Assembly (NCBI RefSeq): GCF_000173355.1
Contig: NZ_ABXA01000047.1
Coordinates: 1 to 64,000, forward strand
Length of the DNA stretch: 64,000 bases
Source of the DNA: Anaerococcus hydrogenalis DSM 7454
Lineage (GTDB): Bacteria; Bacillota; Clostridia; Tissierellales; Peptoniphilaceae
Reading direction: 5' to 3'
Part shown: piece by piece, positions 1-64,000 of the stretch
Layout: every line of letters starts with the position of its first letter
How positions within the stretch are numbered: the stretch's first letter is position 1
Made by a program: the position numbers and the translations under genes
Notes under the pieces: model-generated
The model's input: the letters and a program-made list of their open reading frames with translations, nothing else
Database searches by the model: none
Told to the model about the DNA's origin: nothing

Positions 1-438
1 ACCCGAAGGCCTTCTAAATCACGCGGCGTCGCTGCATCAGGGTTTCCCCCATTGTGCAAAATTCCCCACTGCTGCCTCCCGTAGGAGTTTGGGCCGTGTC
101 TCAGTCCCAATGTGGCCGTACACTCTCTCAAGCCGGCTACTGATCGTCGCCTTGGTGAGCTTTTATCTCACCAACTAGCTAATCAGACGCAAGTCCATCT
201 TACACCGATAAATCTTTGGTCTTTCCAGCATGGGCTGATTAGACTTTATAGGGTATTATTCTCCGTTTCCAGAGGCTATCCCCTTGTGTAAGGCAGGTTA
301 CTCACGTGTTACTCACCCGTTCGCCACTAATCCACTTAAGTTCATTCCGAAGAAATCATCTAAGTTTCATCGTTCGACTTGCATGTGTTATGCACGCCGC
401 CAGCGTTTATCCTGAGCCAGGATCAAACTCTCAATTAA
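1..438 (-). rRNA. rrs: 16S ribosomal RNA, 5' portion (runs off the left edge)
   Basis: The reverse complement starts with the universal AGAGTTTGATCCTGGCTCAG block (413-432 on the plus strand) and continues through V1-V2 to the conserved ACTCCTACGGGAGGCAGCAG site near 70-90. Only about the first 440 nt of roughly 1,500 are present; the rest lies left of the window. The mature 5' end is estimated at 438 by comparison with other 16S genes. The variable-region wording (ATAACACATGCAAGTCGAACGATGAA-type start) is what I associate with Anaerococcus. Three tandem promoters lie upstream, at 563-778. Confidence 0.97.
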
Positions 439-562
439 AGTTTGATCTTGACTATTGTCTATTTTTCGTTTTTGGTTTACTCAAAGTAATTCACTTTACT
501 TTTCTTGTAGTTTCTATATATTTTTTTGAGGTTCAATGTCGTTATCTCGTAACGACTATTAT

Positions 563-591
563 ATAATACCACGCTCATTTTATCTTGTCAA
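563..591 (-). promoter_or_regulatory. rRNA promoter P1 (gene-proximal)
   Basis: Reading the minus strand, -35 TTGACA (586-591) is followed after exactly 17 bp by -10 TATTAT (563-568). Transcription would start near 556 and give a leader of about 115 nt before the 16S 5' end. Confidence 0.85.
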
Positions 592-657
592 GTATTTTTT
601 AATTTTTTTATTAAATCTTTACTTTCGAGATGTTTTCTCTGAAGTGATATCATATAC

Positions 658-686
658 ATTATATACTGTATTTTTTAGCTTGTCAA
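658..686 (-). promoter_or_regulatory. rRNA promoter P2
   Basis: A perfect sigma-A promoter on the minus strand: TTGACA (681-686), 17-bp spacer, TATAAT (658-663). It is the middle of three tandem promoters spaced about 90-95 bp apart. Confidence 0.87.
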
Positions 687-749
687 GTTTTTTAAAAATT
701 TTATTTTTAATTTTTTATCGCCTGACTGCTTCTTTAACAGTGCCTTTAT

Positions 750-778
750 ATAATACTAGGATTTTTTATCTTTGTCAA
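750..778 (-). promoter_or_regulatory. rRNA promoter P3 (distal)
   Basis: Minus-strand TTGACA (773-778), 17-bp spacer, TATTAT (750-755). Together with P1 and P2 it fills the 439-810 gap, which has no credible protein gene; the small ORFs there are A/T-rich shadows. Confidence 0.83.
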
Positions 779-810
779 ATATTTTTTTTAATTTTTTAAA
801 AAATTTAGAA

Positions 811-866
811 GAGCCCTTAATTTCAAGCTTTTCTTCTTTGTTTTTTTGCTTGATGGGCTCTTTTTT
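811..866 (-). terminator. Terminator of the pepF operon
   Basis: Two nested stems, GAGCCC/GGGCTC (811-816 and 855-860) and TCAAGC/GCTTGA, with A/T-rich tails on both sides. It lies between the pepF stop and the rRNA promoters, so it would insulate rRNA transcription from pepF read-through. Confidence 0.7.
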
Positions 867-886
867 GTAATTTTTTATTTTATTTT

Positions 887-2670
887 TTATTTTTCTAATG
901 ATTTTTTTAATTCTTCTAGTTTTTCTTTGCATACATCCATTGCTTTTTGGAGTGAGTCTTTTTTACTCATGTCTACTCCTGCCTCTTTTAATACTTGTAG
1001 TGGGTATTTGCTTTTTCCTGCTTTTAGGAAGTTAAGATATTTTTCTAAGTCTTCTTTATTACCCTTTAAGATTTTTTCTGATAGGCTTACTGCTGATGAA
1101 AAGCCTGTTGCGTATTGGAAGACGTAGTAGAACATATAAAAGTGTGGGATTCTTGCCCATTCTGTTGATATATATTTGTCTACTTCTATATCTTCTCCAA
1201 AATAGTCAACGTTTAGGTCGTGGTAGATTTGGTTTAATTTTTCTGCCGTTACTGGTAATGAATTTTCTACTAGCTTATTTGCCTCTAGTTCAAATTCTGC
1301 AAACATTGTTTGTCTAAAGACTGTTGATTTGAATGAGTTTACGTAATGGTTTAATAGATAGGCTTTTTCTTTTTCGTCTTTGGCGTGGTCTATCATGTAG
1401 TTTAGTAATAGAAGTTCGTTTGTTGTTGATGCTATTTCTGCCAAAAATATTGAATAATCTCCGTAGATATATGGTTGGGTTTTTCTTGTGTAGTAGGAAT
1501 GCATAGAATGACCCAATTCGTGAGCTGTTGTAAAAAGTGAGTCTAGGGAGTCGTTGTAGTTTAATAGAATGTATGGTTCTGTATCGTAGGATCCGGATGA
1601 ATATCCTCCTGACCTTTTTCCATCATTTTCCATTACATCAAACCACCTATCGTCAAAGCCCTCTCTCGCTTTTTTAATATAGTCTTCTCCAAGTGGGGCT
1701 AGGGCTTTTAGGATTAATTCTTTTGCCTCTTCAAATGTGTAAGTTTTGTTATAGTCTTCTACTAAAGGTAGGTAAATATCTTCAAATCCTAAATCATCTA
1801 GTCCCAAAACTTTTTTTCTTAGGCTAGTATAGTCTCTGTGAATTTCTATATTGTCATGGATTACTTCTATTAGATTGTCATAAACTTTCTCGTCAATATT
1901 ATTTGCAAATAGACTCATCTTTCTTGCCGAATCAAATTTTTTGAGTTTTGCTATGGTGTTGTTTGCTGTCATTTCTCCATCTAGGAGGGAGGCTGCTGTA
2001 TTTTCAAATTGCTTGTAGACTGTGTAATATTTTTCGTAAACTTCTTTTCTAAATTCACGATTTGGATCTAGTTCTAGGTTTGTGAAGTTTGCGTCTGTTA
2101 TTTGAATTTCTTCATCGCCTTTTTTACCTTTGGAAATTTCAAGTCGGCGTTTGAAAAAATCATATAGGTGTTTTGTGGATTTTGGGATAGTTTTGAAAAT
2201 GATGCTATAATTTTTTCTTCGTTTTCTCCCAAGGTGTGGTCTTTATTTCTAAATAAGTCCTCGAAATAATGCTCATAAATTTTTAATTCATCTTTTTCTT
2301 CTATATATGTTTGTACTTTTTTATAATCTTCTGACAATATTTCTGGTGTTATAAAGGAAAGTTCTTGGGCAAGGCTTGCAAATAAGTTGTCTGCAATTTT
2401 TGTCATTTCTTGGTATTTGGCAACTCTTGTATCTTCGTCAGATTTTAATGAGGCATATACGCCAAGTTTTGAAAATTTTCTTTCTAATTTTTCATCTGTC
2501 TTTAAAAAATCGTAAAGACTGTCGGCTGATTCTAAAATCCTTCCTTTATATGTCTTAGTTTTTTCTATTAGATTTTTTACTTCTTCTACGTCTCTGTAGA
2601 AATCATCGTCTGTCTTGTAAATTTTTTCTGTGTCCCATTTTAGGGACTTGTCTATATCTTTTCTGTCCAT
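887..2670 (-). pseudogene. pepF: Oligoendopeptidase F (M3 metallopeptidase), one frameshift
   Basis: PepF is a cytosolic zinc endopeptidase that cuts short oligopeptides. The N-terminal part (190 codons from 2670) has the PepF lobe, and the C-terminal part carries the catalytic HELGH motif with a downstream glutamate in the FLAEIASTTNE block. The reading frame breaks at 2129-2131: CCAAAGG must gain one A to restore the sequence FPKGKKGDEEIQ, after which the frame is open to the stop. The repaired protein is about 594 residues, the normal length for the family. The start has a good AAAGGAG site. It is the last gene of a minus-strand run after the rhomboid gene. With an otherwise intact sequence, a base-calling error in a homopolymer is as likely as a real mutation. 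Confidence 0.88.
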
Positions 2671-2684
2671 TTTTTCTCCTTTTT

Positions 2685-3350
2685 TTATAAAACTTGTGCA
2701 ACTGACCTATTTCCTATATATATAAAGCCCATAGCTATTAGGCCAAAGGCAATTATTGCTATAATTTTGGTACTTGTTGGTAGGGGCATGTTCATTATTG
2801 GGAAAAATCCTGCAAGAATAAAGCCTCCCAAAAGTCCGCCAATATGTCCTGTTATTCCAATTCCTGGAACCATAAAGGAATAGATAATATTTATAGCAAC
2901 TATTCCTATAAAGCTTGAACCAAATTGCCTTAGAAATTCATTGTCCCTATAGTTAAACATAATTCCTAGAGCAAGGCCAAACAAACCATAAAGGGATGTG
3001 GATGCTCCTGCTGAAACACTTGTAATTTCTCCAAAGGCATAGGTAAACAAATTTCCCATTACCCCTGTTAGTAAGTAAATAATTAGGAAATTTTTAGATC
3101 CGTACAAGGATTCAAAAGTATCTCCAACACTATTTAAAAAATACATATTCATCAAAAGATGAAAAACTCCAATGTGGATAAAAATCGGGCAAAATAATCT
3201 CCACCACTCTCCTTGGTATACATGGATTTTGCTCATAGCATTAAATCTTAAAAGATTTTCAATATTTTCGCTGCCGCCCGTTACAGTCATAAAAATAAAC
3301 ACTATGACATTAATCGCCATCAAAATTCTTGTCATTTTTCCCTTAGCCAT
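2685..3350 (-). CDS. Rhomboid family intramembrane serine protease
   Basis: The 221-residue protein has about six hydrophobic segments. Rhomboid landmarks are visible: the HLLMNMYFL helix (residues ~78-86) with its conserved Asn, the serine segment AGASTSLYG (~118-126), and the catalytic His in ITGHIGGLLGG (~167). The nucleophile motif reads GAST rather than the usual GxSG, so activity is likely but not certain. It sits 14 bp upstream of pepF and just downstream of the glycerate kinase homologue. The start follows a GAGGAG site. A rhomboid would cleave a membrane-embedded substrate; which one cannot be read from here. Confidence 0.88.
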   Translation of the reverse strand: MAKGKMTRILMAINVIVFIFMTVTGGSENIENLLRFNAMSKIHVYQGEWWRLFCPIFIHIGVFHLLMNMYFLNSVGDTFESLYGSKNFLIIYLLTGVMGNLFTYAFGEITSVSAGASTSLYGLFGLALGIMFNYRDNEFLRQFGSSFIGIVAINIIYSFMVPGIGITGHIGGLLGGFILAGFFPIMNMPLPTSTKIIAIIAFGLIAMGFIYIGNRSVAQVL

Positions 3351-3374
3351 AACTCCTCTTTCTTTAAAATATTT

Positions 3375-4476
3375 TTAAGCAAGTTTTTTTCTAATAAAGT
3401 CCCTTGCCATAGACCTTATTTCCTTTTCGTAGTCACTTCTTTCAAGGATTGGATTTAATTTAAAATTATAGGTCTCATCTATATAAGAATTATCCTTCAA
3501 TTTGGGATAATCTTCATCTTGTAAGAAAATTATTTTAATATGATCCTTATATCTTTTGGCAAATCTAGCAAGATTAATAGAATTTTCCCCATTAAACTCA
3601 TTAACATTTTCAGTAATAATCAAAAGATCCTTATCCTTAACCTGCTTTTCAAAATCTACAAGAGATAAGATAAGTTCCATAGAATTAGAAATTTTCGCCT
3701 TAAAAAATATATACATAGCCCAAGAAACTCCACCACCTGCGCCAAGATATGGAAAATCAATTTCGCTAACCCCTAAAAACTCACTCACTTTTTTAGAAAA
3801 ATGCTTGCAGGCTTTCTCAAGCTCTAAAATTTCCTCCTCGCTTGCTCCTTTTCTTATAGGCCTCTTATCTAAAAAAGAATTTTTTTGAAAAAGAGTAAGG
3901 GGAAGGCTAGTTGCGATTTCAATATGAGTATCCAAAATTCTCTTATCAAGTCCACTGGCATCAATAGAATCAACCTTGATCATATTTTTAGCAACAGGGT
4001 TTAAAGAATTAAGATTTTTATCAAAAAACCTCACTCCCAAGGCATAAAGCATGCCCATTCCCATATCATTAACAGCCGTATCTCCAATGCCTATAAAAAA
4101 ATCCTCACAGCCGTTATTCAATCCATCAACAAGCATCTCTCCCATACCAATAGAAGATGATTCCATAACATTAAGCTTATCCTTATACATAAGCCTAAGC
4201 CCACAAGCCTGAGCCATCTCCATAATGCAAGAATTTTTTTTTGATAATATATCTGGCAGTGGCAGCCTCTCCTATAGGATTATGTACATTAAGATAAGAA
4301 AAATCTCCACCGATTACTTCTTTCATAATCTCAACAGTTCCCATTCCCCCATCAATAAAGGGAAGAATAGAAGCCTTATTATTTTTATCTTTTTCTAACT
4401 CTTCTTTAAAATAATTTCCAATTTCAATAGAATTTTCAAAGTCTTTAATCGAATCTAAAGCTAGTAATATATTCAT
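3375..4476 (-). pseudogene. Glycerate kinase homologue, frameshifted and diverged
   Basis: The start (93 codons) matches the glycerate kinase N-terminus, with LALDSIKDF and PFIDGGMGTVE. The frame breaks at an A9 run (plus-strand T9, 4234-4242); removing one A joins ARYIIK to NSCIMEMAQACGLRL, and the rest follows to 3375. The repaired length, about 366 residues, is near the family norm of 375. Besides the frameshift, blocks that are nearly invariant in GlxK/GarK are altered: the SATND motif is TAVND, and the TGEGRLD motif reads TENVNEFN. Either this is a decaying paralogue or a relative with another substrate. It heads the run with the rhomboid gene and pepF. A TATAAT-like -10 lies at 4493-4498. 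Confidence 0.78.
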
Positions 4477-4529
4477 AATTCACCTCAATTAAATTATACC
4501 CAAACTATGTGGATGAATTATTAAATATC

Positions 4530-4660
4530 TTTACCAATTGTAAATTCAATGATATAATTAAATGGAAAGTTTAGAAAATAAACTTTTACTGTTTAACTCA
4601 TAGAAATCTTTAAAAAGATTTCGCCCATCAAAGAGCCACTTAAAAAATTATAAGTGGCTT
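4530..4660 (+). ncRNA. Candidate small structured RNA
   Basis: This 4477-4809 gap has no protein gene. TTTACC (4530-4535), 17 bp, TATAAT (4553-4558) form a plausible promoter. They are followed by a perfect 8-bp hairpin with a GAAAA loop (4566-4586), a second hairpin (4603-4622) and a rho-independent terminator (4634-4665). The predicted transcript is about 100 nt. I do not recognise an RNA family. The order promoter, two stems, terminator is what supports it. Confidence 0.42.
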
Positions 4661-4665
4661 TTTAA
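4634..4665 (+). terminator. Rho-independent terminator (candidate small RNA)
   Basis: Perfect 9-bp stem AGCCACTTA/TAAGTGGCT (4634-4642 and 4651-4659) followed by a T-rich tail. Confidence 0.7.
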
Positions 4666-4670
4666 AATGT

Positions 4671-4700
4671 CTTTCCAAAAATTTGGAAAGGCATTTTTTT
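4671..4700. terminator. Second hairpin terminator, possibly bidirectional
   Basis: Perfect 9-bp stem CTTTCCAAA/TTTGGAAAG (4671-4679, 4682-4690) followed by T7. It isolates the ahpC promoter from upstream transcription. Confidence 0.6.
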
Positions 4701-4721
4701 ATTTTTTAAAAATTATTGATA

Positions 4722-4749
4722 TTGATTCAAAAATTATAATGAGTATAAT
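4722..4749 (+). promoter_or_regulatory. ahpC promoter with PerR-like operator
   Basis: TTGATT (4722-4727), 16 bp, TATAAT (4744-4749). The 15-mer TTATAATGAGTATAA at 4734-4748 differs from the Bacillus PerR box TTATAATNATTATAA at one position, and it covers the -10. PerR in its metal-bound state would block this promoter, and peroxide would relieve the block. The perR gene is not in the window. Confidence 0.72.
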
Positions 4750-4809
4750 TATCATATACTTTATTTTTTTATTTAAAATGAAGTAATTATTTAAATTATG
4801 GAGGATATT

Positions 4810-5379
4810 ATGTCATTAATAGGAAAAAGATTACCTGAATTTAATTTGGATGCTTACGATCCAAAAACAAATGAATTTGTAAAGATAAGCGATAAGGACC
4901 TTGAGGGTGAATGGAAAGTTTTAATGTTTTATCCAGCAGACTTTACTTTCGTATGTCCTACAGAGCTTGAGGATTTACAAGAAAAATATGGGCAATTAAA
5001 AGAAATGGGTGCTGAAGTTTATTCTGTAAGCGTTGATACACATTTTGTGCACAAGGCTTGGCATGATGAAAGTGATGCAATTGGAAAAATCCAATACAAA
5101 ATGATTGGCGATTCAAACAAAGAACTTACAAAAGCTTTAGATATTTTAACAGAAGATGGAAAAGCTGACAGAGCAACTTTTGTAATAGACCCTGATAACA
5201 TCATTCAAACATTAGAAATAAATGCGGGTGGAATAGGAAGAAAAGCAGAAAATAATATATACAAAGTTAAGGCTGGTCAATATGTAAGAAAACATCCAGA
5301 TCAAGTATGTCCTGCTAAATGGAATTCTGAAGATGATGATACATTAACACCAGGTCTTGACCTTGTTGGAAAAATCTAA
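4810..5379 (+). CDS. ahpC: Peroxiredoxin AhpC (typical 2-Cys)
   Basis: AhpC reduces hydrogen peroxide and organic peroxides in the cytosol. The peroxidatic cysteine is in DFTFVCPTE (residue ~45) and the resolving cysteine in QVCPAKW (~164). The length of 189 residues fits the family. I chose the ATG at 4810 because GGAGG at 4801-4805 is correctly spaced for it; the in-frame ATG at 4798 overlaps that ribosome site. The gene ends in TAATG, coupling it to the reductase gene behind it. A PerR-like box controls the promoter. Confidence 0.96.
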   Translation: MSLIGKRLPEFNLDAYDPKTNEFVKISDKDLEGEWKVLMFYPADFTFVCPTELEDLQEKYGQLKEMGAEVYSVSVDTHFVHKAWHDESDAIGKIQYKMIGDSNKELTKALDILTEDGKADRATFVIDPDNIIQTLEINAGGIGRKAENNIYKVKAGQYVRKHPDQVCPAKWNSEDDDTLTPGLDLVGKI

Positions 5380-6905
5380 TGTTAGACAGTAAATTAAAAG
5401 ATCAGCTAAAGGCTTATCTTAAAATGCTAAAGTCCAATGTAACAATTGGACTTTCGCTAAATGAAGATGAAAATTCAAAAAAATTAAAATCTTTTATAGA
5501 AGATGTTAAGTCTTTATCTGATAAGATTAAAATAAAAGAAGAAAAATTAGATTTTACACCTGCTTTTAGCTTAAATGGAGAATTTGAACACGGACAAATT
5601 GTTTTTGCAGGAATACCTTTGGGACATGAATTTGAATCATTTGTTCTTGCACTTTTACAAGTTGGTGGAATCGAACCAAAAATATCCAAGGAAGAAAAAG
5701 AAAGAATAAAATCTATAAAGGAAAAAAGAAATTTTGAAACAATAGTTTCCCTTTCCTGCCACAACTGCCCAGAAGTTGTACAAGCTTTCAATATTATGGC
5801 AGTTTTGAACAAAAATATCTCTCACACTATGATTGAAGGTTCCATAAACCAAGATATATGTGAACAAAGAGATCTTATGGCAGTGCCAGCAATTTTTGAA
5901 AATGGAGAATTTCTTGACGGGGGCAAAAAAACTATGGCAAGTCTTTTAGATCTTGTGGCAGAAAAAGTCCAAAAAGATTTATCCAATTTCAAAAATTATG
6001 ATATCTTGATAGTCGGAGCAGGACCAAGTAGTGCTACAGCTGCAATTTATGGAGCAAGAAAAGGACTAAAAGTTGCAATAGTAGCAGATGAATTTGGTGG
6101 ACAAGTAAACGAAACCCTCGATATAGAAAATATAACAGGAATACCGAAAACAGAGGGGCCTAAATATATGCTATCAGTCAAAAAGCAAGTGGAAAATCTT
6201 GGAGTAGACATAATAGAGGGAGTAAAAGCTGTCGATTTTGAAAAAAATGACCATGAATTTAATTTAATCCTAGAAGATGGGGCAAAAATAAATAGTAAAA
6301 CAATAATTCTTGCAACAGGAACAAGATGGAGACTTCTTGGAATAGATGGAGAAGAAAAATTCAAAAACAAAGGCGTAGCTTTTTGTACCCACTGCGACGG
6401 TCCCCTATTTAAAGGAAAAGACGTAGCAGTTGTAGGAGGAGGAAATTCAGGAATAGAAGCGGCAATAGACCTTGCATCAATAGCAAAAACCGTTACAGTT
6501 CTCGAATTTTTACCAGAATTAAAGGCAGATAAAATATTACAAAAAAAATTAGAATCCTTAAAAAACGTAAAAGTTATAACTTCTGCCCAAACAACAAAAC
6601 TCCTTGGCGATAAAAAACTATCAGGTCTTGAATATATAGATAGAAATACAAAAGAAGAAAAAACAATAGATCTTGCCGGAGTTTTCATCCAAATCGGTCA
6701 AATTCCAAATACAGAATGGCTGGAAGGAAAAATAAAACTCACAGATAGGGGCGAAATCGAAGTAGAAAAAGACGGTTCAACAAATATAGAGGGAATATTT
6801 GCAGCAGGCGATGCAACAAATTCCCTTTATAAACAAATAATAATAGCAGCAGGCTCAGGAGCAACAGCAGCCCTATCAGCCTTTAACTATTTAATAAGAA
6901 AATAA
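5379..6905 (+). CDS. ahpF: AhpF-type alkyl hydroperoxide reductase flavoprotein
   Basis: This 508-residue FAD protein passes electrons from NAD(P)H to AhpC. Residues 1-~195 form the AhpF-specific N-terminal tandem thioredoxin fold with the redox pair CHNC (~residues 126-129). The remainder is thioredoxin-reductase-like, with the FAD motif GAGPSSATAAIYGA, the redox motif CTHC, the second dinucleotide motif GGGNSGIEAA and the C-terminal GIFAAGD block. The fusion and coupling to ahpC distinguish it from plain TrxB. The start overlaps the ahpC stop (TAATG). Confidence 0.94.
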   Translation: MLDSKLKDQLKAYLKMLKSNVTIGLSLNEDENSKKLKSFIEDVKSLSDKIKIKEEKLDFTPAFSLNGEFEHGQIVFAGIPLGHEFESFVLALLQVGGIEPKISKEEKERIKSIKEKRNFETIVSLSCHNCPEVVQAFNIMAVLNKNISHTMIEGSINQDICEQRDLMAVPAIFENGEFLDGGKKTMASLLDLVAEKVQKDLSNFKNYDILIVGAGPSSATAAIYGARKGLKVAIVADEFGGQVNETLDIENITGIPKTEGPKYMLSVKKQVENLGVDIIEGVKAVDFEKNDHEFNLILEDGAKINSKTIILATGTRWRLLGIDGEEKFKNKGVAFCTHCDGPLFKGKDVAVVGGGNSGIEAAIDLASIAKTVTVLEFLPELKADKILQKKLESLKNVKVITSAQTTKLLGDKKLSGLEYIDRNTKEEKTIDLAGVFIQIGQIPNTEWLEGKIKLTDRGEIEVEKDGSTNIEGIFAAGDATNSLYKQIIIAAGSGATAALSAFNYLIRK

Positions 6906-6912
6906 AAAGTAA

Positions 6913-6943
6913 TGTGCAGAATAAAAATCTGCACATTTTTTTG
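6913..6943 (+). terminator. Terminator of ahpCF
   Basis: Stem TGTGCAGA/TCTGCACA (6913-6920, 6928-6935) followed by a run of T. Confidence 0.85.
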
Positions 6944-6975
6944 CTTAAATTTACATAAACATCCTAAAATTATCA

Positions 6976-7479
6976 TCATTCTTTTTTAAAAATATAATAA
7001 AAAACAATAAAGGGTGAAATTATAAAAATTATTGGCAAGACTAATTTTGAAAATGTAAAATAATCTATTTTCTCTAATCTATCTCCCATATTTTTAATAG
7101 CTTGGGGAAAGGCTATTACCGAAAAAGCTAGAAAAATTGTTAGTATTAAAAAGGGCATTTGTTTGGGGTTTTTATTTAAGGCCCCCTCCATTATGCCAAA
7201 ATAATATATTAAATAAAAAACAAGGCCTATAGCTGCATATAAAAAATCCCAAAAAATTTTAGAAATAAAAGATTCATTTTCTTTATCATCTTTGTTTTTA
7301 AAATATTTTATATCAACTCCAAAAATTTCTGATAATTTCACAAGATTATCCATAGAAGGTTCACTAAGTCCCTTCTCCCACTTGGAGACAGCTTGTCTTG
7401 AAATATTTAATTCTTTTGCCAAATATTCTTGGGTTAAGTTTAATTCTTTTCTTTTATTTTTAATTTTTTCTCCAATCAT
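6976..7479 (-). CDS. XRE-family HTH regulator with C-terminal membrane segments
   Basis: About the first 60 residues form a Cro/CI-type helix-turn-helix (LNLTQEYLAKELNISRQAVSKWE), and the last ~100 have three hydrophobic segments, so this is a membrane-tethered DNA-binding protein of about 167 residues. I chose the ATG at 7479 because AAAGGAGG precedes it by 6 bases; a longer in-frame extension to 7575 has no such site and reads unlike the family. It diverges from the TM2-domain gene 136 bp away, which it may regulate. The signal it senses cannot be read from sequence. Confidence 0.85.
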   Translation of the reverse strand: MIGEKIKNKRKELNLTQEYLAKELNISRQAVSKWEKGLSEPSMDNLVKLSEIFGVDIKYFKNKDDKENESFISKIFWDFLYAAIGLVFYLIYYFGIMEGALNKNPKQMPFLILTIFLAFSVIAFPQAIKNMGDRLEKIDYFTFSKLVLPIIFIISPFIVFYYIFKKE

Positions 7480-7615
7480 AAATCCTCCTTTTTTATTATT
7501 GTAAGGAAATTTTTTAAAAAAGCTAGCAACTATAGGGCAACTTGGGGAATTTTTCTTAATTTCTTTTATTTTCACTTACAAATAATGATATAATTATAAA
7601 AAATAAGGAGGAATT

Positions 7616-8140
7616 ATGGGTGAAATTATTAAAATAGAAATTGACAGCATAGTTGTCGGTATGGACGATGGGTCTGTTGTTAGGGTTAACTTATCTGATG
7701 TAAATTTTCTTCCTCAAATTGGAGACAGGGTTAAGGTATTTAAGGATGAAAAGGGAAATTTTGTAAAAAAAATAAAAGAGGACGAACTTGTTGAAAATAA
7801 AGAAAATAACTTACATAAAGAAGAAAATCTTTTTCAAAAAGAGAAAACCTCTGATTACAATTTTGAGACAAACACAATTGATTACAGGAACAATGTTACC
7901 AACAATTACTATATAAATACTAGTATGCAAAATAAAAAGAAGGTCAATAAGCTTTCTTATCTTCTTTTGGCATTTTTTTTGGGTAGCTTTGGTGGACACA
8001 AATTTTATTCCGGAAAAATCGGCAATGGAATACTATATTTATTTTTTTCTTGGACTTTTATTCCTACCTTAATTTCTTTTGTAGAATTTTTAACAGCCCT
8101 TACAAAGCCTTCTGATGAAAATGGTAATATATATGTATAA
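7616..8140 (+). CDS. TM2-domain membrane protein
   Basis: The 174-residue protein has an N-terminal beta-rich region (~1-50), a charged and Asn-rich linker (~55-108), and a C-terminal TM2 domain of two membrane helices with the typical LGSFGGHKFYSGK turn. TM2 proteins are small membrane proteins of largely unknown role. AAGGAGG precedes the ATG. The divergent HTH gene is the obvious candidate regulator. Confidence 0.85.
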   Translation: MGEIIKIEIDSIVVGMDDGSVVRVNLSDVNFLPQIGDRVKVFKDEKGNFVKKIKEDELVENKENNLHKEENLFQKEKTSDYNFETNTIDYRNNVTNNYYINTSMQNKKKVNKLSYLLLAFFLGSFGGHKFYSGKIGNGILYLFFSWTFIPTLISFVEFLTALTKPSDENGNIYV

Positions 8141-8168
8141 GGACTCAATTTTGAGTTCTTTTTTATTT
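8139..8168 (+). terminator. Terminator of the TM2 gene
   Basis: Stem AAGGACTCAA/TTGAGTTCTT (8139-8148, 8151-8160) followed by T6. Confidence 0.75.
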
Positions 8169-8299
8169 AGAATAACTAAAATTTACTTAGATACGGGATT
8201 GTTAGGAAAAATATATTCATTTTAAAGTTAAATTATAATAATAAACAGCTAAGTTTAGAAATCTTTTCCTTTACTGTTTCTCTATATTTACTTAATCCA

Positions 8300-8450
8300 T
8301 GAGATCTCTCCACTCATACTAAAACCCGTTTGCTAAGCAAATTTTCTCGTGCTTATGAAAACTCATTTGCTTTGCAAATTTTTCCGTGCTTTCGCACTAG
8401 TTTTAGGGATTATTGTGCCAAATCAAGGCACAATCATCTGGTCGAGATGG
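8300..8450 (+). repeat. Long palindrome-ended dispersed repeat, copy A
   Basis: The element begins GAGATCTCTCCAC and ends GTCGAGATGG, with an internal hairpin TTGTGCC/GGCACAA (8412-8432). It includes an internal near-duplication of a roughly 30-bp block around CGTGCTT (8326-8353 and 8362-8391). Related elements lie at 16382-16495 (inverted) and 20157-20266. The rest of the 8141-8772 gap is A/T-rich and holds two short copies of the same ends. The ORFs inside it are repeat by-products. Confidence 0.75.
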
Positions 8451-8592
8451 AGAATTTTTGGATTGATTTTATCGCTAAAGTCTTTTTACATTTTTTTGTT
8501 TCATTATTTTTTATTAAGTCTGAGAAGGATAAGGTGAAATTTTTTATGATATTTGATTTATAAATAAATTCTAATTTAAAAACGAAATAAAA

Positions 8593-8622
8593 CCCATCTC
8601 GAGCCTGTCGAGAGATCTCTTT
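8593..8622 (-). repeat. Short palindromic repeat copy S1
   Basis: CCCATCTCGAGCCTGTCGAG followed by AGATCTCTT. It is the short, core-less form of the dispersed element, an imperfect palindrome centred on GAGC..GTCGAG. Confidence 0.7.
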
Positions 8623-8697
8623 CTTAATTTTAAAAATTAATTTTCTATCTTCTTTGAATTATCTACTTCTAATTTTTCTTATATACTTATTTTCTAC

Positions 8698-8733
8698 GAG
8701 ATCTCTCCACTCATTTCATTCGCTCGAGATGGG
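8698..8733 (+). repeat. Short palindromic repeat copy S2
   Basis: Starts GAGATCTCTCCACTC and ends GCTCGAGATGGG, in the opposite orientation to S1. S1 and S2 together flank about 75 bp of A/T-rich sequence next to the end of the unknown gene at 8773. Confidence 0.65.
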
Positions 8734-8772
8734 GGTATTTTTTGGATTAATTTTCTTTCTAAGGCCTTATTT

Positions 8773-9150
8773 TTACCCTAATTTTTTTAAGGCAAAAAAT
8801 ATTGCCACAGCTAGGCCCTCATCTTCATATATTTCTAGGGTGTTTTCTTCAAAGTTAAAGTTTGCTAGAAATTCGTCTTCTTTTATTAGGGATAAGTTTT
8901 CTCCGTTTTCTATTAATCTTACTTGCCTATTTATAATTTTAGCCTGGCTTATGGGTTGGTCTTTCATTTTTTCTATTTTTAAGTTTCCTATTACAGCTTG
9001 TTTTTTTCCTCTTAGACTAAATAGGTTTTTTATTTTAAATCTTGCCACTAATTTTCCACTAGGACGTAATACATTGTACTTACCTTCTAATTTGTAGGTC
9101 ATTCTTTCGTTTTCAAAAATTTTTCCATCTTTGTATTGTAATTTTTTCAT
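8773..9150 (-). CDS. Protein of unknown function (125 residues)
   Basis: I do not recognise a family with confidence. The protein has no signal peptide or membrane helix and a pattern of short beta strands (KLEGKYNVLRPSGKLVARFKI), loosely reminiscent of LURP-one/tubby-like single-domain proteins. The ATG at 9150 is preceded by GGAG at the right distance; a longer start at 9162 would be TTG and lies within that site. It is the last gene of the glutaredoxin side, separated from it by a terminator. Confidence 0.6.
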   Translation of the reverse strand: MKKLQYKDGKIFENERMTYKLEGKYNVLRPSGKLVARFKIKNLFSLRGKKQAVIGNLKIEKMKDQPISQAKIINRQVRLIENGENLSLIKEDEFLANFNFEENTLEIYEDEGLAVAIFFALKKLG

Positions 9151-9160
9151 TTTTTTCTCC

Positions 9161-9192
9161 AAATAAAAAGCCAGCAGGATAATCCCACTGGC
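9161..9192 (-). terminator. Terminator of the glutaredoxin-like gene
   Basis: On the minus strand a 10-bp stem (9170-9179 with 9183-9192, two G-U pairs) with a 3-nt loop runs into TTTTTATTT. Confidence 0.75.
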
Positions 9193-9198
9193 ATATTT

Positions 9199-9444
9199 TT
9201 AATAATTTTCTTTTAGATATTCGATTATATCATCAGATTCATACATTTTTTTGTCACCAAATACCATAAATGGGATTTGATCTTTTCCGCCAAGCTCTAT
9301 TAATTCTTTGGTGTTTTCTTTTCCACTTCTTCCATCTTTTACATTGTAAGATGTGAAGTCTAAAATTTTATTTTCGTGCATGAAGTTTAAAACTTTTAAG
9401 CAGTATGGACATTCTGGTTTAAAATATAAATCAAATTTACTCAT
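9199..9444 (-). CDS. Glutaredoxin-like thiol-disulfide protein
   Basis: The 81-residue thioredoxin-fold protein carries the dithiol motif CPYC (residues ~12-15), a cis-proline segment QIPFM and the C-terminal helix DDIIEYLKEN, all typical of glutaredoxin/NrdH-like proteins. It would reduce protein disulfides in the cytosol; the electron donor is unknown. AAGGAAG precedes the ATG. Confidence 0.85.
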   Translation of the reverse strand: MSKFDLYFKPECPYCLKVLNFMHENKILDFTSYNVKDGRSGKENTKELIELGGKDQIPFMVFGDKKMYESDDIIEYLKENY

Positions 9445-9501
9445 AATACTTCCTTTCTTTACTCTCTTTTTATTTTCTACCCCTAAATTTATTTTATAAA
9501 C

Positions 9502-9690
9502 TTAAAAGAAAAATATTAAAGAGGTAAATAAGAGAAGTATTAGTAAGACTGGTGGCATAAAAACTTTCATGGCTGCCAAAAACATGGCAAGTCTATCGTC
9601 TTTTTCCAAGTTGTCTTTTTCTAAAAGTTCTTCTTTTTCATAGATTTCTTCTTTACTTTTGTTTTTGAAGGGATCTATTGGTCTTTTCAT
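9502..9690 (-). CDS. Small single-pass membrane protein after oppF
   Basis: The 62-residue protein has a charged N-terminal half (KNKSKEEIYEKEELLEK) and one C-terminal hydrophobic helix of about 22 residues (VFMPPVLLILLLFTSLIFFF). Its ATG overlaps the oppF stop (ATGA), so it is translationally coupled to the transporter operon and is probably expressed with it. I recognise no family; an accessory subunit is possible but unproven. Confidence 0.65.
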   Translation of the reverse strand: MKRPIDPFKNKSKEEIYEKEELLEKDNLEKDDRLAMFLAAMKVFMPPVLLILLLFTSLIFFF

Positions 9691-11302
9691 AGATTAGCTT
9701 CCTTAGCTAATTCGTGTTCTTCTTTGAGTCTCTTTTCTTCGTTTTTTTCAAAGGCTTCTTGTTTTGTTTTTTCTGATACATCCATCAAGTGGCAAGCTAC
9801 AAAATGACCTTCTTCTACTTCTTTTAATTCTGGTTCAAATTGTTTGCAAATGTCCATGCAATATTTACATCTTGTATGGAAACGGCACCCCTTTGGTGGC
9901 CTTACAGCTGATGGAATATCTCCATCAATTGTTTGTAATTCTTGCCCCTTATCAACATCTGTTCTTGGAATTGCTTGTAAAAGCGCCTTTGTGTAAGGGT
10001 GTTGAGGATTTTTGAAAATCCTATCTGAATCAGAAAGCTCAACCATAACTCCCAAATACATTACCCCAATCCTATCAGAAATATATTTTACAACTGAAAG
10101 GTCATGGGTTATGAAAAGATAGGTTAGGTTTAAGTCTGTTTTTAAATCTTGCAATAAGTTTATAATTTGTGATTGAATTGAAACGTCAAGGGCTGATACT
10201 GCCTCATCGCAAACTATAAAAGTTGGGTTTAAGGCAAGGGCCCTGGCTATTCCTATTCTTTGCCTTTGTCCACCGGAAAATTGGTGAGGGTACCTGTGAA
10301 TGAAATATGGGGCAAGTCCACATTGGTTCATTACATCTTGGATATATTCGTTGTAGCCAGCTTCTTTTCTTGATTTGAAAAGTCCATGGCCCAAGACACC
10401 TTCTCCAATTATATTTCCAACTGTCATTTTTGTATCCAAAGAACCATAAGGGTCTTGGAAAATTATTTGAAGATCTTTTCTAAGCTCTCTCATTTCCTCA
10501 TTTGTAAGTCTTGATAAATCTATTCCATCATCTACAAAACTTTCAAATTTTTCAAAGAGGTCTTTTGATTTTAACTGATCTTTCTTAGACTTTATTTTTT
10601 GCTCTTTTTCCAAAACTTCCTTATCAAGTTTTTCTTTTTTACTTAAAAGTTCCTTGTATTTTGGATCATTTAGGATAGCATTTTTTAATTCTTTTTTATC
10701 CCTAATCCTTACTTGATCTTTTTCTTTTATTTTTTTGATTTGAAGTAAAACTTTTGATCTTTCTTTTATTTTTTTGTAATAATCATCTAAAATATTTGTA
10801 ATTTCTTCTAAATTATCACTAGCAAGAAGTCCTCCTGCTATTCTCATCATATTTTCATATTCTTCTTGGAGAAGTCTTCTTTGATTCATAGCAGCTTCGT
10901 TTAATTCAGCTTTTTTTTCTTCATCATCAGTTTTTTCTAAATCATCATAAATTTTATGAAGTTTTTCCACCTCAGCATCGTATGAAGGAAATACTTTTGG
11001 TATGTCTTTTATATCCTTTCCCATATAAGCTGGGGCAAGTTTGTCAAGGGTTGTTCCATAATATAGGGTTGTTCCTTCAGTTTGTTCATAAATTTGAAGA
11101 ATAGTCCTACCAAAGGTGGATTTTCCACAACCACTTTCTCCAACCAAACCAAAAGTTTCACCTTCAAATATATCTATTGAAATATTTTCGTTAGCATGGA
11201 CATATTCATTTGCTCCCCTAGAAAAGATAGATTTTTCTTTATTGGAAAATATTTTTTAAGATTTCTTATTTTAAATAAGACTTTTTTATTATTTTTCTCC
11301 AT
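9687..11302 (-). pseudogene. oppF: Oligopeptide ABC transporter ATPase OppF with coiled-coil insert, one frameshift
   Basis: OppF is one of two ATPases driving peptide import through OppBC. The gene starts at ATG 11302 inside the oppD end. Frame is lost at 11232-11236, where the minus strand has A5; one extra A gives KKKSIFSRGANEYVHANENI and leads into GLVGESGCGKST (Walker A). Downstream come FQDPYGSLD (Q-loop), SGGQRQRIGIARAL (signature), VCDEAVSALD (Walker B) and the cysteine-rich OppF C-terminus. Between Walker A and the Q-loop lies an insert of about 165 mostly charged, helical residues absent from ordinary OppF, raising the length from ~320 to ~538. The remaining coding capacity looks intact, so the frameshift may be a base-calling error. 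Confidence 0.87.
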
Positions 11303-12293
11303 CTTCTCTCTCCTTTCTATTTGGGAAGTGACACCTTATTTTTTGATTTTCATTTACAGCCACAAGCTCCGGCATTTCTTTCCTACATTTGTCACTAGCA
11401 TACTTACACCTATCTGCAAATTTACACCCATCAGGTAGGTTAAGTGGATGTGGAACTGATCCTGGTATTATATCAAGTCTTTCGTTTCTATCGCTTGTTA
11501 TTGCAGGGATAGAATTTAAAAGAGCAACTGTATATGGGTGGTTGTAATCTGTTATATCGTGTTTAAAAATATAATCTACTGGAGATTGTTCAACAATTTG
11601 TCCACAATACATTACAGCAACCTCATCTGCCATTTGATTTATAACTCCCAAATCATGGGTTATAAATAAAATTGATGTGTTTTGCTTTTCCTTTAATTCG
11701 TTCATCAACTTTAGAATTTGAGCTTGAATTGTAACATCAAGAGCTGTAGTTGGCTCATCTGCTATAAGTAATTTTGGTTCACAAGCAAGGGCCATGGCTA
11801 TCATAACCCTTTGGTTCATACCACCAGAAAGCTCAAATGGATATTGTTTGGCAACAACATGAGGATTAGGAATTTTTACTTGGGCAAGTAGTTCTTCCAC
11901 TCTTTTTGCAGCCTCTTTCTTATTCATTTTTTTGTGAAGGATCAAAACTTCTGAAATTTGTTTTTCAACAGTAAAAACCGGATTTAAAGAGCTCATTGGT
12001 TCTTGGAAAATCATAGAAATATCATTTCCCCTAATCTTTTCCATTTGAGATCTCTTGTAGTCAGAAATCTTTTTGCCATCAAAAATAATTTCTCCATCGT
12101 AAATTTTTTGGTTTGGCTCAAAAAGTTGAAGGATACTCATGGCAGTTTGACTTTTTCCAGAACCACTTTCTCCAACAAGGCCCAAAGTTTTTCCTTCTTC
12201 AATTGTGCATGATACTCCATTTACAGCCTTTATAAGACCACGTCTTGTTTTAAAGTAGGTATGGAGTTTATTTATTTCAAGTAAATTTTTCAT
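11289..12293 (-). CDS. oppD: Oligopeptide ABC transporter ATPase OppD
   Basis: The 334-residue ATPase has Walker [11 protein letters not shown]-loop [10 protein letters not shown], signature [12 protein letters not shown] and Walker [13 protein letters not shown], followed by the OppD/F C-terminal extension with cysteines ([14 protein letters not shown]) that in some members binds an iron-sulfur cluster. It has no extra insert, unlike its partner OppF. The gene follows oppC by 8 bp and overlaps oppF by 14 bp. Confidence 0.95.
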
Positions 12294-12301
12294 TTTTACA
12301 C

Positions 12302-14248
12302 CTATCTCTCATTTGATCTTGGATCTATTGCATCTCTTAGGGCATCTCCAATTAAGTTTACTGAAAATGCTGCCAAAAATACTGCAAGTGCTGGTATTAC
12401 CCATCTCCACCAGTAAATATTAATTACATCTGATGATTGGGCACTTGTCATCATATTTCCCCAAGATGGCATAGGTTCTTGGACACCAAAACCTAAGAAA
12501 GAAAGTCCTGCTTCTGTAAGGAGGTTTCCAGCAAAACCAAGGGTAGCATTTACTATAATTATTGAAAGAATATTTGGAAGTATATGCCTTACAAGAATTG
12601 ATGAATTTGTAACACCCAAAGCCCTTGCTGCTATTACATAATCTCTTTCTCTTTCAGCCAAAATTTGTCCACGAACAAGCCTTGCTATTCCTGTCCATCC
12701 AATAACTCCAAGTAAAACCATGATCATCATAAGTCTTGTATTTTGACTAGTATTTACAGGAAGGAGGGCAGAAAGTGTGATAATTAATGGATAAAATGGG
12801 AATGATTGAACAATTTCAGTAATTCTCATAAGAACATTATCAACACGTCCTCCAGCATAACCTGAAACCATACCAATAATTACACCAAGAACAACTTGGA
12901 TTAGAACTGATACAAAAGAAATTACAATAGTCATCTTTCCACCGTGAATGAGTCTTGTAAAAATATCACGTCCTTGGTCATCTGATCCGAACCTAAATCC
13001 TTTTAGTCCCCAAGTATCAATTTTATTATCTTTACTTACGGCATAGTTATTAAAATATCCTGAAAATATTTGTTCATATTTTCCACTAGGACAAGTTGCC
13101 TCACCGTAATTATTATTTCCCCAAGAATAAAGTTTGCCGTTTTCATCAAGGGCTGTGAAGTGGTTTGTACCACCAACTATGTCCTTAACTTTTCCCTCAA
13201 ATTTAGGAACATTTTTTCCAGATAAATTATCCCTAGAAGGTCCCCATACATAAAGTTTGCCAGTCTCATCAAGAGCTGCTGCAGAATTTGATGTTAAGGC
13301 AACCTTTGTAATTTTAACCTTATTATTTTTAATCTCATCAGGAGCTCCTACATCAACCTCAGCTCCCCTTACACCAAGAAGTTTTGTAGACCCATCTTTT
13401 AAAACAGCAAGAATATTTGAACCACTTGTATCAAAATCTACAACTTTTCCTTGAACTTCTTTTGGGATAAGGTCAAGTCTTGAGTTCATTGTTGAACCCC
13501 AAACATAAATATTATTTTTTTCAGTCAAAACGACAGAATATTGAACTCCACCGCCAAGTTTTTTAATACCTTCTTCTTTAATTTTACTTTCTTGCATTGG
13601 TGGAAGTTCAGCTTGTTGGAAAGAATCATTTCCCCAACCATAAAGCTCATTATCTTCTGTAGCTACAATAATATGCCTATCCCCTGCAGCAACATCTTTT
13701 ATTTTTTTGCCATCAAGTTCTTCTTTAATATCATCAGGGATTTTCATAACATCATCTTCGTTATTTTTTCCCCAAAAATAGTAATTTTTCTCCTTAGTAA
13801 GACCTACACCAAAAGTATTTCCTACAGAAATCTTCTCAACCCCTTCTTTTTCCATTTGAGATGGGTATTTCATATAGCCTGAACCTGGGGAAACATTAAT
13901 AAGATTTCCCTCAGCTTGGTAAGGATTAAAAGGAATTATTGCTGACCCAATAAAAACAACAAGGATAATTCCAAGAAGTAGGACAAGTCCAATAAGTCCA
14001 AGAGGGTTTCTAAAATAATTTTTAACAGCCATTTTTCCAGGAGAAGTAATGGCATCTTCCTTTAAAGACTCATTTTCATTTAATCTAAGGTCTTCTAAAT
14101 TTTCTCCACTTTGCTCATCAAGAAGATCTTGAGCCCTATCCTTAATCTTATCCTCTTCACTCTCATCATTTGCATTTGTACCAAAAGTAAACAAGGAAAG
14201 AACTAATTTTCCAAAAGATTTAAATGATTTTTTTAATTCATCTTTCAT
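12302..14248 (-). CDS. oppC: OppC permease with an extracytoplasmic RCC1-like seven-repeat propeller
   Basis: OppC is one of two membrane subunits of the peptide importer. Residues 1-75 are cytosolic and charged, and the first helix is at ~82-108. A typical OppC passes directly from PFNPYQ to the GSDDQGRDIF motif, but here about 285 residues intervene (~131-418). They contain seven repeats ending in a W-G or equivalent (positions 159, 205, 250, degenerate at ~291, 335, 376, 413) with GGxxHxxAL-type cores, the hallmark of an RCC1 beta-propeller. Residues 419-648 are an ordinary permease with the EAA-like loop and five helices. By topology the propeller should lie outside the membrane. GGAGG precedes the ATG. 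Confidence 0.93.
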   Translation of the reverse strand: MKDELKKSFKSFGKLVLSLFTFGTNANDESEEDKIKDRAQDLLDEQSGENLEDLRLNENESLKEDAITSPGKMAVKNYFRNPLGLIGLVLLLGIILVVFIGSAIIPFNPYQAEGNLINVSPGSGYMKYPSQMEKEGVEKISVGNTFGVGLTKEKNYYFWGKNNEDDVMKIPDDIKEELDGKKIKDVAAGDRHIIVATEDNELYGWGNDSFQQAELPPMQESKIKEEGIKKLGGGVQYSVVLTEKNNIYVWGSTMNSRLDLIPKEVQGKVVDFDTSGSNILAVLKDGSTKLLGVRGAEVDVGAPDEIKNNKVKITKVALTSNSAAALDETGKLYVWGPSRDNLSGKNVPKFEGKVKDIVGGTNHFTALDENGKLYSWGNNNYGEATCPSGKYEQIFSGYFNNYAVSKDNKIDTWGLKGFRFGSDDQGRDIFTRLIHGGKMTIVISFVSVLIQVVLGVIIGMVSGYAGGRVDNVLMRITEIVQSFPFYPLIITLSALLPVNTSQNTRLMMIMVLLGVIGWTGIARLVRGQILAERERDYVIAARALGVTNSSILVRHILPNILSIIIVNATLGFAGNLLTEAGLSFLGFGVQEPMPSWGNMMTSAQSSDVINIYWWRWVIPALAVFLAAFSVNLIGDALRDAIDPRSNER

Positions 14249-14249
14249 A

Positions 14250-15212
14250 CTAAGCCTCCAATTTTACTCTAGGATCAACAAGGGCATAGGCAATATCCAT
14301 AATCAAGTTTCCAAGAAGGGTTAAAATTGCATAAAACATTGTTAGTGCAAGGATAACATTATAATCTTGAGCCAAAACTGATTTAATAAGAATATTTCCA
14401 ATTCCCCTGTAAGCAAAAATAGTTTCAGTTATAGCAGAACCTGAAAACATAGAAAGAATTGCCCAAGTCATAGCAGTTACAACTGGTATAAGGGCATTTC
14501 TAAAAGCGTGAGAATAAATTACAGTCTTTTCCTTAAGCCCCTTTGCTCTCGCAGTTCTAATATAATCTTCATTAAGTGAATCTAGCATAGAATTTCTAAC
14601 ATATCTAGAAATAGATGCCATAGATCCAAAAGTTAAAGTTAAAGTAGGTAAAATTAAATATCTTATCCACTCACCAAAAGTATTATTTCTAGGCATACCA
14701 TTTGCTGGCAACCATCCTAGCCTAAAGGCAAATAAGAATATCAAAAATAAACCTATAAAAAATGTAGGCAAGGAAATACCAACCAAGGTAAAGACCTGGA
14801 AGAATTTATCAAAAACTCCTCCCTTGTGAACGGCTGACCTTATTCCTATAAGAACCGAAAGCACAAAAGAAACAAGGGTTGAACCAATATTAAGTAAAAT
14901 TGTATTTTTAAGTGGTTCAGAAAGATATTCCTTAACAGGTCTTTTAACTTGGGTAGATTCACCATAATCTCCCTTCAAACTTCTTCCCATCCACATAAAA
15001 TATTGTTCTGGCAACGATTTATCATAACCATAACGTTTTTCAAGATTTTTATACATTTGTTCTTGTTGGGCCTTGGTCATTCTTCCATCCTTTGGCATCA
15101 TAGCCAAGATAGGATCACCAGGCATGGATTTAGAAAGCACAAAAACCAAGATAGATATGATTATAGCTACTGGAATCAAATTTATGATTCTCTTTATTAT
15201 GTATTTTAACAT
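14250..15212 (-). CDS. oppB: Oligopeptide ABC transporter permease OppB
   Basis: The 320-residue membrane protein has six hydrophobic segments, the N-terminal LKYIIKRIINLIPVAIIISILVF-type signature helix, SMPGDP after it and the cytoplasmic loop RTARAKGLKEKTVIYSHAFRNALIP that docks on the ATPase. I chose the ATG at 15212 because AAGGAAGGG lies upstream at suitable distance; ATGs at 15218 and 15248 are alternatives. It precedes oppC by one base. Confidence 0.95.
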   Translation of the reverse strand: MLKYIIKRIINLIPVAIIISILVFVLSKSMPGDPILAMMPKDGRMTKAQQEQMYKNLEKRYGYDKSLPEQYFMWMGRSLKGDYGESTQVKRPVKEYLSEPLKNTILLNIGSTLVSFVLSVLIGIRSAVHKGGVFDKFFQVFTLVGISLPTFFIGLFLIFLFAFRLGWLPANGMPRNNTFGEWIRYLILPTLTLTFGSMASISRYVRNSMLDSLNEDYIRTARAKGLKEKTVIYSHAFRNALIPVVTAMTWAILSMFSGSAITETIFAYRGIGNILIKSVLAQDYNVILALTMFYAILTLLGNLIMDIAYALVDPRVKLEA

Positions 15213-15703
15213 CTTCATCCCTTCCTTAATGTTTTTAAATTTACCCATTTACTTATTCTTAACTTTAATTTGATAAAGATAAATAATTATTTTCACAAAA
15301 ATTTATACAGAGGAAAACATTAACTATAAAAATTTATAAATAAATATAAAAATCTCAGTATAGAGTAAACTTATAATATCATAGTCCTAATAATAATATA
15401 AGATGAGTGATTTGTCAATGTGAAATTTATCATAAATTTATAAAGATTGATATATATTTTTAAAGATTCATTATTTATGAGCATAAAATTACATTAATGA
15501 ATATTAATTAAAAATTATTCCTATAGTGCATTAATACTCTAATGTTTTTCATATATAAAGGTGAATTTTGAAAATAAATAAAAATAAAAAGGGGGAATTT
15601 ATAAAAAATGAAAAATAAAGAAAACCATGTTATAAAAAAAAAGCAAAAGAATAATTTATTATTAATTCAAGGAATAAAGTAAATTCCACCTAAAGCTAAT
15701 AAA

Positions 15704-15730
15704 GAGATTTCTCGACAGGCTCGAAATGGG
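15704..15730 (+). repeat. Short palindromic repeat copy S3
   Basis: GAGATTTCTCGACAGGCTCG followed by AAATGGG. It starts the first of two tandem 345-bp units in the oppA-oppB gap. Confidence 0.72.
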
Positions 15731-15945
15731 TTTGTCTTTATATTTGATTTATTTCTTCGGATTTATTTAATATTAAAAATGAATTAAGAAGTTTTTAAAT
15801 TAACTAGAATTGATATTTTTATATTTTATTTATTCTAATAATTTTATTTAAATCTTCACTTTTATTAAATTTAAGCTTAATTTTTAAAATATAATAAAAA
15901 AACAATAAACTTACTACTTTAGCCTAAAAGTAAATACAGACTACA

Positions 15946-15972
15946 CCCATCTCGAGCCTAGTCGAGAGATCT
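15946..15972 (-). repeat. Short palindromic repeat copy S4
   Basis: CCCATCTCGAGCCTAGTCGA followed by GAGATCT. Closes the first tandem unit; the orientation is opposite to S3. Confidence 0.72.
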
Positions 15973-16004
15973 AATGGAATAGGATGATAGTGAAAATTGA
16001 ATTT

Positions 16005-16320
16005 ATTAATTCAAGGAAGAAAGTAAATTTCACTCTAAAGCTAATAAAGAGATTTCTCGGCAGGCTCGAAATGGGTTAATTCTTTATACTCGATTTATTC
16101 CTTCGGATTTATTTAATATCAAAATAAATTAATATATTGCTAAACATCCTATAAATAGTAAGTTTATATTTATTTTTCTAATTATTTTATTTAAATCTTC
16201 ACTTTTATTCTTATTAAATATATATTTCAAATGTAAATCTTTAAAAAATAACAAACTTCTTACTTTAGTCTAAAAGTAAATAAAAACTACACCCATCTAG
16301 AGCTAAGTCGAGAGATCTAT
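16005..16320 (+). repeat. Composite repeat unit 2 (tandem copy)
   Basis: Same order as unit 1: S5 at 16049-16075 (345 bp after S3), TTCGGATTTATTTAATAT, TTATTTAAATCTTCACTTTT, a CTTACTTTAGTCTAAAAGTA block, and S6 at 16292-16318 (346 bp after S4). Point differences show that the copies have diverged since duplication. Confidence 0.75.
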
Positions 16321-16381
16321 TTATTTTCTTTATATTGGAACTAAACTTACTACTTTAGTATAAAAGCAAATAAAACAACTC

Positions 16382-16495
16382 CCATCTTAAGCAGATAATT
16401 ATGCCTTGATTTGGCATAATTATCCCTAAAAATTAGTGGGAAAGCACGGAAAAGTTTTCGAAGAAAACTGGTTTTAGTTGTCGAGAAATCTCTTT
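16382..16495 (-). repeat. Long dispersed repeat, copy C (inverted)
   Basis: Begins CCCATCTTAAGC and ends GTCGAGAAATCTC, with hairpin ATTATGCC/GGCATAAT and the GGAAAAGTTTTCGAAGAAA block. It is the reverse complement of the element at 20157-20266 with a few differences. It sits immediately behind a third partial ACTACTTTAGTATAAAAG block. Confidence 0.78.
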
Positions 16496-16557
16496 TTATG
16501 TCCATATTGTAATTAGTTTTGCTTTCACAAATAAGCTTGGTAAAATTTTCCAATAAA

Positions 16558-16586
16558 AAAGAAGCCACTTTTTGTGACTTCTCTTC
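16558..16586 (-). terminator. Terminator of oppA
   Basis: On the minus strand, GAAGTCAC / GTGGCTTC around an AAAAA loop is followed by TTTTTT. It would separate oppA transcripts from oppBCDF, allowing more binding protein than transporter. Confidence 0.75.
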
Positions 16587-16592
16587 TTTTAA

Positions 16593-18719
16593 TTATTTAA
16601 GACTCATTTGGTTGATTTGGCAAGATGTTGCCCATTCTGGTGTTAAGCCTTCAAATCCTTTTACTCTTGTTGATGCTGATGAGTGAATTTGGTTTGAATA
16701 AAGTGGGATTTCTGGTAGGTAATCATTGTACCATTTTTGGAATTCTTCCCATTTATCTAGGTAAGCTTTATTTTCACCTGGTTTTATTCTTCTTAATTCT
16801 TCTGTTATTTTGTCAGCTTGTGGGTCATTTGTTTTTGTAGTATTGTCGTTTCCTTTGCTGTTGTATTGGTAGAAAGGATCAAATGGTGATCCAAATTCAA
16901 GTCCCATGTTAAATGCTGTATATTCAGCCTTATCTCCTTCTTTAGGATTCATCATGTAATTTAGAAGTGTGTTAAAATCACCTGCTTGAACATTGTATTC
17001 AAGTCCTGCTTGTTTAGCATTGTCTGGTAATTGGTTTGAAAGAAGGGTTGTTATTTCTGAATCTTTTGAACCAAATTGGTTAACTTGTAATTTTTTACCA
17101 TTTTCATCGTATCTGTAATAATCAAATTTGTCTGCATTGCTCTTATATTGGTCAGCAGCTTTTTTTGCATCCCAAGGAGTTTTTCCATCTTTTTCAAATT
17201 TGTATGGAGATTGGTCTAATCTCTTGTTTGCTTCTTCTACGTTTAAGGTATACTTTGTAAGTTTTCCTTCTATGTCAGCTCCTCTTTCCTTATACATCCA
17301 TTGGCTTGAACCATACATTCCGTTTGTTACTACTGCATATCCACCTGCAAAGTTTTGTACGAAATCATCCCTGTTCATTAAGAAAGCTATAGCTTGTTTA
17401 ACTTCTTTGTATTGGGTAGCTCCCCTGTCATTTAAGAATTTCAAACATCCATAACCATTTCTGTCATAAGCTACATATTGTAATTTCTTTTCTTTTGCTG
17501 CCTTTCTCATTTGAGAAATTCTTGACCCATTCATTTCACCTTCAAATACATCTATATCCCCATTTTGAACAAGGTCTACAGATATTTCTGGGTTTATTGC
17601 TTGGATAATTACATTTTTAATTGTAGCTTTGTGTCCTTCAAAATCTCCAGCATATTTGTCGTTAAGTTCCATTTTAACCATATTGTTTTTGAATGAAACA
17701 AATTTATAAGGTCCACAAGTAACCTTTGGTGCTTTTCTGTATTCATTTGCATCAAAAAGCATAGCTTGTTCTACAAGCATTTCTGTTGGGTCTATATCTT
17801 TTCCGCTTTCTGCAGATTTTTTCTTATCTTCAAGAGTTTTAAGTTTTTCTTCGTGTTCTTTTTTAGCATCTGGATCTTCTTCGCCTGCTTCTTTTACAGC
17901 TTCATCATAAGAAGATTTTTCTGTTTCAATTTGCTTATCAAGTGATGCAACAAAGGCCTTTTTGTCATCATCTGATAATTTGTAGCCATCTTTAAGGGCA
18001 AACTTAGATCCATCAACTGTTAAGTTTGGAGCTATATAATGAATTGGTCTAGGATTCATTGCTTTTAGAGATTCCTCTTCAAAGTATGGTAAGAAATCAT
18101 TTGAAACTGTAATTTCAAAAGTTTGGTCATCAATTTTCTTAAGTCCAGCAAATTCATCAGTTTTTCCTTCCCTAAAGTCATTGTAGCCTTTTAGAGAATC
18201 TCCACCAATTTCAGTAGATCCTGTTATTAGAGCATAATCTTGTGGTGAGTGTAAAAGAGCTGTAAATAAATAATCATCAGCTGTTACAGGCTTACCGTCA
18301 GACCATTTTAAATCTTTTTTAATTTTAAAAGTAAAAGTTTTTGATCCATCTTCATTTTCTTTTGACTTAGGATCTCCATCAAGAACGGTTTTATTCATTA
18401 CATATTTTCCGCTTCTGTCTTTTACATAAGTAGCATATCCAACAGAACCTTGAATTCCCATAAATTCTCTAGCTCTTACATCATTAGCACTGTTATTAAA
18501 ACCTTGGATGAATTCTCCCCCAAGTGAATCAACACCCACTACTAGTGTGTTATCATCTGTTTGTTTTTTAAATTCTTCATTAGCTTGTTCGTTACTAGCC
18601 TTATTGTCTGCTCCGGCATTTGATCCGTTATTGTCTTTGTCGCCACTACCGCCACAAGCTGTAAGTGTCAAAGCCAATCCAAGAGCAAAAGCTTGTGAGA
18701 AAACTTTTTTTACATTCAT
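16593..18719 (-). CDS. oppA: Oligopeptide-binding lipoprotein OppA
   Basis: OppA captures peptides outside the membrane and delivers them to OppBC. The signal peptide ends in the lipobox LTAC (Cys22) and a Gly/Asn-rich linker follows. The family-5 binding-protein signature is visible at WSDGKPVTADDYLFT (~139-153), and the late domain has GPYKFVSFKNN and the EFGSPFDPFYQYNSKG block. At 708 residues it is longer than the usual ~540: residues ~232-325 include a charged coiled-coil-like insert (DKQIETEKSSYDEAVKEAGE). GAGGAGAGAAGG precedes the ATG, and a perfect promoter lies at 18764-18792. The permease genes lie 1.4 kb downstream across a repeat-filled gap. Confidence 0.94.
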   Translation of the reverse strand: MNVKKVFSQAFALGLALTLTACGGSGDKDNNGSNAGADNKASNEQANEEFKKQTDDNTLVVGVDSLGGEFIQGFNNSANDVRAREFMGIQGSVGYATYVKDRSGKYVMNKTVLDGDPKSKENEDGSKTFTFKIKKDLKWSDGKPVTADDYLFTALLHSPQDYALITGSTEIGGDSLKGYNDFREGKTDEFAGLKKIDDQTFEITVSNDFLPYFEEESLKAMNPRPIHYIAPNLTVDGSKFALKDGYKLSDDDKKAFVASLDKQIETEKSSYDEAVKEAGEEDPDAKKEHEEKLKTLEDKKKSAESGKDIDPTEMLVEQAMLFDANEYRKAPKVTCGPYKFVSFKNNMVKMELNDKYAGDFEGHKATIKNVIIQAINPEISVDLVQNGDIDVFEGEMNGSRISQMRKAAKEKKLQYVAYDRNGYGCLKFLNDRGATQYKEVKQAIAFLMNRDDFVQNFAGGYAVVTNGMYGSSQWMYKERGADIEGKLTKYTLNVEEANKRLDQSPYKFEKDGKTPWDAKKAADQYKSNADKFDYYRYDENGKKLQVNQFGSKDSEITTLLSNQLPDNAKQAGLEYNVQAGDFNTLLNYMMNPKEGDKAEYTAFNMGLEFGSPFDPFYQYNSKGNDNTTKTNDPQADKITEELRRIKPGENKAYLDKWEEFQKWYNDYLPEIPLYSNQIHSSASTRVKGFEGLTPEWATSCQINQMSLK

Positions 18720-18763
18720 CCTTCTCTCCTCTTTTCTTTTTATTTTTTGATTTATATGGATTC

Positions 18764-18792
18764 ATTATAATTTATATTTATATTTTTGTCAA
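18764..18792 (-). promoter_or_regulatory. oppA promoter, full consensus
   Basis: Minus strand TTGACA (18787-18792), 17-bp spacer, TATAAT (18764-18769), about 45 bp before the oppA ATG. A perfect sigma-A promoter predicts very high expression. The rest of the 18720-19084 gap is A/T-rich, with nothing else I can name. Confidence 0.88.
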
Positions 18793-19084
18793 ACCTTATT
18801 TATTCTTGATGATTTCAATAAAATTTCAATTTTTTTGAAAAAAATATTTTTTACTTATTTATATTTATACAAAAATTAGCAGATTTATTGTCTAAATAAA
18901 TTAAAAAAATCTATAATTTTTTAAGCTATCACTTGAAATGATAACCTTTTTCTTCTTTGTATATTAATAGGATAAAGTTATAAATTATGAAAATTTTGTT
19001 TTAAATTATTAAAAAATAAAAAAATCTATTAAAAATCCCCTTAAACGGGTAAAATATAAGTAATAACAAAAATATGGAGGTTTT

Positions 19085-20062
19085 ATGAAAAAGAAAATAG
19101 CACTTGCTCTTTGTTTATCTCTTGTTTTGACCTCATGTTCATTGAAAAGCAAAAACAATGATAAATCAAATAGCAACGAACTTAAAAGCCAATCTAATAC
19201 TCAAAATAATTTGATAATAGGTGAAAGTAAGGACAACAAATCTAATAATTTATCAAAATCAAATGAAAAAATCGAATCACCTTCAAAGACTTTATCTATC
19301 AAGGATATTAAAAAAGCTATGGTAGATTTGGGTGGATTTGACCAAGCCTTTACTGATAAGTTAAGCGATAAGGAAATTAAATCTTATCAAAAAGATGCAG
19401 ATCAACTTAGCAAAAAAACAGGTTTTTGGAACAAACTAACCCTAATGTTTAACCAAATTGCCAAAGAAAATCCAAATACCAGTAGATTTTATCCAGATTC
19501 TAGTATAGAAGATGTGGTAAATAATTGGGTTTATTCAACAGATGAAGGACTTGACCATTACGCAAATGCCAGAGTTTATATAGGACAAAACGGCTTTGAC
19601 GCATCCCAAGTTCCAAACGGTGAGCTTAGAAAAATCTTTAATGAAGTTTATGACGAAAACAAATATGCAACTTATGATGAAAATATTGAAAAAGCTAGCC
19701 AAAAATTAAAGAAAAAATATCCAAACGGATATGAAGGAAAAGAAAATTCTGAAAAAGAAGATACAAAAGAAGAAAAGGACAATTCACAAGCTAAAACAAG
19801 CTTAGATCAAGGAAATAGACCAGTGGACAAATTCTCTGAAAACAAAAAAGATTATGATGCCTTTAGAAAAGAATTGGTAGACCAATATAAATTTTCTAAA
19901 AAATCCGTTGAAAAAATTACAAATAACGACATAGACCTAGCCTACCTAAGAGCTCAAAAGAAATTAGAAGATGAAGGATTTGGCGATATAGGACTTGTAA
20001 TAAATGAAATAGCAAAAATGTATCCAGGTTCATCATCAATGTACCCAGGAAATGAAAATTAG
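19085..20062 (+). CDS. Lipoprotein with a duplicated domain, function unknown
   Basis: The signal peptide ends in LTSC (Cys at ~18), followed by a Ser/Asn/Lys-rich linker to ~residue 70. Two related domains follow (~72-145 and ~250-325), each ending in a similar block: FNQIAKENPNTSRFYPDSS and INEIAKMYPGSSSMYPGNEN. Between them lies a charged spacer. I recognise no family. GGAGG precedes the ATG. It is divergent from oppA and followed by its own terminator. Confidence 0.75.
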   Translation: MKKKIALALCLSLVLTSCSLKSKNNDKSNSNELKSQSNTQNNLIIGESKDNKSNNLSKSNEKIESPSKTLSIKDIKKAMVDLGGFDQAFTDKLSDKEIKSYQKDADQLSKKTGFWNKLTLMFNQIAKENPNTSRFYPDSSIEDVVNNWVYSTDEGLDHYANARVYIGQNGFDASQVPNGELRKIFNEVYDENKYATYDENIEKASQKLKKKYPNGYEGKENSEKEDTKEEKDNSQAKTSLDQGNRPVDKFSENKKDYDAFRKELVDQYKFSKKSVEKITNNDIDLAYLRAQKKLEDEGFGDIGLVINEIAKMYPGSSSMYPGNEN

Positions 20063-20066
20063 AAAA

Positions 20067-20093
20067 TTTTCCCCATTATGGGGATTTTTTTTG
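20067..20093 (+). terminator. Terminator of the lipoprotein gene
   Basis: Stem TCCCCAT/ATGGGGA followed by T8. Confidence 0.82.
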
Positions 20094-20156
20094 TGGAATA
20101 AACTATCTTAATTTCTCTAATAGGACGGAGTTAATTTCAATATAAAAAAAATTAAA

Positions 20157-20266
20157 GAAATCTCTCGACAACTAAAAACAGTTTCTTCGAAAACTTTTCC
20201 GTGCTTTCACACTAATTTTTAGGGACAATTATGCCAAATCAAGGCATAATTATCTGCTCGAGATGG
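20157..20266 (+). repeat. Long dispersed repeat, copy B
   Basis: 110 bp from GAAATCTCTCGACAACT to GCTCGAGATGG, with the hairpin ATTATGCC/GGCATAAT. It is near-identical to copy C read in reverse. The whole stretch 20157-20530, read in reverse, parallels the composite units of the oppA-oppB gap. Confidence 0.78.
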
Positions 20267-20482
20267 ATTATTTTGGGTATTTACTTTTACGCTAAAGTAG
20301 CAAGTTTATTGTTTTTTTATTTCGTTTTAAAAATTAAGCATAAATTTAATAAAAATAAAGATTTAAATAAAATTAATTAGAAGAAAAATATAAAAGTCTT
20401 CATTTATAGCTAATTGATAAATTTCTTAATTCATTTTTAATATTAAATAAATTCTAAGAAATGAATCACTATAAAGACAAAA

Positions 20483-20510
20483 CCCATTTCGAGCTTGTCG
20501 AGAAATCTCT
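20483..20510 (-). repeat. Short palindromic repeat copy S7
   Basis: CCCATTTCGAGCTTGTCGAG followed by AAATCTCT. With copy B it bounds about 220 bp of A/T-rich sequence similar to the interior of the 345-bp units. No gene is visible in 20093-20606. Confidence 0.7.
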
Positions 20511-20579
20511 TTGTTGATTTTGGAGTAATATTCATTTTATTTCTTGTATTAATAATAATTTTAATATTTTTTTCCCACA

Positions 20580-20606
20580 AAAAAAACCACCTATTTATTA
20601 GGTGAT
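20580..20606 (-). terminator. Terminator of the sigB-like operon
   Basis: On the minus strand CACCTA (20599-20604) pairs with TAGGTG (20588-20593), followed by T8. Confidence 0.75.
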
Positions 20607-21377
20607 TTATTGCATTTTTTTCATTTCTATGGTGAATTTTTGTAGGATTTTTTTCTCTATTCTTGATACTGTCATTTGGGAGATGGATAGTTTTTGGGCT
20701 ATGTCTACTTGGGTTCTGCCCTCGTAGTATCTTAATTCTAGGATTTGTTTTTCCAAATCATTTAGTCTTTCTGTAGATTTTTCTATTAAATCTTTTAATT
20801 CTATGGAATCAAAATTTTTGTCATCTTCTCCAATCATGTCGGATAAGTCCACAGAGTTTTCCCCCTTTTGAACTTGGTATTTCATATCCAAACTTTGAGG
20901 AGTATAGACCTTGCTTGCTTCCATTGTTTCTAGAATTGTTTCTTCATCTTCTCCAAGATAGGCTGCAATATCTTTTATTGTCGGGGTTCTTTGGAGTTCT
21001 TGGGGAAGAATTTTTTTGGCTACATTTATTTTTTTGTAGAGATTTTGAATTCTTCTTGGAACCCTTATTACCCAGCCCTTATCTCTGAAGTATCTTTTGA
21101 GCTCTCCCATTATTGTTGGGGTAGCAAAGGATGAAAATTCGTATCCTTTTGATGGATCATACCTATCGATGGCATAGATAAGGCCAAGAGATGCCACTTG
21201 ATAAAGGTCATCTTTTTCTATTCCCTTTCCAACGTATTTGTTAGAAAGGATATCGACTATATACATATGATCTTCTATTAGCTCATTTCTTAGGTCCTTG
21301 TCCCTTGTTTTATAAAATTGTTCAAATTTTTCTTTGATCTCTTTTTTTCTTTCAAGAGAAGCTTTTGTTTTTGCCAT
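20607..21377 (-). CDS. sigB: RNA polymerase sigma factor, SigB/SigF/SigG group
   Basis: The 256-residue sigma-70 factor contains region 2 (DDLYQVASLGLIYAIDRYDP, then SFATPTIMGELKRYFRDKGW), region 3 and the region-4 helix-turn-helix (DIAQKLSISQMTVSRIEK). It directs RNA polymerase to an alternative promoter set. Its position behind anti-sigma and antagonist genes gives the partner-switching arrangement known for stress (sigB) and sporulation (sigF) control. Nothing in the window suggests sporulation, so a stress role is inferred. The symbol is by group, not strict orthology. Confidence 0.88.
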   Translation of the reverse strand: MAKTKASLERKKEIKEKFEQFYKTRDKDLRNELIEDHMYIVDILSNKYVGKGIEKDDLYQVASLGLIYAIDRYDPSKGYEFSSFATPTIMGELKRYFRDKGWVIRVPRRIQNLYKKINVAKKILPQELQRTPTIKDIAAYLGEDEETILETMEASKVYTPQSLDMKYQVQKGENSVDLSDMIGEDDKNFDSIELKDLIEKSTERLNDLEKQILELRYYEGRTQVDIAQKLSISQMTVSRIEKKILQKFTIEMKKMQ

Positions 21378-21379
21378 AA

Positions 21380-21712
21380 TTATTTCTCTTTTGTAAGTAT
21401 AATCTTATCTTCAACAACTTCTACCCTATCTGCTAATTGCTCAAGGATAATTTGTTTGATTTTTAGATTTTCCTCTTCAATTTCCCTATCTTTTCCTATT
21501 ACTTCTACTTTCATTAGATTTTCTTTGATATAGAAATTTATTTTTATATCCTGATCGCTCATTTTATAATTTATTGCTTCTGAAACGACTACTCTAATAT
21601 CTTCAACTTCTTCTATATCAAAACCCATATCGCTTGCAAGGCTTGCTGCCAAAAGTCTCATTGATTTTAAATAAAGTGTCTTTGGTGGAATTGTTAAACT
21701 TATGGTATCCAT
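21380..21712 (-). CDS. RsbW/SpoIIAB-like anti-sigma factor, reduced
   Basis: The 110-residue protein keeps the N-terminal part of the RsbW fold and an N-box-like helix (VVVSEAINYKM), but it is shorter than typical RsbW (~140-160) and the DxGxG box and following ATP lid are not visible. By context it binds the downstream sigma factor and the upstream STAS protein. Whether it can still phosphorylate the antagonist is doubtful. The stop and the sigma gene are 2 bp apart. Confidence 0.78.
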   Translation of the reverse strand: MDTISLTIPPKTLYLKSMRLLAASLASDMGFDIEEVEDIRVVVSEAINYKMSDQDIKINFYIKENLMKVEVIGKDREIEEENLKIKQIILEQLADRVEVVEDKIILTKEK

Positions 21713-22020
21713 TATTCCTCCATTTCAAATAAATCACTTATATCTGTTATTTTGAATAATTTTTTGATATTTTCTTTAGCATTTATTATTTTTATAGTCT
21801 TACCTTTTTCTTTTTGGTCCTTGTATATATTTATAAACATACCAAGTCCTGTTGAATCTATATAATCAAGTTTTTCAAGATCTACTAATAAATTTTCATT
21901 TTTATCTTTTAGTGACTTATCGCAAAATTTAGCAAAATCTTCTTTTGAATAAACATCTAAATCGCCAATCAGTTTTACCAATAAGTGATCATTTTTTTCT
22001 TCTATATTTGCCTTAAACAT
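21712..22020 (-). CDS. STAS-domain anti-sigma factor antagonist (RsbV-like)
   Basis: The 102-residue STAS protein has the conserved phospho-acceptor segment YIDSTGLGMFI (Ser ~54-56) preceded by the beta strand LLVDLEKL. In RsbV/SpoIIAA the unphosphorylated form removes the anti-sigma factor from sigma. I chose the ATG at 22020 because GAGGA, in the gyrA end, is spaced for it; upstream starts lie within gyrA. Its stop overlaps the anti-sigma ATG. Confidence 0.87.
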   Translation of the reverse strand: MFKANIEEKNDHLLVKLIGDLDVYSKEDFAKFCDKSLKDKNENLLVDLEKLDYIDSTGLGMFINIYKDQKEKGKTIKIINAKENIKKLFKITDISDLFEMEE

Positions 22021-22021
22021 C

Positions 22022-24463
22022 TTATTCCTCACTAGTTTCTTCATAATACTTGGTTACAGAAACGATATAATCTTCAGTATTTTCAAGATTTTTTAATTTA
22101 ACACCTAGGGTATTTCTACCTGTAGTTGATATGTCTCTTGTTGATATTCTAATCATATCTCCCTTTAGAGAAACCATCATTATATCATCATCCAAATTAG
22201 CAGGAAGGGTAGCTACCACATCTTTTGTTTTTTCTGTAATCTTGTGGCACCTTACTCCCTTTCCTCCCCTATTTTGGTTATTGAAATTATTGAAGGATGT
22301 TTTTTTACCAAAACCATTTGCAGTTACAACTACCAAATAAACTTCATCCTCAACAATATTCATTGAAACAACCTTGTCATCTTCTCCAAGTCTAATTGCC
22401 CTTACTCCTCGGGCATTTCTTCCCATAGACCTGATGTCTGATGAGGCAAATTTAATTGCCATTCCCTTTTTGGTTGTTACAATTATATCACAAGGCTTAT
22501 CTATTTGCCTAATTGAAACAAGTCTGTCCCCATCTTCAAGTGAGATTGCTATAATTCCATTTCTTTGGATATTTGTAAATAATTCTGCATCAGTTTTTTT
22601 GATTTTTCCATTTTCTGTTTGAAATACTAGTTGGCTTTTTTCATTAAGGTTTGATAATTCCATAATATCTGTGATTTTTTCATCACTTGAAAGAGAAATC
22701 AAATTGATTATAGCTTGTCCCCTTGATTGCCTGCTTGCTTCTGGAATTTCATAGCATTTTAATGAATAAACTCTTCCAAGGTTTGTGAAACAAAGTAGGG
22801 ATTCGTGGGTATTTGTTGTAAGAATTTTTTGGATAAAGTCATTTTCTTTTGTATTTCCAGCAGAAATTCCCTTACCGCCCCTATTTTGTACCTTGTAGGT
22901 GTTTATTGGAAGTCTTTTTATATAGCCATCATGAGTTAGGGAGATTAATACATCTTCTTTTTCGATTAATTCTTCAATATCAAATTCTCCCTCATCTGGT
23001 ACAATTTTTGTCCTTCTATCATCAGCATATTTTTCTTTTATTTCTAAAATTTCTTCTTCGATAACGCTAATTAATTTTTCTTCATCATTTAAAATTGATG
23101 TGAAATATTCAATTTTTTCAGCTAATTCCTTATCTTCAGCTTGTAGTTTTTCAATTTCAAGACCTGATAGTCTCTTTAGTTGCATATCTAAAATAGCTTG
23201 AGATTGTGGATCTGTTAAGCCAAATTTTTCATTAAATATTTTTTTGATTTGGTCGTTATCATAAGATGATCTGATTATTTTGATAATTTCATCAATATTA
23301 TCAATAGCAATAATCAAACCTTCAACTATGTGTTTTCTTTTTTGTGCCTTATCAAGGTCAAATTTTGTCCTTCTTCTTACTACATCTTTTTGATGTTTTA
23401 CATAGTATTTTATTAATTCTTTTAAGTCAAGAATTTTTGGAACCCCATCAACAAGGGCAAGGTTTATAATTCCGAAGGTTGTTTCAAGTTGAGTTTGCTT
23501 GTAGAGATTATTTAGGACTATATTGGCATTTGAATCCCTTTTTACCTCTATTACAATTCTCATTCCCTTTCTATCGGACTCATCCCTAATATCAGAAATT
23601 CCTTCAAGTTTTTTATCTTTAACATATTCAGCAATTTTTTTGATTAAATTTGCCTTATTTACTTGGTAAGGTATTTCTGTAACAATTATTCTTTCCCTAT
23701 TTTTTTTGAAAGGTTCAATTCTTGCTACTGCACGAAGTTTTAATTTTCCACGTCCAGTTTTGTAGGCTTTTTTGATTCCAGCTTTTCCTAGAATTTGTGC
23801 TCCAGTTGGAAAATCTGGTCCCTTTATAATATCTGCTAGTTCTTTTACAGAAATTTCAGGATTATTCATGTAAGCAATACAAGCATCAATTGAATCTCCC
23901 AAATTATGGGGAGCCATATTTGTTGCCATTCCTACTGCTATACCATTTGATCCATTTACCAAAAGATTTGGAAATCTTGATGGAAGAACTGTTGGTTCTT
24001 TTTCTTCCTCGTCAAAGTTTGGCATAAAGTCAACTGTATCTTTGTTGATATCTCTAAGCATTTCTTTGGCAATCTTACTCATCTTAACTTCTGTATAACG
24101 CATAGCAGCTGCGTCATCACCGTCGATTGATCCAAAGTTTCCTTGGCCGTTTGCCAAAGGATATCTAGTTGAAAAATCTTGGGCAAGTCTTACAAGGGCA
24201 TCGTAGATTGCAGAGTCTCCATGAGGGTGGAATTTACCCATAACCTCACCGACAACTCTGGCTGATTTTCTGGTAGGCTTATTTGGATCAAGTCCAAGGC
24301 CTTCCATTCCGTATAAAATTCTTCTATGAACTGGTTTTAATCCATCACGTACATCTGGTAGGGCTCTTGAAACAATTACTGACATGGAGTATTCCAAGTA
24401 GGCACTTCTCATTTGCTCTTCAAGTTCTACCTCTATGATGTTTTGATAATTTTCTTCTGTCAT
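22022..24463 (-). CDS. gyrA: DNA gyrase subunit A
   Basis: The 813-residue type II topoisomerase subunit cuts and reseals DNA. The catalytic Tyr is in AMRYTEVKM (~residue 122). The quinolone region reads HPHGDSAIYDA, with the wild-type Ser and Asp. The C-terminal domain carries the GyrA box QNRGGKG (~residue 530), which separates it from ParC, followed by the six-blade pinwheel repeats. It lies 8 bp behind gyrB and leads into the rsbV-like gene. Confidence 0.97.
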   Translation of the reverse strand: MTEENYQNIIEVELEEQMRSAYLEYSMSVIVSRALPDVRDGLKPVHRRILYGMEGLGLDPNKPTRKSARVVGEVMGKFHPHGDSAIYDALVRLAQDFSTRYPLANGQGNFGSIDGDDAAAMRYTEVKMSKIAKEMLRDINKDTVDFMPNFDEEEKEPTVLPSRFPNLLVNGSNGIAVGMATNMAPHNLGDSIDACIAYMNNPEISVKELADIIKGPDFPTGAQILGKAGIKKAYKTGRGKLKLRAVARIEPFKKNRERIIVTEIPYQVNKANLIKKIAEYVKDKKLEGISDIRDESDRKGMRIVIEVKRDSNANIVLNNLYKQTQLETTFGIINLALVDGVPKILDLKELIKYYVKHQKDVVRRRTKFDLDKAQKRKHIVEGLIIAIDNIDEIIKIIRSSYDNDQIKKIFNEKFGLTDPQSQAILDMQLKRLSGLEIEKLQAEDKELAEKIEYFTSILNDEEKLISVIEEEILEIKEKYADDRRTKIVPDEGEFDIEELIEKEDVLISLTHDGYIKRLPINTYKVQNRGGKGISAGNTKENDFIQKILTTNTHESLLCFTNLGRVYSLKCYEIPEASRQSRGQAIINLISLSSDEKITDIMELSNLNEKSQLVFQTENGKIKKTDAELFTNIQRNGIIAISLEDGDRLVSIRQIDKPCDIIVTTKKGMAIKFASSDIRSMGRNARGVRAIRLGEDDKVVSMNIVEDEVYLVVVTANGFGKKTSFNNFNNQNRGGKGVRCHKITEKTKDVVATLPANLDDDIMMVSLKGDMIRISTRDISTTGRNTLGVKLKNLENTEDYIVSVTKYYEETSEE

Positions 24464-24471
24464 TTATCCTC

Positions 24472-26376
24472 CTAGACATCTAAATTTTCAACATATTGGG
24501 CATTTTCTTCAATAAATTCTCTTCTAGGTTCTACCTTCTCACCCATTAGCATTGAAAATGTTGCGTCGGTTGACATTTGTGAATCTTCTTTTTCATATAC
24601 TTGAAGTAAGACCCTATTTTCTGGATCCATGGTTGTTTCCCACAATTGTTCTGCGTTCATTTCTCCAAGACCCTTGTATCTAGAAATTTTGTAATTATCT
24701 GTTTTCCATTCTTTTACAATTTCTTCTAATTCCTTATCTGTATAACAATATCTTTCTTTTTTTCCACTAGAAACCTTATAAAGTGGTGGTTGGGCTATAT
24801 AAATATGGCCTTCATCCACAAGTGGTTTCATATACCTATAGAAAAATGTTAAAAGTAAGGTTCTAATGTGAGCTCCGTCTACATCGGCATCTGTCATGAT
24901 AATAATTTTTCCATAACGAAGTTTACTTAGGTCAAATTCTTGGCCAATTCCTGTACCAAAGGCTGTAATCATTGATTTTATTTCTTCATAATTTAAAATC
25001 CTATCAAGATTTGCCTTTTCTACATTCATTATTTTTCCTCTTAGGGGAAGAATTGCTTGAATCCTATTATCACGTCCACCTTTTGCAGATCCACCAGCTG
25101 AATTACCCTCGACTATAAAAATTTCATTTTCTCCTATATCTTGGGATTGGCAGTCAGCTAGTTTTCCAGGAAGGGTTGTTGAATCGAGAATTGATCTTTT
25201 TCTTGTTAAATCTCTTGCCTTTCTTGCAGCCTCCCTTGCCCTTCTTGATGCAAGGGCCTTTTGGATAATGGTCTTTGCAATTTTTGGATTTTCTTCTAAG
25301 AAGCTTCCCATATGTTCTGAGAAAAAGGCATCTACTGCTCCCCTTACTTCACTGTTACCAAGTTTTCCCTTGGTTTGCCCCTCAAATTGAGGATTTGAAA
25401 TTTTTACTGAAATAATTGCAGTAATTCCCTCTCTGGCATCATCACCTTGGAGGTTATCTTCATTTTCCTTTAAAAGATTATATTTTCTTGCATAATCATT
25501 TACACTTCTTGTCAAAGCTGACCTAAATCCTGATAGGTGGGTTCCACCTTCTACTGTGTAAATATTATTTGCAAAGGTTAGGATATTTTCGCTATATCCG
25601 TCTGTATATTGGAAAGAAATTTCAACTTCTGTAGATTCTTGCCTTCCTTCAAAGTACGGAATTTCTTTAAAGATTGGAGTTTTGTTTCTATTTAAATATT
25701 TTACAAATTCTTTTATTCCACCATCGTATTTAAATTCAACTTCAGATTCATCTCTTTTATCTTCAAAAATAAGTCTTACACCCTTATTTAAAAAGGCCAT
25801 TTCCCTAAACCTATTTTCTAGGGTATTTTTGTTATAAACTGTTACATCAAAAATTTCAGGATCTGCCTTAAAACTAATTTTTGTTCCTGTTTCTTTTGTA
25901 TCTCCAATTATTTCAAGATCACTTGTGGATTTTCCCCTTTCAAAAGTCATCCTATAGATATGACCTTCTCTTTTAACTTCTGCTATCAAATATTCACTTA
26001 GGGCATTTACAACAGAAACTCCTACTCCGTGAAGACCTCCTGATACCTTGTAGGCCTTATCATCAAATTTTCCTCCAGCGTGTAAAACTGTAAGGACTGT
26101 TTCCAAGGTTGATTTTCCAGTTTGGGGATGTTTTTCAATAGGAATTCCTGATCCATCATCTTCTACTGTTACTATATTATTTTCATCTATACTTATTTTT
26201 ATGTAGTCACAACGACCTGCAAGAGCCTCATCTACTGAGTTATCTACAACCTCATAAACTAAATGGTGAAGTCCCCTTTCGCTTGTTGATCCTATATACA
26301 TTCCAGGTCTAAGTCTTACTGGTTCAAGTCCCTTTAGGACCCTAATGTTCGAAGCATTATATTGTGTATTATCCAT
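24472..26376 (-). CDS. gyrB: DNA gyrase subunit B
   Basis: The 634-residue ATPase subunit of gyrase has GHKL motifs ([31 protein letters not shown]), the TOPRIM domain ([14 protein letters not shown], then DADVDGAHI) and the C-terminal [17 protein letters not shown] block. It powers negative supercoiling together with gyrA, which follows. It sits in the classical dnaA-dnaN-yaaA-recF-gyrB-gyrA cluster. Confidence 0.97.
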
Positions 26377-26390
26377 AAGATTCCTTTCTA

Positions 26391-27464
26391 TTATTTAATG
26401 TGGCCATCTTTTATTTTTCTAATTTTGGACTTATCTACCCTATCCAAACTTTTTGTATTTGTGGCAGTAATTATGGTTTGAAACCTTCCTAAATTTTCCA
26501 ACAAAAAATTAGATCTTTTTTCATCAAGTTCTGAAAAAACATCGTCAAATAAAATTATGGCCTTATCTTGGCTAGTATTTTCTATTAAATTTACATTGGC
26601 AAGTTTAATATTTAAAATTGCAGACCTTTGCTGGCCTTGTGACCCAAATTTTTTGCTATCTTTTCCATTTATTATTATATCAATTTCATCTCTTTGAATA
26701 CCTGCTGTAGTCCTATAATATTTTAGGTCGTAGGATTTATTTTTTGAAAATTTTTCCCTATATTCTTCTATATCTTTAGCCACAATATCTGGCCTATATA
26801 TTATAGACAAGTCTTCCTTATTTTCTGTAAGATTTGAGTGATTTTTCTTGGCATAGTTATTTATAAGGGAAATATATTTTTCCCTATACCTATAAATTTT
26901 ATAATTTAGCCTAATAATTTGCTGGTCAAAGGCCATAAGTTCTTCCTTAAAATATTTTGACCTTTGATTTTTTAGTACTTTATTTCTTTGGCTAAGGACT
27001 TTGTCAAAATCTTTTTTCAAAGCCTTATAACTAAAGTTAACACTAATTATTATATCATCAATTAAGTTTCTTCTAAAATTTGGCCCATCTTTTATTATAG
27101 TTAAGTCTTCTGGGGTAAATAAAACAAGCTTGAAAAGGGATTTTAAATCCTTATTTTTGTCGTATTTTATATCATTTACAAAAATTTCCTTCTTATTTTC
27201 ATTGACCCTTATTTTTACATTTTTAAAGGATTCATTTTTTCTAATAAGACCATCAAGGGCCATTTCCTTTTCATTAAACATGATAAGGTCCTTGTCCCTA
27301 AAAGACTTAAAACTTTTTGCATTTGCCAAATAATATATACTTTCAAGTAAATTTGTTTTTCCTTGGGCATTATCTCCCAAAAAAATATTTATATTTTCAT
27401 TAAATTCTATATTTTGGGAAAGATAATTCCTAAATTTACTTAGCCTTAAACTTTGAATCCACAT
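26391..27464 (-). CDS. recF: DNA recombination and repair protein RecF
   Basis: The 357-residue SMC-like ATPase loads RecA at gaps. Walker [14 protein letters not shown] is at ~31-43, a signature-like region [11 protein letters not shown] is near 275, and Walker [13 protein letters not shown] is near 300. It starts on the last base of the yaaA stop codon region. Confidence 0.95.
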
Positions 27465-27673
27465 TATACAAGTCTTATTTCAAATTGATTGTTAAATTCT
27501 ACCAAATCGCCCTTATAAAGTTTTTTTCCTGCTTGAAAATATTCTTCTCCATTTACCAAAATTCCATATTCTTTTATAAGATGTTTGGCTTCTCCTCCGC
27601 TTTGGGCTATGTCTGTCGCCTTTAAGAGGTCCTTGGCAAGAATCATATCTGATTTAAATTCTAATTTTTCCAT
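27464..27673 (-). CDS. yaaA: S4-domain RNA-binding protein YaaA
   Basis: The 69-residue protein consists of an S4 RNA-binding fold (LLKATDIAQSGGEAKHLIKE). Between dnaN and recF this gene is conserved in Firmicutes and is linked to ribosome assembly in Bacillus. AGGAG precedes the ATG. Confidence 0.92.
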   Translation of the reverse strand: MEKLEFKSDMILAKDLLKATDIAQSGGEAKHLIKEYGILVNGEEYFQAGKKLYKGDLVEFNNQFEIRLV

Positions 27674-27681
27674 AAAAACTC

Positions 27682-28794
27682 CTATTCTGCAAGTCTAACT
27701 GGTAGGGCAAGATAGGTAAATTCTTCGTCCTCGTATTTTGACTCATTCGGATAAATTAGGCAAGGGTTTAAGGAAGATTTTAAGTTCATTTTTATAGACT
27801 TTGTATCACAAGCCTTGACACCTTCTATCAAATACCTAGCATTGAAGGCTATTTTTACATCCTCACCCTCTTTTTGAATTTGGATTATCTCTTTTAAATC
27901 TCCAATTTCAGAATTTGATTCTATTAGACACTTATCGTCTTCTATATTTATTTTTATAAGATTTGCCCTTTGAGTATTATTTAATAATTGAGCTCTTTCC
28001 AAGGAATTAATAAGCTCTTGCCTATCAACTACAAGGCTTGTTGTAGAAATATCTGAAATTATATTTGTATAGTCAATGTAATTTTTATCTATTACCTTGC
28101 AATACATGGTAGTATCTCCAGATTCAAAAATTATATCCTTGTCATCCTTATAAATTTTTGTAATTTTTTCATCATCAATTATCCTAGTCCACTCTGATAT
28201 AGATTTTCTAGGAATTATTAGCCTAGATTTATCCATTGATGAAGGATAAGATAATTTTAATTTTTTAAGGGCTACCCTGTAGCCATCAAGGGCAACAAAG
28301 TTTAAGTATCCATCCATTAATTCAAACAAGATTCCTGTAAGGGCAAGTTTTGTTTCATCTAAACTTGTTGCAAATTCTGTTTGTGAGATAGACCTTTTTA
28401 ATTTATCATTTTGAATTTCCAAATAATCAACATTTGGAACCTTCAAGTCTTTCTTTTCATAATAATCAAAGGCTAAGATATTAAATTTAGATCCGTTACA
28501 TTTTATTTTTATTTTTGAATCAACTACTTCTATTTTTATTAGCTCATCTGGTAATTTTCTTACTATATTAGAAATGATATTGGCATTTATTGCCATTTCT
28601 CCTTCTTCTATTACATTACAAGCTACTTTTGTAAGAATAGATATTTCTCCATCAGATGATGTTAGAGTAAGGCTGTCATTTTTGGCTTCAAAGTATATTA
28701 ATTCATGAATTTGTATATTGGTTTTTCTTGACACAGCTTTGAGGGCTATGGAGATTTTATTTGATAAGTCTTTTTGTTGAATTTCTATTTTCAT
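27682..28794 (-). CDS. dnaN: DNA polymerase III beta subunit (sliding clamp)
   Basis: The 370-residue protein folds as three clamp domains, dimerises to a ring on DNA and tethers polymerase III. Recognisable blocks include the N-terminal MKIEIQQKDL, the middle ALTGILFEL block and the C-terminal YLALPVRLAE. I chose the ATG at 28794 because AGGAG lies 5 bases upstream; an ATG four codons earlier overlaps that site. Nine-base DnaA boxes lie upstream, between it and dnaA. Confidence 0.96.
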   Translation of the reverse strand: MKIEIQQKDLSNKISIALKAVSRKTNIQIHELIYFEAKNDSLTLTSSDGEISILTKVACNVIEEGEMAINANIISNIVRKLPDELIKIEVVDSKIKIKCNGSKFNILAFDYYEKKDLKVPNVDYLEIQNDKLKRSISQTEFATSLDETKLALTGILFELMDGYLNFVALDGYRVALKKLKLSYPSSMDKSRLIIPRKSISEWTRIIDDEKITKIYKDDKDIIFESGDTTMYCKVIDKNYIDYTNIISDISTTSLVVDRQELINSLERAQLLNNTQRANLIKINIEDDKCLIESNSEIGDLKEIIQIQKEGEDVKIAFNARYLIEGVKACDTKSIKMNLKSSLNPCLIYPNESKYEDEEFTYLALPVRLAE

Positions 28795-28809
28795 GTTGGC
28801 TCCTAACAT

Positions 28810-29026
28810 ATTATATAAACTTAGTAGTATTAGTAATAGGGGACGAGTATATGTGGATAAGTCTTATTAGCATTTATTTTTGAACGAAAAAATCAAATAA
28901 TATCTTGTGGATAATTTTTTATAAGTCATCCACTTTTCCACACAATCCACAAGATAAAATAAAGATTTTTAAATGTTAATCTTATAAACAGGCTTATCCT
29001 CAAACTTATACACATTTTGTGGATAA
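28810..29026. other. dnaA-dnaN spacer with DnaA boxes (second part of oriC)
   Basis: Perfect 9-mers TGTGGATAA at 28852-28860, 28906-28914 and 29018-29026, plus near matches around 28934-28942. Together with the larger upstream cluster this gives a bipartite origin flanking dnaA. Confidence 0.8.
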
Positions 29027-30406
29027 CTAAGATTTTATTTCTTTTATTAATTCCTCGATTTCTTGCCTAAAATCTTGGTCTTCTTCTATCATAGCTTCAA
29101 TTTTATCATGACCATGCATAATTGTTGTATGGTCCCTATTAAATTCATTTGCAAGGCTTACTAGAGATATAGAAAGTAGGTGCCTGCAAAGATACATGGC
29201 AATTTGCCTTGGCATAACTATTTCTTTTTTCCTAGATTTACCCCTAAGGTCTGTCAATTTTACATGATACCTATCAGAAACTTTTTTTTGTATATCTTCT
29301 GTACTTATTTGTTTTTTATCCTTGTGGACTCTTGAACTAACCCCAAGTCTTGCATCTTCAAGGCTTACATAAGACCTATTATTTGATTTTGCACAGGCAA
29401 TAGAAGTTGCAAGAGCTCCTTCTAAATCTCTTATATTTGTTTCAATATTTTCTGCTATATATTCTAAAATCTTATAATCAACAACAGCTCCCAGCTCATC
29501 TTGTTTTTTTTGTAAAATTGCAACTCTTGTTTCAAAATCAGGCTTTGAAATATCAACTATAATTCCCCAACCAAACCTAGAAACAAGTCTTTCTTCCAAG
29601 TGTTTAATTTCCTTTGGAGGCCTATCAGAAGAAATTACTATTTGTTTTCCCTGATTATATAAATCCTCGAAAGTATGGAAAAATTCTTCCTGGGTACCTG
29701 TTTTATTTGCAATAAATTGAATATCATCAATCAAAAGCATATCCACAGACCTATATTTTTTCCTAAACTCTTCATTGGTATTATTCCTAACGGCAGAAAT
29801 CATTTCATTAGTAAATTTTTCACTAGAAAGATACATGACATAGCAGTCGTCTCTTTTTTTAAGAATTTCATGGGCTATAGCTTGCATCAAGTGAGTTTTA
29901 CCAAGTCCACTAGACCCATAAATAAAAAGAGGATTATAAACTCTTGATACCTTATAGTTTGCCATATTCTCAGCAACAGATTGGCTAGCTGCAAGGGCTA
30001 GTTGGTTGGATTTACCTTGGACAAAATTTTCAAAAATATTATTTTTTTCAAGAAGTGGTTTGGGATACCTGTTTACATTATTAAGTCTTAGTTGACCATT
30101 ATCATCAACATTTCTACCAAGAGTTAAAATATCTTCGTAATTTGGTCCATCTTTTGCAACTATTTCAACCTTATAGCTTGTACTTTCTCTCTTATTAATA
30201 TCATTTAAAATAGCTTGCAATTGAGGAACCCAAATTTGGTCGAATATAAACTTGGTATCATTTTTTGGAATTTCTAAATAAATAGTATTATCATACTTAT
30301 TTAAAGGTTTTAAAATACCAATCCAAGTTTCATACTGTTGAAGATCTGGAACATTCATTTTCATTTTTTCTTTTAATTCATTTGTTATGTATTCTAGATT
30401 CATCAT
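29027..30406 (-). CDS. dnaA: Chromosomal replication initiator DnaA
   Basis: The 459-residue initiator has the N-terminal interaction domain I, an AAA+ domain with Walker A GSSGLGKTHLMQA (~165) and Walker B MLLIDDIQF (~225), and the C-terminal DNA-binding helix-turn-helix with the signature NEFNRDHTTIMHG. It melts DNA at oriC after binding TTATCCACA boxes. Such boxes flank the gene on both sides, consistent with autoregulation. Confidence 0.98.
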   Translation of the reverse strand: MMNLEYITNELKEKMKMNVPDLQQYETWIGILKPLNKYDNTIYLEIPKNDTKFIFDQIWVPQLQAILNDINKRESTSYKVEIVAKDGPNYEDILTLGRNVDDNGQLRLNNVNRYPKPLLEKNNIFENFVQGKSNQLALAASQSVAENMANYKVSRVYNPLFIYGSSGLGKTHLMQAIAHEILKKRDDCYVMYLSSEKFTNEMISAVRNNTNEEFRKKYRSVDMLLIDDIQFIANKTGTQEEFFHTFEDLYNQGKQIVISSDRPPKEIKHLEERLVSRFGWGIIVDISKPDFETRVAILQKKQDELGAVVDYKILEYIAENIETNIRDLEGALATSIACAKSNNRSYVSLEDARLGVSSRVHKDKKQISTEDIQKKVSDRYHVKLTDLRGKSRKKEIVMPRQIAMYLCRHLLSISLVSLANEFNRDHTTIMHGHDKIEAMIEEDQDFRQEIEELIKEIKS

Positions 30407-31100
30407 TTTGGCTCTCTTTCATAAAATATTATCCACACAAAATAAATCAGTAAATCAGTAAATGTTAAATATATTTTTAAACTTATCCCCAAATTTTGGA
30501 TAAGTTGTGGATAAGTCTAATGTGGATAGGTTAAATACTGAAAAATACAGGAGATTTTTCTAAATTTACAAGAAGATATCAGTAATCAAAAAAATTATCC
30601 ACATCAATAAGCAAAAATTTATTAAAAATTCGACTTATCTTCATCTTTTACACAAGAGATTATACACTAATATAGCCATCTTGTAAAGTTATCCACAGAT
30701 TGTTGATAATTTTGGGATAAGGTAAAAATTTTTAAATTTAGCAATATTAAAACCATGTGGATTTTGTGGATAAGTTGATAATTTATAAAAAATATCTTAT
30801 ATTTAACTTGGTAAATCTGTATTTTAAGGAAATTTTCAAAAAATACTTACAAAAAATTTAAAAAATATACATATAAAAACTTATCCAAGTGGCTTGTGCA
30901 TAAAATATACATAAAAATACTTATCCACACTTACATAAAAATTTAGAATTAATGAATATTTGTATATTTTAGAAAAACTACTATGCATTCTTATTAAATA
31001 ATTCTTAAAAATTTAAAATCGGAAATACTTAGATATTTTTTCTTGAGCCTATATCAAAGCTTAAAAAAATTAAAAAAATTTTTAATAAATTTATATATAA
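30407..31100. other. Chromosomal replication origin oriC (main part)
   Basis: No gene lies between dnaA and rpmH. Perfect DnaA boxes TTATCCACA/TGTGGATAA are at 30429-30437, 30506-30514, 30595-30603, 30689-30697, 30775-30783 and 30921-30929. Variants include 30483-30491, 30521-30529 and 30881-30889. Long A/T-only runs (30785-30880 and 30940-31080) are suitable for unwinding. Gene orientation switches here from minus to plus, in agreement with bidirectional replication. Confidence 0.9.
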
Positions 31101-31104
31101 AACC

Positions 31105-31133
31105 TTGACTTTCTACCATTATTTAAATATAAT
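31105..31133 (+). promoter_or_regulatory. rpmH promoter
   Basis: TTGACT (31105-31110), 17-bp spacer, TATAAT (31128-31133), 33 bp before the rpmH ATG. Confidence 0.85.
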
Positions 31134-31166
31134 AAAAGACAGCGTAAAATAATAGGAGGTGATAAC

Positions 31167-31301
31167 ATGAAGAGAACTTATCAACCAAATAGAAGAAAAA
31201 GAAAAAAAGACCATGGCTTTAGAAAAAGAATGTCAACTCCCGCTGGAAGAAGAGTTTTAAAATCCAGAAGACAAAAGGGAAGAAAGAAATTATCTGCATA
31301 A
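31167..31301 (+). CDS. rpmH: 50S ribosomal protein L34
   Basis: The 44-residue basic protein reads [20 protein letters not shown] and ends GRRKLSA-like, the exact L34 length and pattern. GGAGGTGAT precedes the ATG. It begins the plus-strand cluster rpmH-rnpA-yidD-yidC. A small hairpin AAAAGC/GCTTTT at 31304-31321 follows. Confidence 0.97.
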
Positions 31302-31352
31302 TAAAAAAGCTGCGGCTTTTTTATATTGTAGATAAGGTTAGGTTTTATTCTT

Positions 31353-31703
31353 ATGGAAAAACAATTTAGTTTAAGAAAGAATGTAGACTTTGAAAGGGTT
31401 TATAAAAAATCTAAGCACTACTACAATAGAGATTTTACCGTTTTTATTAAAAACAACGGTGTTAATAGGCCAAGGTTTGGTTTTTCTATTTCTAAAAAAA
31501 TAGGCAAGGCCAACCAAAGAAACAAACTTAAAAGAAGACTTAGGGCAATAGTTTATGATAATTATAGGAACATCAATAATGTTGATATAATTATTATTCC
31601 AAAAAAACACACTACAGATTTTACTTACCAAAAACTTAAATCTTCTTTAGGCCATGTACTTAGTAAAGCCTTTAAGGACAAGAAAATTAGATATGTTAAA
31701 TAA
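31353..31703 (+). CDS. rnpA: Ribonuclease P protein component
   Basis: The 116-residue basic protein assists the catalytic RNA that trims tRNA 5' leaders. It starts [20 protein letters not shown] and has the RNR motif region AVY-DNYRN preceded by [17 protein letters not shown]. Its end overlaps yidD. Confidence 0.94.
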
Positions 31704-31905
31704 ACTTTTTCTAATAATTATTAGATTTTATCAATTGTTTATTTCTCCACTCTTAGGCTCTGGAAAATGTAAATATTATCCTACCTGTAGCCAATATGCT
31801 ATTGACTGTTTTAAAAAGTATAATTTTTTTAAGGCCTTTTTTAAGGCTAGTTGGAGAATTTTAAGGTGCAATCCTTTTTCTAAAGGAGGATATGATCCGG
31901 CCTAA
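31693..31905 (+). CDS. yidD: Membrane protein insertion efficiency factor YidD
   Basis: The 70-residue protein has the YidD blocks [21 protein letters not shown] and a C-terminal [12 protein letters not shown]. It supports YidC-dependent membrane insertion. I chose the ATG at 31693, overlapping the rnpA end, since the family starts with a short helix before the YQLFISP block; an upstream ATG in rnpA at 31654 is less likely. Confidence 0.9.
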
Positions 31906-31948
31906 CAATTGATTTTTTTTATATTTACACTTAAGATTAGGAGAAATA

Positions 31949-32707
31949 ATGTTAAATTTTATAGCACAATTATTGGGTAGCTTAATGAAACTTATTTATG
32001 ATTCATTGGTAAATAATTTTACTGAACCATCAAATATGAGTTTTTATGCTATTTCAATTATTTTAATGACAGTCTTGGTTTCTTTAATTACAATACCAAT
32101 GACTATGAATCAACAAAAGCAAGCTGCAAAAAGTGGGGAAATTCAACCTAAAATTGAAGAGATTAAGAAAAAATATGCCTATGACCCTCAAATTATGCAA
32201 CAAAAAATGCAACAATTGTATAAAGAAGAAGGAGTAGGACCAGGACTTTCATCATGTCTTGTTATGATTTTTCAATTATTGATACTTTTATCTTTATATA
32301 GGGTAATACAAAGTCCTGACAAATATATTTTCCAAGGATCAATGCACCAAGTTAAGGATAATTTTTTATGGGTTCCAACCCTTTCAAAAGCAGATCCTTT
32401 ATTTTATGGTCTACCACTTTTAACAAGTATAAGCCAGTTAGCGGTTCAAGTTTTTACTATGAAAACTTCACCACAAAGCCAGGCTCAAAATACTCCAGGC
32501 ATGGGTTCTATGAACAATATGCTTATGATTATGCCAATTATTTATTATTTTGTATTTAGAAACCTACCAGCAGGTTTGCCACTTTATTGGACAACAAGTT
32601 CACTTGCAAGACTTATAATCCTTGGTGGTCAATACTTAATTGGTCTAAGCAAAAGAGATAAAGAGGAAGAAAATGAAAAGATCAATAGTAAAAACAGCAA
32701 AAACTAA
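31949..32707 (+). CDS. yidC: Membrane protein insertase YidC/OxaA
   Basis: The 252-residue insertase has about five membrane segments, the cytosolic hairpin TMNQQKQAAKSGEIQPKIEE between the first two core helices and the late LPLYWTTSSLARL block. It begins without a lipoprotein signal, as is common in clostridia. AGGAG precedes the ATG. It overlaps khpB by 35 bp. Confidence 0.94.
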   Translation: MLNFIAQLLGSLMKLIYDSLVNNFTEPSNMSFYAISIILMTVLVSLITIPMTMNQQKQAAKSGEIQPKIEEIKKKYAYDPQIMQQKMQQLYKEEGVGPGLSSCLVMIFQLLILLSLYRVIQSPDKYIFQGSMHQVKDNFLWVPTLSKADPLFYGLPLLTSISQLAVQVFTMKTSPQSQAQNTPGMGSMNNMLMIMPIIYYFVFRNLPAGLPLYWTTSSLARLIILGGQYLIGLSKRDKEEENEKINSKNSKN

Positions 32708-33518
32708 AGATGAAGCTATAAAAGAAGCTTTAAAAGAGATTAATAAATCAATAGACGAAGTTGAAATTGATGTTTTAGAAGAAGAATCAACAGGATTTTT
32801 GGGTCTTATTGGTCAAAAGGATGCTGTTGTTAAGGTATCTTACCAAGAAGATATTAATGAGGGAATTGATTCTTTGATCAAAGAAATCGAAGAAGACACT
32901 AAAAAAGATCTTGAAAAAGAATTTGATGTAAAAAAAATATCAGAAGAAATTCAAGAAGAAAATAAAGAAGATATTGAAGAAAGTAAGCTCTTGGAACCTA
33001 AATTGGAAGATGAAAAAGAGTCTTTAGATCTTGAGGTTAAAAATGAAGAGGATAAAGAAGATGAAGTTAGCCTTTATTATAAGGCCAAAGATCTTTTAGA
33101 AATAATCCTTATTGATATGCACTTTGAAGATGTAAAAGTAATTGGAAATCTTGAAGATAATATTATTAAGCTTGAAGCTAAAATTGATCCAAGAGATACA
33201 GGCATTGTAATCGGCAAGGGTGGTAAGACACTTGATGCAATTGAAACTGTCATTAGAAAAATTATAAAGGCTAGGTCAAACAAGGTTAAGCTTAATATTG
33301 ATATAAACAACTACAAAAAAAGAAGAGATGAAAAGATAATCATGCTTGCAGACCAAGCTTGCAAAAAAGTTTTGAAAACCAGAAAAAGTTGGAATTTAAA
33401 ATATATGAATTCATATGAAAGAAGACTTGCTCACGAACAAATTTCAAAATATGATAAGCTTGATTCCCACTCAGAGGGAGTTGAACCAAAAAGATTTGTT
33501 GTGGTTGATTATAAATAA
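32673..33518 (+). CDS. khpB: RNA-binding protein KhpB/Jag
   Basis: The 281-residue protein has an N-terminal Jag domain (KTAKTKDEAIKEALKE to ~60), a long acidic linker (~65-130), a KH domain with GIVIGKGGKTLDAIE and a C-terminal R3H domain (YERRLAHEQI). In Gram-positive cocci it works with KhpA on mRNAs controlling cell elongation and division. The start lies inside the yidC end. Confidence 0.93.
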   Translation: MKRSIVKTAKTKDEAIKEALKEINKSIDEVEIDVLEEESTGFLGLIGQKDAVVKVSYQEDINEGIDSLIKEIEEDTKKDLEKEFDVKKISEEIQEENKEDIEESKLLEPKLEDEKESLDLEVKNEEDKEDEVSLYYKAKDLLEIILIDMHFEDVKVIGNLEDNIIKLEAKIDPRDTGIVIGKGGKTLDAIETVIRKIIKARSNKVKLNIDINNYKKRRDEKIIMLADQACKKVLKTRKSWNLKYMNSYERRLAHEQISKYDKLDSHSEGVEPKRFVVVDYK

Positions 33519-33522
33519 GAGA

Positions 33523-33538
33523 TGTTTCACGTGAAACA
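33523..33538. promoter_or_regulatory. parS site 1
   Basis: Perfect 16-mer TGTTTCACGTGAAACA in the khpB-mnmE gap. ParB loads here for chromosome segregation. The following T-run means the same palindrome could also terminate transcription. Confidence 0.93.
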
Positions 33539-33622
33539 TCTTTTTTTATTGGTAAAATTAATGTATAATATTTAAAGAATGTTTATGTCAAAGGTAAACA
33601 GTCATTTAAGAAAGGATGAATT

Positions 33623-34987
33623 ATGAGTGAATCTACAATAGCAGCAATTTCTACACCCCAAGGAAGTGGTGGTATATCTATAGTTCGTATGAGTGGCGAT
33701 AAATCTTTTGACATTATAAAAAAGATTTTCAAGCCAATTAATAAAAGGGCTTTGGATAGGGATAAAGATAATAGGATGATGAGATACGGGCATATTGAAA
33801 AAGATGGCCGTATTTATGATGAGGTTATGGTTAACTTTATGAAAGGACCAAATACCTATACTAGGGAAGATATTTGTGAAATAAATTGTCACGGATCAAT
33901 GATTTCTGTTAGGGATATTTTAAACCTACTATTAGATTTAGGATGTGAACTTGCAGATAGGGGAGAATTTACTAAAAGAGCATTTCTTAACGGAAGAATA
34001 GACCTATCTCAAGCTGAGGCAGTTTTAGATATTATAAATTCCACAAACGAGATTTCACAAAAGCAAGGCTTAAAACAATTATCAGGTTTGTTGAGAGAAA
34101 AAATAGAAGAAATAAGAAAAATTGAGCTTGAAGCCTTATCAAGAATTGAATATTCAATCAATTTTACCGAAGATGGGGAAGATCTTCCTCTTGATGATAT
34201 AGTTGAATATATGGATAGGGCAAATGATGAAATTACAAAGCTATTATCAACTGCTAACAAGGGAAAATTGGTAAAAGATGGGATAGAAACTACAATTATA
34301 GGTAAACCAAATGTAGGAAAGTCTTCTCTTTTAAATGTCTTATTAAATGAAAATAGGGCTATAGTAACTGATATTCCTGGAACAACTAGGGATTCTATTA
34401 CAGAGTATATTAACCTTGGAAATTTAACATTAAAGATAAATGATACAGCAGGTATTAGAGAAACTCACGATGAGGTTGAAAAAATCGGGGTACAAAGGTC
34501 AAAAGAATTGGCTCAAGGTGCTGATTTGATTATAGCAATTTTTGATAGGTCAAGAGAGATTGATGAGGAAGATAAGATTATTCTAGATCTATTGAAGGGA
34601 AAAAATGCTATTATTATTTTAAATAAAATTGACCTAGATTCAAAAATTTCAAAAGAGGATTTTGATGAAAATTTTACAATAATTGAAACATCTATGGTTT
34701 CAAGGGATGGAATTGATAAGCTTGAAGGAGCTATTTTTGATATTTTTGATTCTAAGGAATTAAATAAAGAGTCTTTGATGATTACAAACTTAAGACATGA
34801 GAGACTCTTAAATTCTTCAAAAGAAAAACTACAGTCATCTTTGAAGGATATTAAATCTTTTGTTCCTATTGATTGTGTAGAGGTAGATTTGAGATCTTCT
34901 TATGATGATTTGGGACTAATTATAGGTGAAACTGTTTCGGATGAAATAATGGATAAAGTATTTAGGGAGTTTTGTGTTGGAAAGTAA
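33623..34987 (+). CDS. mnmE: tRNA modification GTPase MnmE
   Basis: The 454-residue GTPase works with MnmG to add carboxymethylaminomethyl groups to U34 of some tRNAs. The N-terminal folate-binding domain is followed by G1 GKPNVGKSS (~227), G2/G3 DIPGTTRDS and DTAGIRET, G4 NKID, and the C-terminal catalytic CVGK. The gene overlaps mnmG by 14 bp. Confidence 0.96.
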
Positions 34988-36875
34988 TAAAAAATATATA
35001 GATGAATCTTATGATATTGTAGTTATAGGAGCAGGTCATGCAGGATGTGAAGCAGCCTTGAGTAGTGCAAGACTTGGTTTTAAAACTTTGGTTTTAACTA
35101 CAAGTATGGAATCTGTGGCTGATATGCCATGTAATCCAAATATTGGTGGAACAGGAAAGGGCCACATAGTTAGAGAAATTGATGCCCTTGGTGGAGAAAT
35201 GGCAATAAACATTGATAAGACCTTTATCCAATCAAGGATGCTAAATACATCTAAAGGACCTGCAGTTCATTCTCTAAGGGTTCAAGCTGACAAAATAAAA
35301 TACCACCAAGAGATGAAAAAAACTCTTGAAAACCAAGAAAATTTGGACTTATTCGAGCAAGAAGTTGATAAGATTAATGTGGAAGATGGAAAAGTAAAAA
35401 GTATTGAAACAGTTCAAGGGGCAATTTTTCCAACCAAGGCCTGTGTAGTTTGTACAGGAACTTATTTAAATGGAAAAATCCTCATGGGAGATTTTCAAAA
35501 AACATCAGGACCCCATGGTCTTTCAGCAGCAACCCATCTTTCTGATAGCTTAGAGGAATTAGGTTTTTCCCTAAGACGTTTTAAAACGGGAACTCCTGCT
35601 AGGGTTGATAGGAAAAGTTTGGATTTAACAAAGACTGAAATTCAAAAAGGTGATGAAAATATTGTTGCTTTTTCATTTTTAAATGAAGGGAAGGATTTTT
35701 CTGACAAAAAGCAAGAAGCTTGTTATTTGACATATACTACTGAAAAAACAAAAGAAATTATCATGGAAAACTTAGAAAGGTCTCCTATGTATGGAGGTCT
35801 TGTAAAAGGAATTGGACCTAGATATTGTCCATCTATAGAAGATAAGATGGTAAGATTTCCTGATAGGGACATCCATCAAGTATTTATTGAGCCTGAAAGT
35901 CTTTCAACTGATGAAATGTATGTTCAAGGTGTTTCTTCAACCCTTCCCCAAGAAGTTCAAAAAGAATTTTATAAAACAATAGAAGGTCTTGAAGATTGTA
36001 AAATTATAAGACCTGCATATGGAATAGAATATGATTGCTTGGATTCTACAAACTTAAAAAGGAGTTTAGAGTCAAAAGAAATTGAAAATTTATTTTTTGC
36101 AGGACAAATAAATGGGTCAAGTGGATATGAAGAGGCAGCAGGTCAAGGGCTGGTTGCAGGAATAAATGCAGCCTTAAAATTAAGGGGGGATGACCCTTTG
36201 ATTTTAGATAGGTCTGATGCCTATATTGGGGTCTTAATTGATGATTTGGTAACAAAAGGAACCAATGAGCCTTACAGGATGATGACATCAAGATGTGAAT
36301 ATAGACTTACTATGAGACAAGATAACGCTGACTTAAGACTTACTGAAAAGGCCCATGAAATTGGTCTGGTTACAGATGAGCGTTACCAAAAAATGATTGA
36401 AAAAAGAAAAAATATTGAAGGTGAAATAAAAAGACTTCAAAAGATAATGGTTGGTCCAAGCCAAGAAAATAATAAAATAATGGAAGAAATTGGATCAAGC
36501 CCTTTAAAAACTGGTTATAGCCTATTTGACCTAATAAAAAGACCAGAATTAACCTACGAAAAGCTTGAAATCCTAGATCGAGATAGACCAACACTTCCAA
36601 AATTCCAACAAATACAAGTCCAAACTGAAATCAAATACCAAGGCTATATTAAAAAACAAATGGCAGATATTGGAAAGTTTAAAAAGCTTGAAAATAAAAA
36701 ACTTGACCATGATACAGACTATACAAAGATAAAGGGACTTAAAAAAGAATCTGCAGAAAAATTAAACAAAATAAAACCTGATTCAATAGGTCAAGCATCA
36801 AGAATATCTGGTGTTTCCCCAGCAGATATAAATGTGCTTTTGATTAGATTAAAGGCAGGAGATTTAAATGGATAA
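34974..36875 (+). CDS. mnmG: tRNA uridine-5-carboxymethylaminomethyl enzyme MnmG
   Basis: The 633-residue FAD enzyme partners MnmE. The FAD motif is [17 protein letters not shown] (~18-34), and family blocks [13 protein letters not shown] and [10 protein letters not shown] are present. The start is GTG at 34974 with AGGGAG upstream, inside the mnmE end. The stop overlaps rsmG by 8 bp. Confidence 0.96.
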
Positions 36876-37497
36876 GTTTGAAAAATATGGGCAAATGCTA
36901 ATAGAAACTAATAAAAAATTTAATTTGACAACGATTGATGAACCAGATCAAATAAAAATTAAACATTTCGAAGACTCCCTTACTATAAAGTCATATATTA
37001 ATGAAGGCATGAAGGTTTTAGATATAGGATCTGGGGCAGGATTTCCTGGAATCCCATTAAGGATAGAAAAAGACTTTGACCTAACCCTGATTGATTCTGT
37101 AAATAAAAAAGTTAATTTTATGAACCAAGTCATAGAAGAGTTGGACCTTAAAAATACAAGAGCTATCCATGTTAGGGCAGAAGACTTTGCAAAAGAACAT
37201 AGGGAAGAATTTGACATGGTTATATCAAGAGCTGTGGCAAATTTATCCACACTTTCAGAGTATGCCCTACCTTTTTTAAAGGTAGGAGGAATTTTTATAG
37301 CTATGAAAGGACCTAAGGCTGAAGAAGAATATGAAGATGCTAAAAATGCCTTGAAAATCTTGGGTGGGGAGCTTATAAATATAGATAGTATGGACCTTCA
37401 TGGAAATACAAGAAAAAATATCTTGATTAAAAAAGTAAGGTCAACAAAAAAGAAATACCCAAGAGGTAAAAACCTACCAAAGAAAAACCCATTATAA
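36868..37497 (+). CDS. rsmG: 16S rRNA (guanine-527-N7) methyltransferase RsmG
   Basis: The 209-residue SAM-dependent methyltransferase has motif [16 protein letters not shown] (~50-64) and the [11 protein letters not shown] region. It is slightly shorter than the common 235-240 residues but otherwise complete. Loss of this gene gives low-level streptomycin resistance in other bacteria. The start overlaps mnmG. Confidence 0.94.
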
Positions 37498-37500
37498 AAA

Positions 37501-37516
37501 TGTTTCACGTGAAACA
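37501..37516. promoter_or_regulatory. parS site 2
   Basis: Perfect TGTTTCACGTGAAACA directly behind rsmG, followed by T8, so it too may double as a terminator. Confidence 0.93.
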
Positions 37517-37548
37517 TTTTTTTTATTGAATTATAGAAAAGAGGTTTT

Positions 37549-38756
37549 ATGAAAGCACAAATAATTTCTGTAGGCACAGAAATTTTACTAGGAAATATAA
37601 CTGATACTAATTCCAAATTTCTAGCTAATAAACTTACTGAGTTAGGAATAGATGTTTTTAAAATGACTACTGTTGGGGATAATCCTGATAGGTTGTACAA
37701 GGCCTTTAAAGAAGCTGTAGAGAATGTTGATTATATTTTTACAACAGGAGGGCTTGGACCAACAGAAGATGATATAACAAAGGAAATTGCTATTAAAGTA
37801 TTGGGTCAAGAAGACCAAGTTATTGTGGATCCAAGATCTAAAGAAAGGCTGGAGTCTTATTTTGCAAAAAAGAAAAAGGCTATGAAAATAAATTTAAAGC
37901 AAGCAAAATTTCCCAAAGATGCTATAATTTTGGATAATGATCGTGGAACAGCCCCAGGTTGTATTTTAAAAAATAAAATAATTCTTCTACCAGGTCCACC
38001 AAGAGAAATGGAGTATATGTTTGAACATAAACTTAAAAACCACCTAAGCCATGATTCTATTATTAAGTCTAGAAATTTAAAAATCGCCTTGTTGGGTGAA
38101 TGGGATATGGCTAGTAGGATAGACCTATCTTCTAAAAATCCTACAATCTCTCCTTACTTTAACAATCAGGGTGGATATTTGAGAATTACTGCTAAGGCCA
38201 AAAGTGAAAATGAAGTAGATAGGCTTTTAGAGGAAAAAGAAAAGGAAGTTAAGGATGTTTTCAAAGATCTTTTAATTTCTGATGATAGCCTTAGAAAAGA
38301 AGAAACATTAATAAATTTATTAAAAGAAAGAAAAGAAAAAGTCTCAACTGCTGAGTCAGTAACAGGAGGATTTATTGCCTCTTCAATTATTGATATAGCC
38401 GGTGCAAGTGAAGTAATAGAAGAAGCTTTTGTAACTTATTCAGATAGGATAAAAGAAAAACCTTAAATGTTTCACATGAAACATTAGAAAAGTATGGAGC
38501 TGTAAGCAGTGAATGTGCCATAGAAATGCTAGATGGTTTGTATGAGCACACATTGGCAGATCTTTGTATTATTTCAACAGGCTATGCCCACAAGGGAGAA
38601 ATAATTTTAGGCTTAAAATATAAGGATAAGAAAATTATTAAAGAATTTAATTTTTCAGCTGATAGGAATAAGGCGAGACTATTTGCAAAAAATAGGGCTA
38701 TGGATCTTGCCATATTAATGATGAGAGGAAAGTATGAAGACAATATCGATATTTAA
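37549..38756 (+). pseudogene. cinA: CinA family protein (NMN deamidase), one frameshift
   Basis: The N-terminal MoaB-like domain (AQIISVGTEILLGNITDTN, TTGGLGPTEDD) is joined to the C-terminal amidohydrolase domain (TAESVTGGFIASSI) that deamidates nicotinamide mononucleotide. Frame is lost at 38456-38460, where AAAGAAAAACC has one A too few; adding it restores KEKTLNVSHETLEKYGAVSS and the frame stays open to 38756. The repaired length is about 402 residues, as expected. A parS-like site sits right behind the break. The gene overlaps parA by 23 bp. Confidence 0.9.
38468..38483. promoter_or_regulatory. parS-like site 3, within cinA
   Basis: TGTTTCACATGAAACA has one mismatch to the parS consensus (centre CATG for CGTG). 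It encodes the CinA residues around NVSHETL, so it must satisfy both coding and binding. Confidence 0.75.
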
Positions 38757-39759
38757 TCAAAAAGGGGGAGTAGGCAAAACAACTAGTGTTGTAAATCTTG
38801 CTGTTGCCCTTTCAAAGTTAGGTAAAAAAGTTTTGGTAATTGATTTTGACCCTCAAGCAAATACCACAACAGGACTTGGTCTCGATAGAAACCAGGTCGA
38901 AAAATCTATTTATAAGATGTTTTATGTAGAAGATTACAAGGATTACATAGTAAAAACTGATGACGGTCCTTATTTGATAGCAAGTGAAAATTCCTTGTCA
39001 GGCTTAGAAGTTGAGCTTGTAAGTTTGGATGAGGAAGAAAGATTAAAAATGCTATATCAAATAATAGAAGAAATAAAAAAAGACTTTGACCTTATCTTGA
39101 TAGACTGTCCTCCTTCTTTGGGACTTTTATCTTTAAATGCTCTTGTTGCAAGTGATTCAATAATAATTCCTATTCAAACAGAATATTATGCCTTGGAAGG
39201 GGTTAGTGAATTATTAAAAACTTATAACACAGTAAAAAATTCCATAAAAGAAGACTTAGAAATAGAAGGAATCTTACTTTGTATGTTTGACCAAAGAACA
39301 AATCTGTCTTACGAGGTTGTAGAAGAAGTTAAGTCATATTTTAAGGATAAAGTTTTTGCTACAATGATTCCAAGAAATATAAAACTCGCTGAGGCCCCTT
39401 CTTTTGGAAAAAGTGCAATTGTTTATGATGAAAATTCAAAGGGAGCTAGGGCCTATATGGACCTTGCAAAAGAGCTTATTGAAAATAATTTAAAGGACAA
39501 ATCAAAGGAATCCAAAACAAAAAAAGTTTCACAAGAAAATTCTGAAGAGCTTTTAGAAAAAAATCCAGAAGATAAGACAGAGGATAAAGAAATAGAAAAA
39601 GATAAGTCTGAAGATAAAGAGATAGTAAAAGATAATAAAGAAGATAAAAAAGTTAAGGATAAGATAGAAAAAAGTGAAGAAGCTGATCAAGGATTAGTTC
39701 ATAAAAATAAGTTTTCATTTAACGAGAACAAGTTATTAAATAATGAGAAGAGGGATTAG
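38734..39759 (+). CDS. parA: Chromosome partitioning ATPase ParA/Soj with charged tail
   Basis: The 341-residue ATPase has the deviant Walker A KGGVGKTTS (~10-18), switch I DFDPQANTTTGLG and Walker B LILIDCPPSLG. The first ~250 residues are a complete Soj. The last ~90 are an unusual Lys/Glu/Asp-rich tail with repeated EDK units (KNPEDKTEDKEIEKDKSEDK). It acts with ParB on the nearby parS sites to segregate origins. parB follows 2 bp later. Confidence 0.93.
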   Translation: MKTISIFNQKGGVGKTTSVVNLAVALSKLGKKVLVIDFDPQANTTTGLGLDRNQVEKSIYKMFYVEDYKDYIVKTDDGPYLIASENSLSGLEVELVSLDEEERLKMLYQIIEEIKKDFDLILIDCPPSLGLLSLNALVASDSIIIPIQTEYYALEGVSELLKTYNTVKNSIKEDLEIEGILLCMFDQRTNLSYEVVEEVKSYFKDKVFATMIPRNIKLAEAPSFGKSAIVYDENSKGARAYMDLAKELIENNLKDKSKESKTKKVSQENSEELLEKNPEDKTEDKEIEKDKSEDKEIVKDNKEDKKVKDKIEKSEEADQGLVHKNKFSFNENKLLNNEKRD

Positions 39760-39761
39760 CT

Positions 39762-40598
39762 ATGACAAAAAAATCTTTGGGTAGGGGACTTGGGTCTCTG
39801 ATTCCAGAAAATAATAAAAGAAATAAGACCATAGTAAGAATTCCTATGGAAAAAATTTATACTAGAAAAGATCAACCAAGAAAAAATTTTGATGATAAGG
39901 CTCTTTTAGGTCTTAGCCAGTCAATAGAAAAATATGGCCTTTTAAATCCAATTGTTCTTAGAAAAAACGGGATTAAATATGAAATTATTGCTGGTGAAAG
40001 AAGGTTTAGGGCAAGTAAACTTTTAGGGCATAAAGAAATTGATGCAATTATTAAAAATGTTGATAACAAGAATATAGATATTCTTTCTATAGTTGAAAAC
40101 GTGCAAAGAGAAGATTTGACAGGTCTTGAAGAGGCGAATGCCTATAATGAATTGTGTCAAAACTATAATATGACCCAAGATGAGGTTGCAAAAACTGTTG
40201 GTAAATCAAGGTCTTATATAGCAAATAGCCTAAGGCTTTTAAAACTTGATGAAAATTCAAAAAGAGAACTACAAGAAGGAAATATTTCTTCATCACAGGC
40301 AAGGACCCTTCTTTCTATAAAAGATGAAGATGATAGAAAAAAATCTCTAGATGATTTTAAGAATAAGAAAACAAATATAAGAAAAGTAGAAAAAAAATCT
40401 AGAAAAAACAAGTCTATTAAAGATGATCAAAATTTAGACCAAATACTCTTTGAAGATTTTGAGGAAAAATTTATAGATCTTTTAAATTCAAAAGTAGAAA
40501 TTAGAAAGAATAAGGAAGGATATAGGGTAAGTATAGATTGTTTTTCTATAGATGATATAGAAAATTTATATTGGAGTATAAAAAATGGAAAAAAATAA
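39762..40598 (+). CDS. parB: ParB/Spo0J partition protein
   Basis: The 278-residue protein contains the CTP-binding GERRFRAS box (~84-91), the ENVQREDLTGLEEA block (~112), the helix-turn-helix QDEVAKTVGKSRSYIANSL (~138-156) and a C-terminal dimerisation region. It loads as a CTP clamp at parS. Four parS-like sites lie within 8 kb. The stop overlaps the cyclodeaminase start. Confidence 0.95.
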   Translation: MTKKSLGRGLGSLIPENNKRNKTIVRIPMEKIYTRKDQPRKNFDDKALLGLSQSIEKYGLLNPIVLRKNGIKYEIIAGERRFRASKLLGHKEIDAIIKNVDNKNIDILSIVENVQREDLTGLEEANAYNELCQNYNMTQDEVAKTVGKSRSYIANSLRLLKLDENSKRELQEGNISSSQARTLLSIKDEDDRKKSLDDFKNKKTNIRKVEKKSRKNKSIKDDQNLDQILFEDFEEKFIDLLNSKVEIRKNKEGYRVSIDCFSIDDIENLYWSIKNGKK

Positions 40599-41194
40599 GA
40601 TAATTGATTTTACAGTTAAAAATCTAATTAATAATACTAGAAAAAAAACTGCTAATCCTGGTGGTGGAGCTATAACAAGTTTGGTTGGAAATCTTGGCTT
40701 AAATTTAATATTAATGATGGCAAAAAAAGATTATGGGGATGAAAAATTAAATAAAAAGTCTCAAAAAAATAGAAAAGAAATTTAAAAAATATTCATCAGA
40801 ATTAGAAGAATTGATGCAAGAAGATATAGACAAGGTTAATCTTTTAATAAGGGCCTATAAAGATGAAAATATCTCAAATTATGATGATTATATAATTGAG
40901 GCAAATAAGGCACCAAAAAGAACCATTGAACTAATGATAATTATCCTACAAGATTGTGATTTTATTCTAAAACATGGAAAAATCGAAGCAATAAGTGATG
41001 GGGAGATTGGACTAAGGCTTGTTAAAGAAGCTATACATTCTTCTTTTATAAATCTTACTATGAATGAAGAAAACCTAACAGATGAAAAAATAGAAAAGAC
41101 AAATTACAAATCTATCATAAAATTTTGTGATAAGTTGTATAAGGATAATAAAAAAATCATCGATGAAAGGATAAAGAAATGGGACAAACAATAG
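40585..41194 (+). pseudogene. FTCD-like cyclodeaminase/cyclohydrolase, one frameshift
   Basis: The N-terminal NPGGGAITSLVGNLGLNLI matches the FTCD_C (cyclodeaminase) signature for folate-derivative enzymes. Frame breaks in the A7 run at 40763-40769; removing one A gives SQKIEKKFKKYSSELEELMQ and continues to the stop at 41194. The repaired length is about 202 residues, as expected for FchA-type proteins. In this position, after parB, it may serve one-carbon metabolism. The start overlaps the parB stop region. Confidence 0.75.
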
Positions 41195-41649
41195 CCATAA
41201 TTATCTTATTTATTCTTGTTATTTTTGAATATTCAATGATAAAATCAAACAACAACAAATTAAGAAGACAAAAAAGAAGGTATGACCACCTATTAAGGGG
41301 AAAAAATCCTGATATTAATATGGAAGAATTAATTTTACAACTTAATGACCAAATTGAAGAGTCAAGTAGAGAAATTAGGTCTCTTGACCAAAGGGCTTCT
41401 GATACGAAAACTTCATCAATGGGAGCTGTAAGTAAGATGGCTGTTGTACATTTTGATGCTTTTGATAGCCAAAGAGGAAAAAATTCATTTTCCTTAACCC
41501 TTCTAGATTCTTACCATAATGGAATTGTTTTAACAAATCTTTATTCCCAAGATGGATCAAATACCTACCTTAAGGAAATAGTAAATGGAGAAAGTTTACA
41601 AGAATTATCTGATAGGGAAAAGGAGTGTTTAGAAAAAGCAAAATTATAG
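41179..41649 (+). CDS. DUF4446 family protein
   Basis: The 156-residue protein has one N-terminal membrane helix (IAIIILFILVIFEYSMI), a short coiled-coil region and a C-terminal domain with the typical VHFDAFDSQRGKNSFSLTLLD block of DUF4446. These genes usually stand beside parAB near the origin; their function is unknown. It overlaps the cyclodeaminase end by 16 bp. Confidence 0.85.
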   Translation: MGQTIAIIILFILVIFEYSMIKSNNNKLRRQKRRYDHLLRGKNPDINMEELILQLNDQIEESSREIRSLDQRASDTKTSSMGAVSKMAVVHFDAFDSQRGKNSFSLTLLDSYHNGIVLTNLYSQDGSNTYLKEIVNGESLQELSDREKECLEKAKL

Positions 41650-41714
41650 AAGAAAATTTCTTCAAATAGGGTATAATAGTAATGCTAAAATCGATTTATG
41701 ATTAGGAGGTTATT

Positions 41715-42701
41715 ATGGCAAACGATGGAGTTATGGAACTCGCTACTGAAAATATTAGGGGTAAAAACCGTACAATAGTATTTCCAGAAGGCGATGATTC
41801 AAGAGTATTAAGAGCAGCTATAAGACACAATGAAGATGGACTTATAGTTCCAATATTACTTGGTAACAAAGATGAAATTCAAAAAGTAGCAGACCAAGAA
41901 GGGGTAAAATTAGGAGATATCCAAATTATTAACCCAAGAGAAAGTGAACTACTTGATGAATTAGTAGATAGATACGTTGAGCTTAGAAAAGGCAAAAATA
42001 CAAGAGAAGATGGTGAATATCTTCTTAAGAAAGACAACAACTATTTCGGAACTATGCTTATTGAAACAGGAAAAGCAGACGGAATGGTTTCAGGTGCAGC
42101 TCATCCAACTGGAGATACAGTAAGACCAGCCCTACAACTTATCAAAACAAGAAAAGGTGTAAATAGGGTTTCTGGTGTTATGATTATGCTTGGACCTAAC
42201 GGGGAAAAATTATTATTTGCAGATACAGCAATTAATATTACCCTTCAATCTAATGAACTTGCAGAAGTTGCAGTAGAAGCTGCAAGAACAGCTGAAGAAT
42301 TTGGTATAGAACCAATAGTTGCTATGCTATCATTTTCAACAAAAGGATCAGCTAAACACGAACTTGCAAGAAAGGTAGAAGAAGCTACAAAACTTGCAAA
42401 AGAAATGGATCCAGACTTAAGAATTGATGGAGAAATGCAATTTGATGCAGCTATTTCACCACAAGTAGCAAGAAAGAAAATTCCAAACTCAGATGTTGCT
42501 GGAAGGGCAAAAGTATTTATATTCCCAGACCTACAAGCTGCAAACATTGGATATAAAATTGGTCAAAGACTTGGAAATTACGAAGCTTTAGGACCAATAC
42601 TTCAAGGGTTAAACAAACCAGTAAATGACCTTTCAAGAGGATGTAACGAAGAGGATGTATATAAACTAACAATTCTAACAGCTAACCAAGTTAGAGATTA
42701 A
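41715..42701 (+). CDS. pta: Phosphate acetyltransferase
   Basis: The 328-residue enzyme converts acetyl-CoA to acetyl phosphate, feeding ATP synthesis by acetate kinase. Family blocks visible are VFPEGDDSRVLRAA, DGMVSGAAHPTGDTVRPALQ and the C-terminal IFPDLQAANIGYKIGQRLG. AGGAGG precedes the ATG. A -10 TATAAT lies at 41672-41677. A short hairpin (42709-42738) follows. No ackA is adjacent. Confidence 0.95.
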   Translation: MANDGVMELATENIRGKNRTIVFPEGDDSRVLRAAIRHNEDGLIVPILLGNKDEIQKVADQEGVKLGDIQIINPRESELLDELVDRYVELRKGKNTREDGEYLLKKDNNYFGTMLIETGKADGMVSGAAHPTGDTVRPALQLIKTRKGVNRVSGVMIMLGPNGEKLLFADTAINITLQSNELAEVAVEAARTAEEFGIEPIVAMLSFSTKGSAKHELARKVEEATKLAKEMDPDLRIDGEMQFDAAISPQVARKKIPNSDVAGRAKVFIFPDLQAANIGYKIGQRLGNYEALGPILQGLNKPVNDLSRGCNEEDVYKLTILTANQVRD

Positions 42702-42804
42702 GAAAAAATAAAAGAGACAGTCATTTGATTGCCTCTTTTGTTATACAAAAAAATTAACTATAAAACATATAGACAATGAAACACAATAAAAAGAGGTGGC
42801 AATT

Positions 42805-44189
42805 ATATTTAAAGATGAAGTAAAACAAAATGCAAAGGCCGTTGTGCCTATAGCAATTTTAGTTTTAATATTAAACTTATTTAGGCCGGTAGATAATAAA
42901 TTAGTAGGAAATTTTTTATTAGGATGCCTGGGAGTAATCTTAGGTCTTTCCATTTTCCTAACAGGAGTGGACCTATCCATATCAAAAATAGGATCTTTTA
43001 TGGGAGATTTTATAGCAAAATCTGAAAATATTTAAAAGGTAGTAATATTTGGAATATTTATTGGATTTATAATTTCAGTTGCAGAACCTGACCTTTTAAT
43101 TTTAGCAAACCAAGTAAGAAGTGCAGTTGGATTAAAATCATTTTTGATAGTAGCAGTAATATCTGCAGGTGTTGGAGTAATGATATCAATTGGTCTTTAC
43201 AGGATATTTAAAGAAATTAAACTTTCAATCCTTATGATGGTAGTTTATGGGGTAATTTTTATCCTCATGCTTATAACAAATGATCTAGGTCATGCTATAG
43301 CCTTTGATGCATCAGGGGCTACAACAGGGGCAATGACCACTCCCTTTATTATAGCTCTAGGCCTTGGTGTAAGTAAGTTAAAAGGATAAAGTAAGGGGGA
43401 AGAAAACTCCTTTGGCCTTGTAGGCATTGCATCAGCAGGACCAATCCTTGCAGGATTGTTGATGAGCCTTTCAATAGATTCATCAAATGTCTTGATAGAA
43501 GAAGTGGCTCATACGTCAGCCATATATTCAGGCTTTAAATCAGCGACCTTTGCAATAGTTCCAATAAGCTTGGTATTTTTTGTAATGGATAAATTAGTTT
43601 TTAAAATTAAAATAAAAAAAATATACATCTTGGTCTAATCTACACCTACCTAGGCCTTATAATATTTTTGGCAAGCGTTGAAGGTGGATTCATGGAACTT
43701 GCAAGAGTAATGGGAGAAAATTATGCAGATTTTAAACTTGTTCCATTAATAGGATTTATCTTAGGACTTTTGGTTGTTTTGGCAGAGCCTGCAGTTTTTG
43801 TATTATCAGAGCAGGTAGAAGAAGTTACAGGAGGATCAATTCATAAGTCTTCAATAATGAAGGCCCTTTCACTTGGAGTTGCCTTTGCAGTAATGCTTGC
43901 TATGTTTAGGATAAAAATTGAAGGGTTTAAATTATGGATGCTAATAGTACCAGGATTTTTGCTTGCCCTAATCGTATCAAGAAATGTTCCCCAACTTTTT
44001 GTAGGAATTGCCTTTGATTCGGGAGGAGTTGCATCAGGCCCAATGACAGCAACCTTTATCCTTGCCTTTTGTCAAGGTGTTGCAGGAAATGTAGCAGATG
44101 GATTTGGAGTAATAGCCTTTGTGGCTTTAATGCCAGTAATAACAATAATGATAATGGGATCTTTTTATAAGGAGGCCATAGAAGGATAA
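42805..44189 (+). pseudogene. DUF1538 membrane protein, decayed
   Basis: The translation follows a DUF1538 permease over its whole ~460 residues: VVPIAILVLILNLF, a long glycine-rich helix series, AFDASGATTGAMTTPF and later AFDSGGVASGPMTA. The copy is broken in several ways. The position expected for ATG, after AGAGGTGG, reads ATA (42805-42807). In-frame TAA codons occur at 43033-43035 and 43387-43389. A single-base loss in the A-run near 43611-43620 shifts the frame before LGLIYTYLGL. The next gene, its usual partner, is intact. Confidence 0.85.
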
Positions 44190-44785
44190 TGAAATATTTA
44201 AGAATAATAACATCAAGATCAAAAGGATCTAAGTTTATGGACAAATTAGAAAAACACGGTGCTAAGTCAATTTCTTGCCTTTTGGCAGAAGGCTCTGCCA
44301 ATGATCATATTTTGGAAGCTTTGGGAATTAACAAAGAAAAAAAAGAAATAGTATCAGCCCTTGTAAATGATGAATTGGTAAAGGACTTGTTAGATAAGTT
44401 AAAAGAAAAATTCGATAAGAAAAATACATCTATAATGTTTACAACACCACTAGACTTAAAAGGAGAAGTTAATATGGAATATGAAGCTTTGTATGTAATA
44501 GTTAACAAAGAAAATGCAGATAAGGTTATAGAAATATCCCAAAAAGAAGGGGCAAGGGGAGCTACTGTTGTCCATGGAAGAGGATCAGGTATTCAAAAAA
44601 AATCAGTATTTTTAAATATGACAATTGAACCTGAAAAAGATATTGTCATAATGTTAATCAAAAAAGAAATATCTGAAAAAGTTAAAAGCTCCATTTATGA
44701 GGCTATGAATCTGGAAGAAAATTCTCAAGGAATACTTTTCTCCTTGCCAGTTTCAGACGTTCGTGGACTTGTTGAGCAAAATTAA
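44189..44785 (+). CDS. Tandem P-II-like protein next to DUF1538
   Basis: The 198-residue protein consists of two similar ~95-residue halves with the beta-alpha-beta pattern of P-II (GlnB-like) signalling proteins; the second half has the ARGATVVHGRGSG T-loop-like region. P-II proteins bind nucleotides and regulate membrane transporters, and this form is known beside DUF1538 permeases. It overlaps the permease stop (TAATG), so it was translationally coupled to a gene that is now broken. Confidence 0.82.
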   Translation: MKYLRIITSRSKGSKFMDKLEKHGAKSISCLLAEGSANDHILEALGINKEKKEIVSALVNDELVKDLLDKLKEKFDKKNTSIMFTTPLDLKGEVNMEYEALYVIVNKENADKVIEISQKEGARGATVVHGRGSGIQKKSVFLNMTIEPEKDIVIMLIKKEISEKVKSSIYEAMNLEENSQGILFSLPVSDVRGLVEQN

Positions 44786-44796
44786 GACGGTATAAT
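44769..44796 (+). promoter_or_regulatory. trxA promoter
   Basis: TTGTTG (44769-44774), 16 bp, TATAAT (44791-44796). The -10 lies just beyond the P-II gene stop. Confidence 0.6.
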
Positions 44797-44816
44797 TATA
44801 AAAAATGGAGGATATT

Positions 44817-45119
44817 ATGAAAGAGATAAATACAAGCGAATTTGATACACATGTTTTAGAAAATGATGGAATAGTTTTGGTAGATTTTTCAGCAACTTGG
44901 TGTGGACCTTGTAAGATGCAAAAGCCAGTTCTTGAACAAATGGAAGATAAATTAGAAATATATTCTGTAGATGTTGACCAAAGTCCAGAACTTGCAGGAA
45001 GATATAATGTAAATGCAGTCCCATCATTGATGTTATTTAAGGGTGGAGTATTAAAAAATACCCTAGTGGGTTTCCAAGCTAAAGAAGTTATTCTTGAAGA
45101 AGTAGAAAAGCTTAAATAA
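44817..45119 (+). CDS. trxA: Thioredoxin
   Basis: The ~100-residue thioredoxin has the active site WCGPCK (~27-32) and the cis-proline segment NAVPSLMLF. It reduces protein disulfides in the cytosol, possibly including the class I ribonucleotide reductase. I chose the ATG at 44817 because GGAGG is spaced for it; the ATG at 44805 overlaps that site. Its stop overlaps the next gene (TAATG). Confidence 0.94.
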   Translation: MKEINTSEFDTHVLENDGIVLVDFSATWCGPCKMQKPVLEQMEDKLEIYSVDVDQSPELAGRYNVNAVPSLMLFKGGVLKNTLVGFQAKEVILEEVEKLK

Positions 45120-45958
45120 TGGATTACGACTTAATAGTTGTTGGATTTGGACCTGCAGGAATAGCTGCAGGTCTTAATGCAAGTATAAGAAAGAAAAAAG
45201 TTTTAATAATAGGAAAAAAATCAAAGGCCATTGAAAAAAGTCCCTCAATAAAAAATTATTTGGGCTTTAAGGACTTGGAAGGTAAGGATTTATACCAAAG
45301 ATTTATAGACCATATAAAGGAGTATCCAGTAGAAATAATGGATAAAAAAATCAAGGCAGTTTATGCCTTGGGTGATTATTTTTCAGTAGATCTTGGAGAT
45401 AAAATGCTTACATCAAAAACTTGTATCCTAGCTTCAGGAGTTGATATGGGAAAATCCATAGAAGGTGAGGATAAATTTTTTGCCAAGGGAATTTCTTACT
45501 GCGCAACCTGTGATGCAAGTCTATATAAAGGAAAGAAAGTTGTCCTAGTAGGCTTAAATGATGAGGCAATAGATGAGGCAAACTTTATAAATAAGCTTGC
45601 TAAAGAGACTATCTTTATAAATCCAAAAAATAAAGATATAAAGCTTGACCAAGGTATTAAAATTATAAATAAAAAACCTAAAGAATTTATTGGAGATATG
45701 AAGGCATCTTCTTTAATTTTAGAAGATGGGGAAAAAATTGAGGCTGATGGATTTTTTGTTATAAAAAATTCTTCAAAACCACAAAGCCTAGCTCCTTCAG
45801 TAAAAATTGAAAATGGCCATATAAAAGTTGATTCAAATATGCAAACAAATATAAAGGGCTTATTTGCTTGTGGTGATATAGTTGGAAGACCTTATCAAAT
45901 CAACAAGGCAGTTGGCCAAGGACAAATTGCTGGCTTAAATGCAGCAAGTTATAAATAA
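45119..45958 (+). CDS. trxB: Thioredoxin reductase-like FAD protein
   Basis: The 279-residue flavoprotein has FAD motif GFGPAGIAAGLNAS (~8-21), redox pair CATC (~134-137) and the C-terminal FAD block GLFACGDIVGRPYQINKAVGQG. The second dinucleotide motif is altered (VLVGLNDEAIDEA for GGGxxA), and the protein is ~30 residues shorter than usual TrxB, so cofactor preference may differ. Coupling to trxA suggests it is the thioredoxin reductase, perhaps using a donor other than NADPH. Confidence 0.87.
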   Translation: MDYDLIVVGFGPAGIAAGLNASIRKKKVLIIGKKSKAIEKSPSIKNYLGFKDLEGKDLYQRFIDHIKEYPVEIMDKKIKAVYALGDYFSVDLGDKMLTSKTCILASGVDMGKSIEGEDKFFAKGISYCATCDASLYKGKKVVLVGLNDEAIDEANFINKLAKETIFINPKNKDIKLDQGIKIINKKPKEFIGDMKASSLILEDGEKIEADGFFVIKNSSKPQSLAPSVKIENGHIKVDSNMQTNIKGLFACGDIVGRPYQINKAVGQGQIAGLNAASYK

Positions 45959-45974
45959 TGTTTCACGTGAAACA
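45959..45974. promoter_or_regulatory. parS site 4
   Basis: Perfect TGTTTCACGTGAAACA starting one base after the trxB stop, about 15 kb from oriC. Confidence 0.92.
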
Positions 45975-45978
45975 TAAA

Positions 45979-46012
45979 ATGTCATACTTTAGGGTATGGC
46001 ATTAATTTTTTG
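45979..46012 (+). terminator. Terminator of trxAB
   Basis: Stem ATGTCATAC/GTATGGCAT (45979-45987, 45994-46002) followed by TTTTTT. Confidence 0.75.
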
Positions 46013-46069
46013 AAAAACACAATTAATACATAATTAAAATTAATTATCAAAAATATTCTTTATTTTTAC

Positions 46070-46097
46070 TTGAAATTTGTTCTAATATATGTAGAAT
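46070..46097 (+). promoter_or_regulatory. marR-ftsH promoter
   Basis: TTGAAA (46070-46075), 16 bp, TAGAAT (46092-46097). Spacing to the ATG at 46132 suits a short leader. Confidence 0.55.
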
Positions 46098-46131
46098 AAT
46101 ATTTAAGTAGAATAAATTGTAGGAGGCTTAA

Positions 46132-46599
46132 ATGACAAGACACATAGATTTTTTTGAATTCAATAACTCTATATTTTCAATGATTAGAGAGATATCACAT
46201 AAGATAGATTTACTTTTACAAGAAACAGCTCAAGAATTGGGTGTAACAACCCTTCAACTTAAGATGATTATGACCCTTTCAGCATCAAAGGATGCAGTTT
46301 CTATTGGAAATCTTGGAAAATCCATAGGTGTAAATGGGGGAAATATTTCTAATATTTGTAAAAAATTAGAAAAACAAGGCTTTGTTGATAGAAACAGGTC
46401 TGATGAAGATGAAAGAGTTGTTAATGTAAAATTAACAGATAAAGGATTAGATGCAGCAAGCAAGGTTAGCAAATATTTTGATAAAATCAAACCAGAAGTT
46501 GATGAGAAAAATATAAATGCTAATTTGAAAACTATAATAGATGAATTAGGTTCATTAGATAATTTATTAGATGAATATATTGTTAGGAGTGGTTTATAG
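46132..46599 (+). CDS. MarR-family transcriptional regulator
   Basis: The 155-residue protein has the winged helix (TTLQLKMIMTLSASKDAVSIGNLGKSIGVN...) and wing signature DRNRSDEDERVVNVKLTDKG of the MarR family. AGGAGG precedes the ATG. It is directly adjacent to ftsH (stop TAG, then ATG), so the two share a transcript; it may autoregulate that unit. The ligand is unknown. Confidence 0.87.
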   Translation: MTRHIDFFEFNNSIFSMIREISHKIDLLLQETAQELGVTTLQLKMIMTLSASKDAVSIGNLGKSIGVNGGNISNICKKLEKQGFVDRNRSDEDERVVNVKLTDKGLDAASKVSKYFDKIKPEVDEKNINANLKTIIDELGSLDNLLDEYIVRSGL

Positions 46600-48633
46600 A
46601 TGCCATCAATAAAAAAGGGCAAGAGACCTCTAGTCTACTATTGGATAATTGCCATAGTCGCCTTTTTGGTTATCCAACAAATATTACAACCAATTAGGGC
46701 AGAAGGAAAACCAAAAGAGATAACATATTCTCAATTTGTTTCCATGATTGATAATGGACAAGTTAGGGAAGTTACAAAAGATGATTACAACTATACTTTC
46801 ACAGCTGTAGTTGATGGAGATAAGCAAAAATTTATTACAGGCTTGTGGCCAGATACTGACCTTACTGAAAGATTATTAGAAGCTAGTAAAAAACACAAAA
46901 ATTTAACCTTTACTAAGGAAGTTGAAACAAAAATGAGCCCATGGCTTACACTTTTTGTCACAAGTATACTTCCACTTTTATTTTTGCTTTTAATTTTTTA
47001 TATGGCAAACAGGTCCCTATCAAAAACCATGGGAGGCCGTGGTGGTGGAGACTTTATGAATTTTGGAAAGTCAAATGCCAAAATTTATATGGAAAACAAA
47101 ACTGGAAAAACTTTTGCTGATGTTGCAGGCCAAGAAGAGGCAAAAGATAGTTTAAATGAGGTTGTAGATTTTCTTCATGGACCTCAAAAATATAAGGAAA
47201 TTGGTGCTGTTTTACCAAAGGGTGTCTTACTTGTAGGTCCTCCAGGAACAGGTAAAACTTTACTTGCAAAAGCAGTTGCAGGTGAGGCTAATGTTCCATT
47301 TTTCTCAATTTCAGGTTCTGAATTTGTTGAAATGTTTGTAGGAATGGGAGCAAGTAAGGTTCGTGATCTTTTCAAACAAGCAAAGGAAAAGGCTCCTTGT
47401 ATAGTATTTATAGATGAGATAGATGCCATTGGTAAAAAACGTGATGTTTCTGGATATTCTGGAAATGATGAACGTGAGCAAACCCTAAACCAATTGTTAA
47501 ATGAAATGGACGGATTTGATGCGACTGAAGGAGTAGTTTTATTATCTGCAACCAACAGACCTGAAATCCTGGACCCAGCTTTAACAAGACCAGGAAGATT
47601 TGACAGAAGAGTTCAAGTAGAACTACCTGATTTAAAGGGTCGTGAAGACATATTAAAAGTTCATGCCAAAAAAATTAAGCGTGAAAATGACATTGACTAT
47701 GAAGAAATAGCAAAAAGAACTGCAGGAACCTCTGGAGCTGATCTTGCAAATATTGTAAACGAAGGTGCTCTAAGAGCTGTTAGGGAAGGACGTAATAGGC
47801 TAACCCAAATTGACCTTGAAGAATCTATAGAAACAGTTATAGCAGGAGCTCAAAAGAAAAATGCAGTTATTTCAGATGATCAAAAGAAAATTATAGCCTA
47901 CCACGAAGTAGGACACGCTTTAGTTGCAGCTATTCAAACACAAAAAACTCCAGTAACAAAAATCACTATAGTACCAAGAACTGGTGGAGCTTTGGGTTAT
48001 ACAATGACTGTCGATAAGGATGAGAAATTTATCATGACCAAGCAAGAATTGTTTGATGAAATTGTAACCTTGGCAGGTGGAAGAAGTGCTGAAGAGTTAA
48101 TCTTTAATGCAAAAACAACCGGAGCAAGTAACGATATAGAAAAGGCTACAGCCATAGCAAGAAATATGGTAACAATTTATGGTATGGATGAAGACTTTGA
48201 CTTTATGCAACTTGAACAAATCCAAGGAAGATACCTTGGTGGTCAAAGGTCTATGATAGTTTCAAATGGAACTGGAGATAAGATTGACCAAAAGGTAGGA
48301 AAAATCATAGCTCAAGCTCACATGAGAGCTATAGAAATTCTAAAAGATAATCTTGATAAACTTCATGAAATTTCAGACTTCCTTTTAAAAGAAGAAACAA
48401 TTACAGGCGAGCAATTTATGAATATATTAAATAAAAAACCTGTAGAAAATGAAGAAGTTAATTCTGATAAAAAATTAGAAGAAAATCATGATAAAAAAGA
48501 CCAAGATTCTAGTGAAAACTCAACCGATGATTTGAAAAAAGAATTGGAAGATACATTAAAGGAAAATGAACCTGACCATGTAATAGCCCTAGGATCAGAT
48601 GAGAAAGATGATAAAGATAAAAAAGAAGATTAG
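46600..48633 (+). CDS. ftsH: ATP-dependent zinc metalloprotease FtsH
   Basis: The 677-residue membrane protease has two N-terminal membrane helices (~12-30 and ~108-130), an AAA+ domain with GPPGTGKT (~206) and FIDEIDAIG, and the zinc site HEVGH (~431). It degrades misfolded membrane proteins and some regulators. The C-terminal ~60 residues are a charged, low-complexity tail. Confidence 0.97.
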
Positions 48634-48640
48634 TAAAATT

Positions 48641-48668
48641 AAAAGCCCCTCGGGGCTTTTTTTTTATA
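48641..48668 (+). terminator. Terminator of marR-ftsH
   Basis: Stem AAAAGCCCC/GGGGCTTTT (48641-48660) with a T-run. Confidence 0.9.
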
Positions 48669-48832
48669 ATAAAAAAATGGATTTTCACCTGCACATTTAA
48701 GCTTTTTGGTAAAAATCCTCTATGTAAATAGCCTCAATTAAGAGACTATACAAAAACAATTTCTCTAGTGTTAACGATAATTGTCTTGCCTTTTCATTGT
48801 ACTCAATTGTTGGGAAAAATCAAAACTTTTCC

Positions 48833-48861
48833 TTGAATCTTTAAATTTAGAATAATATAGT
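48833..48861 (+). promoter_or_regulatory. sppA promoter
   Basis: TTGAAT (48833-48838), 17 bp, TATAGT (48856-48861), 37 bp before the ATG. Confidence 0.6.
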
Positions 48862-48897
48862 ATAAATATTGAAAGAAAAAAATTTAAAGGAGTATAT

Positions 48898-49899
48898 ATG
48901 AAAAAAAACAAGAGCAAAAGATGGATAGCTGTTGCTATTGCCCTACTTTTGTTTGTGGCATCTACTATTGTATCAAATAGGGGTGAAAAGCAAGCTGAGA
49001 AAAAAAGTGAGGAATTGAAAAACCAATATTTTAACCAATTCAATCCTTTTTCTGCAACTGCAAATAAAAAGACTCTTGAAAAGGGAGATAGCAAAAACAA
49101 AATAGCTGTTTTATCTTATGAGGGAGCAATTGGAGACGGACAAGTTTATGATGACTTTATGGACCAACTTGACGATGTATATGATGATGATTCTGTTAAG
49201 GGACTTATTATGCAAGTAAATTCCCCAGGTGGAGCTGTTTATAATTCTGAGCAAATTGCCAATAAAATCAAAAAAATTCAAAAGGATAAAAAAATCCCGG
49301 TATTTACTGTTATGAAAACCATGGCAGCAAGTGGTGGATACTATATTTCTGCCCCAACTGATAGGATTTACGCCTCAAACGAAACCCTTACAGGATCAAT
49401 TGGTGTAATTATGTCATCAACATCCTTCCAAGGTCTTTTTGAAAAATATGGAATTAAACAACAAAATATTACAACTGGAAAGATGAAAGATGCAGGATCT
49501 GTTGGCAAAGATATGACAGATGAGCAAAAAAAATATTTCCAAGACCTCATAAATTCTTCCTTTGATAGGTTTGTAAAAATTGTATCCCAAGGTAGGTCTA
49601 TGAAGGAAGATGAGGTTAGAAAACTTGCAGATGGTAGGGTTTATGATGGAGCTCAAGCCAAAAACAATGGTCTTGTAGATAAGATTGGTGATTTAGACCT
49701 AGCTATAGAAGATATGAAAAAAGATTTCAAATTAAATAATCCAGAAGTCTACCAATATGATGATGATATGGCTTCATTTTCTAGATTTTTTTCTAAAGCA
49801 GAAAATCTTTTAAATAAAAATTCTTCATCAGACCTTTCAATCATAAAAGAGTTAATGGAAAAAGATTCCCCACTACCAATGTATTATTATGGAAAATAG
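48898..49899 (+). CDS. sppA: Signal peptide peptidase SppA (S49)
   Basis: The 333-residue protein has one N-terminal membrane helix (~9-28) and a peptidase domain. The catalytic Ser lies in AASGGYYISAP (~145) and the general-base Lys in the family is expected near GKMKDAGSVGKD (~195). It clears leftover signal peptides and protects against some lantibiotics in Bacillus. AAAGGAG precedes the ATG. Confidence 0.92.
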   Translation: MKKNKSKRWIAVAIALLLFVASTIVSNRGEKQAEKKSEELKNQYFNQFNPFSATANKKTLEKGDSKNKIAVLSYEGAIGDGQVYDDFMDQLDDVYDDDSVKGLIMQVNSPGGAVYNSEQIANKIKKIQKDKKIPVFTVMKTMAASGGYYISAPTDRIYASNETLTGSIGVIMSSTSFQGLFEKYGIKQQNITTGKMKDAGSVGKDMTDEQKKYFQDLINSSFDRFVKIVSQGRSMKEDEVRKLADGRVYDGAQAKNNGLVDKIGDLDLAIEDMKKDFKLNNPEVYQYDDDMASFSRFFSKAENLLNKNSSSDLSIIKELMEKDSPLPMYYYGK

Positions 49900-49907
49900 G
49901 TGATAAA

Positions 49908-50402
49908 ATGGAAAATATGGAAGTAATTGAAAATAATACTTTAAATAATCAAAAAACAATATCCATACCTAAATTTGCCTATGCAGGATTTTTCTTAAGA
50001 CTTGTGGCCTTTACTATAGATTCAATAGTTGCCTATTCTTTTTCAAATATTATTTTGAAAATTTTTCAAATAAGCCCGGATTTAACCTTTATGAATATAG
50101 AATTAAATCCTTTTATAGAAACGGGAATTTGCCTGTTGTACTTTTTCATCCTAACTTATTTGAATAATGGCCAAACTTTAGGAAAAATGGCTGTAGGAAT
50201 TAGGGTCATATCCCTTAGTGATGAAAAATTATCATTTTTTGATTGCTTAGTTAGGGAAGTTTTTGCAAGATACATTCAAAATTTCATAAAAATCTTGTAT
50301 TTAATAGTAGGATTTAGCCCAAACAAACAATCCTTGGCAGATATGCTGGTGGATACTGTAGTAATAAAAGATGATGTAGTAGATTATCTTTTTGAAAATT
50401 AA
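49908..50402 (+). CDS. RDD family membrane protein
   Basis: The 164-residue protein shows the RDD pattern: FLRLVAFTIDSIV (Arg/Asp in helix 1), a second hydrophobic stretch (~60-80) and GQTLGKMAVGIRV. RDD proteins are small membrane proteins with largely unsettled roles, some tied to ion transport. It starts 8 bp after sppA, with AGGTGAT as ribosome site. Confidence 0.87.
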   Translation: MENMEVIENNTLNNQKTISIPKFAYAGFFLRLVAFTIDSIVAYSFSNIILKIFQISPDLTFMNIELNPFIETGICLLYFFILTYLNNGQTLGKMAVGIRVISLSDEKLSFFDCLVREVFARYIQNFIKILYLIVGFSPNKQSLADMLVDTVVIKDDVVDYLFEN

Positions 50403-50430
50403 ATAAGAATTAAGAATATTATGTTTATAT

Positions 50431-50597
50431 AAATCCTCAAGCACGAATATCGAACTCCCAAAATTGTCGATTTCTAAATTTCAAAATTCTAAAATCGCAA
50501 ACTCGAGCAAAGCTCTCATACAGTGCGATTTTTAACGAATTTTTAAATTTGAAATCAATACAATTTTTTACGTATGATATTCTTAGCATGAGGATTT
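50431..50597. repeat. Large imperfect inverted repeat (about 167 bp)
   Basis: AAATCCTCA (50431-50439) pairs with TGAGGATTT (50589-50597). The two arms of ~70 nt match in order along their length (GAATATC, AAATTG, GATTT, AAATTT, AAATTC, AAATCGCA), leaving a ~25-nt loop around 50512. It looks like a miniature inverted-repeat element or a structured RNA. The 50403-50808 gap otherwise holds only a small stem and the NrdR box. Confidence 0.65.
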
Positions 50598-50615
50598 GCA
50601 TACTGTCAATACCTG

Positions 50616-50652
50616 AGATATATTTTGATTTTTCAAGATATATCTTTTTTTG
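50616..50652 (+). terminator. Hairpin terminator after the RDD gene
   Basis: Stem AGATATAT/ATATATCT (50616-50623, 50638-50645) followed by T7. Confidence 0.6.
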
Positions 50653-50757
50653 TGGAAGTTTTTAAAATTTTATTATATTTTTAAAAATTATAAGTATTTT
50701 ATACTTTTTAAAGGTCAGATCTTGTGGTATGATTGTTAGGTAGAAAATTTGGAGTAA

Positions 50758-50773
50758 ACACAATATATAGTGT
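50758..50773. promoter_or_regulatory. NrdR box upstream of nrdA
   Basis: ACACAATATATAGTGT is a perfect 16-bp match to the NrdR consensus (ACACWATATMTWGTGT-like). NrdR with bound nucleotides represses ribonucleotide reductase genes. A weak half-match lies at 50712-50727. The nrdR gene itself is not in the window. Confidence 0.82.
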
Positions 50774-50808
50774 ATTAGATATAAAAATAACAATATTTAG
50801 GGGTGAAC

Positions 50809-53336
50809 ATGGAAGTTAAAAAAGAGATGGAAAAGTTGTTGACTTTGAAAGAGAAAAGATAAATCGTGCAATCTTTAAATCTTTTAGGTCAGTAGATTCT
50901 GTAATTAGTGAAGAAAATTTGGATAAAATTTCTCTAAATATAGAAAATACAATCAAGGAAAGATATCCCAAAGACCACGTGGTTACAGTTGAGGAAATTC
51001 AAGACTTGGTTGAGCTTGAATTAATTGAAAATAATTATTACAAGGAAGTAAAATCTTATATTCTTTATAGGGCAAAACACAATATGGATAGGAAGGTCTT
51101 AACAGATTTTGAATCCTATATTGATGATGACTATACCCTTTCAATAATTAAGGATATTAATGAAGAATATGATAATCAAAGATACCCAATAGAATCCTTA
51201 TATTTGAAATTTGAATCATTTACCAAGGCAAATATGACCAAGGAGGCCTTGTTAAACGCCCTTATCAAGGCTGCAAGTGAGCTTACAAGTAAGGAAGCTC
51301 CAGATTGGGAATTTATTGCTGCAAGATTTATGATTCATCTTATAAATTTAAAAATTAGCCTTAGCGAAGAAAAATATGAAATTGTTGATTTTAGGTCAAA
51401 AATCCAATATCTAACTTCAGTTGGTCTTTATGGAGCATATATTTTAGAATCTTATACTAACAAAGATTTAGAGGAGTTGGGAGCTTATTTAAAAGAAGAA
51501 AGAAATAAGCTTTTTACCTATTCAGGTCTTGATTTAGTTGCAAAAAGATATTTAATAAAAACTTTTGAAGGTGAATACATTGAAAGTGTCCAAGAAATGT
51601 TTATGGGAATTTCAATGCACCTTGCCATTGGCGAAAAAGATAGGGTATCTTTTGCAAAAAAATTATATGATATCTTATCCCAATTAAAGGCAACCATGGC
51701 AACTCCAACCATGACCAATGCCAGAAAGCCTTTCAACCAACTTTCTTCATGTTTTATAGATACAGTTCCAGATACCTTAAAAGGAATCTACCGTTCAATT
51801 ACAAACTTTGCCCAAGTTTCAAAACACGGAGGTGGAATGGGACTTTATTTTGGAAAAGTTAGGGCCCAAGGTTCTGATATTAGGGGAATAAAAAATGTAG
51901 CAGGTGGAGTTATAAGGTGGATAAAACTTGCCAATGACACTGCAGTTGCCGTTGACCAATTAGGGGTTAGACAAGGGGCTGTGGCTTGTTATTTGGATAT
52001 TTGGCACAAGGATATGCCAGAATTTTTATCCCTAAGAACAAATAACGGTGATGACAGGATGAAGGCCCACGATATTTTCCCAGCAGTTTGTGTTCCAGAT
52101 CTTTTCTGGAAAGAATGTAGGGATAATATTGGTGGAGATTGGTACATGTTTGATCCTCACGAAGTTTTGGTAAAATATGGCAAATCAATAGAAGATACCT
52201 ATGGGGAAGAATTTGAAGAATTTTACCATAAGCTTGTAAAAGACAAAGAAATTTCAAAAAGAGTAATTGCAATCAAAGATTTGATTAGACTTTTGATAAA
52301 ATCATGGACAGAAACAGGAACACCTTTTGTATTTAATAGAGATGCAGTAAACAGGGCAAATCCAAACAAGCACAAGGGAATTATCTATTCCTCAAATCTT
52401 TGTACAGAAATTGCCCAAAACATGAGCCCATCAGAGACAGTAAGCGAAGAAATCAAAACTGTTGATGGGGAAACAGTAATTGTAAATACAACCAAACCTG
52501 GAGATTTTGTAGAATGTAATCTCGCAAGCCTAACTCTTGGAAATATTGATGTAAATGACAAGGAAGAATTGGAAGAAGTGGTATCAACAATAGTAAGGGC
52601 TCTTGATAATGTAATAGACTTAAATTACTACCCAACTCCTTATGCAAAAGTAACTAATAAAAAATACAGGGCAATAGGTCTTGGAACAAGTGGTTATCAT
52701 CATATGCTAGTTAAAAATGACATAAAATGGTCAGAAGAAGAAGCCCATCTTGAATTTGTAGATAGGGTTTATGAAGATATAAATTATTTTGCCATCAAGG
52801 CATCAAATGAAATAGCCAAAGAAAAAGGATCATATTCTTGTTTTGAAGGAAGTGATTGGGATAATGGCAATTATTTCAAACAAAGAGGATATGAAAGTCA
52901 AAGATGGGAAAAATTAAAAGACCAAGTTCACAAAAATGGACTTAGAAACGGATATTTATTGGCAATTGCTCCAACAGGATCAACCTCAATAATTTCAGGA
53001 ACATCTGCAGGAGTTGACCCAATAATGAACAAATATTTCCTAGAAGAAAAAAAAGGAGCAATAGTGCCAAGAGTTGCCCCAGGACTAAATACAAAAACTT
53101 TCTGGCTATACGAAAATGCCTACAATATTGACCAAAATATTTCAATGAGAGCATGTGGAGTAAGACAAAGACACATAGACCAAGCCCAATCAGTAAATGT
53201 TTATATAACAACAGAATACACAATGAGACAAATTTTAAATATCTACCTAACAGCATGGGAAGCTGGAGTAAAATCCCTATATTATGTAAGAGGAAAATCT
53301 CTAGAAGTTGAAGATTGTGATTCATGTGCGTCATAA
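50809..53336 (+). pseudogene. nrdA: Class Ia ribonucleotide reductase alpha subunit, one frameshift
   Basis: NrdA reduces ribonucleotides to deoxyribonucleotides. The ATG at 50809 follows AGGGGTG. Frame is lost at the A6 run 50818-50823; one more A restores MEVKKRDGKVVDFEREKINR, the start of an ATP-cone regulatory domain, and the frame is then open to 53336. Active-site cysteines are in QLSSCFIDT and NLCTEIAQN, the substrate loop reads MSPSET and the C-terminal redox pair is CDSC. The repaired length is ~842 residues. The rest is intact, so an error in the run is likely. Confidence 0.9.
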
Positions 53337-53385
53337 ATTTATTTTTTAAATAATATAAAATTAATTACTTCGGATTTGGGGGAAG

Positions 53386-53416
53386 AAAGGGGGAGTTTCG
53401 ATTCTCCCCTTTTACT
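53386..53416 (+). terminator. Hairpin after nrdA
   Basis: AAAGGGG-GAG/CTCCCCTTTT stem (53386-53395, 53404-53413) with one bulge and a short T tail; it would reduce transcription into nrdB. Confidence 0.6.
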
Positions 53417-53482
53417 ACGCTAACTTACTTTTTAAAATTAAAAAAATCTTAAATCAAAATTCAATTTAGAATTAAAACTACG

Positions 53483-53562
53483 AATAAAGTCCACGGTATA
53501 ATTATTGAAATTGTACCACTGGCACAATTTCAATAATTATATCCCCAAGCCCTTACTTTATT
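53483..53562. repeat. Perfect-stem palindromic element between nrdA and nrdB
   Basis: A 17-bp perfect stem (53498-53514 with 53524-53540) and a 9-nt loop are flanked by outer inverted AATAAAGT (53483-53490)/ACTTTATT (53555-53562). A GC-rich patch (53565-53591) and a small hairpin AGAAGC/GCTTCT (53602-53616) follow. No gene is visible in 53337-53692. A/T content and form suggest a mobile miniature element or an RNA structure. Confidence 0.65.
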
Positions 53563-53692
53563 AACCCCCTGCAACCGACCGCTGCGCGGGCTAATTTTGT
53601 AAGAAGCTTCGCTTCTTTCAATTTAGTATTAGGATTTTATAGAAAAAATTGGGTAAATAAGAATTAGGACTTATTTTAATAAAGGAGAAAAC

Positions 53693-54751
53693 ATGGAAAA
53701 AAAATATAAGGAAGAAGTTTCTAAAAGAGGAATTTTTAATGAAGAAGGGGATATTGACCTTTCTAAAAGAAGAATTATAAATGGAAATACAACCAACCTT
53801 AATGACTTTAACAATGTAAAATACACATGGACAAATGATTGGTACCGTCAAGCCATGAACAATTTCTGGATTCCAGAAGAAATTAATTTAAACCAAGATA
53901 TTAAAGATTATAGAAATTTATCTAAGGCTGAAAAAAAGGCCTATGATAGGATTTTGTCATTTTTAACCTATCTTGATTCAATCCAAACAGCAAATTTGCC
54001 AAATCTTCAAACCTATATAACAGCAAATGAGATAAATCTTTGCCTTGCAATCCAAACCTACCAAGAGGCAATTCACTCCCAATCCTATTCCTACATACTA
54101 GATACAATTTGCTCTCCTGATGAGAGAACAAGAATTTTGTATTTGTGGAAGGAAGATGAACATCTTTTAAAAAGAAATAAATTTATTGGTGACCAATACA
54201 ATGAATTTATAAAAGATGATAGTGAATTTAATTTGATGAGAGTTTTGATTGCAAATTATATCCTAGAAGGAATTTATTTCTATTCAGGATTTTCATTTTT
54301 CTACAATCTTGGAAGAAATGGAAAAATGCCAGGAACTGTCCAAGAAATTAGATATATTAATAGGGATGAAAATACCCACTTGTGGTTATTTAGGTCAATG
54401 ATAAATGATTTAAAAGAAGAAAGACCAGATTTATTTACTGATGAATTAAAAGAATTTTACCTATCCTTATTAAAAGAAGGAGTAGAACAAGAAATTGCCT
54501 GGGGAAAATATGCCATTGGAGATGAAATCCAAGGCTTAAATTCACAAATGATTGAAGATTATATAAAATATTTGGGAAATCTAAGGGCAAAAGGACTAGG
54601 ACTTGGAAAAATTTATGAAGGTTATGAAGAAGAGCCTCAATCAATGAAATGGGTAAGCGAATATTCAGATCCAAATCAAGTAAAAACAGACTTCTTTGAA
54701 GGAAAAGTTTCAGCTTATTCTAAATCTTCAGTTATTGAGGATGATTTATAA
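53693..54751 (+). CDS. nrdB: Class I ribonucleotide reductase beta subunit NrdB
   Basis: The 352-residue protein generates the radical for NrdA. Metal ligands can be read in order: Asp in FLTYLDSI, Glu/His in QEAIHSQSY, Glu in ILEGIYFYSG, and Glu/His in INRDENTHLW. The tyrosine four residues after the first His (HSQSY) is the candidate radical Tyr. AAGGAG precedes the ATG. It is separated from nrdA by 356 bp that include a hairpin element. Confidence 0.94.
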   Translation: MEKKYKEEVSKRGIFNEEGDIDLSKRRIINGNTTNLNDFNNVKYTWTNDWYRQAMNNFWIPEEINLNQDIKDYRNLSKAEKKAYDRILSFLTYLDSIQTANLPNLQTYITANEINLCLAIQTYQEAIHSQSYSYILDTICSPDERTRILYLWKEDEHLLKRNKFIGDQYNEFIKDDSEFNLMRVLIANYILEGIYFYSGFSFFYNLGRNGKMPGTVQEIRYINRDENTHLWLFRSMINDLKEERPDLFTDELKEFYLSLLKEGVEQEIAWGKYAIGDEIQGLNSQMIEDYIKYLGNLRAKGLGLGKIYEGYEEEPQSMKWVSEYSDPNQVKTDFFEGKVSAYSKSSVIEDDL

Positions 54752-54771
54752 AATATAAAATTTTAAAAAGG

Positions 54772-54826
54772 AACTGACCCTTATAAGTTAGATTAAAAAC
54801 TAACTTATAAGGGTCAGTTTTTTTAT
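54772..54826 (+). terminator. Strong terminator of nrdB
   Basis: A 20-bp perfect stem (54772-54791 with 54800-54819) with an 8-nt loop, then T7. Confidence 0.95.
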
Positions 54827-54892
54827 TTTAAATACCTATAGAAAAATAAATTGTAAAAAAAATTACATCTTTCAAAAACATGATGATACTTA

Positions 54893-54947
54893 TTGTTTTT
54901 TTTTATACAATTTTGTATAATAAAAAGCGATAGTGATAATCGATATC
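54893..54947 (+). promoter_or_regulatory. Promoter and Fur-like box of the flavoprotein gene
   Basis: TTGTTT (54893-54898), 17 bp, TATAAT (54916-54921). Right behind it, GATAGTGATAATCGATATC (54929-54947) agrees with the Fur box GATAATGATAATCATTATC at 16 of 19 positions. The leader to the ATG at 55351 is about 425 nt, an A/T-rich stretch with a small AGGT/ACCT hairpin near 55309-55327 and no gene I can see. Confidence 0.62.
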
Positions 54948-55350
54948 GAGATACCCGTTTTTTTGTAAAGTACTTTATGAAAAGTAATAATTTTAGAAGG
55001 GAGAGGATAGAAAAAAATATTAGTTGATTTTGGAAAAAATAACTAGAGCATTAAATTAATAAAATCGATTTATATGAGAATTATTGTATTTATTTGATAA
55101 ATCATTGCTAGTACAAAAAATTTAAGAAAAACAAACATAATATCAAGTTGACTTTTCTTATTTTGTAAAAATGCAGTAAATATAGAAAAGCTATGGTTAT
55201 TTTCACCAATATCAGACATAAAAATCGAATATTTTAGATGAATTTTTAAAATAAGACTTTGTAGTCAAAATAATATTTAAGATTTTTTATCTTAAAAAAT
55301 CAAAGGCCTAGGTAACTTTATAACCTAAATATACTTTATAAAGAGGAAAG

Positions 55351-58300
55351 ATGAAAAATACATTTTTAAAAAAAGCCTTGACCTTATTTATCGTAAGCTT
55401 GGCATCTGTAGTAATGATAAAGTCGTCAATATTTGCTTTTGAAAAAAATCAAAGGCTCAGTGCAGTTAAAGAACAAAAGATTCTACATAGTAAGGTTAGA
55501 ATTTCAAAAGATTTAAAAGATGGACAATATGAGGCAAGTTCAGAAGGCTATGGTGGCTTATTAACTGTTAGGATAAGCATTGAAAATGGGAAATTAACTG
55601 ATATTAAAATAATATCCCACAATGAAACAGAAGAATATTTTAAAAAAGCCCTAGCAGTAATAGATGAGATTTTAAGAAAAGGAAGCGTAAATGTAGATTC
55701 GGTTTCAGGAGCTACAATATCATCAAATGCAATAAAAGATGCTGTAGCAAAAGCCCTACAAAAAGCTGGATCTAAGGAAAAAATAAAAGTAAAAACTAAA
55801 AAGAAAGACAGAAAAAAAGTTGAGGGATTAAAAGATGGTGAATATCTTGGCAGTGCAAATGGTTATGGTGGAATATTAACTGTAAAAGTAACTATAAAAA
55901 ATGGAAAGATAAGTGCAATAGATGTTATTTCTCAAAATGAAACTCCACAATATTTTAGAAGAGCTTATGCAGTTATAAATCAAATTTTAAGTACTGGAAG
56001 TGTAAATGTAGATTCAGTTTCAGGAGCGACTGTGTCATCAAATGCACTAAAAATGGCAGTAGCTGATGCAATCCAAAAAGCTGGTTCAAAACAACAAGCC
56101 AAGGTGCAAGCAGTAAACAATTCATCAAATGCAAATAATAGGAGAGGTAATCTTGCAGGAAGCGTTACAATAGGAAATGAGGACCTTAAAGATGGAGTAT
56201 ATACAGGATCAGGCCAAGGATACAATGGACCTATAAATGTAAGAGTTACCATATCAAATGGATTGATAAAAAATATAGAAATCCTATCTTACAGTGATGA
56301 TAACCCATACTTTAATCGTGCAAGAAGTGTTTTATCAAGAATATTAGGAAAACCAGGAAAAAGCGTAGATACAGTATCTGGTGCAACCTACTCAAGTAGG
56401 GGAATAATTGATGCAGTAAACAATGCAATAGCAAAAGCTGGATCAAAAAATCAAAAAGTAAAACAAACAAAACCTAGTCCTTCAAAGAATAAAAAATCAA
56501 ATAAAAATCAAAAGATAGGAAAGTCTATAGGAATAGGTAATAGTAATAAGAAATTAAAAGATGGTATCTACGAAGGAATATCAGAAGGCTTCAATGGTCC
56601 AATAAAAGTTAGAGTAACCATATCAAAAGCTTCAATAACAAGAGTAGAAATCCTATCCCACCAAGAAGATGACACATACTTTGCCAAGGCAAAATCCGTA
56701 ATAGAAAAAATATTAGGAAAACCAGGAAAGAGTGTAGATACAGTATCTGGTGCAACATTTTCAAGTGGGGGAATAATAAATGCAGTAAACGATGCAGTAT
56801 CAAAAGCTGGAGGGGAAACAATCCCATCAATCCCTGATAAAAAACCAGATGTAAAACCGGGTGAAAATCCTGGCAAAAAACCAGAAGAAAAACCAGGTAA
56901 AAAACCTGAAGAAAATATAGATGATGCACTCAAAAAATATTACAACAACCAACCACTCAAAGATGGAGAATATACAGGATGGGGAATAGGTTATATTAAT
57001 ACTAAAAAGACAAAAACATATATAAGAGTTGAAAATGGAGAAATTTCAGAGATAAAAGTAGGATTAAATTCGGAATATGGCGACGATATGGGACCATTTA
57101 GAAAAAAAGCAGAAAAAATACTTTCTTTCCTAAAAGGAAAAGAAGCTAGGTTAAATATTGCAAAAATGGGACTTTACAGAGAATATTTTGAAATAATTAG
57201 AAATAGCAAAAATCCTAAGGAGAAAGTAGCTGACTTATTTGGAAAAGAATATCTAAATCATTTAAAAGGATTTAGAGGTGATAATTCAGAATCAGACCTA
57301 ACTTTACTTTCAAGAACTGTAAAAGCATACATGTCAAATCGTTATGGTTCAAAAGACTTATTTGATAGCATTTCAGGAGCAACTGTAAGTGCAAGTGGAA
57401 TTTCAGCAGCAACAAGAGAAGCGGCAGAAAAATCCTCAAATGATTACAAAACAAATACTGATGTAAAAGAAATTTCAATAATTTCACCTAAAAATAAGAA
57501 TATAGAAGTAAACAAGGGCGAAGGGGTTGATTTTTCTGAGCTTAAAGTAAAAATTACAAAAAAAGATGGAAGTTCAAAAGAATTAGGATGGAAAGATTTC
57601 CAAGCTAATGGAATTAGCATAAAAGATTCAGATGGAAAAACAATTGAAAACGGAAATGACCTAAAGAAATATGGCGATACTAGAATTATTAAGGCAAAAG
57701 TAGTCCATGAAAAATCACTATCTTATGATGACTTTAGAATACTAGTTGGTAAGTATAGTAAAGATTATATAATCGGCTTGGAATATAGTGCTGACGGTAA
57801 AAAATGGTACAAGCTAGATAAGGTAGATATGGATTATGCAGATAGCCGTAATATAGCAAGTCATCAAACAATTGATGCTCCAAAATCATTTGAATTTGAA
57901 AAAGTTAAAATTCGTCTAGTATCAAAGAAGGGTAATCGCTATGAATATGTAACGGACAAATTGCCTGTAAATAGACAAGTCCAATACAAATTACTAGAGG
58001 GAGATAATCCAAACCTACCAAAGATTATATATGCAAAATTCGAATTATCTGGAAAAGAATCAGATAAACATTTGGTAGAAGAAAAAGAAAATGGACAAAA
58101 AGAAAAAGAAAAACCACAAGTAAAAGAAGAAATAGAAGTAGACCAAAAAGTAATCGATACAAGCCTTATGGAATCAAACGGACAAAAATGGATAGAAGGT
58201 CAGTCAATAAGACCAGCCACAGTAAGAAGCCTTGATCCAGAAGCAAAAATAGTTGGTGAAATAGAAGGACTACCAAAAGGCTTAACATTTGATGGAAAAA

Positions 58301-60291
58301 CCATAACAGGAACAATAGATCCAATTGACAAAGGATGGCCAGAAGACGGAAGTGGTTTTAAAACAATTAAACTAAAATTCAAGGCAGAAAAAGGCGACAA
58401 GCTATTAGTAAGAACAATCGAATATTGGCTATACAGAGATAAGGACAGAGATGGAATTTCTGACGATGACGATATAGACCAAGGTGAAAAATTTACACCA
58501 CTAAGAGCAAACACACAAGCAATAATAGTTGATGGTAAAGCCCCAAGCCTAGAAGAATACAAGGCAAAATTCTCAAATATACCAAAAGACGGCTCGGTAG
58601 AAGTAAGCTTTAAAAAAGAACCAGACTATAGCAAAGTAAGTGAAAGACCACAAAGAGTCTACCTACAATTCAAAGCGAAAAATGCAAAACAAGTAGGAGA
58701 AGCATACGTGATGGTAGTGGTGAAAAAAGCTGCTGAAAATGAAAAACCACAAGGAAAAGAAGAGATAGAAGTAGACCAAAAAGTAATAGATACAAGCCTT
58801 ATGGAATCAAATGGGCAACAATGGATAGAAGGAAAAGAAATATTACCAGCGACAGTAACAAGTCTTGATCCAGAAGCAAAAATAGTTGGTGAAATAGAAG
58901 GACTACCAAAAGGCTTAAAATTTGATGGAAAAACCATAACAGGTACTCCAGAAAGAAGTGACAAAGGATGGCCAGAAGATGGAAGTGGCATAAAAACACT
59001 GACATTAAAATTTAAGGCAGAAAAAGGAGATAAGCTATTAGTAAGAAAAATAACTTATTGGTTATACAGAGATAAGGATAGAGATGGACTTGCAGATGGT
59101 GACGAAAAAGATTTGGGTGAGAAATTCACGCCTCAAAGGGCAAATTCACAAGCAATAATAGTTGACGGTAAAGCCCCAAGCCTAGAAGATTACAAGGCAA
59201 AATTCTCAAATATACCAAAAGACGGTTCGGTAGAAGTAAGCTTTAAAAAAGAGCCAGACTATAGCAAGGTAAGCGAAAGACCACAAAGAGTAAGCCTACA
59301 ATTCAAAACAAAAAATGCTAAAGAGATAGGCGAAGCTTATGTAATGGTTGTAGTGAGAAAAGCTGTTAAAAAAGAAATAGAAGTAGACCAAAAAGTAATA
59401 GATACAAGCCTTATGGAATCAAACGGACAAAAATGGGTAGAGGGTCAGTCAATAAGACCAGCCACAGTAACAAGTCTTTTAGATGGTGCAAATATAATTC
59501 CAGAAATAGAAGGCTTGCCAAAAGGTTTGAAATTCGATGGAAAAACCATAAGTGGAACTCCAGAAAGAAGTGAAGAGGGATGGCCAAATGATGGAAGTGG
59601 TTTTAAAACTATAAAACTAAAATTCAAGGCGGAAAAAGGCGATAAGATTTTAGTAAGAACAATTGAATATTGGTTGTACAGAGATAAAGACAGAGACGGC
59701 ATATCTGATGATGAAGATATAGACCAAGGTGAAAAATTCACACCTATAAGCTCAAATAGACAGCCAATAATAGTAGAAGGCAAAGCCCCAAGCCTAGAAG
59801 ATTACAAGGCAAAATTCTCAAATATACCAAAAGACGGTTCGGTAGAAGTAAGCTTTAAAAAAGAGCCAGACTATAGCAAGGTAAGCGACAGGCCACAAAG
59901 AGTCTACCTACAATTCAAATCAAAATATTCAAAACAAGTAGGAGAAGCCTATGTAATGGTTATAGTAAAAAAGGCTGTTAAAAATGAAAATAGTCAAGAT
60001 AAATCTTCTAGCAAAAAGGCTATAAAGAAAAAGGAAAATTCTAAAAATAAAATAGAAGAAAAAGCTTCTTTAAAACCTTCTGTAAGTGAGAAAAAATATC
60101 CTGATAAAGATGAATCGAATAAAGATTCTGGTAATAAAGAGTTAGAAAAAACTGAAAAAGAAAATAGTGAAAGCGAAAAAGATTCTCTCAAAATTCAAAG
60201 CACAAAAAACTCTCAATTGCCCCCTTTAGAAAATAATAAAGAGGAAATTATCATTGATGAAAGTAAAAATCCTATTGAAAAGGAACAATAA
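55351..60291 (+). CDS. Giant surface protein with five FMN-binding domains and three long repeats
   Basis: The 1,646-residue protein starts with a signal peptide (~1-30). Five FMN-binding domains (PF04205 type) follow, each carrying the ApbE flavinylation motif: VDSVSGATISS, VDSVSGATVSS, VDTVSGATYSS, VDTVSGATFSS and FDSISGATVSA, giving candidate FMN-Thr at ~122, 227, 346, 469 and 678. A Pro/Lys/Glu linker (~495-522) precedes the fifth, longer domain. Then comes an Ig-like region (~705-900) and three ~205-residue repeats, each with an IEGLPKGL..G.TITGT block and a DKDRDGISDD calcium-loop-like motif. The C-terminal ~90 residues are charged. I see no LPXTG anchor. The inferred role is electron transfer outside the membrane, paired with the membrane protein behind it. 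Confidence 0.85.
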   Translation: MKNTFLKKALTLFIVSLASVVMIKSSIFAFEKNQRLSAVKEQKILHSKVRISKDLKDGQYEASSEGYGGLLTVRISIENGKLTDIKIISHNETEEYFKKALAVIDEILRKGSVNVDSVSGATISSNAIKDAVAKALQKAGSKEKIKVKTKKKDRKKVEGLKDGEYLGSANGYGGILTVKVTIKNGKISAIDVISQNETPQYFRRAYAVINQILSTGSVNVDSVSGATVSSNALKMAVADAIQKAGSKQQAKVQAVNNSSNANNRRGNLAGSVTIGNEDLKDGVYTGSGQGYNGPINVRVTISNGLIKNIEILSYSDDNPYFNRARSVLSRILGKPGKSVDTVSGATYSSRGIIDAVNNAIAKAGSKNQKVKQTKPSPSKNKKSNKNQKIGKSIGIGNSNKKLKDGIYEGISEGFNGPIKVRVTISKASITRVEILSHQEDDTYFAKAKSVIEKILGKPGKSVDTVSGATFSSGGIINAVNDAVSKAGGETIPSIPDKKPDVKPGENPGKKPEEKPGKKPEENIDDALKKYYNNQPLKDGEYTGWGIGYINTKKTKTYIRVENGEISEIKVGLNSEYGDDMGPFRKKAEKILSFLKGKEARLNIAKMGLYREYFEIIRNSKNPKEKVADLFGKEYLNHLKGFRGDNSESDLTLLSRTVKAYMSNRYGSKDLFDSISGATVSASGISAATREAAEKSSNDYKTNTDVKEISIISPKNKNIEVNKGEGVDFSELKVKITKKDGSSKELGWKDFQANGISIKDSDGKTIENGNDLKKYGDTRIIKAKVVHEKSLSYDDFRILVGKYSKDYIIGLEYSADGKKWYKLDKVDMDYADSRNIASHQTIDAPKSFEFEKVKIRLVSKKGNRYEYVTDKLPVNRQVQYKLLEGDNPNLPKIIYAKFELSGKESDKHLVEEKENGQKEKEKPQVKEEIEVDQKVIDTSLMESNGQKWIEGQSIRPATVRSLDPEAKIVGEIEGLPKGLTFDGKTITGTIDPIDKGWPEDGSGFKTIKLKFKAEKGDKLLVRTIEYWLYRDKDRDGISDDDDIDQGEKFTPLRANTQAIIVDGKAPSLEEYKAKFSNIPKDGSVEVSFKKEPDYSKVSERPQRVYLQFKAKNAKQVGEAYVMVVVKKAAENEKPQGKEEIEVDQKVIDTSLMESNGQQWIEGKEILPATVTSLDPEAKIVGEIEGLPKGLKFDGKTITGTPERSDKGWPEDGSGIKTLTLKFKAEKGDKLLVRKITYWLYRDKDRDGLADGDEKDLGEKFTPQRANSQAIIVDGKAPSLEDYKAKFSNIPKDGSVEVSFKKEPDYSKVSERPQRVSLQFKTKNAKEIGEAYVMVVVRKAVKKEIEVDQKVIDTSLMESNGQKWVEGQSIRPATVTSLLDGANIIPEIEGLPKGLKFDGKTISGTPERSEEGWPNDGSGFKTIKLKFKAEKGDKILVRTIEYWLYRDKDRDGISDDEDIDQGEKFTPISSNRQPIIVEGKAPSLEDYKAKFSNIPKDGSVEVSFKKEPDYSKVSDRPQRVYLQFKSKYSKQVGEAYVMVIVKKAVKNENSQDKSSSKKAIKKKENSKNKIEEKASLKPSVSEKKYPDKDESNKDSGNKELEKTEKENSESEKDSLKIQSTKNSQLPPLENNKEEIIIDESKNPIEKEQ
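58126..59981 (+). repeat. Three near-identical ~0.6-kb in-frame repeats
   Basis: Units at about 58126-58737, 58756-59369 and 59371-59981 encode EIEVDQKVIDTSLMESNGQ-type repeats. Long stretches are identical between units, for example the block around AAATATACCAAAAGACGG. High identity at DNA level suggests recent duplication or gene conversion. Confidence 0.85.
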
Positions 60292-60318
60292 GCTTATGAA
60301 AATAGAAAGGAGAATAAG

Positions 60319-61005
60319 ATGACTTTAATTACTGGAATACTGTTTACTATAATTTTTTACGGCTTAGCTGCCAAATTTATTAAAAAACGACCTGTAATAT
60401 TTTATGTAGGTGTGTATGTTTGGACCTGTTTTGTAGTTTATTACTATAATATGGGCTATGATAGAAATTTACCTTCTTGGTTTAATGAATATTTTATGAA
60501 GATATTTTCAAGGGGGATATTTGCTACAGCTACATTTATGATAGTAATGTTTTTAGGAACAATTACAAAACATAATGATTTTTCAAAAAAATTGATGGCA
60601 ATTCGTGGAGAAATATCTATAATGGCAAGCTTATTAGTTTTTAGCCATAATATAATATTTGGTTTACGTTATTTCCCAACTCTTTTTACAAATCCTAGTT
60701 CTATGCCTAAAAGGGAATTAATAGCATCAATAATAACAATATTTTTATTGTTGATGTTAATACCTCTTTTTGTAACTTCTTTTAAGAGTGTACGCAAAAA
60801 AATGAAGGCTAAAAATTGGAAAAATTTGCAAAAAATGGCCTATCCATTTTTTATAGGCATATATGTTCATGTTATGGTACTATATTCTGCTAATGTGAAG
60901 GATAATATGTTAGGGATAATTGTATATACTATCATATATGCATCTTATGTAGTATTAAGATTGAGAAAAAGAAATATAAAAATGCAAAAATCATTGGCAA
61001 AATAG
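60319..61005 (+). CDS. Ferric-reductase-like transmembrane protein
   Basis: The 228-residue protein has about six membrane helices, with His in VFSHNIIFGLRYF (~helix 3) and YVHVMVLYS (~helix 5), positions that bind heme in the ferric reductase/MsrQ-like superfamily. It would carry electrons across the membrane to an extracytoplasmic acceptor. AAAGGAG precedes the ATG, 27 bp after the flavoprotein, so both are one transcript. No cytosolic NADH-binding domain is attached; the electron donor is open. Confidence 0.78.
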   Translation: MTLITGILFTIIFYGLAAKFIKKRPVIFYVGVYVWTCFVVYYYNMGYDRNLPSWFNEYFMKIFSRGIFATATFMIVMFLGTITKHNDFSKKLMAIRGEISIMASLLVFSHNIIFGLRYFPTLFTNPSSMPKRELIASIITIFLLLMLIPLFVTSFKSVRKKMKAKNWKNLQKMAYPFFIGIYVHVMVLYSANVKDNMLGIIVYTIIYASYVVLRLRKRNIKMQKSLAK

Positions 61006-61010
61006 AAATA

Positions 61011-61053
61011 AAAAATCCTCAAAATGAATTTAATTTCATTTGAGGATTTTTTT
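61011..61053. terminator. Bidirectional terminator between convergent operons
   Basis: Long stem (61011-61028 with 61034-61053) containing AAATCCTCA/TGAGGATTT, with A/T tails on both sides. Confidence 0.85.
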
Positions 61054-61062
61054 GTCCTTATT

Positions 61063-62052
61063 TTATTTGGCACTTAATGAAAATTCTGCAAATTTTTCAA
61101 AGTTTCCATCACTTTCTTTGCCGGAATTTTCATTTATTTTTGAACGGCTTAGGGTAAAATTAATTTTTCTTCCGTCTTTTATTTCGTCTAGGCTTAGGTC
61201 AGAGAAATCTTTGTTGTAGATAAAAGTTGTTGAATTTTCATCTGCAACCCTTTCATCTAAAGAAATCTTATTTCCTTTTTCGTCAACTCCTTTTAGCTCA
61301 TAAACATAGGCTTTATCGAGATTTTTTATTGTTGCTGTAAGGGTCATTGGATTTATTTTCATTAATGAAATTGTGGCCTTTGTTCCTTTTATTTTTAAAT
61401 TTTCAGCGAAAATTTTGTTGTCTTTATTTATTGTATTCATTGGAGATTCTATTGAAATTATTTGGCTTTTATTTTTGTCTGCGAAATATAAATCTACGCT
61501 CGCCTTATCTTTTTTTGGAAAAGATTTGTCAAAACTTATCATAAGATTTTCTGATGATGTTTTTTTATCTTCTAACAAACCTTCGCTTCCTGATGAGCCC
61601 ATAGCTTTATAAGTTTTTCCATCAACTACGACCTTATACAAATTTGAATTGTTTTTTGTATTTTCTTTAAAATTTTCTCCATTTCTTAGGGTATTTATAA
61701 AGATTTTATTATCTTCAAAGGCTATATTTCCTATCACAAATGAATCTTCTCCAACTGTTACTGGCTTATTAATTTCTGCTATATATTTGTAGGAATCAGG
61801 ACTTGCACCAAAGGTCTCCATCATTGTTACTTTTATGTCTGTTGTAAATTTTGAAACTTCGGCTTTTACAATTGGAATATTAAGTCCAGCTACTAGGATT
61901 AATGCAGCTGCTATTGGTAAAATTTTTTTTGATTTTTTATTTTTTTTGTAGGATTTTGCAGTTTTTATTAATTTTTCTTTTTCAAAGTCGTCTAATTCGA
62001 TTTTTTCAATTTCAAAATCCATATCATTTATTTTGTCATAGATATTTTTCAT
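61063..62052 (-). CDS. DUF4179 membrane protein (probable anti-sigma factor)
   Basis: The 329-residue protein has a cytosolic N-terminus (~1-43), one membrane helix (ILPIAAALILVAGLNIPIV, ~44-62) and an extracytoplasmic DUF4179-type domain. It starts 4 bp inside the ECF sigma gene, the usual arrangement for an anti-sigma factor that holds its sigma at the membrane until a signal arrives. Confidence 0.8.
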   Translation of the reverse strand: MKNIYDKINDMDFEIEKIELDDFEKEKLIKTAKSYKKNKKSKKILPIAAALILVAGLNIPIVKAEVSKFTTDIKVTMMETFGASPDSYKYIAEINKPVTVGEDSFVIGNIAFEDNKIFINTLRNGENFKENTKNNSNLYKVVVDGKTYKAMGSSGSEGLLEDKKTSSENLMISFDKSFPKKDKASVDLYFADKNKSQIISIESPMNTINKDNKIFAENLKIKGTKATISLMKINPMTLTATIKNLDKAYVYELKGVDEKGNKISLDERVADENSTTFIYNKDFSDLSLDEIKDGRKINFTLSRSKINENSGKESDGNFEKFAEFSLSAK

Positions 62053-62555
62053 AATTTGCTCCTTAAAGTTTTTTTGGCACGGCTAACTTTGTTGTAGAGT
62101 CTGTCTTTTGGGATTTTTGTAATTTTTTCTAAATCATCGTAGGAATATCCTTCTATAAATAATTTTTTGAAAATCTCCCTGTCTTTTTTTGACAACATTT
62201 TAAGAATTTTTTCGCTTTCATCATAATTTTCTAAATTTTTATCATAAATAAAACCTGAAATATCATCAAGGTCAAGACAGTCGTGTTTTGCTTCTTTTCT
62301 AATTGCGTCAATTGCCTTGTATTTGGCAACTCCTGCACACCAATTTTTAAAAGATGACCTAGTAGGATCATAAGAATTTATATTATCCCAAATTCCAAGG
62401 AGAGCATCATTTAAAATTTCGTCTAAAATATTTCTCCTATTTCCTATAGTTTTTACAATAACTCCTTTTAATATAGGCCCATAAAGGTTAATGAATTCAA
62501 TCAAATATTTTTCATCTTTGTTTTTAATTCCTTTTATTAAATTTTTATCATCCAT
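62049..62555 (-). CDS. ECF-type RNA polymerase sigma factor
   Basis: The 168-residue protein has region 2 (LNDALLGIWDNINSYDPTRSSFKNW) and region 4 with the helix-turn-helix SYDDLEKITKIPKDRLYNKVSRAKK, and lacks region 3, as ECF factors do. GGAGG precedes the ATG. It is coupled to the DUF4179 gene. It probably drives its own operon; an ECF-like promoter may lie in 62570-62610 but I cannot define it. Confidence 0.85.
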   Translation of the reverse strand: MDDKNLIKGIKNKDEKYLIEFINLYGPILKGVIVKTIGNRRNILDEILNDALLGIWDNINSYDPTRSSFKNWCAGVAKYKAIDAIRKEAKHDCLDLDDISGFIYDKNLENYDESEKILKMLSKKDREIFKKLFIEGYSYDDLEKITKIPKDRLYNKVSRAKKTLRSKL

Positions 62556-62632
62556 TATTTCCTCCTTTGCCTATATATTCGTATAAAGTTGAGCAAATCT
62601 ATCCTTATTTTAAATTATATCTTTAATTTTTT

Positions 62633-62668
62633 ATAAAAAAAACCACCTCGATTTTATCGAGATGGTTT
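62633..62668 (-). terminator. Terminator of the ABC importer operon
   Basis: Stem AACCACCTCGAT/ATCGAGATGGTT (62641-62652 with 62656-62667); on the minus strand it is followed by T8. Confidence 0.85.
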
Positions 62669-62683
62669 GTATGTCTTAAAATT

Positions 62684-63675
62684 TTATTCAAACAAAAGAT
62701 TGATATCAAAATCTTTTTCTATCATTTTATTATCTAACATAAATTTCTTTGTTCTTTCGAAACCTTCTTTATCTTTGTCTGTGATTTTTGTTGAAAAATC
62801 ATACATTGGAAACATATAATCGTAGGCCTTATCGTCAAGGTCTAGTTCTTTTTTTACTATTTCTTTTGTTTGGTCTTTATTTTCTATCATAAATTTAGAA
62901 ATTTCAGCTTGGGCATCATTTAGGGCCTTTATAACATCTGGGTGGTCTTTGGTAAATTTTTCTGAGCTTGCTACACAGATTATAGCATCGATTAGGTTTT
63001 CACCATTTGTAATTTCATGTAATCCCGCTTCTTTTGCCTTATAAGCTGCAGGTCCTCCCAAAAGTGCCACGTCCAAATTTCCTGAATCTAGGGCAGCTGC
63101 GGCATCTGGAATTGACATATTTGAAAATTCTACGTCCTTTTCGCTCATTTTATCTTTTTCTAAATATGCCAAAAGTTCTTGGTGTAGGTTGGTTCCTGCA
63201 GGTCCTCCGATTTTTTTACCCTTTAAATCTGATGGATTTTTTATTGAATCGTCTTTTGAAAAAAGTGAAAAGGCCTTTGGGGCTCTTGAATACATATTTA
63301 AAACTTTTATGTCTTGGCCGTTTGCCTTGGCAAGGATTGCAGAAGATCCTCCCAAAGCATAAAGCACATCAACATCTCCGCTTGCAAGAGCAGCTGTTTG
63401 GTCAGCTCCGCTTGTGATTTCCTTGTAATTGATTTTTACACCTGGTAGGTGTTTTTAAAAATTTCCTTATTTTTTTCAATTATTGATGGAACATTTAAGG
63501 GTGCTGTTACGTATGTTATGTTTAATTCGTCGATTGATAATTTTTCATTACTTTCTGATACTTGTTTTGATACATTTTCATTTGAATTATTTTCTTTATT
63601 ATCCTTGTTTGAGCAAGCAGTAATTGCAAAAACTAGGGCAAAAAGTGATAAAATTTTTAATAATTTATTTTTCAT
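62684..63675 (-). pseudogene. ABC importer substrate-binding lipoprotein (NMT1/SsuA-like), one frameshift
   Basis: The signal peptide ends in ITAC (Cys21). The frame breaks at 63452-63456 (T5 on plus); one more base restores KEIFKKHLPGVKINYKEITSGADQ and the NMT1/THI5-like body (SGDVDVLYALGGSSAI, GKKIGGPAGTNLHQELLAY). Such proteins bind sulfonates, nitrate or thiamine precursors; the substrate here cannot be read. The repaired length is ~330 residues. The start overlaps the ATPase gene end. Confidence 0.86.
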
Positions 63676-64000
63676 TTTCTTCTCCTATTATTTTTTTAAA
63701 TTTATTTCTCAAAATTTCCTTGGAAAATTTCTTATCTTCAAGGTCAAAATCAGAAACAATTTTTCCTTTTTTCATAATTATAAGTCTTTGGCCCACATTG
63801 AGGGCTTCTTCAAGGTCATGACTTACAAATAAAAAGCCGGATTTTTTGATTTTCATATAATTAATTAACTCTACTTCCAATTTTTCCTTTGTAATTTCAT
63901 CCAAAGATGCAAAGGGTTCATCTAAAAGCATAAAATCATTTGGAAAAATCAGGGCTCGGGCAAGGGAAACTCTTGCCTTCATTCCTCCAGAAAGTTGGTA
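63665..64000 (-). CDS. ABC importer ATPase, C-terminal part (runs off the right edge)
   Basis: The visible part begins at the signature YQLSGGMKARVSLARAL, followed by Walker B FMLLDEPFASLD and the H-loop VSHDLEEAL. The N-terminal half with Walker A lies beyond position 64000. It matches SsuB/TauB/ThiZ-type ATPases and is upstream of the binding protein. The permease is presumably further right. Confidence 0.88.
   Translation of the reverse strand, partial: YQLSGGMKARVSLARALIFPNDFMLLDEPFASLDEITKEKLEVELINYMKIKKSGFLFVSHDLEEALNVGQRLIIMKKGKIVSDFDLEDKKFSKEILRNKFKKIIGEENEK

Follow-up and report, generated by a model that had tools for sequence, protein, structure and literature searches.

A putative oligopeptide importer of Anaerococcus hydrogenalis with a predicted seven-bladed propeller inside its OppC permease

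Introduction

Oligopeptide (Opp) importers supply bacteria with peptides, and Gram-positive bacteria also import signalling peptides through them. A sequence-only reading of a stretch of 64,000 nucleotides from Anaerococcus hydrogenalis DSM 7454 (contig NZ_ABXA01000047.1, positions 1 to 64,000; hereafter the window) claimed that the OppC permease of one such importer carries a complete RCC1-like propeller in its first outer loop. The locus raises two questions: whether a domain of this kind is truly part of the permease, and what it might do there.

The opp locus of A. hydrogenalis

The genes of this locus look like those of a putative OppABCDF oligopeptide importer of a distinct subtype, forming an operon in the order oppA-B-C-D-F (Table 1). 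The oppC reading frame, which ends in a stop codon after 648 codons, has the boundaries that were given in the sequence-only reading. The same gene order was found in homologous loci wherever contigs extend far enough, with oppF being split over two frames in a few of them. An exception is seen in Anaerococcus sp. 9403502 (locus L080, 5599-11222), where a second propeller-containing OppC occurs in the order B-C-A with no full OppD/OppF adjacent to it; this set presumably shares the ATPases of the main operon. The N-terminal segment of the source oppF (window 11147-11302, minus strand) is out of frame with the rest of the gene in the source assembly. The 24 other congeneric genomes examined all have this frame whole (549-564 aa), and the break in the source genome is either a sequencing error or real.

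Table 1. Features of the opp locus, with positions in the window (residue numbers refer to OppC)
Feature	Position	Strand	Basis
OppC permease with propeller insert, 648 aa	12302..14248	(-)	ORF list, Pfam, NCBIfam
OppC_N, first membrane helix region, residues 69-113	13910..14044	(-)	Pfam; helix 82-104 in AlphaFold2 model
Seven-blade RCC1/BLIP-II-type propeller and linkers, residues 122-418	12995..13885	(-)	Pfam, AlphaFold2, fold searches, repeat test
OppC membrane domain TM2-TM6, residues 429-648	12305..12964	(-)	Pfam BPD_transp_1; match to E. coli OppC 8z21_B
OppB permease, 332 aa, upstream partner of OppC	14250..15248	(-)	ORF, Pfam, NCBIfam
OppA peptide-binding lipoprotein, 708 aa	16593..18719	(-)	ORF, Pfam, NCBIfam; same order in homologous loci
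OppD ATPase, 334 aa, ordinary length	11289..12293	(-)	ORF, Pfam
OppF ATPase	9687..11302 (open frame 9687-11147; N-terminal part to ~11302 in another frame)	(-)	ORF, Pfam
Four-helix insert in OppF, Walker A to Q-loop	10518..11048	(-)	Placed from L055 model; profile match 10476-11108

Several other elements were observed around the operon. In the gap between oppA and oppB (window 15659-16319) an AT-rich unit of approximately 345 bases occurs twice, with pieces that are 72-94% alike and motifs containing CTCGA. A small lipoprotein gene (window 19085-20062, plus strand) lies divergent from oppA and has a weak YhcN/YlaJ match; a lipoprotein of similar appearance, as judged by eye, is found near opp in nine Anaerococcus loci. 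A partial 16S rRNA gene is located at the window edge (1-438, minus strand). Rfam searches of the window and of nine loci revealed no regulatory RNA in front of the opp operon at gathering scores, the sole riboswitch found being glmS in L062, located behind oppF and in front of a glmS-like gene.

Propeller domain of OppC

Pfam analysis of OppC identified OppC_N and BPD_transp_1 (residues 455-644, E-value 2.1e-30), in this order and above gathering score, with the insert matching RCC1_2 in six stretches and WD40_RLD ('RCC1-like domain') with an E-value of 9.4e-47. Sequence searches of the PDB matched residues 416-645 to OppC of Escherichia coli (8z21_B, E-value 8.5e-51) and the insert to UVR8 (4dnu_A, 7e-20), HERC2 and BLIP-II (1jtd_B, 5e-12). 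Six blades end in W-G, at residues 159, 205, 250, 335, 376 and 413, while blade 4 has a degenerate end, L-G, at residues 291-292. Shuffled inserts possessed a mean of 0.67 and a maximum of 4 W-G pairs (2000 shuffles), and the mean blade-to-blade score was 38.7 compared with 19.3 (sd 0.9) in 200 shuffles; chance repeats are thereby ruled out as the source of the blade pattern. RCC1 proper, the stand-alone nuclear Ran GEF, is also ruled out as the identity of this domain, which sits inside a bacterial membrane permease.

AlphaFold2 modelling of OppC (alignment of 56 rows, mean pLDDT 84.1, pTM 0.76) predicted seven three-stranded blades within residues 137-414. The pLDDT of the propeller was approximately 91, ranging from 81 to 95 by block of ten residues (131-410) and reaching at least 90 in 21 of the 28 blocks. 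The predicted structure is a closed seven-blade ring, the outcome by which the earlier reading had proposed that its claim be judged. Among PDB structures, BLIP-II (3qi0_C) was closest to the propeller (Z 31.2, 255 residues, 2.0 Å, model residues 122-405). The remainder of the protein matched 8z21_B over 278 of 278 residues (Z 30.1, 2.0 Å, model residues 67-643) as well as 8z1w_B (E. coli DppC/OppC, Z 30.3), and a Foldseek search with the OppC model gave the same picture. As the match to 8z21_B takes in all of its 278 residues, the propeller can be described as an insertion between TM1 and TM2, and the model predicts a complete propeller at this point of an otherwise normal OppC.

The claim of an OppC permease with an RCC1-like insert is thus borne out by the reading frame, Pfam, AlphaFold2 and the fold matches, and that of a full RCC1/BLIP-II-type circle by the six W-G ends with the single L-G, the seven predicted blades and the Z-score of 31 with BLIP-II. 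Its placement in the outer loop, on the side of the binding protein, agrees with the fold match to E. coli OppC/DppC (residues 67-645) and with the topology given in PMC12136057. The length of about 20-30 residues ascribed to this loop in ordinary OppCs was likewise seen in two of them (L050 and L052, judged by eye). That the TM1-TM2 extracellular loop of OppC holds a propeller is regarded as close to certain.

The W-G and glycine positions of the propeller are invariant among homologues. Conservation is lowest within the propeller in the long inter-blade loops of blades 1 to 6 (0.34-0.43), and the linker leading into TM2 (residues 411-428) scores 0.64 compared with 0.46 for the propeller. When examined by loop class, the propeller showed no evident conserved binding face, its conserved positions being structural ones and the N-Y-A motif of blade 7. 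One homologue of 707 aa (L154, 5943-8063, minus strand) possesses an extra acidic stretch of approximately 60-70 residues between early blades.

Distribution and origin of the propeller OppC

Full-length matches were identified in every one of 30 congeneric genomes besides the source, in five of 30 from elsewhere in the family and in four of 40 from the order. With so few matches in the family, most of its other genera seem to be without a propeller OppC. A contig scan of 84,980 species using 13 insert sequences yielded 182 confirmed loci, the best 80 of which were inspected, and the OppC frame was continuous across the insert in 80/80. These loci and the 30 congeneric genomes exclude both an assembly join and a frame artefact as the origin of this OppC; the sequence-only reading had named such a join as a possible source of the arrangement, and the same architecture runs unbroken through many separate assemblies.

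Among the best 80 of the 182 loci are those of Anaerococcus, other Peptoniphilaceae and further Tissierellia. Also represented among these 80 are Erysipelotrichaceae (Longicatena; Solobacterium and Erysipelothrix MAGs), Oscillospiraceae (Gemmiger), Lachnospiraceae (Hungatella, Roseburia MAGs), a Christensenella MAG, a Clostridium sp. and two Mycoplasmatota, namely Peloplasma (L114, Acholeplasmataceae) and a Tenericutes MAG (L100). The search of homologues, which had been suggested along with the original claim, accordingly finds the insert in several families of Bacillota and in Mycoplasmatota. Even draws of genomes contained a propeller OppC in 13 of 291 members of the class and 14 of 398 members of the phylum, the source genome being counted in both. 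All loci behind these matches encode OppC frames with insert and membrane domain, one from the phylum set (L174) being cut by the contig start; the other matches, which showed partial profile coverage and mostly other frame lengths, were presumed to be other RCC1 proteins. The propeller OppC is a widespread clade and no curiosity of one genome.

A maximum-likelihood tree of the OppC membrane domain was built with the insert left out (89 rows: 61 propeller, 25 ordinary and three with other inserts; 26 near-copies of 115 rows were omitted). In this tree, a quick one that carried a long-branch warning, every propeller row falls on one side of a single branch (SH-aLRT 96), with shuffled labels requiring 24 changes on average. 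A single acquisition of the propeller would be the simplest reading, as the tree is compatible with one origin, gain and loss not being separable by it. The mix of families suggests that the propeller OppC may have been transferred between lineages.

Other domains were found in the same loop. Loci L045, L046 and L047 encode a different OppC insert of approximately 278 residues, located just before an L-G-T-D motif and having repeat-like stretches by eye; that of L045 had no match in Pfam or in the PDB sequence search, and the OppF proteins of these three operons are ordinary. A third kind, of approximately 100 residues, sits in the same place in L156-L159 (four of five further loci read), which belong to other families of the order. 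Since these two kinds sit where the propeller does, the TM1-TM2 loop of OppC carries at least three unrelated inserts. Such a loop may simply tolerate domains, in which case the propeller would be a neutral or structural insertion with no specific role, and the 25 of 30 family genomes from other genera that lack a full-length match would fit this. We consider it very improbable, in view of a propeller that is unbroken in all 30 congeneric genomes and in several families and whose W-G and glycine positions do not vary.

A four-helix insert in OppF

The distance from Walker A to the Q-loop in propeller loci is 47 residues in OppD wherever measured and 174-230 residues in most OppF proteins. This was surveyed in 86 distinct propeller loci (80 from the species scan and six others), of which 77 were measurable and nine had no OppF on their stretch; as 25 of the 86 are named Anaerococcus, the loci are not independent. 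A long OppF, with an insert of approximately 175 residues, was found in 71 of the 77 measurable operons, and a short one in the other six (L102, L108, L121, L125, L129 and L131). By comparison, OppF is short in all 25 ordinary operons (42-48 residues) and in all three with other OppC inserts. A profile of the OppF insert recovered 14 of the 291 class genomes, comprising all 13 with the propeller and G200, in which the match lies on a contig of 3,742 bases that ends before OppC. In the phylum set, with its 14 propeller genomes of 398, OppF is long in 11/11 assessable cases, G000 and G063 among them (L168, L169 and L174 were not measurable). A check of 41 genomes found the insert in all 25 genus genomes examined and in G063, and in none of the other 15. 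The propeller OppC therefore usually travels with the OppF insert, whereas an obligate coupling of the two is ruled out by the six exceptions.

AlphaFold2 modelling of OppF from L055, a locus of Anaerococcus vaginalis (46 rows, pLDDT 87.5, pTM 0.87) predicted the insert as four long helices (residues 92-124, 128-161, 165-199 and 214-244) on a normal NBD. The best Foldseek match of this model was 8z21_D of E. coli OppBCDF (TM 0.93 by target length); all 50 matches listed are ABC transporters or ATPases by title, so that this search hardly tests the insert itself. No Pfam match above cut-off was obtained for the insert in three members, and its profile gave weak matches to the PDB (best E-value 1e-4), mostly to coiled-coil chains. 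According to PMC12136057, DppB pairs with DppD and DppC with DppF in E. coli. Should this pairing hold here, we infer that both inserts would be situated on one OppC-OppF half, the propeller outside and the helices inside.

Possible role of the propeller

As an explanation of the whole, we tentatively put forward a distinct Opp subtype in which the propeller would serve as a docking platform for OppA, a reading that comes near to an even chance of being correct. The propeller would act as a rigid protein-binding platform beside the pore mouth, holding or positioning the lipoprotein OppA while it caps OppB/OppC, in addition to the contact made by the OppB scoop. Loaded OppA might as a result dock more often or in a fixed orientation, and the OppF insert, beneath the same OppC half, may tune ATP hydrolysis or bind a cytoplasmic partner. 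RCC1/BLIP-II folds are binders of diverse proteins, BLIP-II being a protein-binding propeller, and this favours docking, as does the fact that, of the proteins encoded with the propeller OppC, OppA alone is an extracytoplasmic partner. In E. coli DppABCDF, as described in PMC12136057, the SBP DppA caps DppB and DppC on the outer side, and the TM1-TM2 region of DppB forms a scoop that enters the DppA cleft. The OppBs of propeller operons retain a TM1-TM2 region of their own, a statement limited to the presence of this region (the motif used for it worked in 46/84 propeller and 11/25 control OppBs).

Docking is also favoured because no further gene recurs beside most loci in the neighbour clusters listed. 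None of the 14 neighbour clusters listed represents a single extra gene adjoining most of the 80 loci: among those spanning more than one clade are a sigma-factor-like gene (10 loci) and an ABC ATPase-like gene (seven), and the remainder occur at fewer loci or in one clade only. Of the one-clade clusters, the two with most loci (16 and 12) are represented by sequences that resemble non-coding frames by eye. The simplest candidates for the partner of the propeller would thus be the substrate and the Opp subunits. In the source genome (84% complete), two family-5 SBPs were found and no second RCC1 repeat protein.

A lipobox, defined by a motif of our own, is present in 73 of the 77 OppAs measured in propeller operons, so that most of these proteins need no receptor for membrane retention. 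Two of the other four are incomplete frames. The OppAs of L101 and L133 are otherwise whole and possess a signal peptide with no lipobox cysteine, as if their membrane retention could come from elsewhere, and they count in favour of docking. The OppA alignment as listed shows just short extra elements. Distance correlations between the propeller and each subunit, corrected for the others (72 loci), gave partial r values of 0.16 for OppA, 0.19 for OppB, 0.29 for OppD and 0.34 for the OppF core, so that this test of co-evolution between OppA and the propeller yielded no OppA-specific signal. This result, the variable long loops and the prevalence of the lipobox weaken the case, and OppA docking as the main role of the propeller is given somewhat less than an even chance.

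The highest of these correlations, that with the OppF core, fits a different reading, in which the propeller would sense an external peptide, ion or surface ligand and alter the ATPase through the TM2 linker and the OppC-OppF half, with the OppF insert as the control or read-out. The co-occurrence of an outer propeller and an inner insert points the same way (71/77 operons, 13/13 class genomes and 11/11 assessable phylum genomes, compared with 0/25 ordinary and 0/3 other-insert operons), as do the DppC-DppF pairing described for E. coli in PMC12136057 and the better conservation of the linker than of the propeller. The six operons in which the OppF insert is missing nevertheless show that coupling is not obligate, both the ligand and the cytoplasmic partner are hypothetical, and the sampled carriers form one group of related sequences, in which co-inheritance alone can explain the association. 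A sensor is unlikely on balance, although it deserves serious consideration. Rather unlikely, too, is a two-sided control in which the OppC propeller would read either a ligand or the OppA state and steer an ATPase bearing a four-helix regulatory or partner-binding arm, the whole being largely one inherited package in Bacillota and Mycoplasmatota.

The variable long loops that weaken OppA docking are what would be expected of a propeller with changing targets outside the importer, such as the cell wall, a surface protease or proteins of the host or of neighbours, which might anchor the importer near a source of peptides; the diversity of proteins bound by RCC1/BLIP-II folds is in keeping with this. 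Mycoplasmatota have no cell wall, and since they are among the carriers, a wall ligand cannot be universal and wall binding is unlikely as a general role. With no protease or surface gene recurring beside most loci in the clusters listed, a target of this kind is judged to be doubtful. Because it sits on the outside of a subunit that forms the pore, the propeller could also cover the translocation path as a lid or gate block. This is highly unlikely, as OppA, encoded in the loci with long enough contigs, would have such a lid as a competitor, and as the propeller joins TM1 and TM2, whereas the pathway of DppB/DppC is lined by TM3-TM6 according to PMC12136057. Docking of OppA is retained as the favoured, tentative role.

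Comparison with known importers and propellers

The existence of a widespread subtype suggests that the E. coli and Mycobacterium tuberculosis models may not hold for its OppA delivery or its ATPase control. Its carriers form a scattered group of gut and body bacteria that includes Anaerococcus and gut-type Erysipelotrichaceae, Oscillospiraceae and Lachnospiraceae, and the TM1-TM2 loop of OppC offers a handle on how a permease gains an extracellular partner domain. No description of the propeller OppC or the OppF insert was found in open-access full text, in agreement with the earlier statement that no described Opp importer is known to be built in this way; domain databases may well list the architecture. 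The words permease and transporter are absent from the accessible part of PMC9218822. Importer and propeller are each of a known kind, and what was not found in open-access print is the two joined together, the spread of this arrangement and the OppF insert that accompanies it.

The best-scoring NCBIfam equivalogs are those of oligopeptide transporter type 4, yet all three fall below their curated cut-offs (Opp4C, 307.6 of 350 bits for OppC; Opp4B, 304.5 of 450 for OppB; Opp4A, 151.1 of 650 for OppA), and the subunits are for this reason considered related to Opp4 rather than members of it. OppC_N and BPD_transp_1 are shared with the known Opp/Dpp importers (E. coli OppBCDF, 8z21, and DppABCDF, 8z1y; M. 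tuberculosis OppABCD, 8j5q), as is the operon order A-B-C-D-F. With E. coli OppBCDF in particular, the TM domain of OppC superposes on 8z21_B and the OppF core matches 8z21_D. What sets the present importer apart from these is the OppC propeller of approximately 290 residues and, in most carriers, the OppF insert of approximately 175 residues. Seven blades and W-G blade ends are held in common with the BLIP-II/RCC1-like propellers (3qi0, 1jtd, UVR8), whereas the present propeller is embedded within a membrane permease. A parallel in position is the scoop of E. coli DppB, which, as described in PMC12136057, is likewise located between TM1 and TM2 and turned towards the SBP; the scoop is an element of approximately 30 residues in the B subunit with no propeller, whereas the propeller described here belongs to the C subunit.
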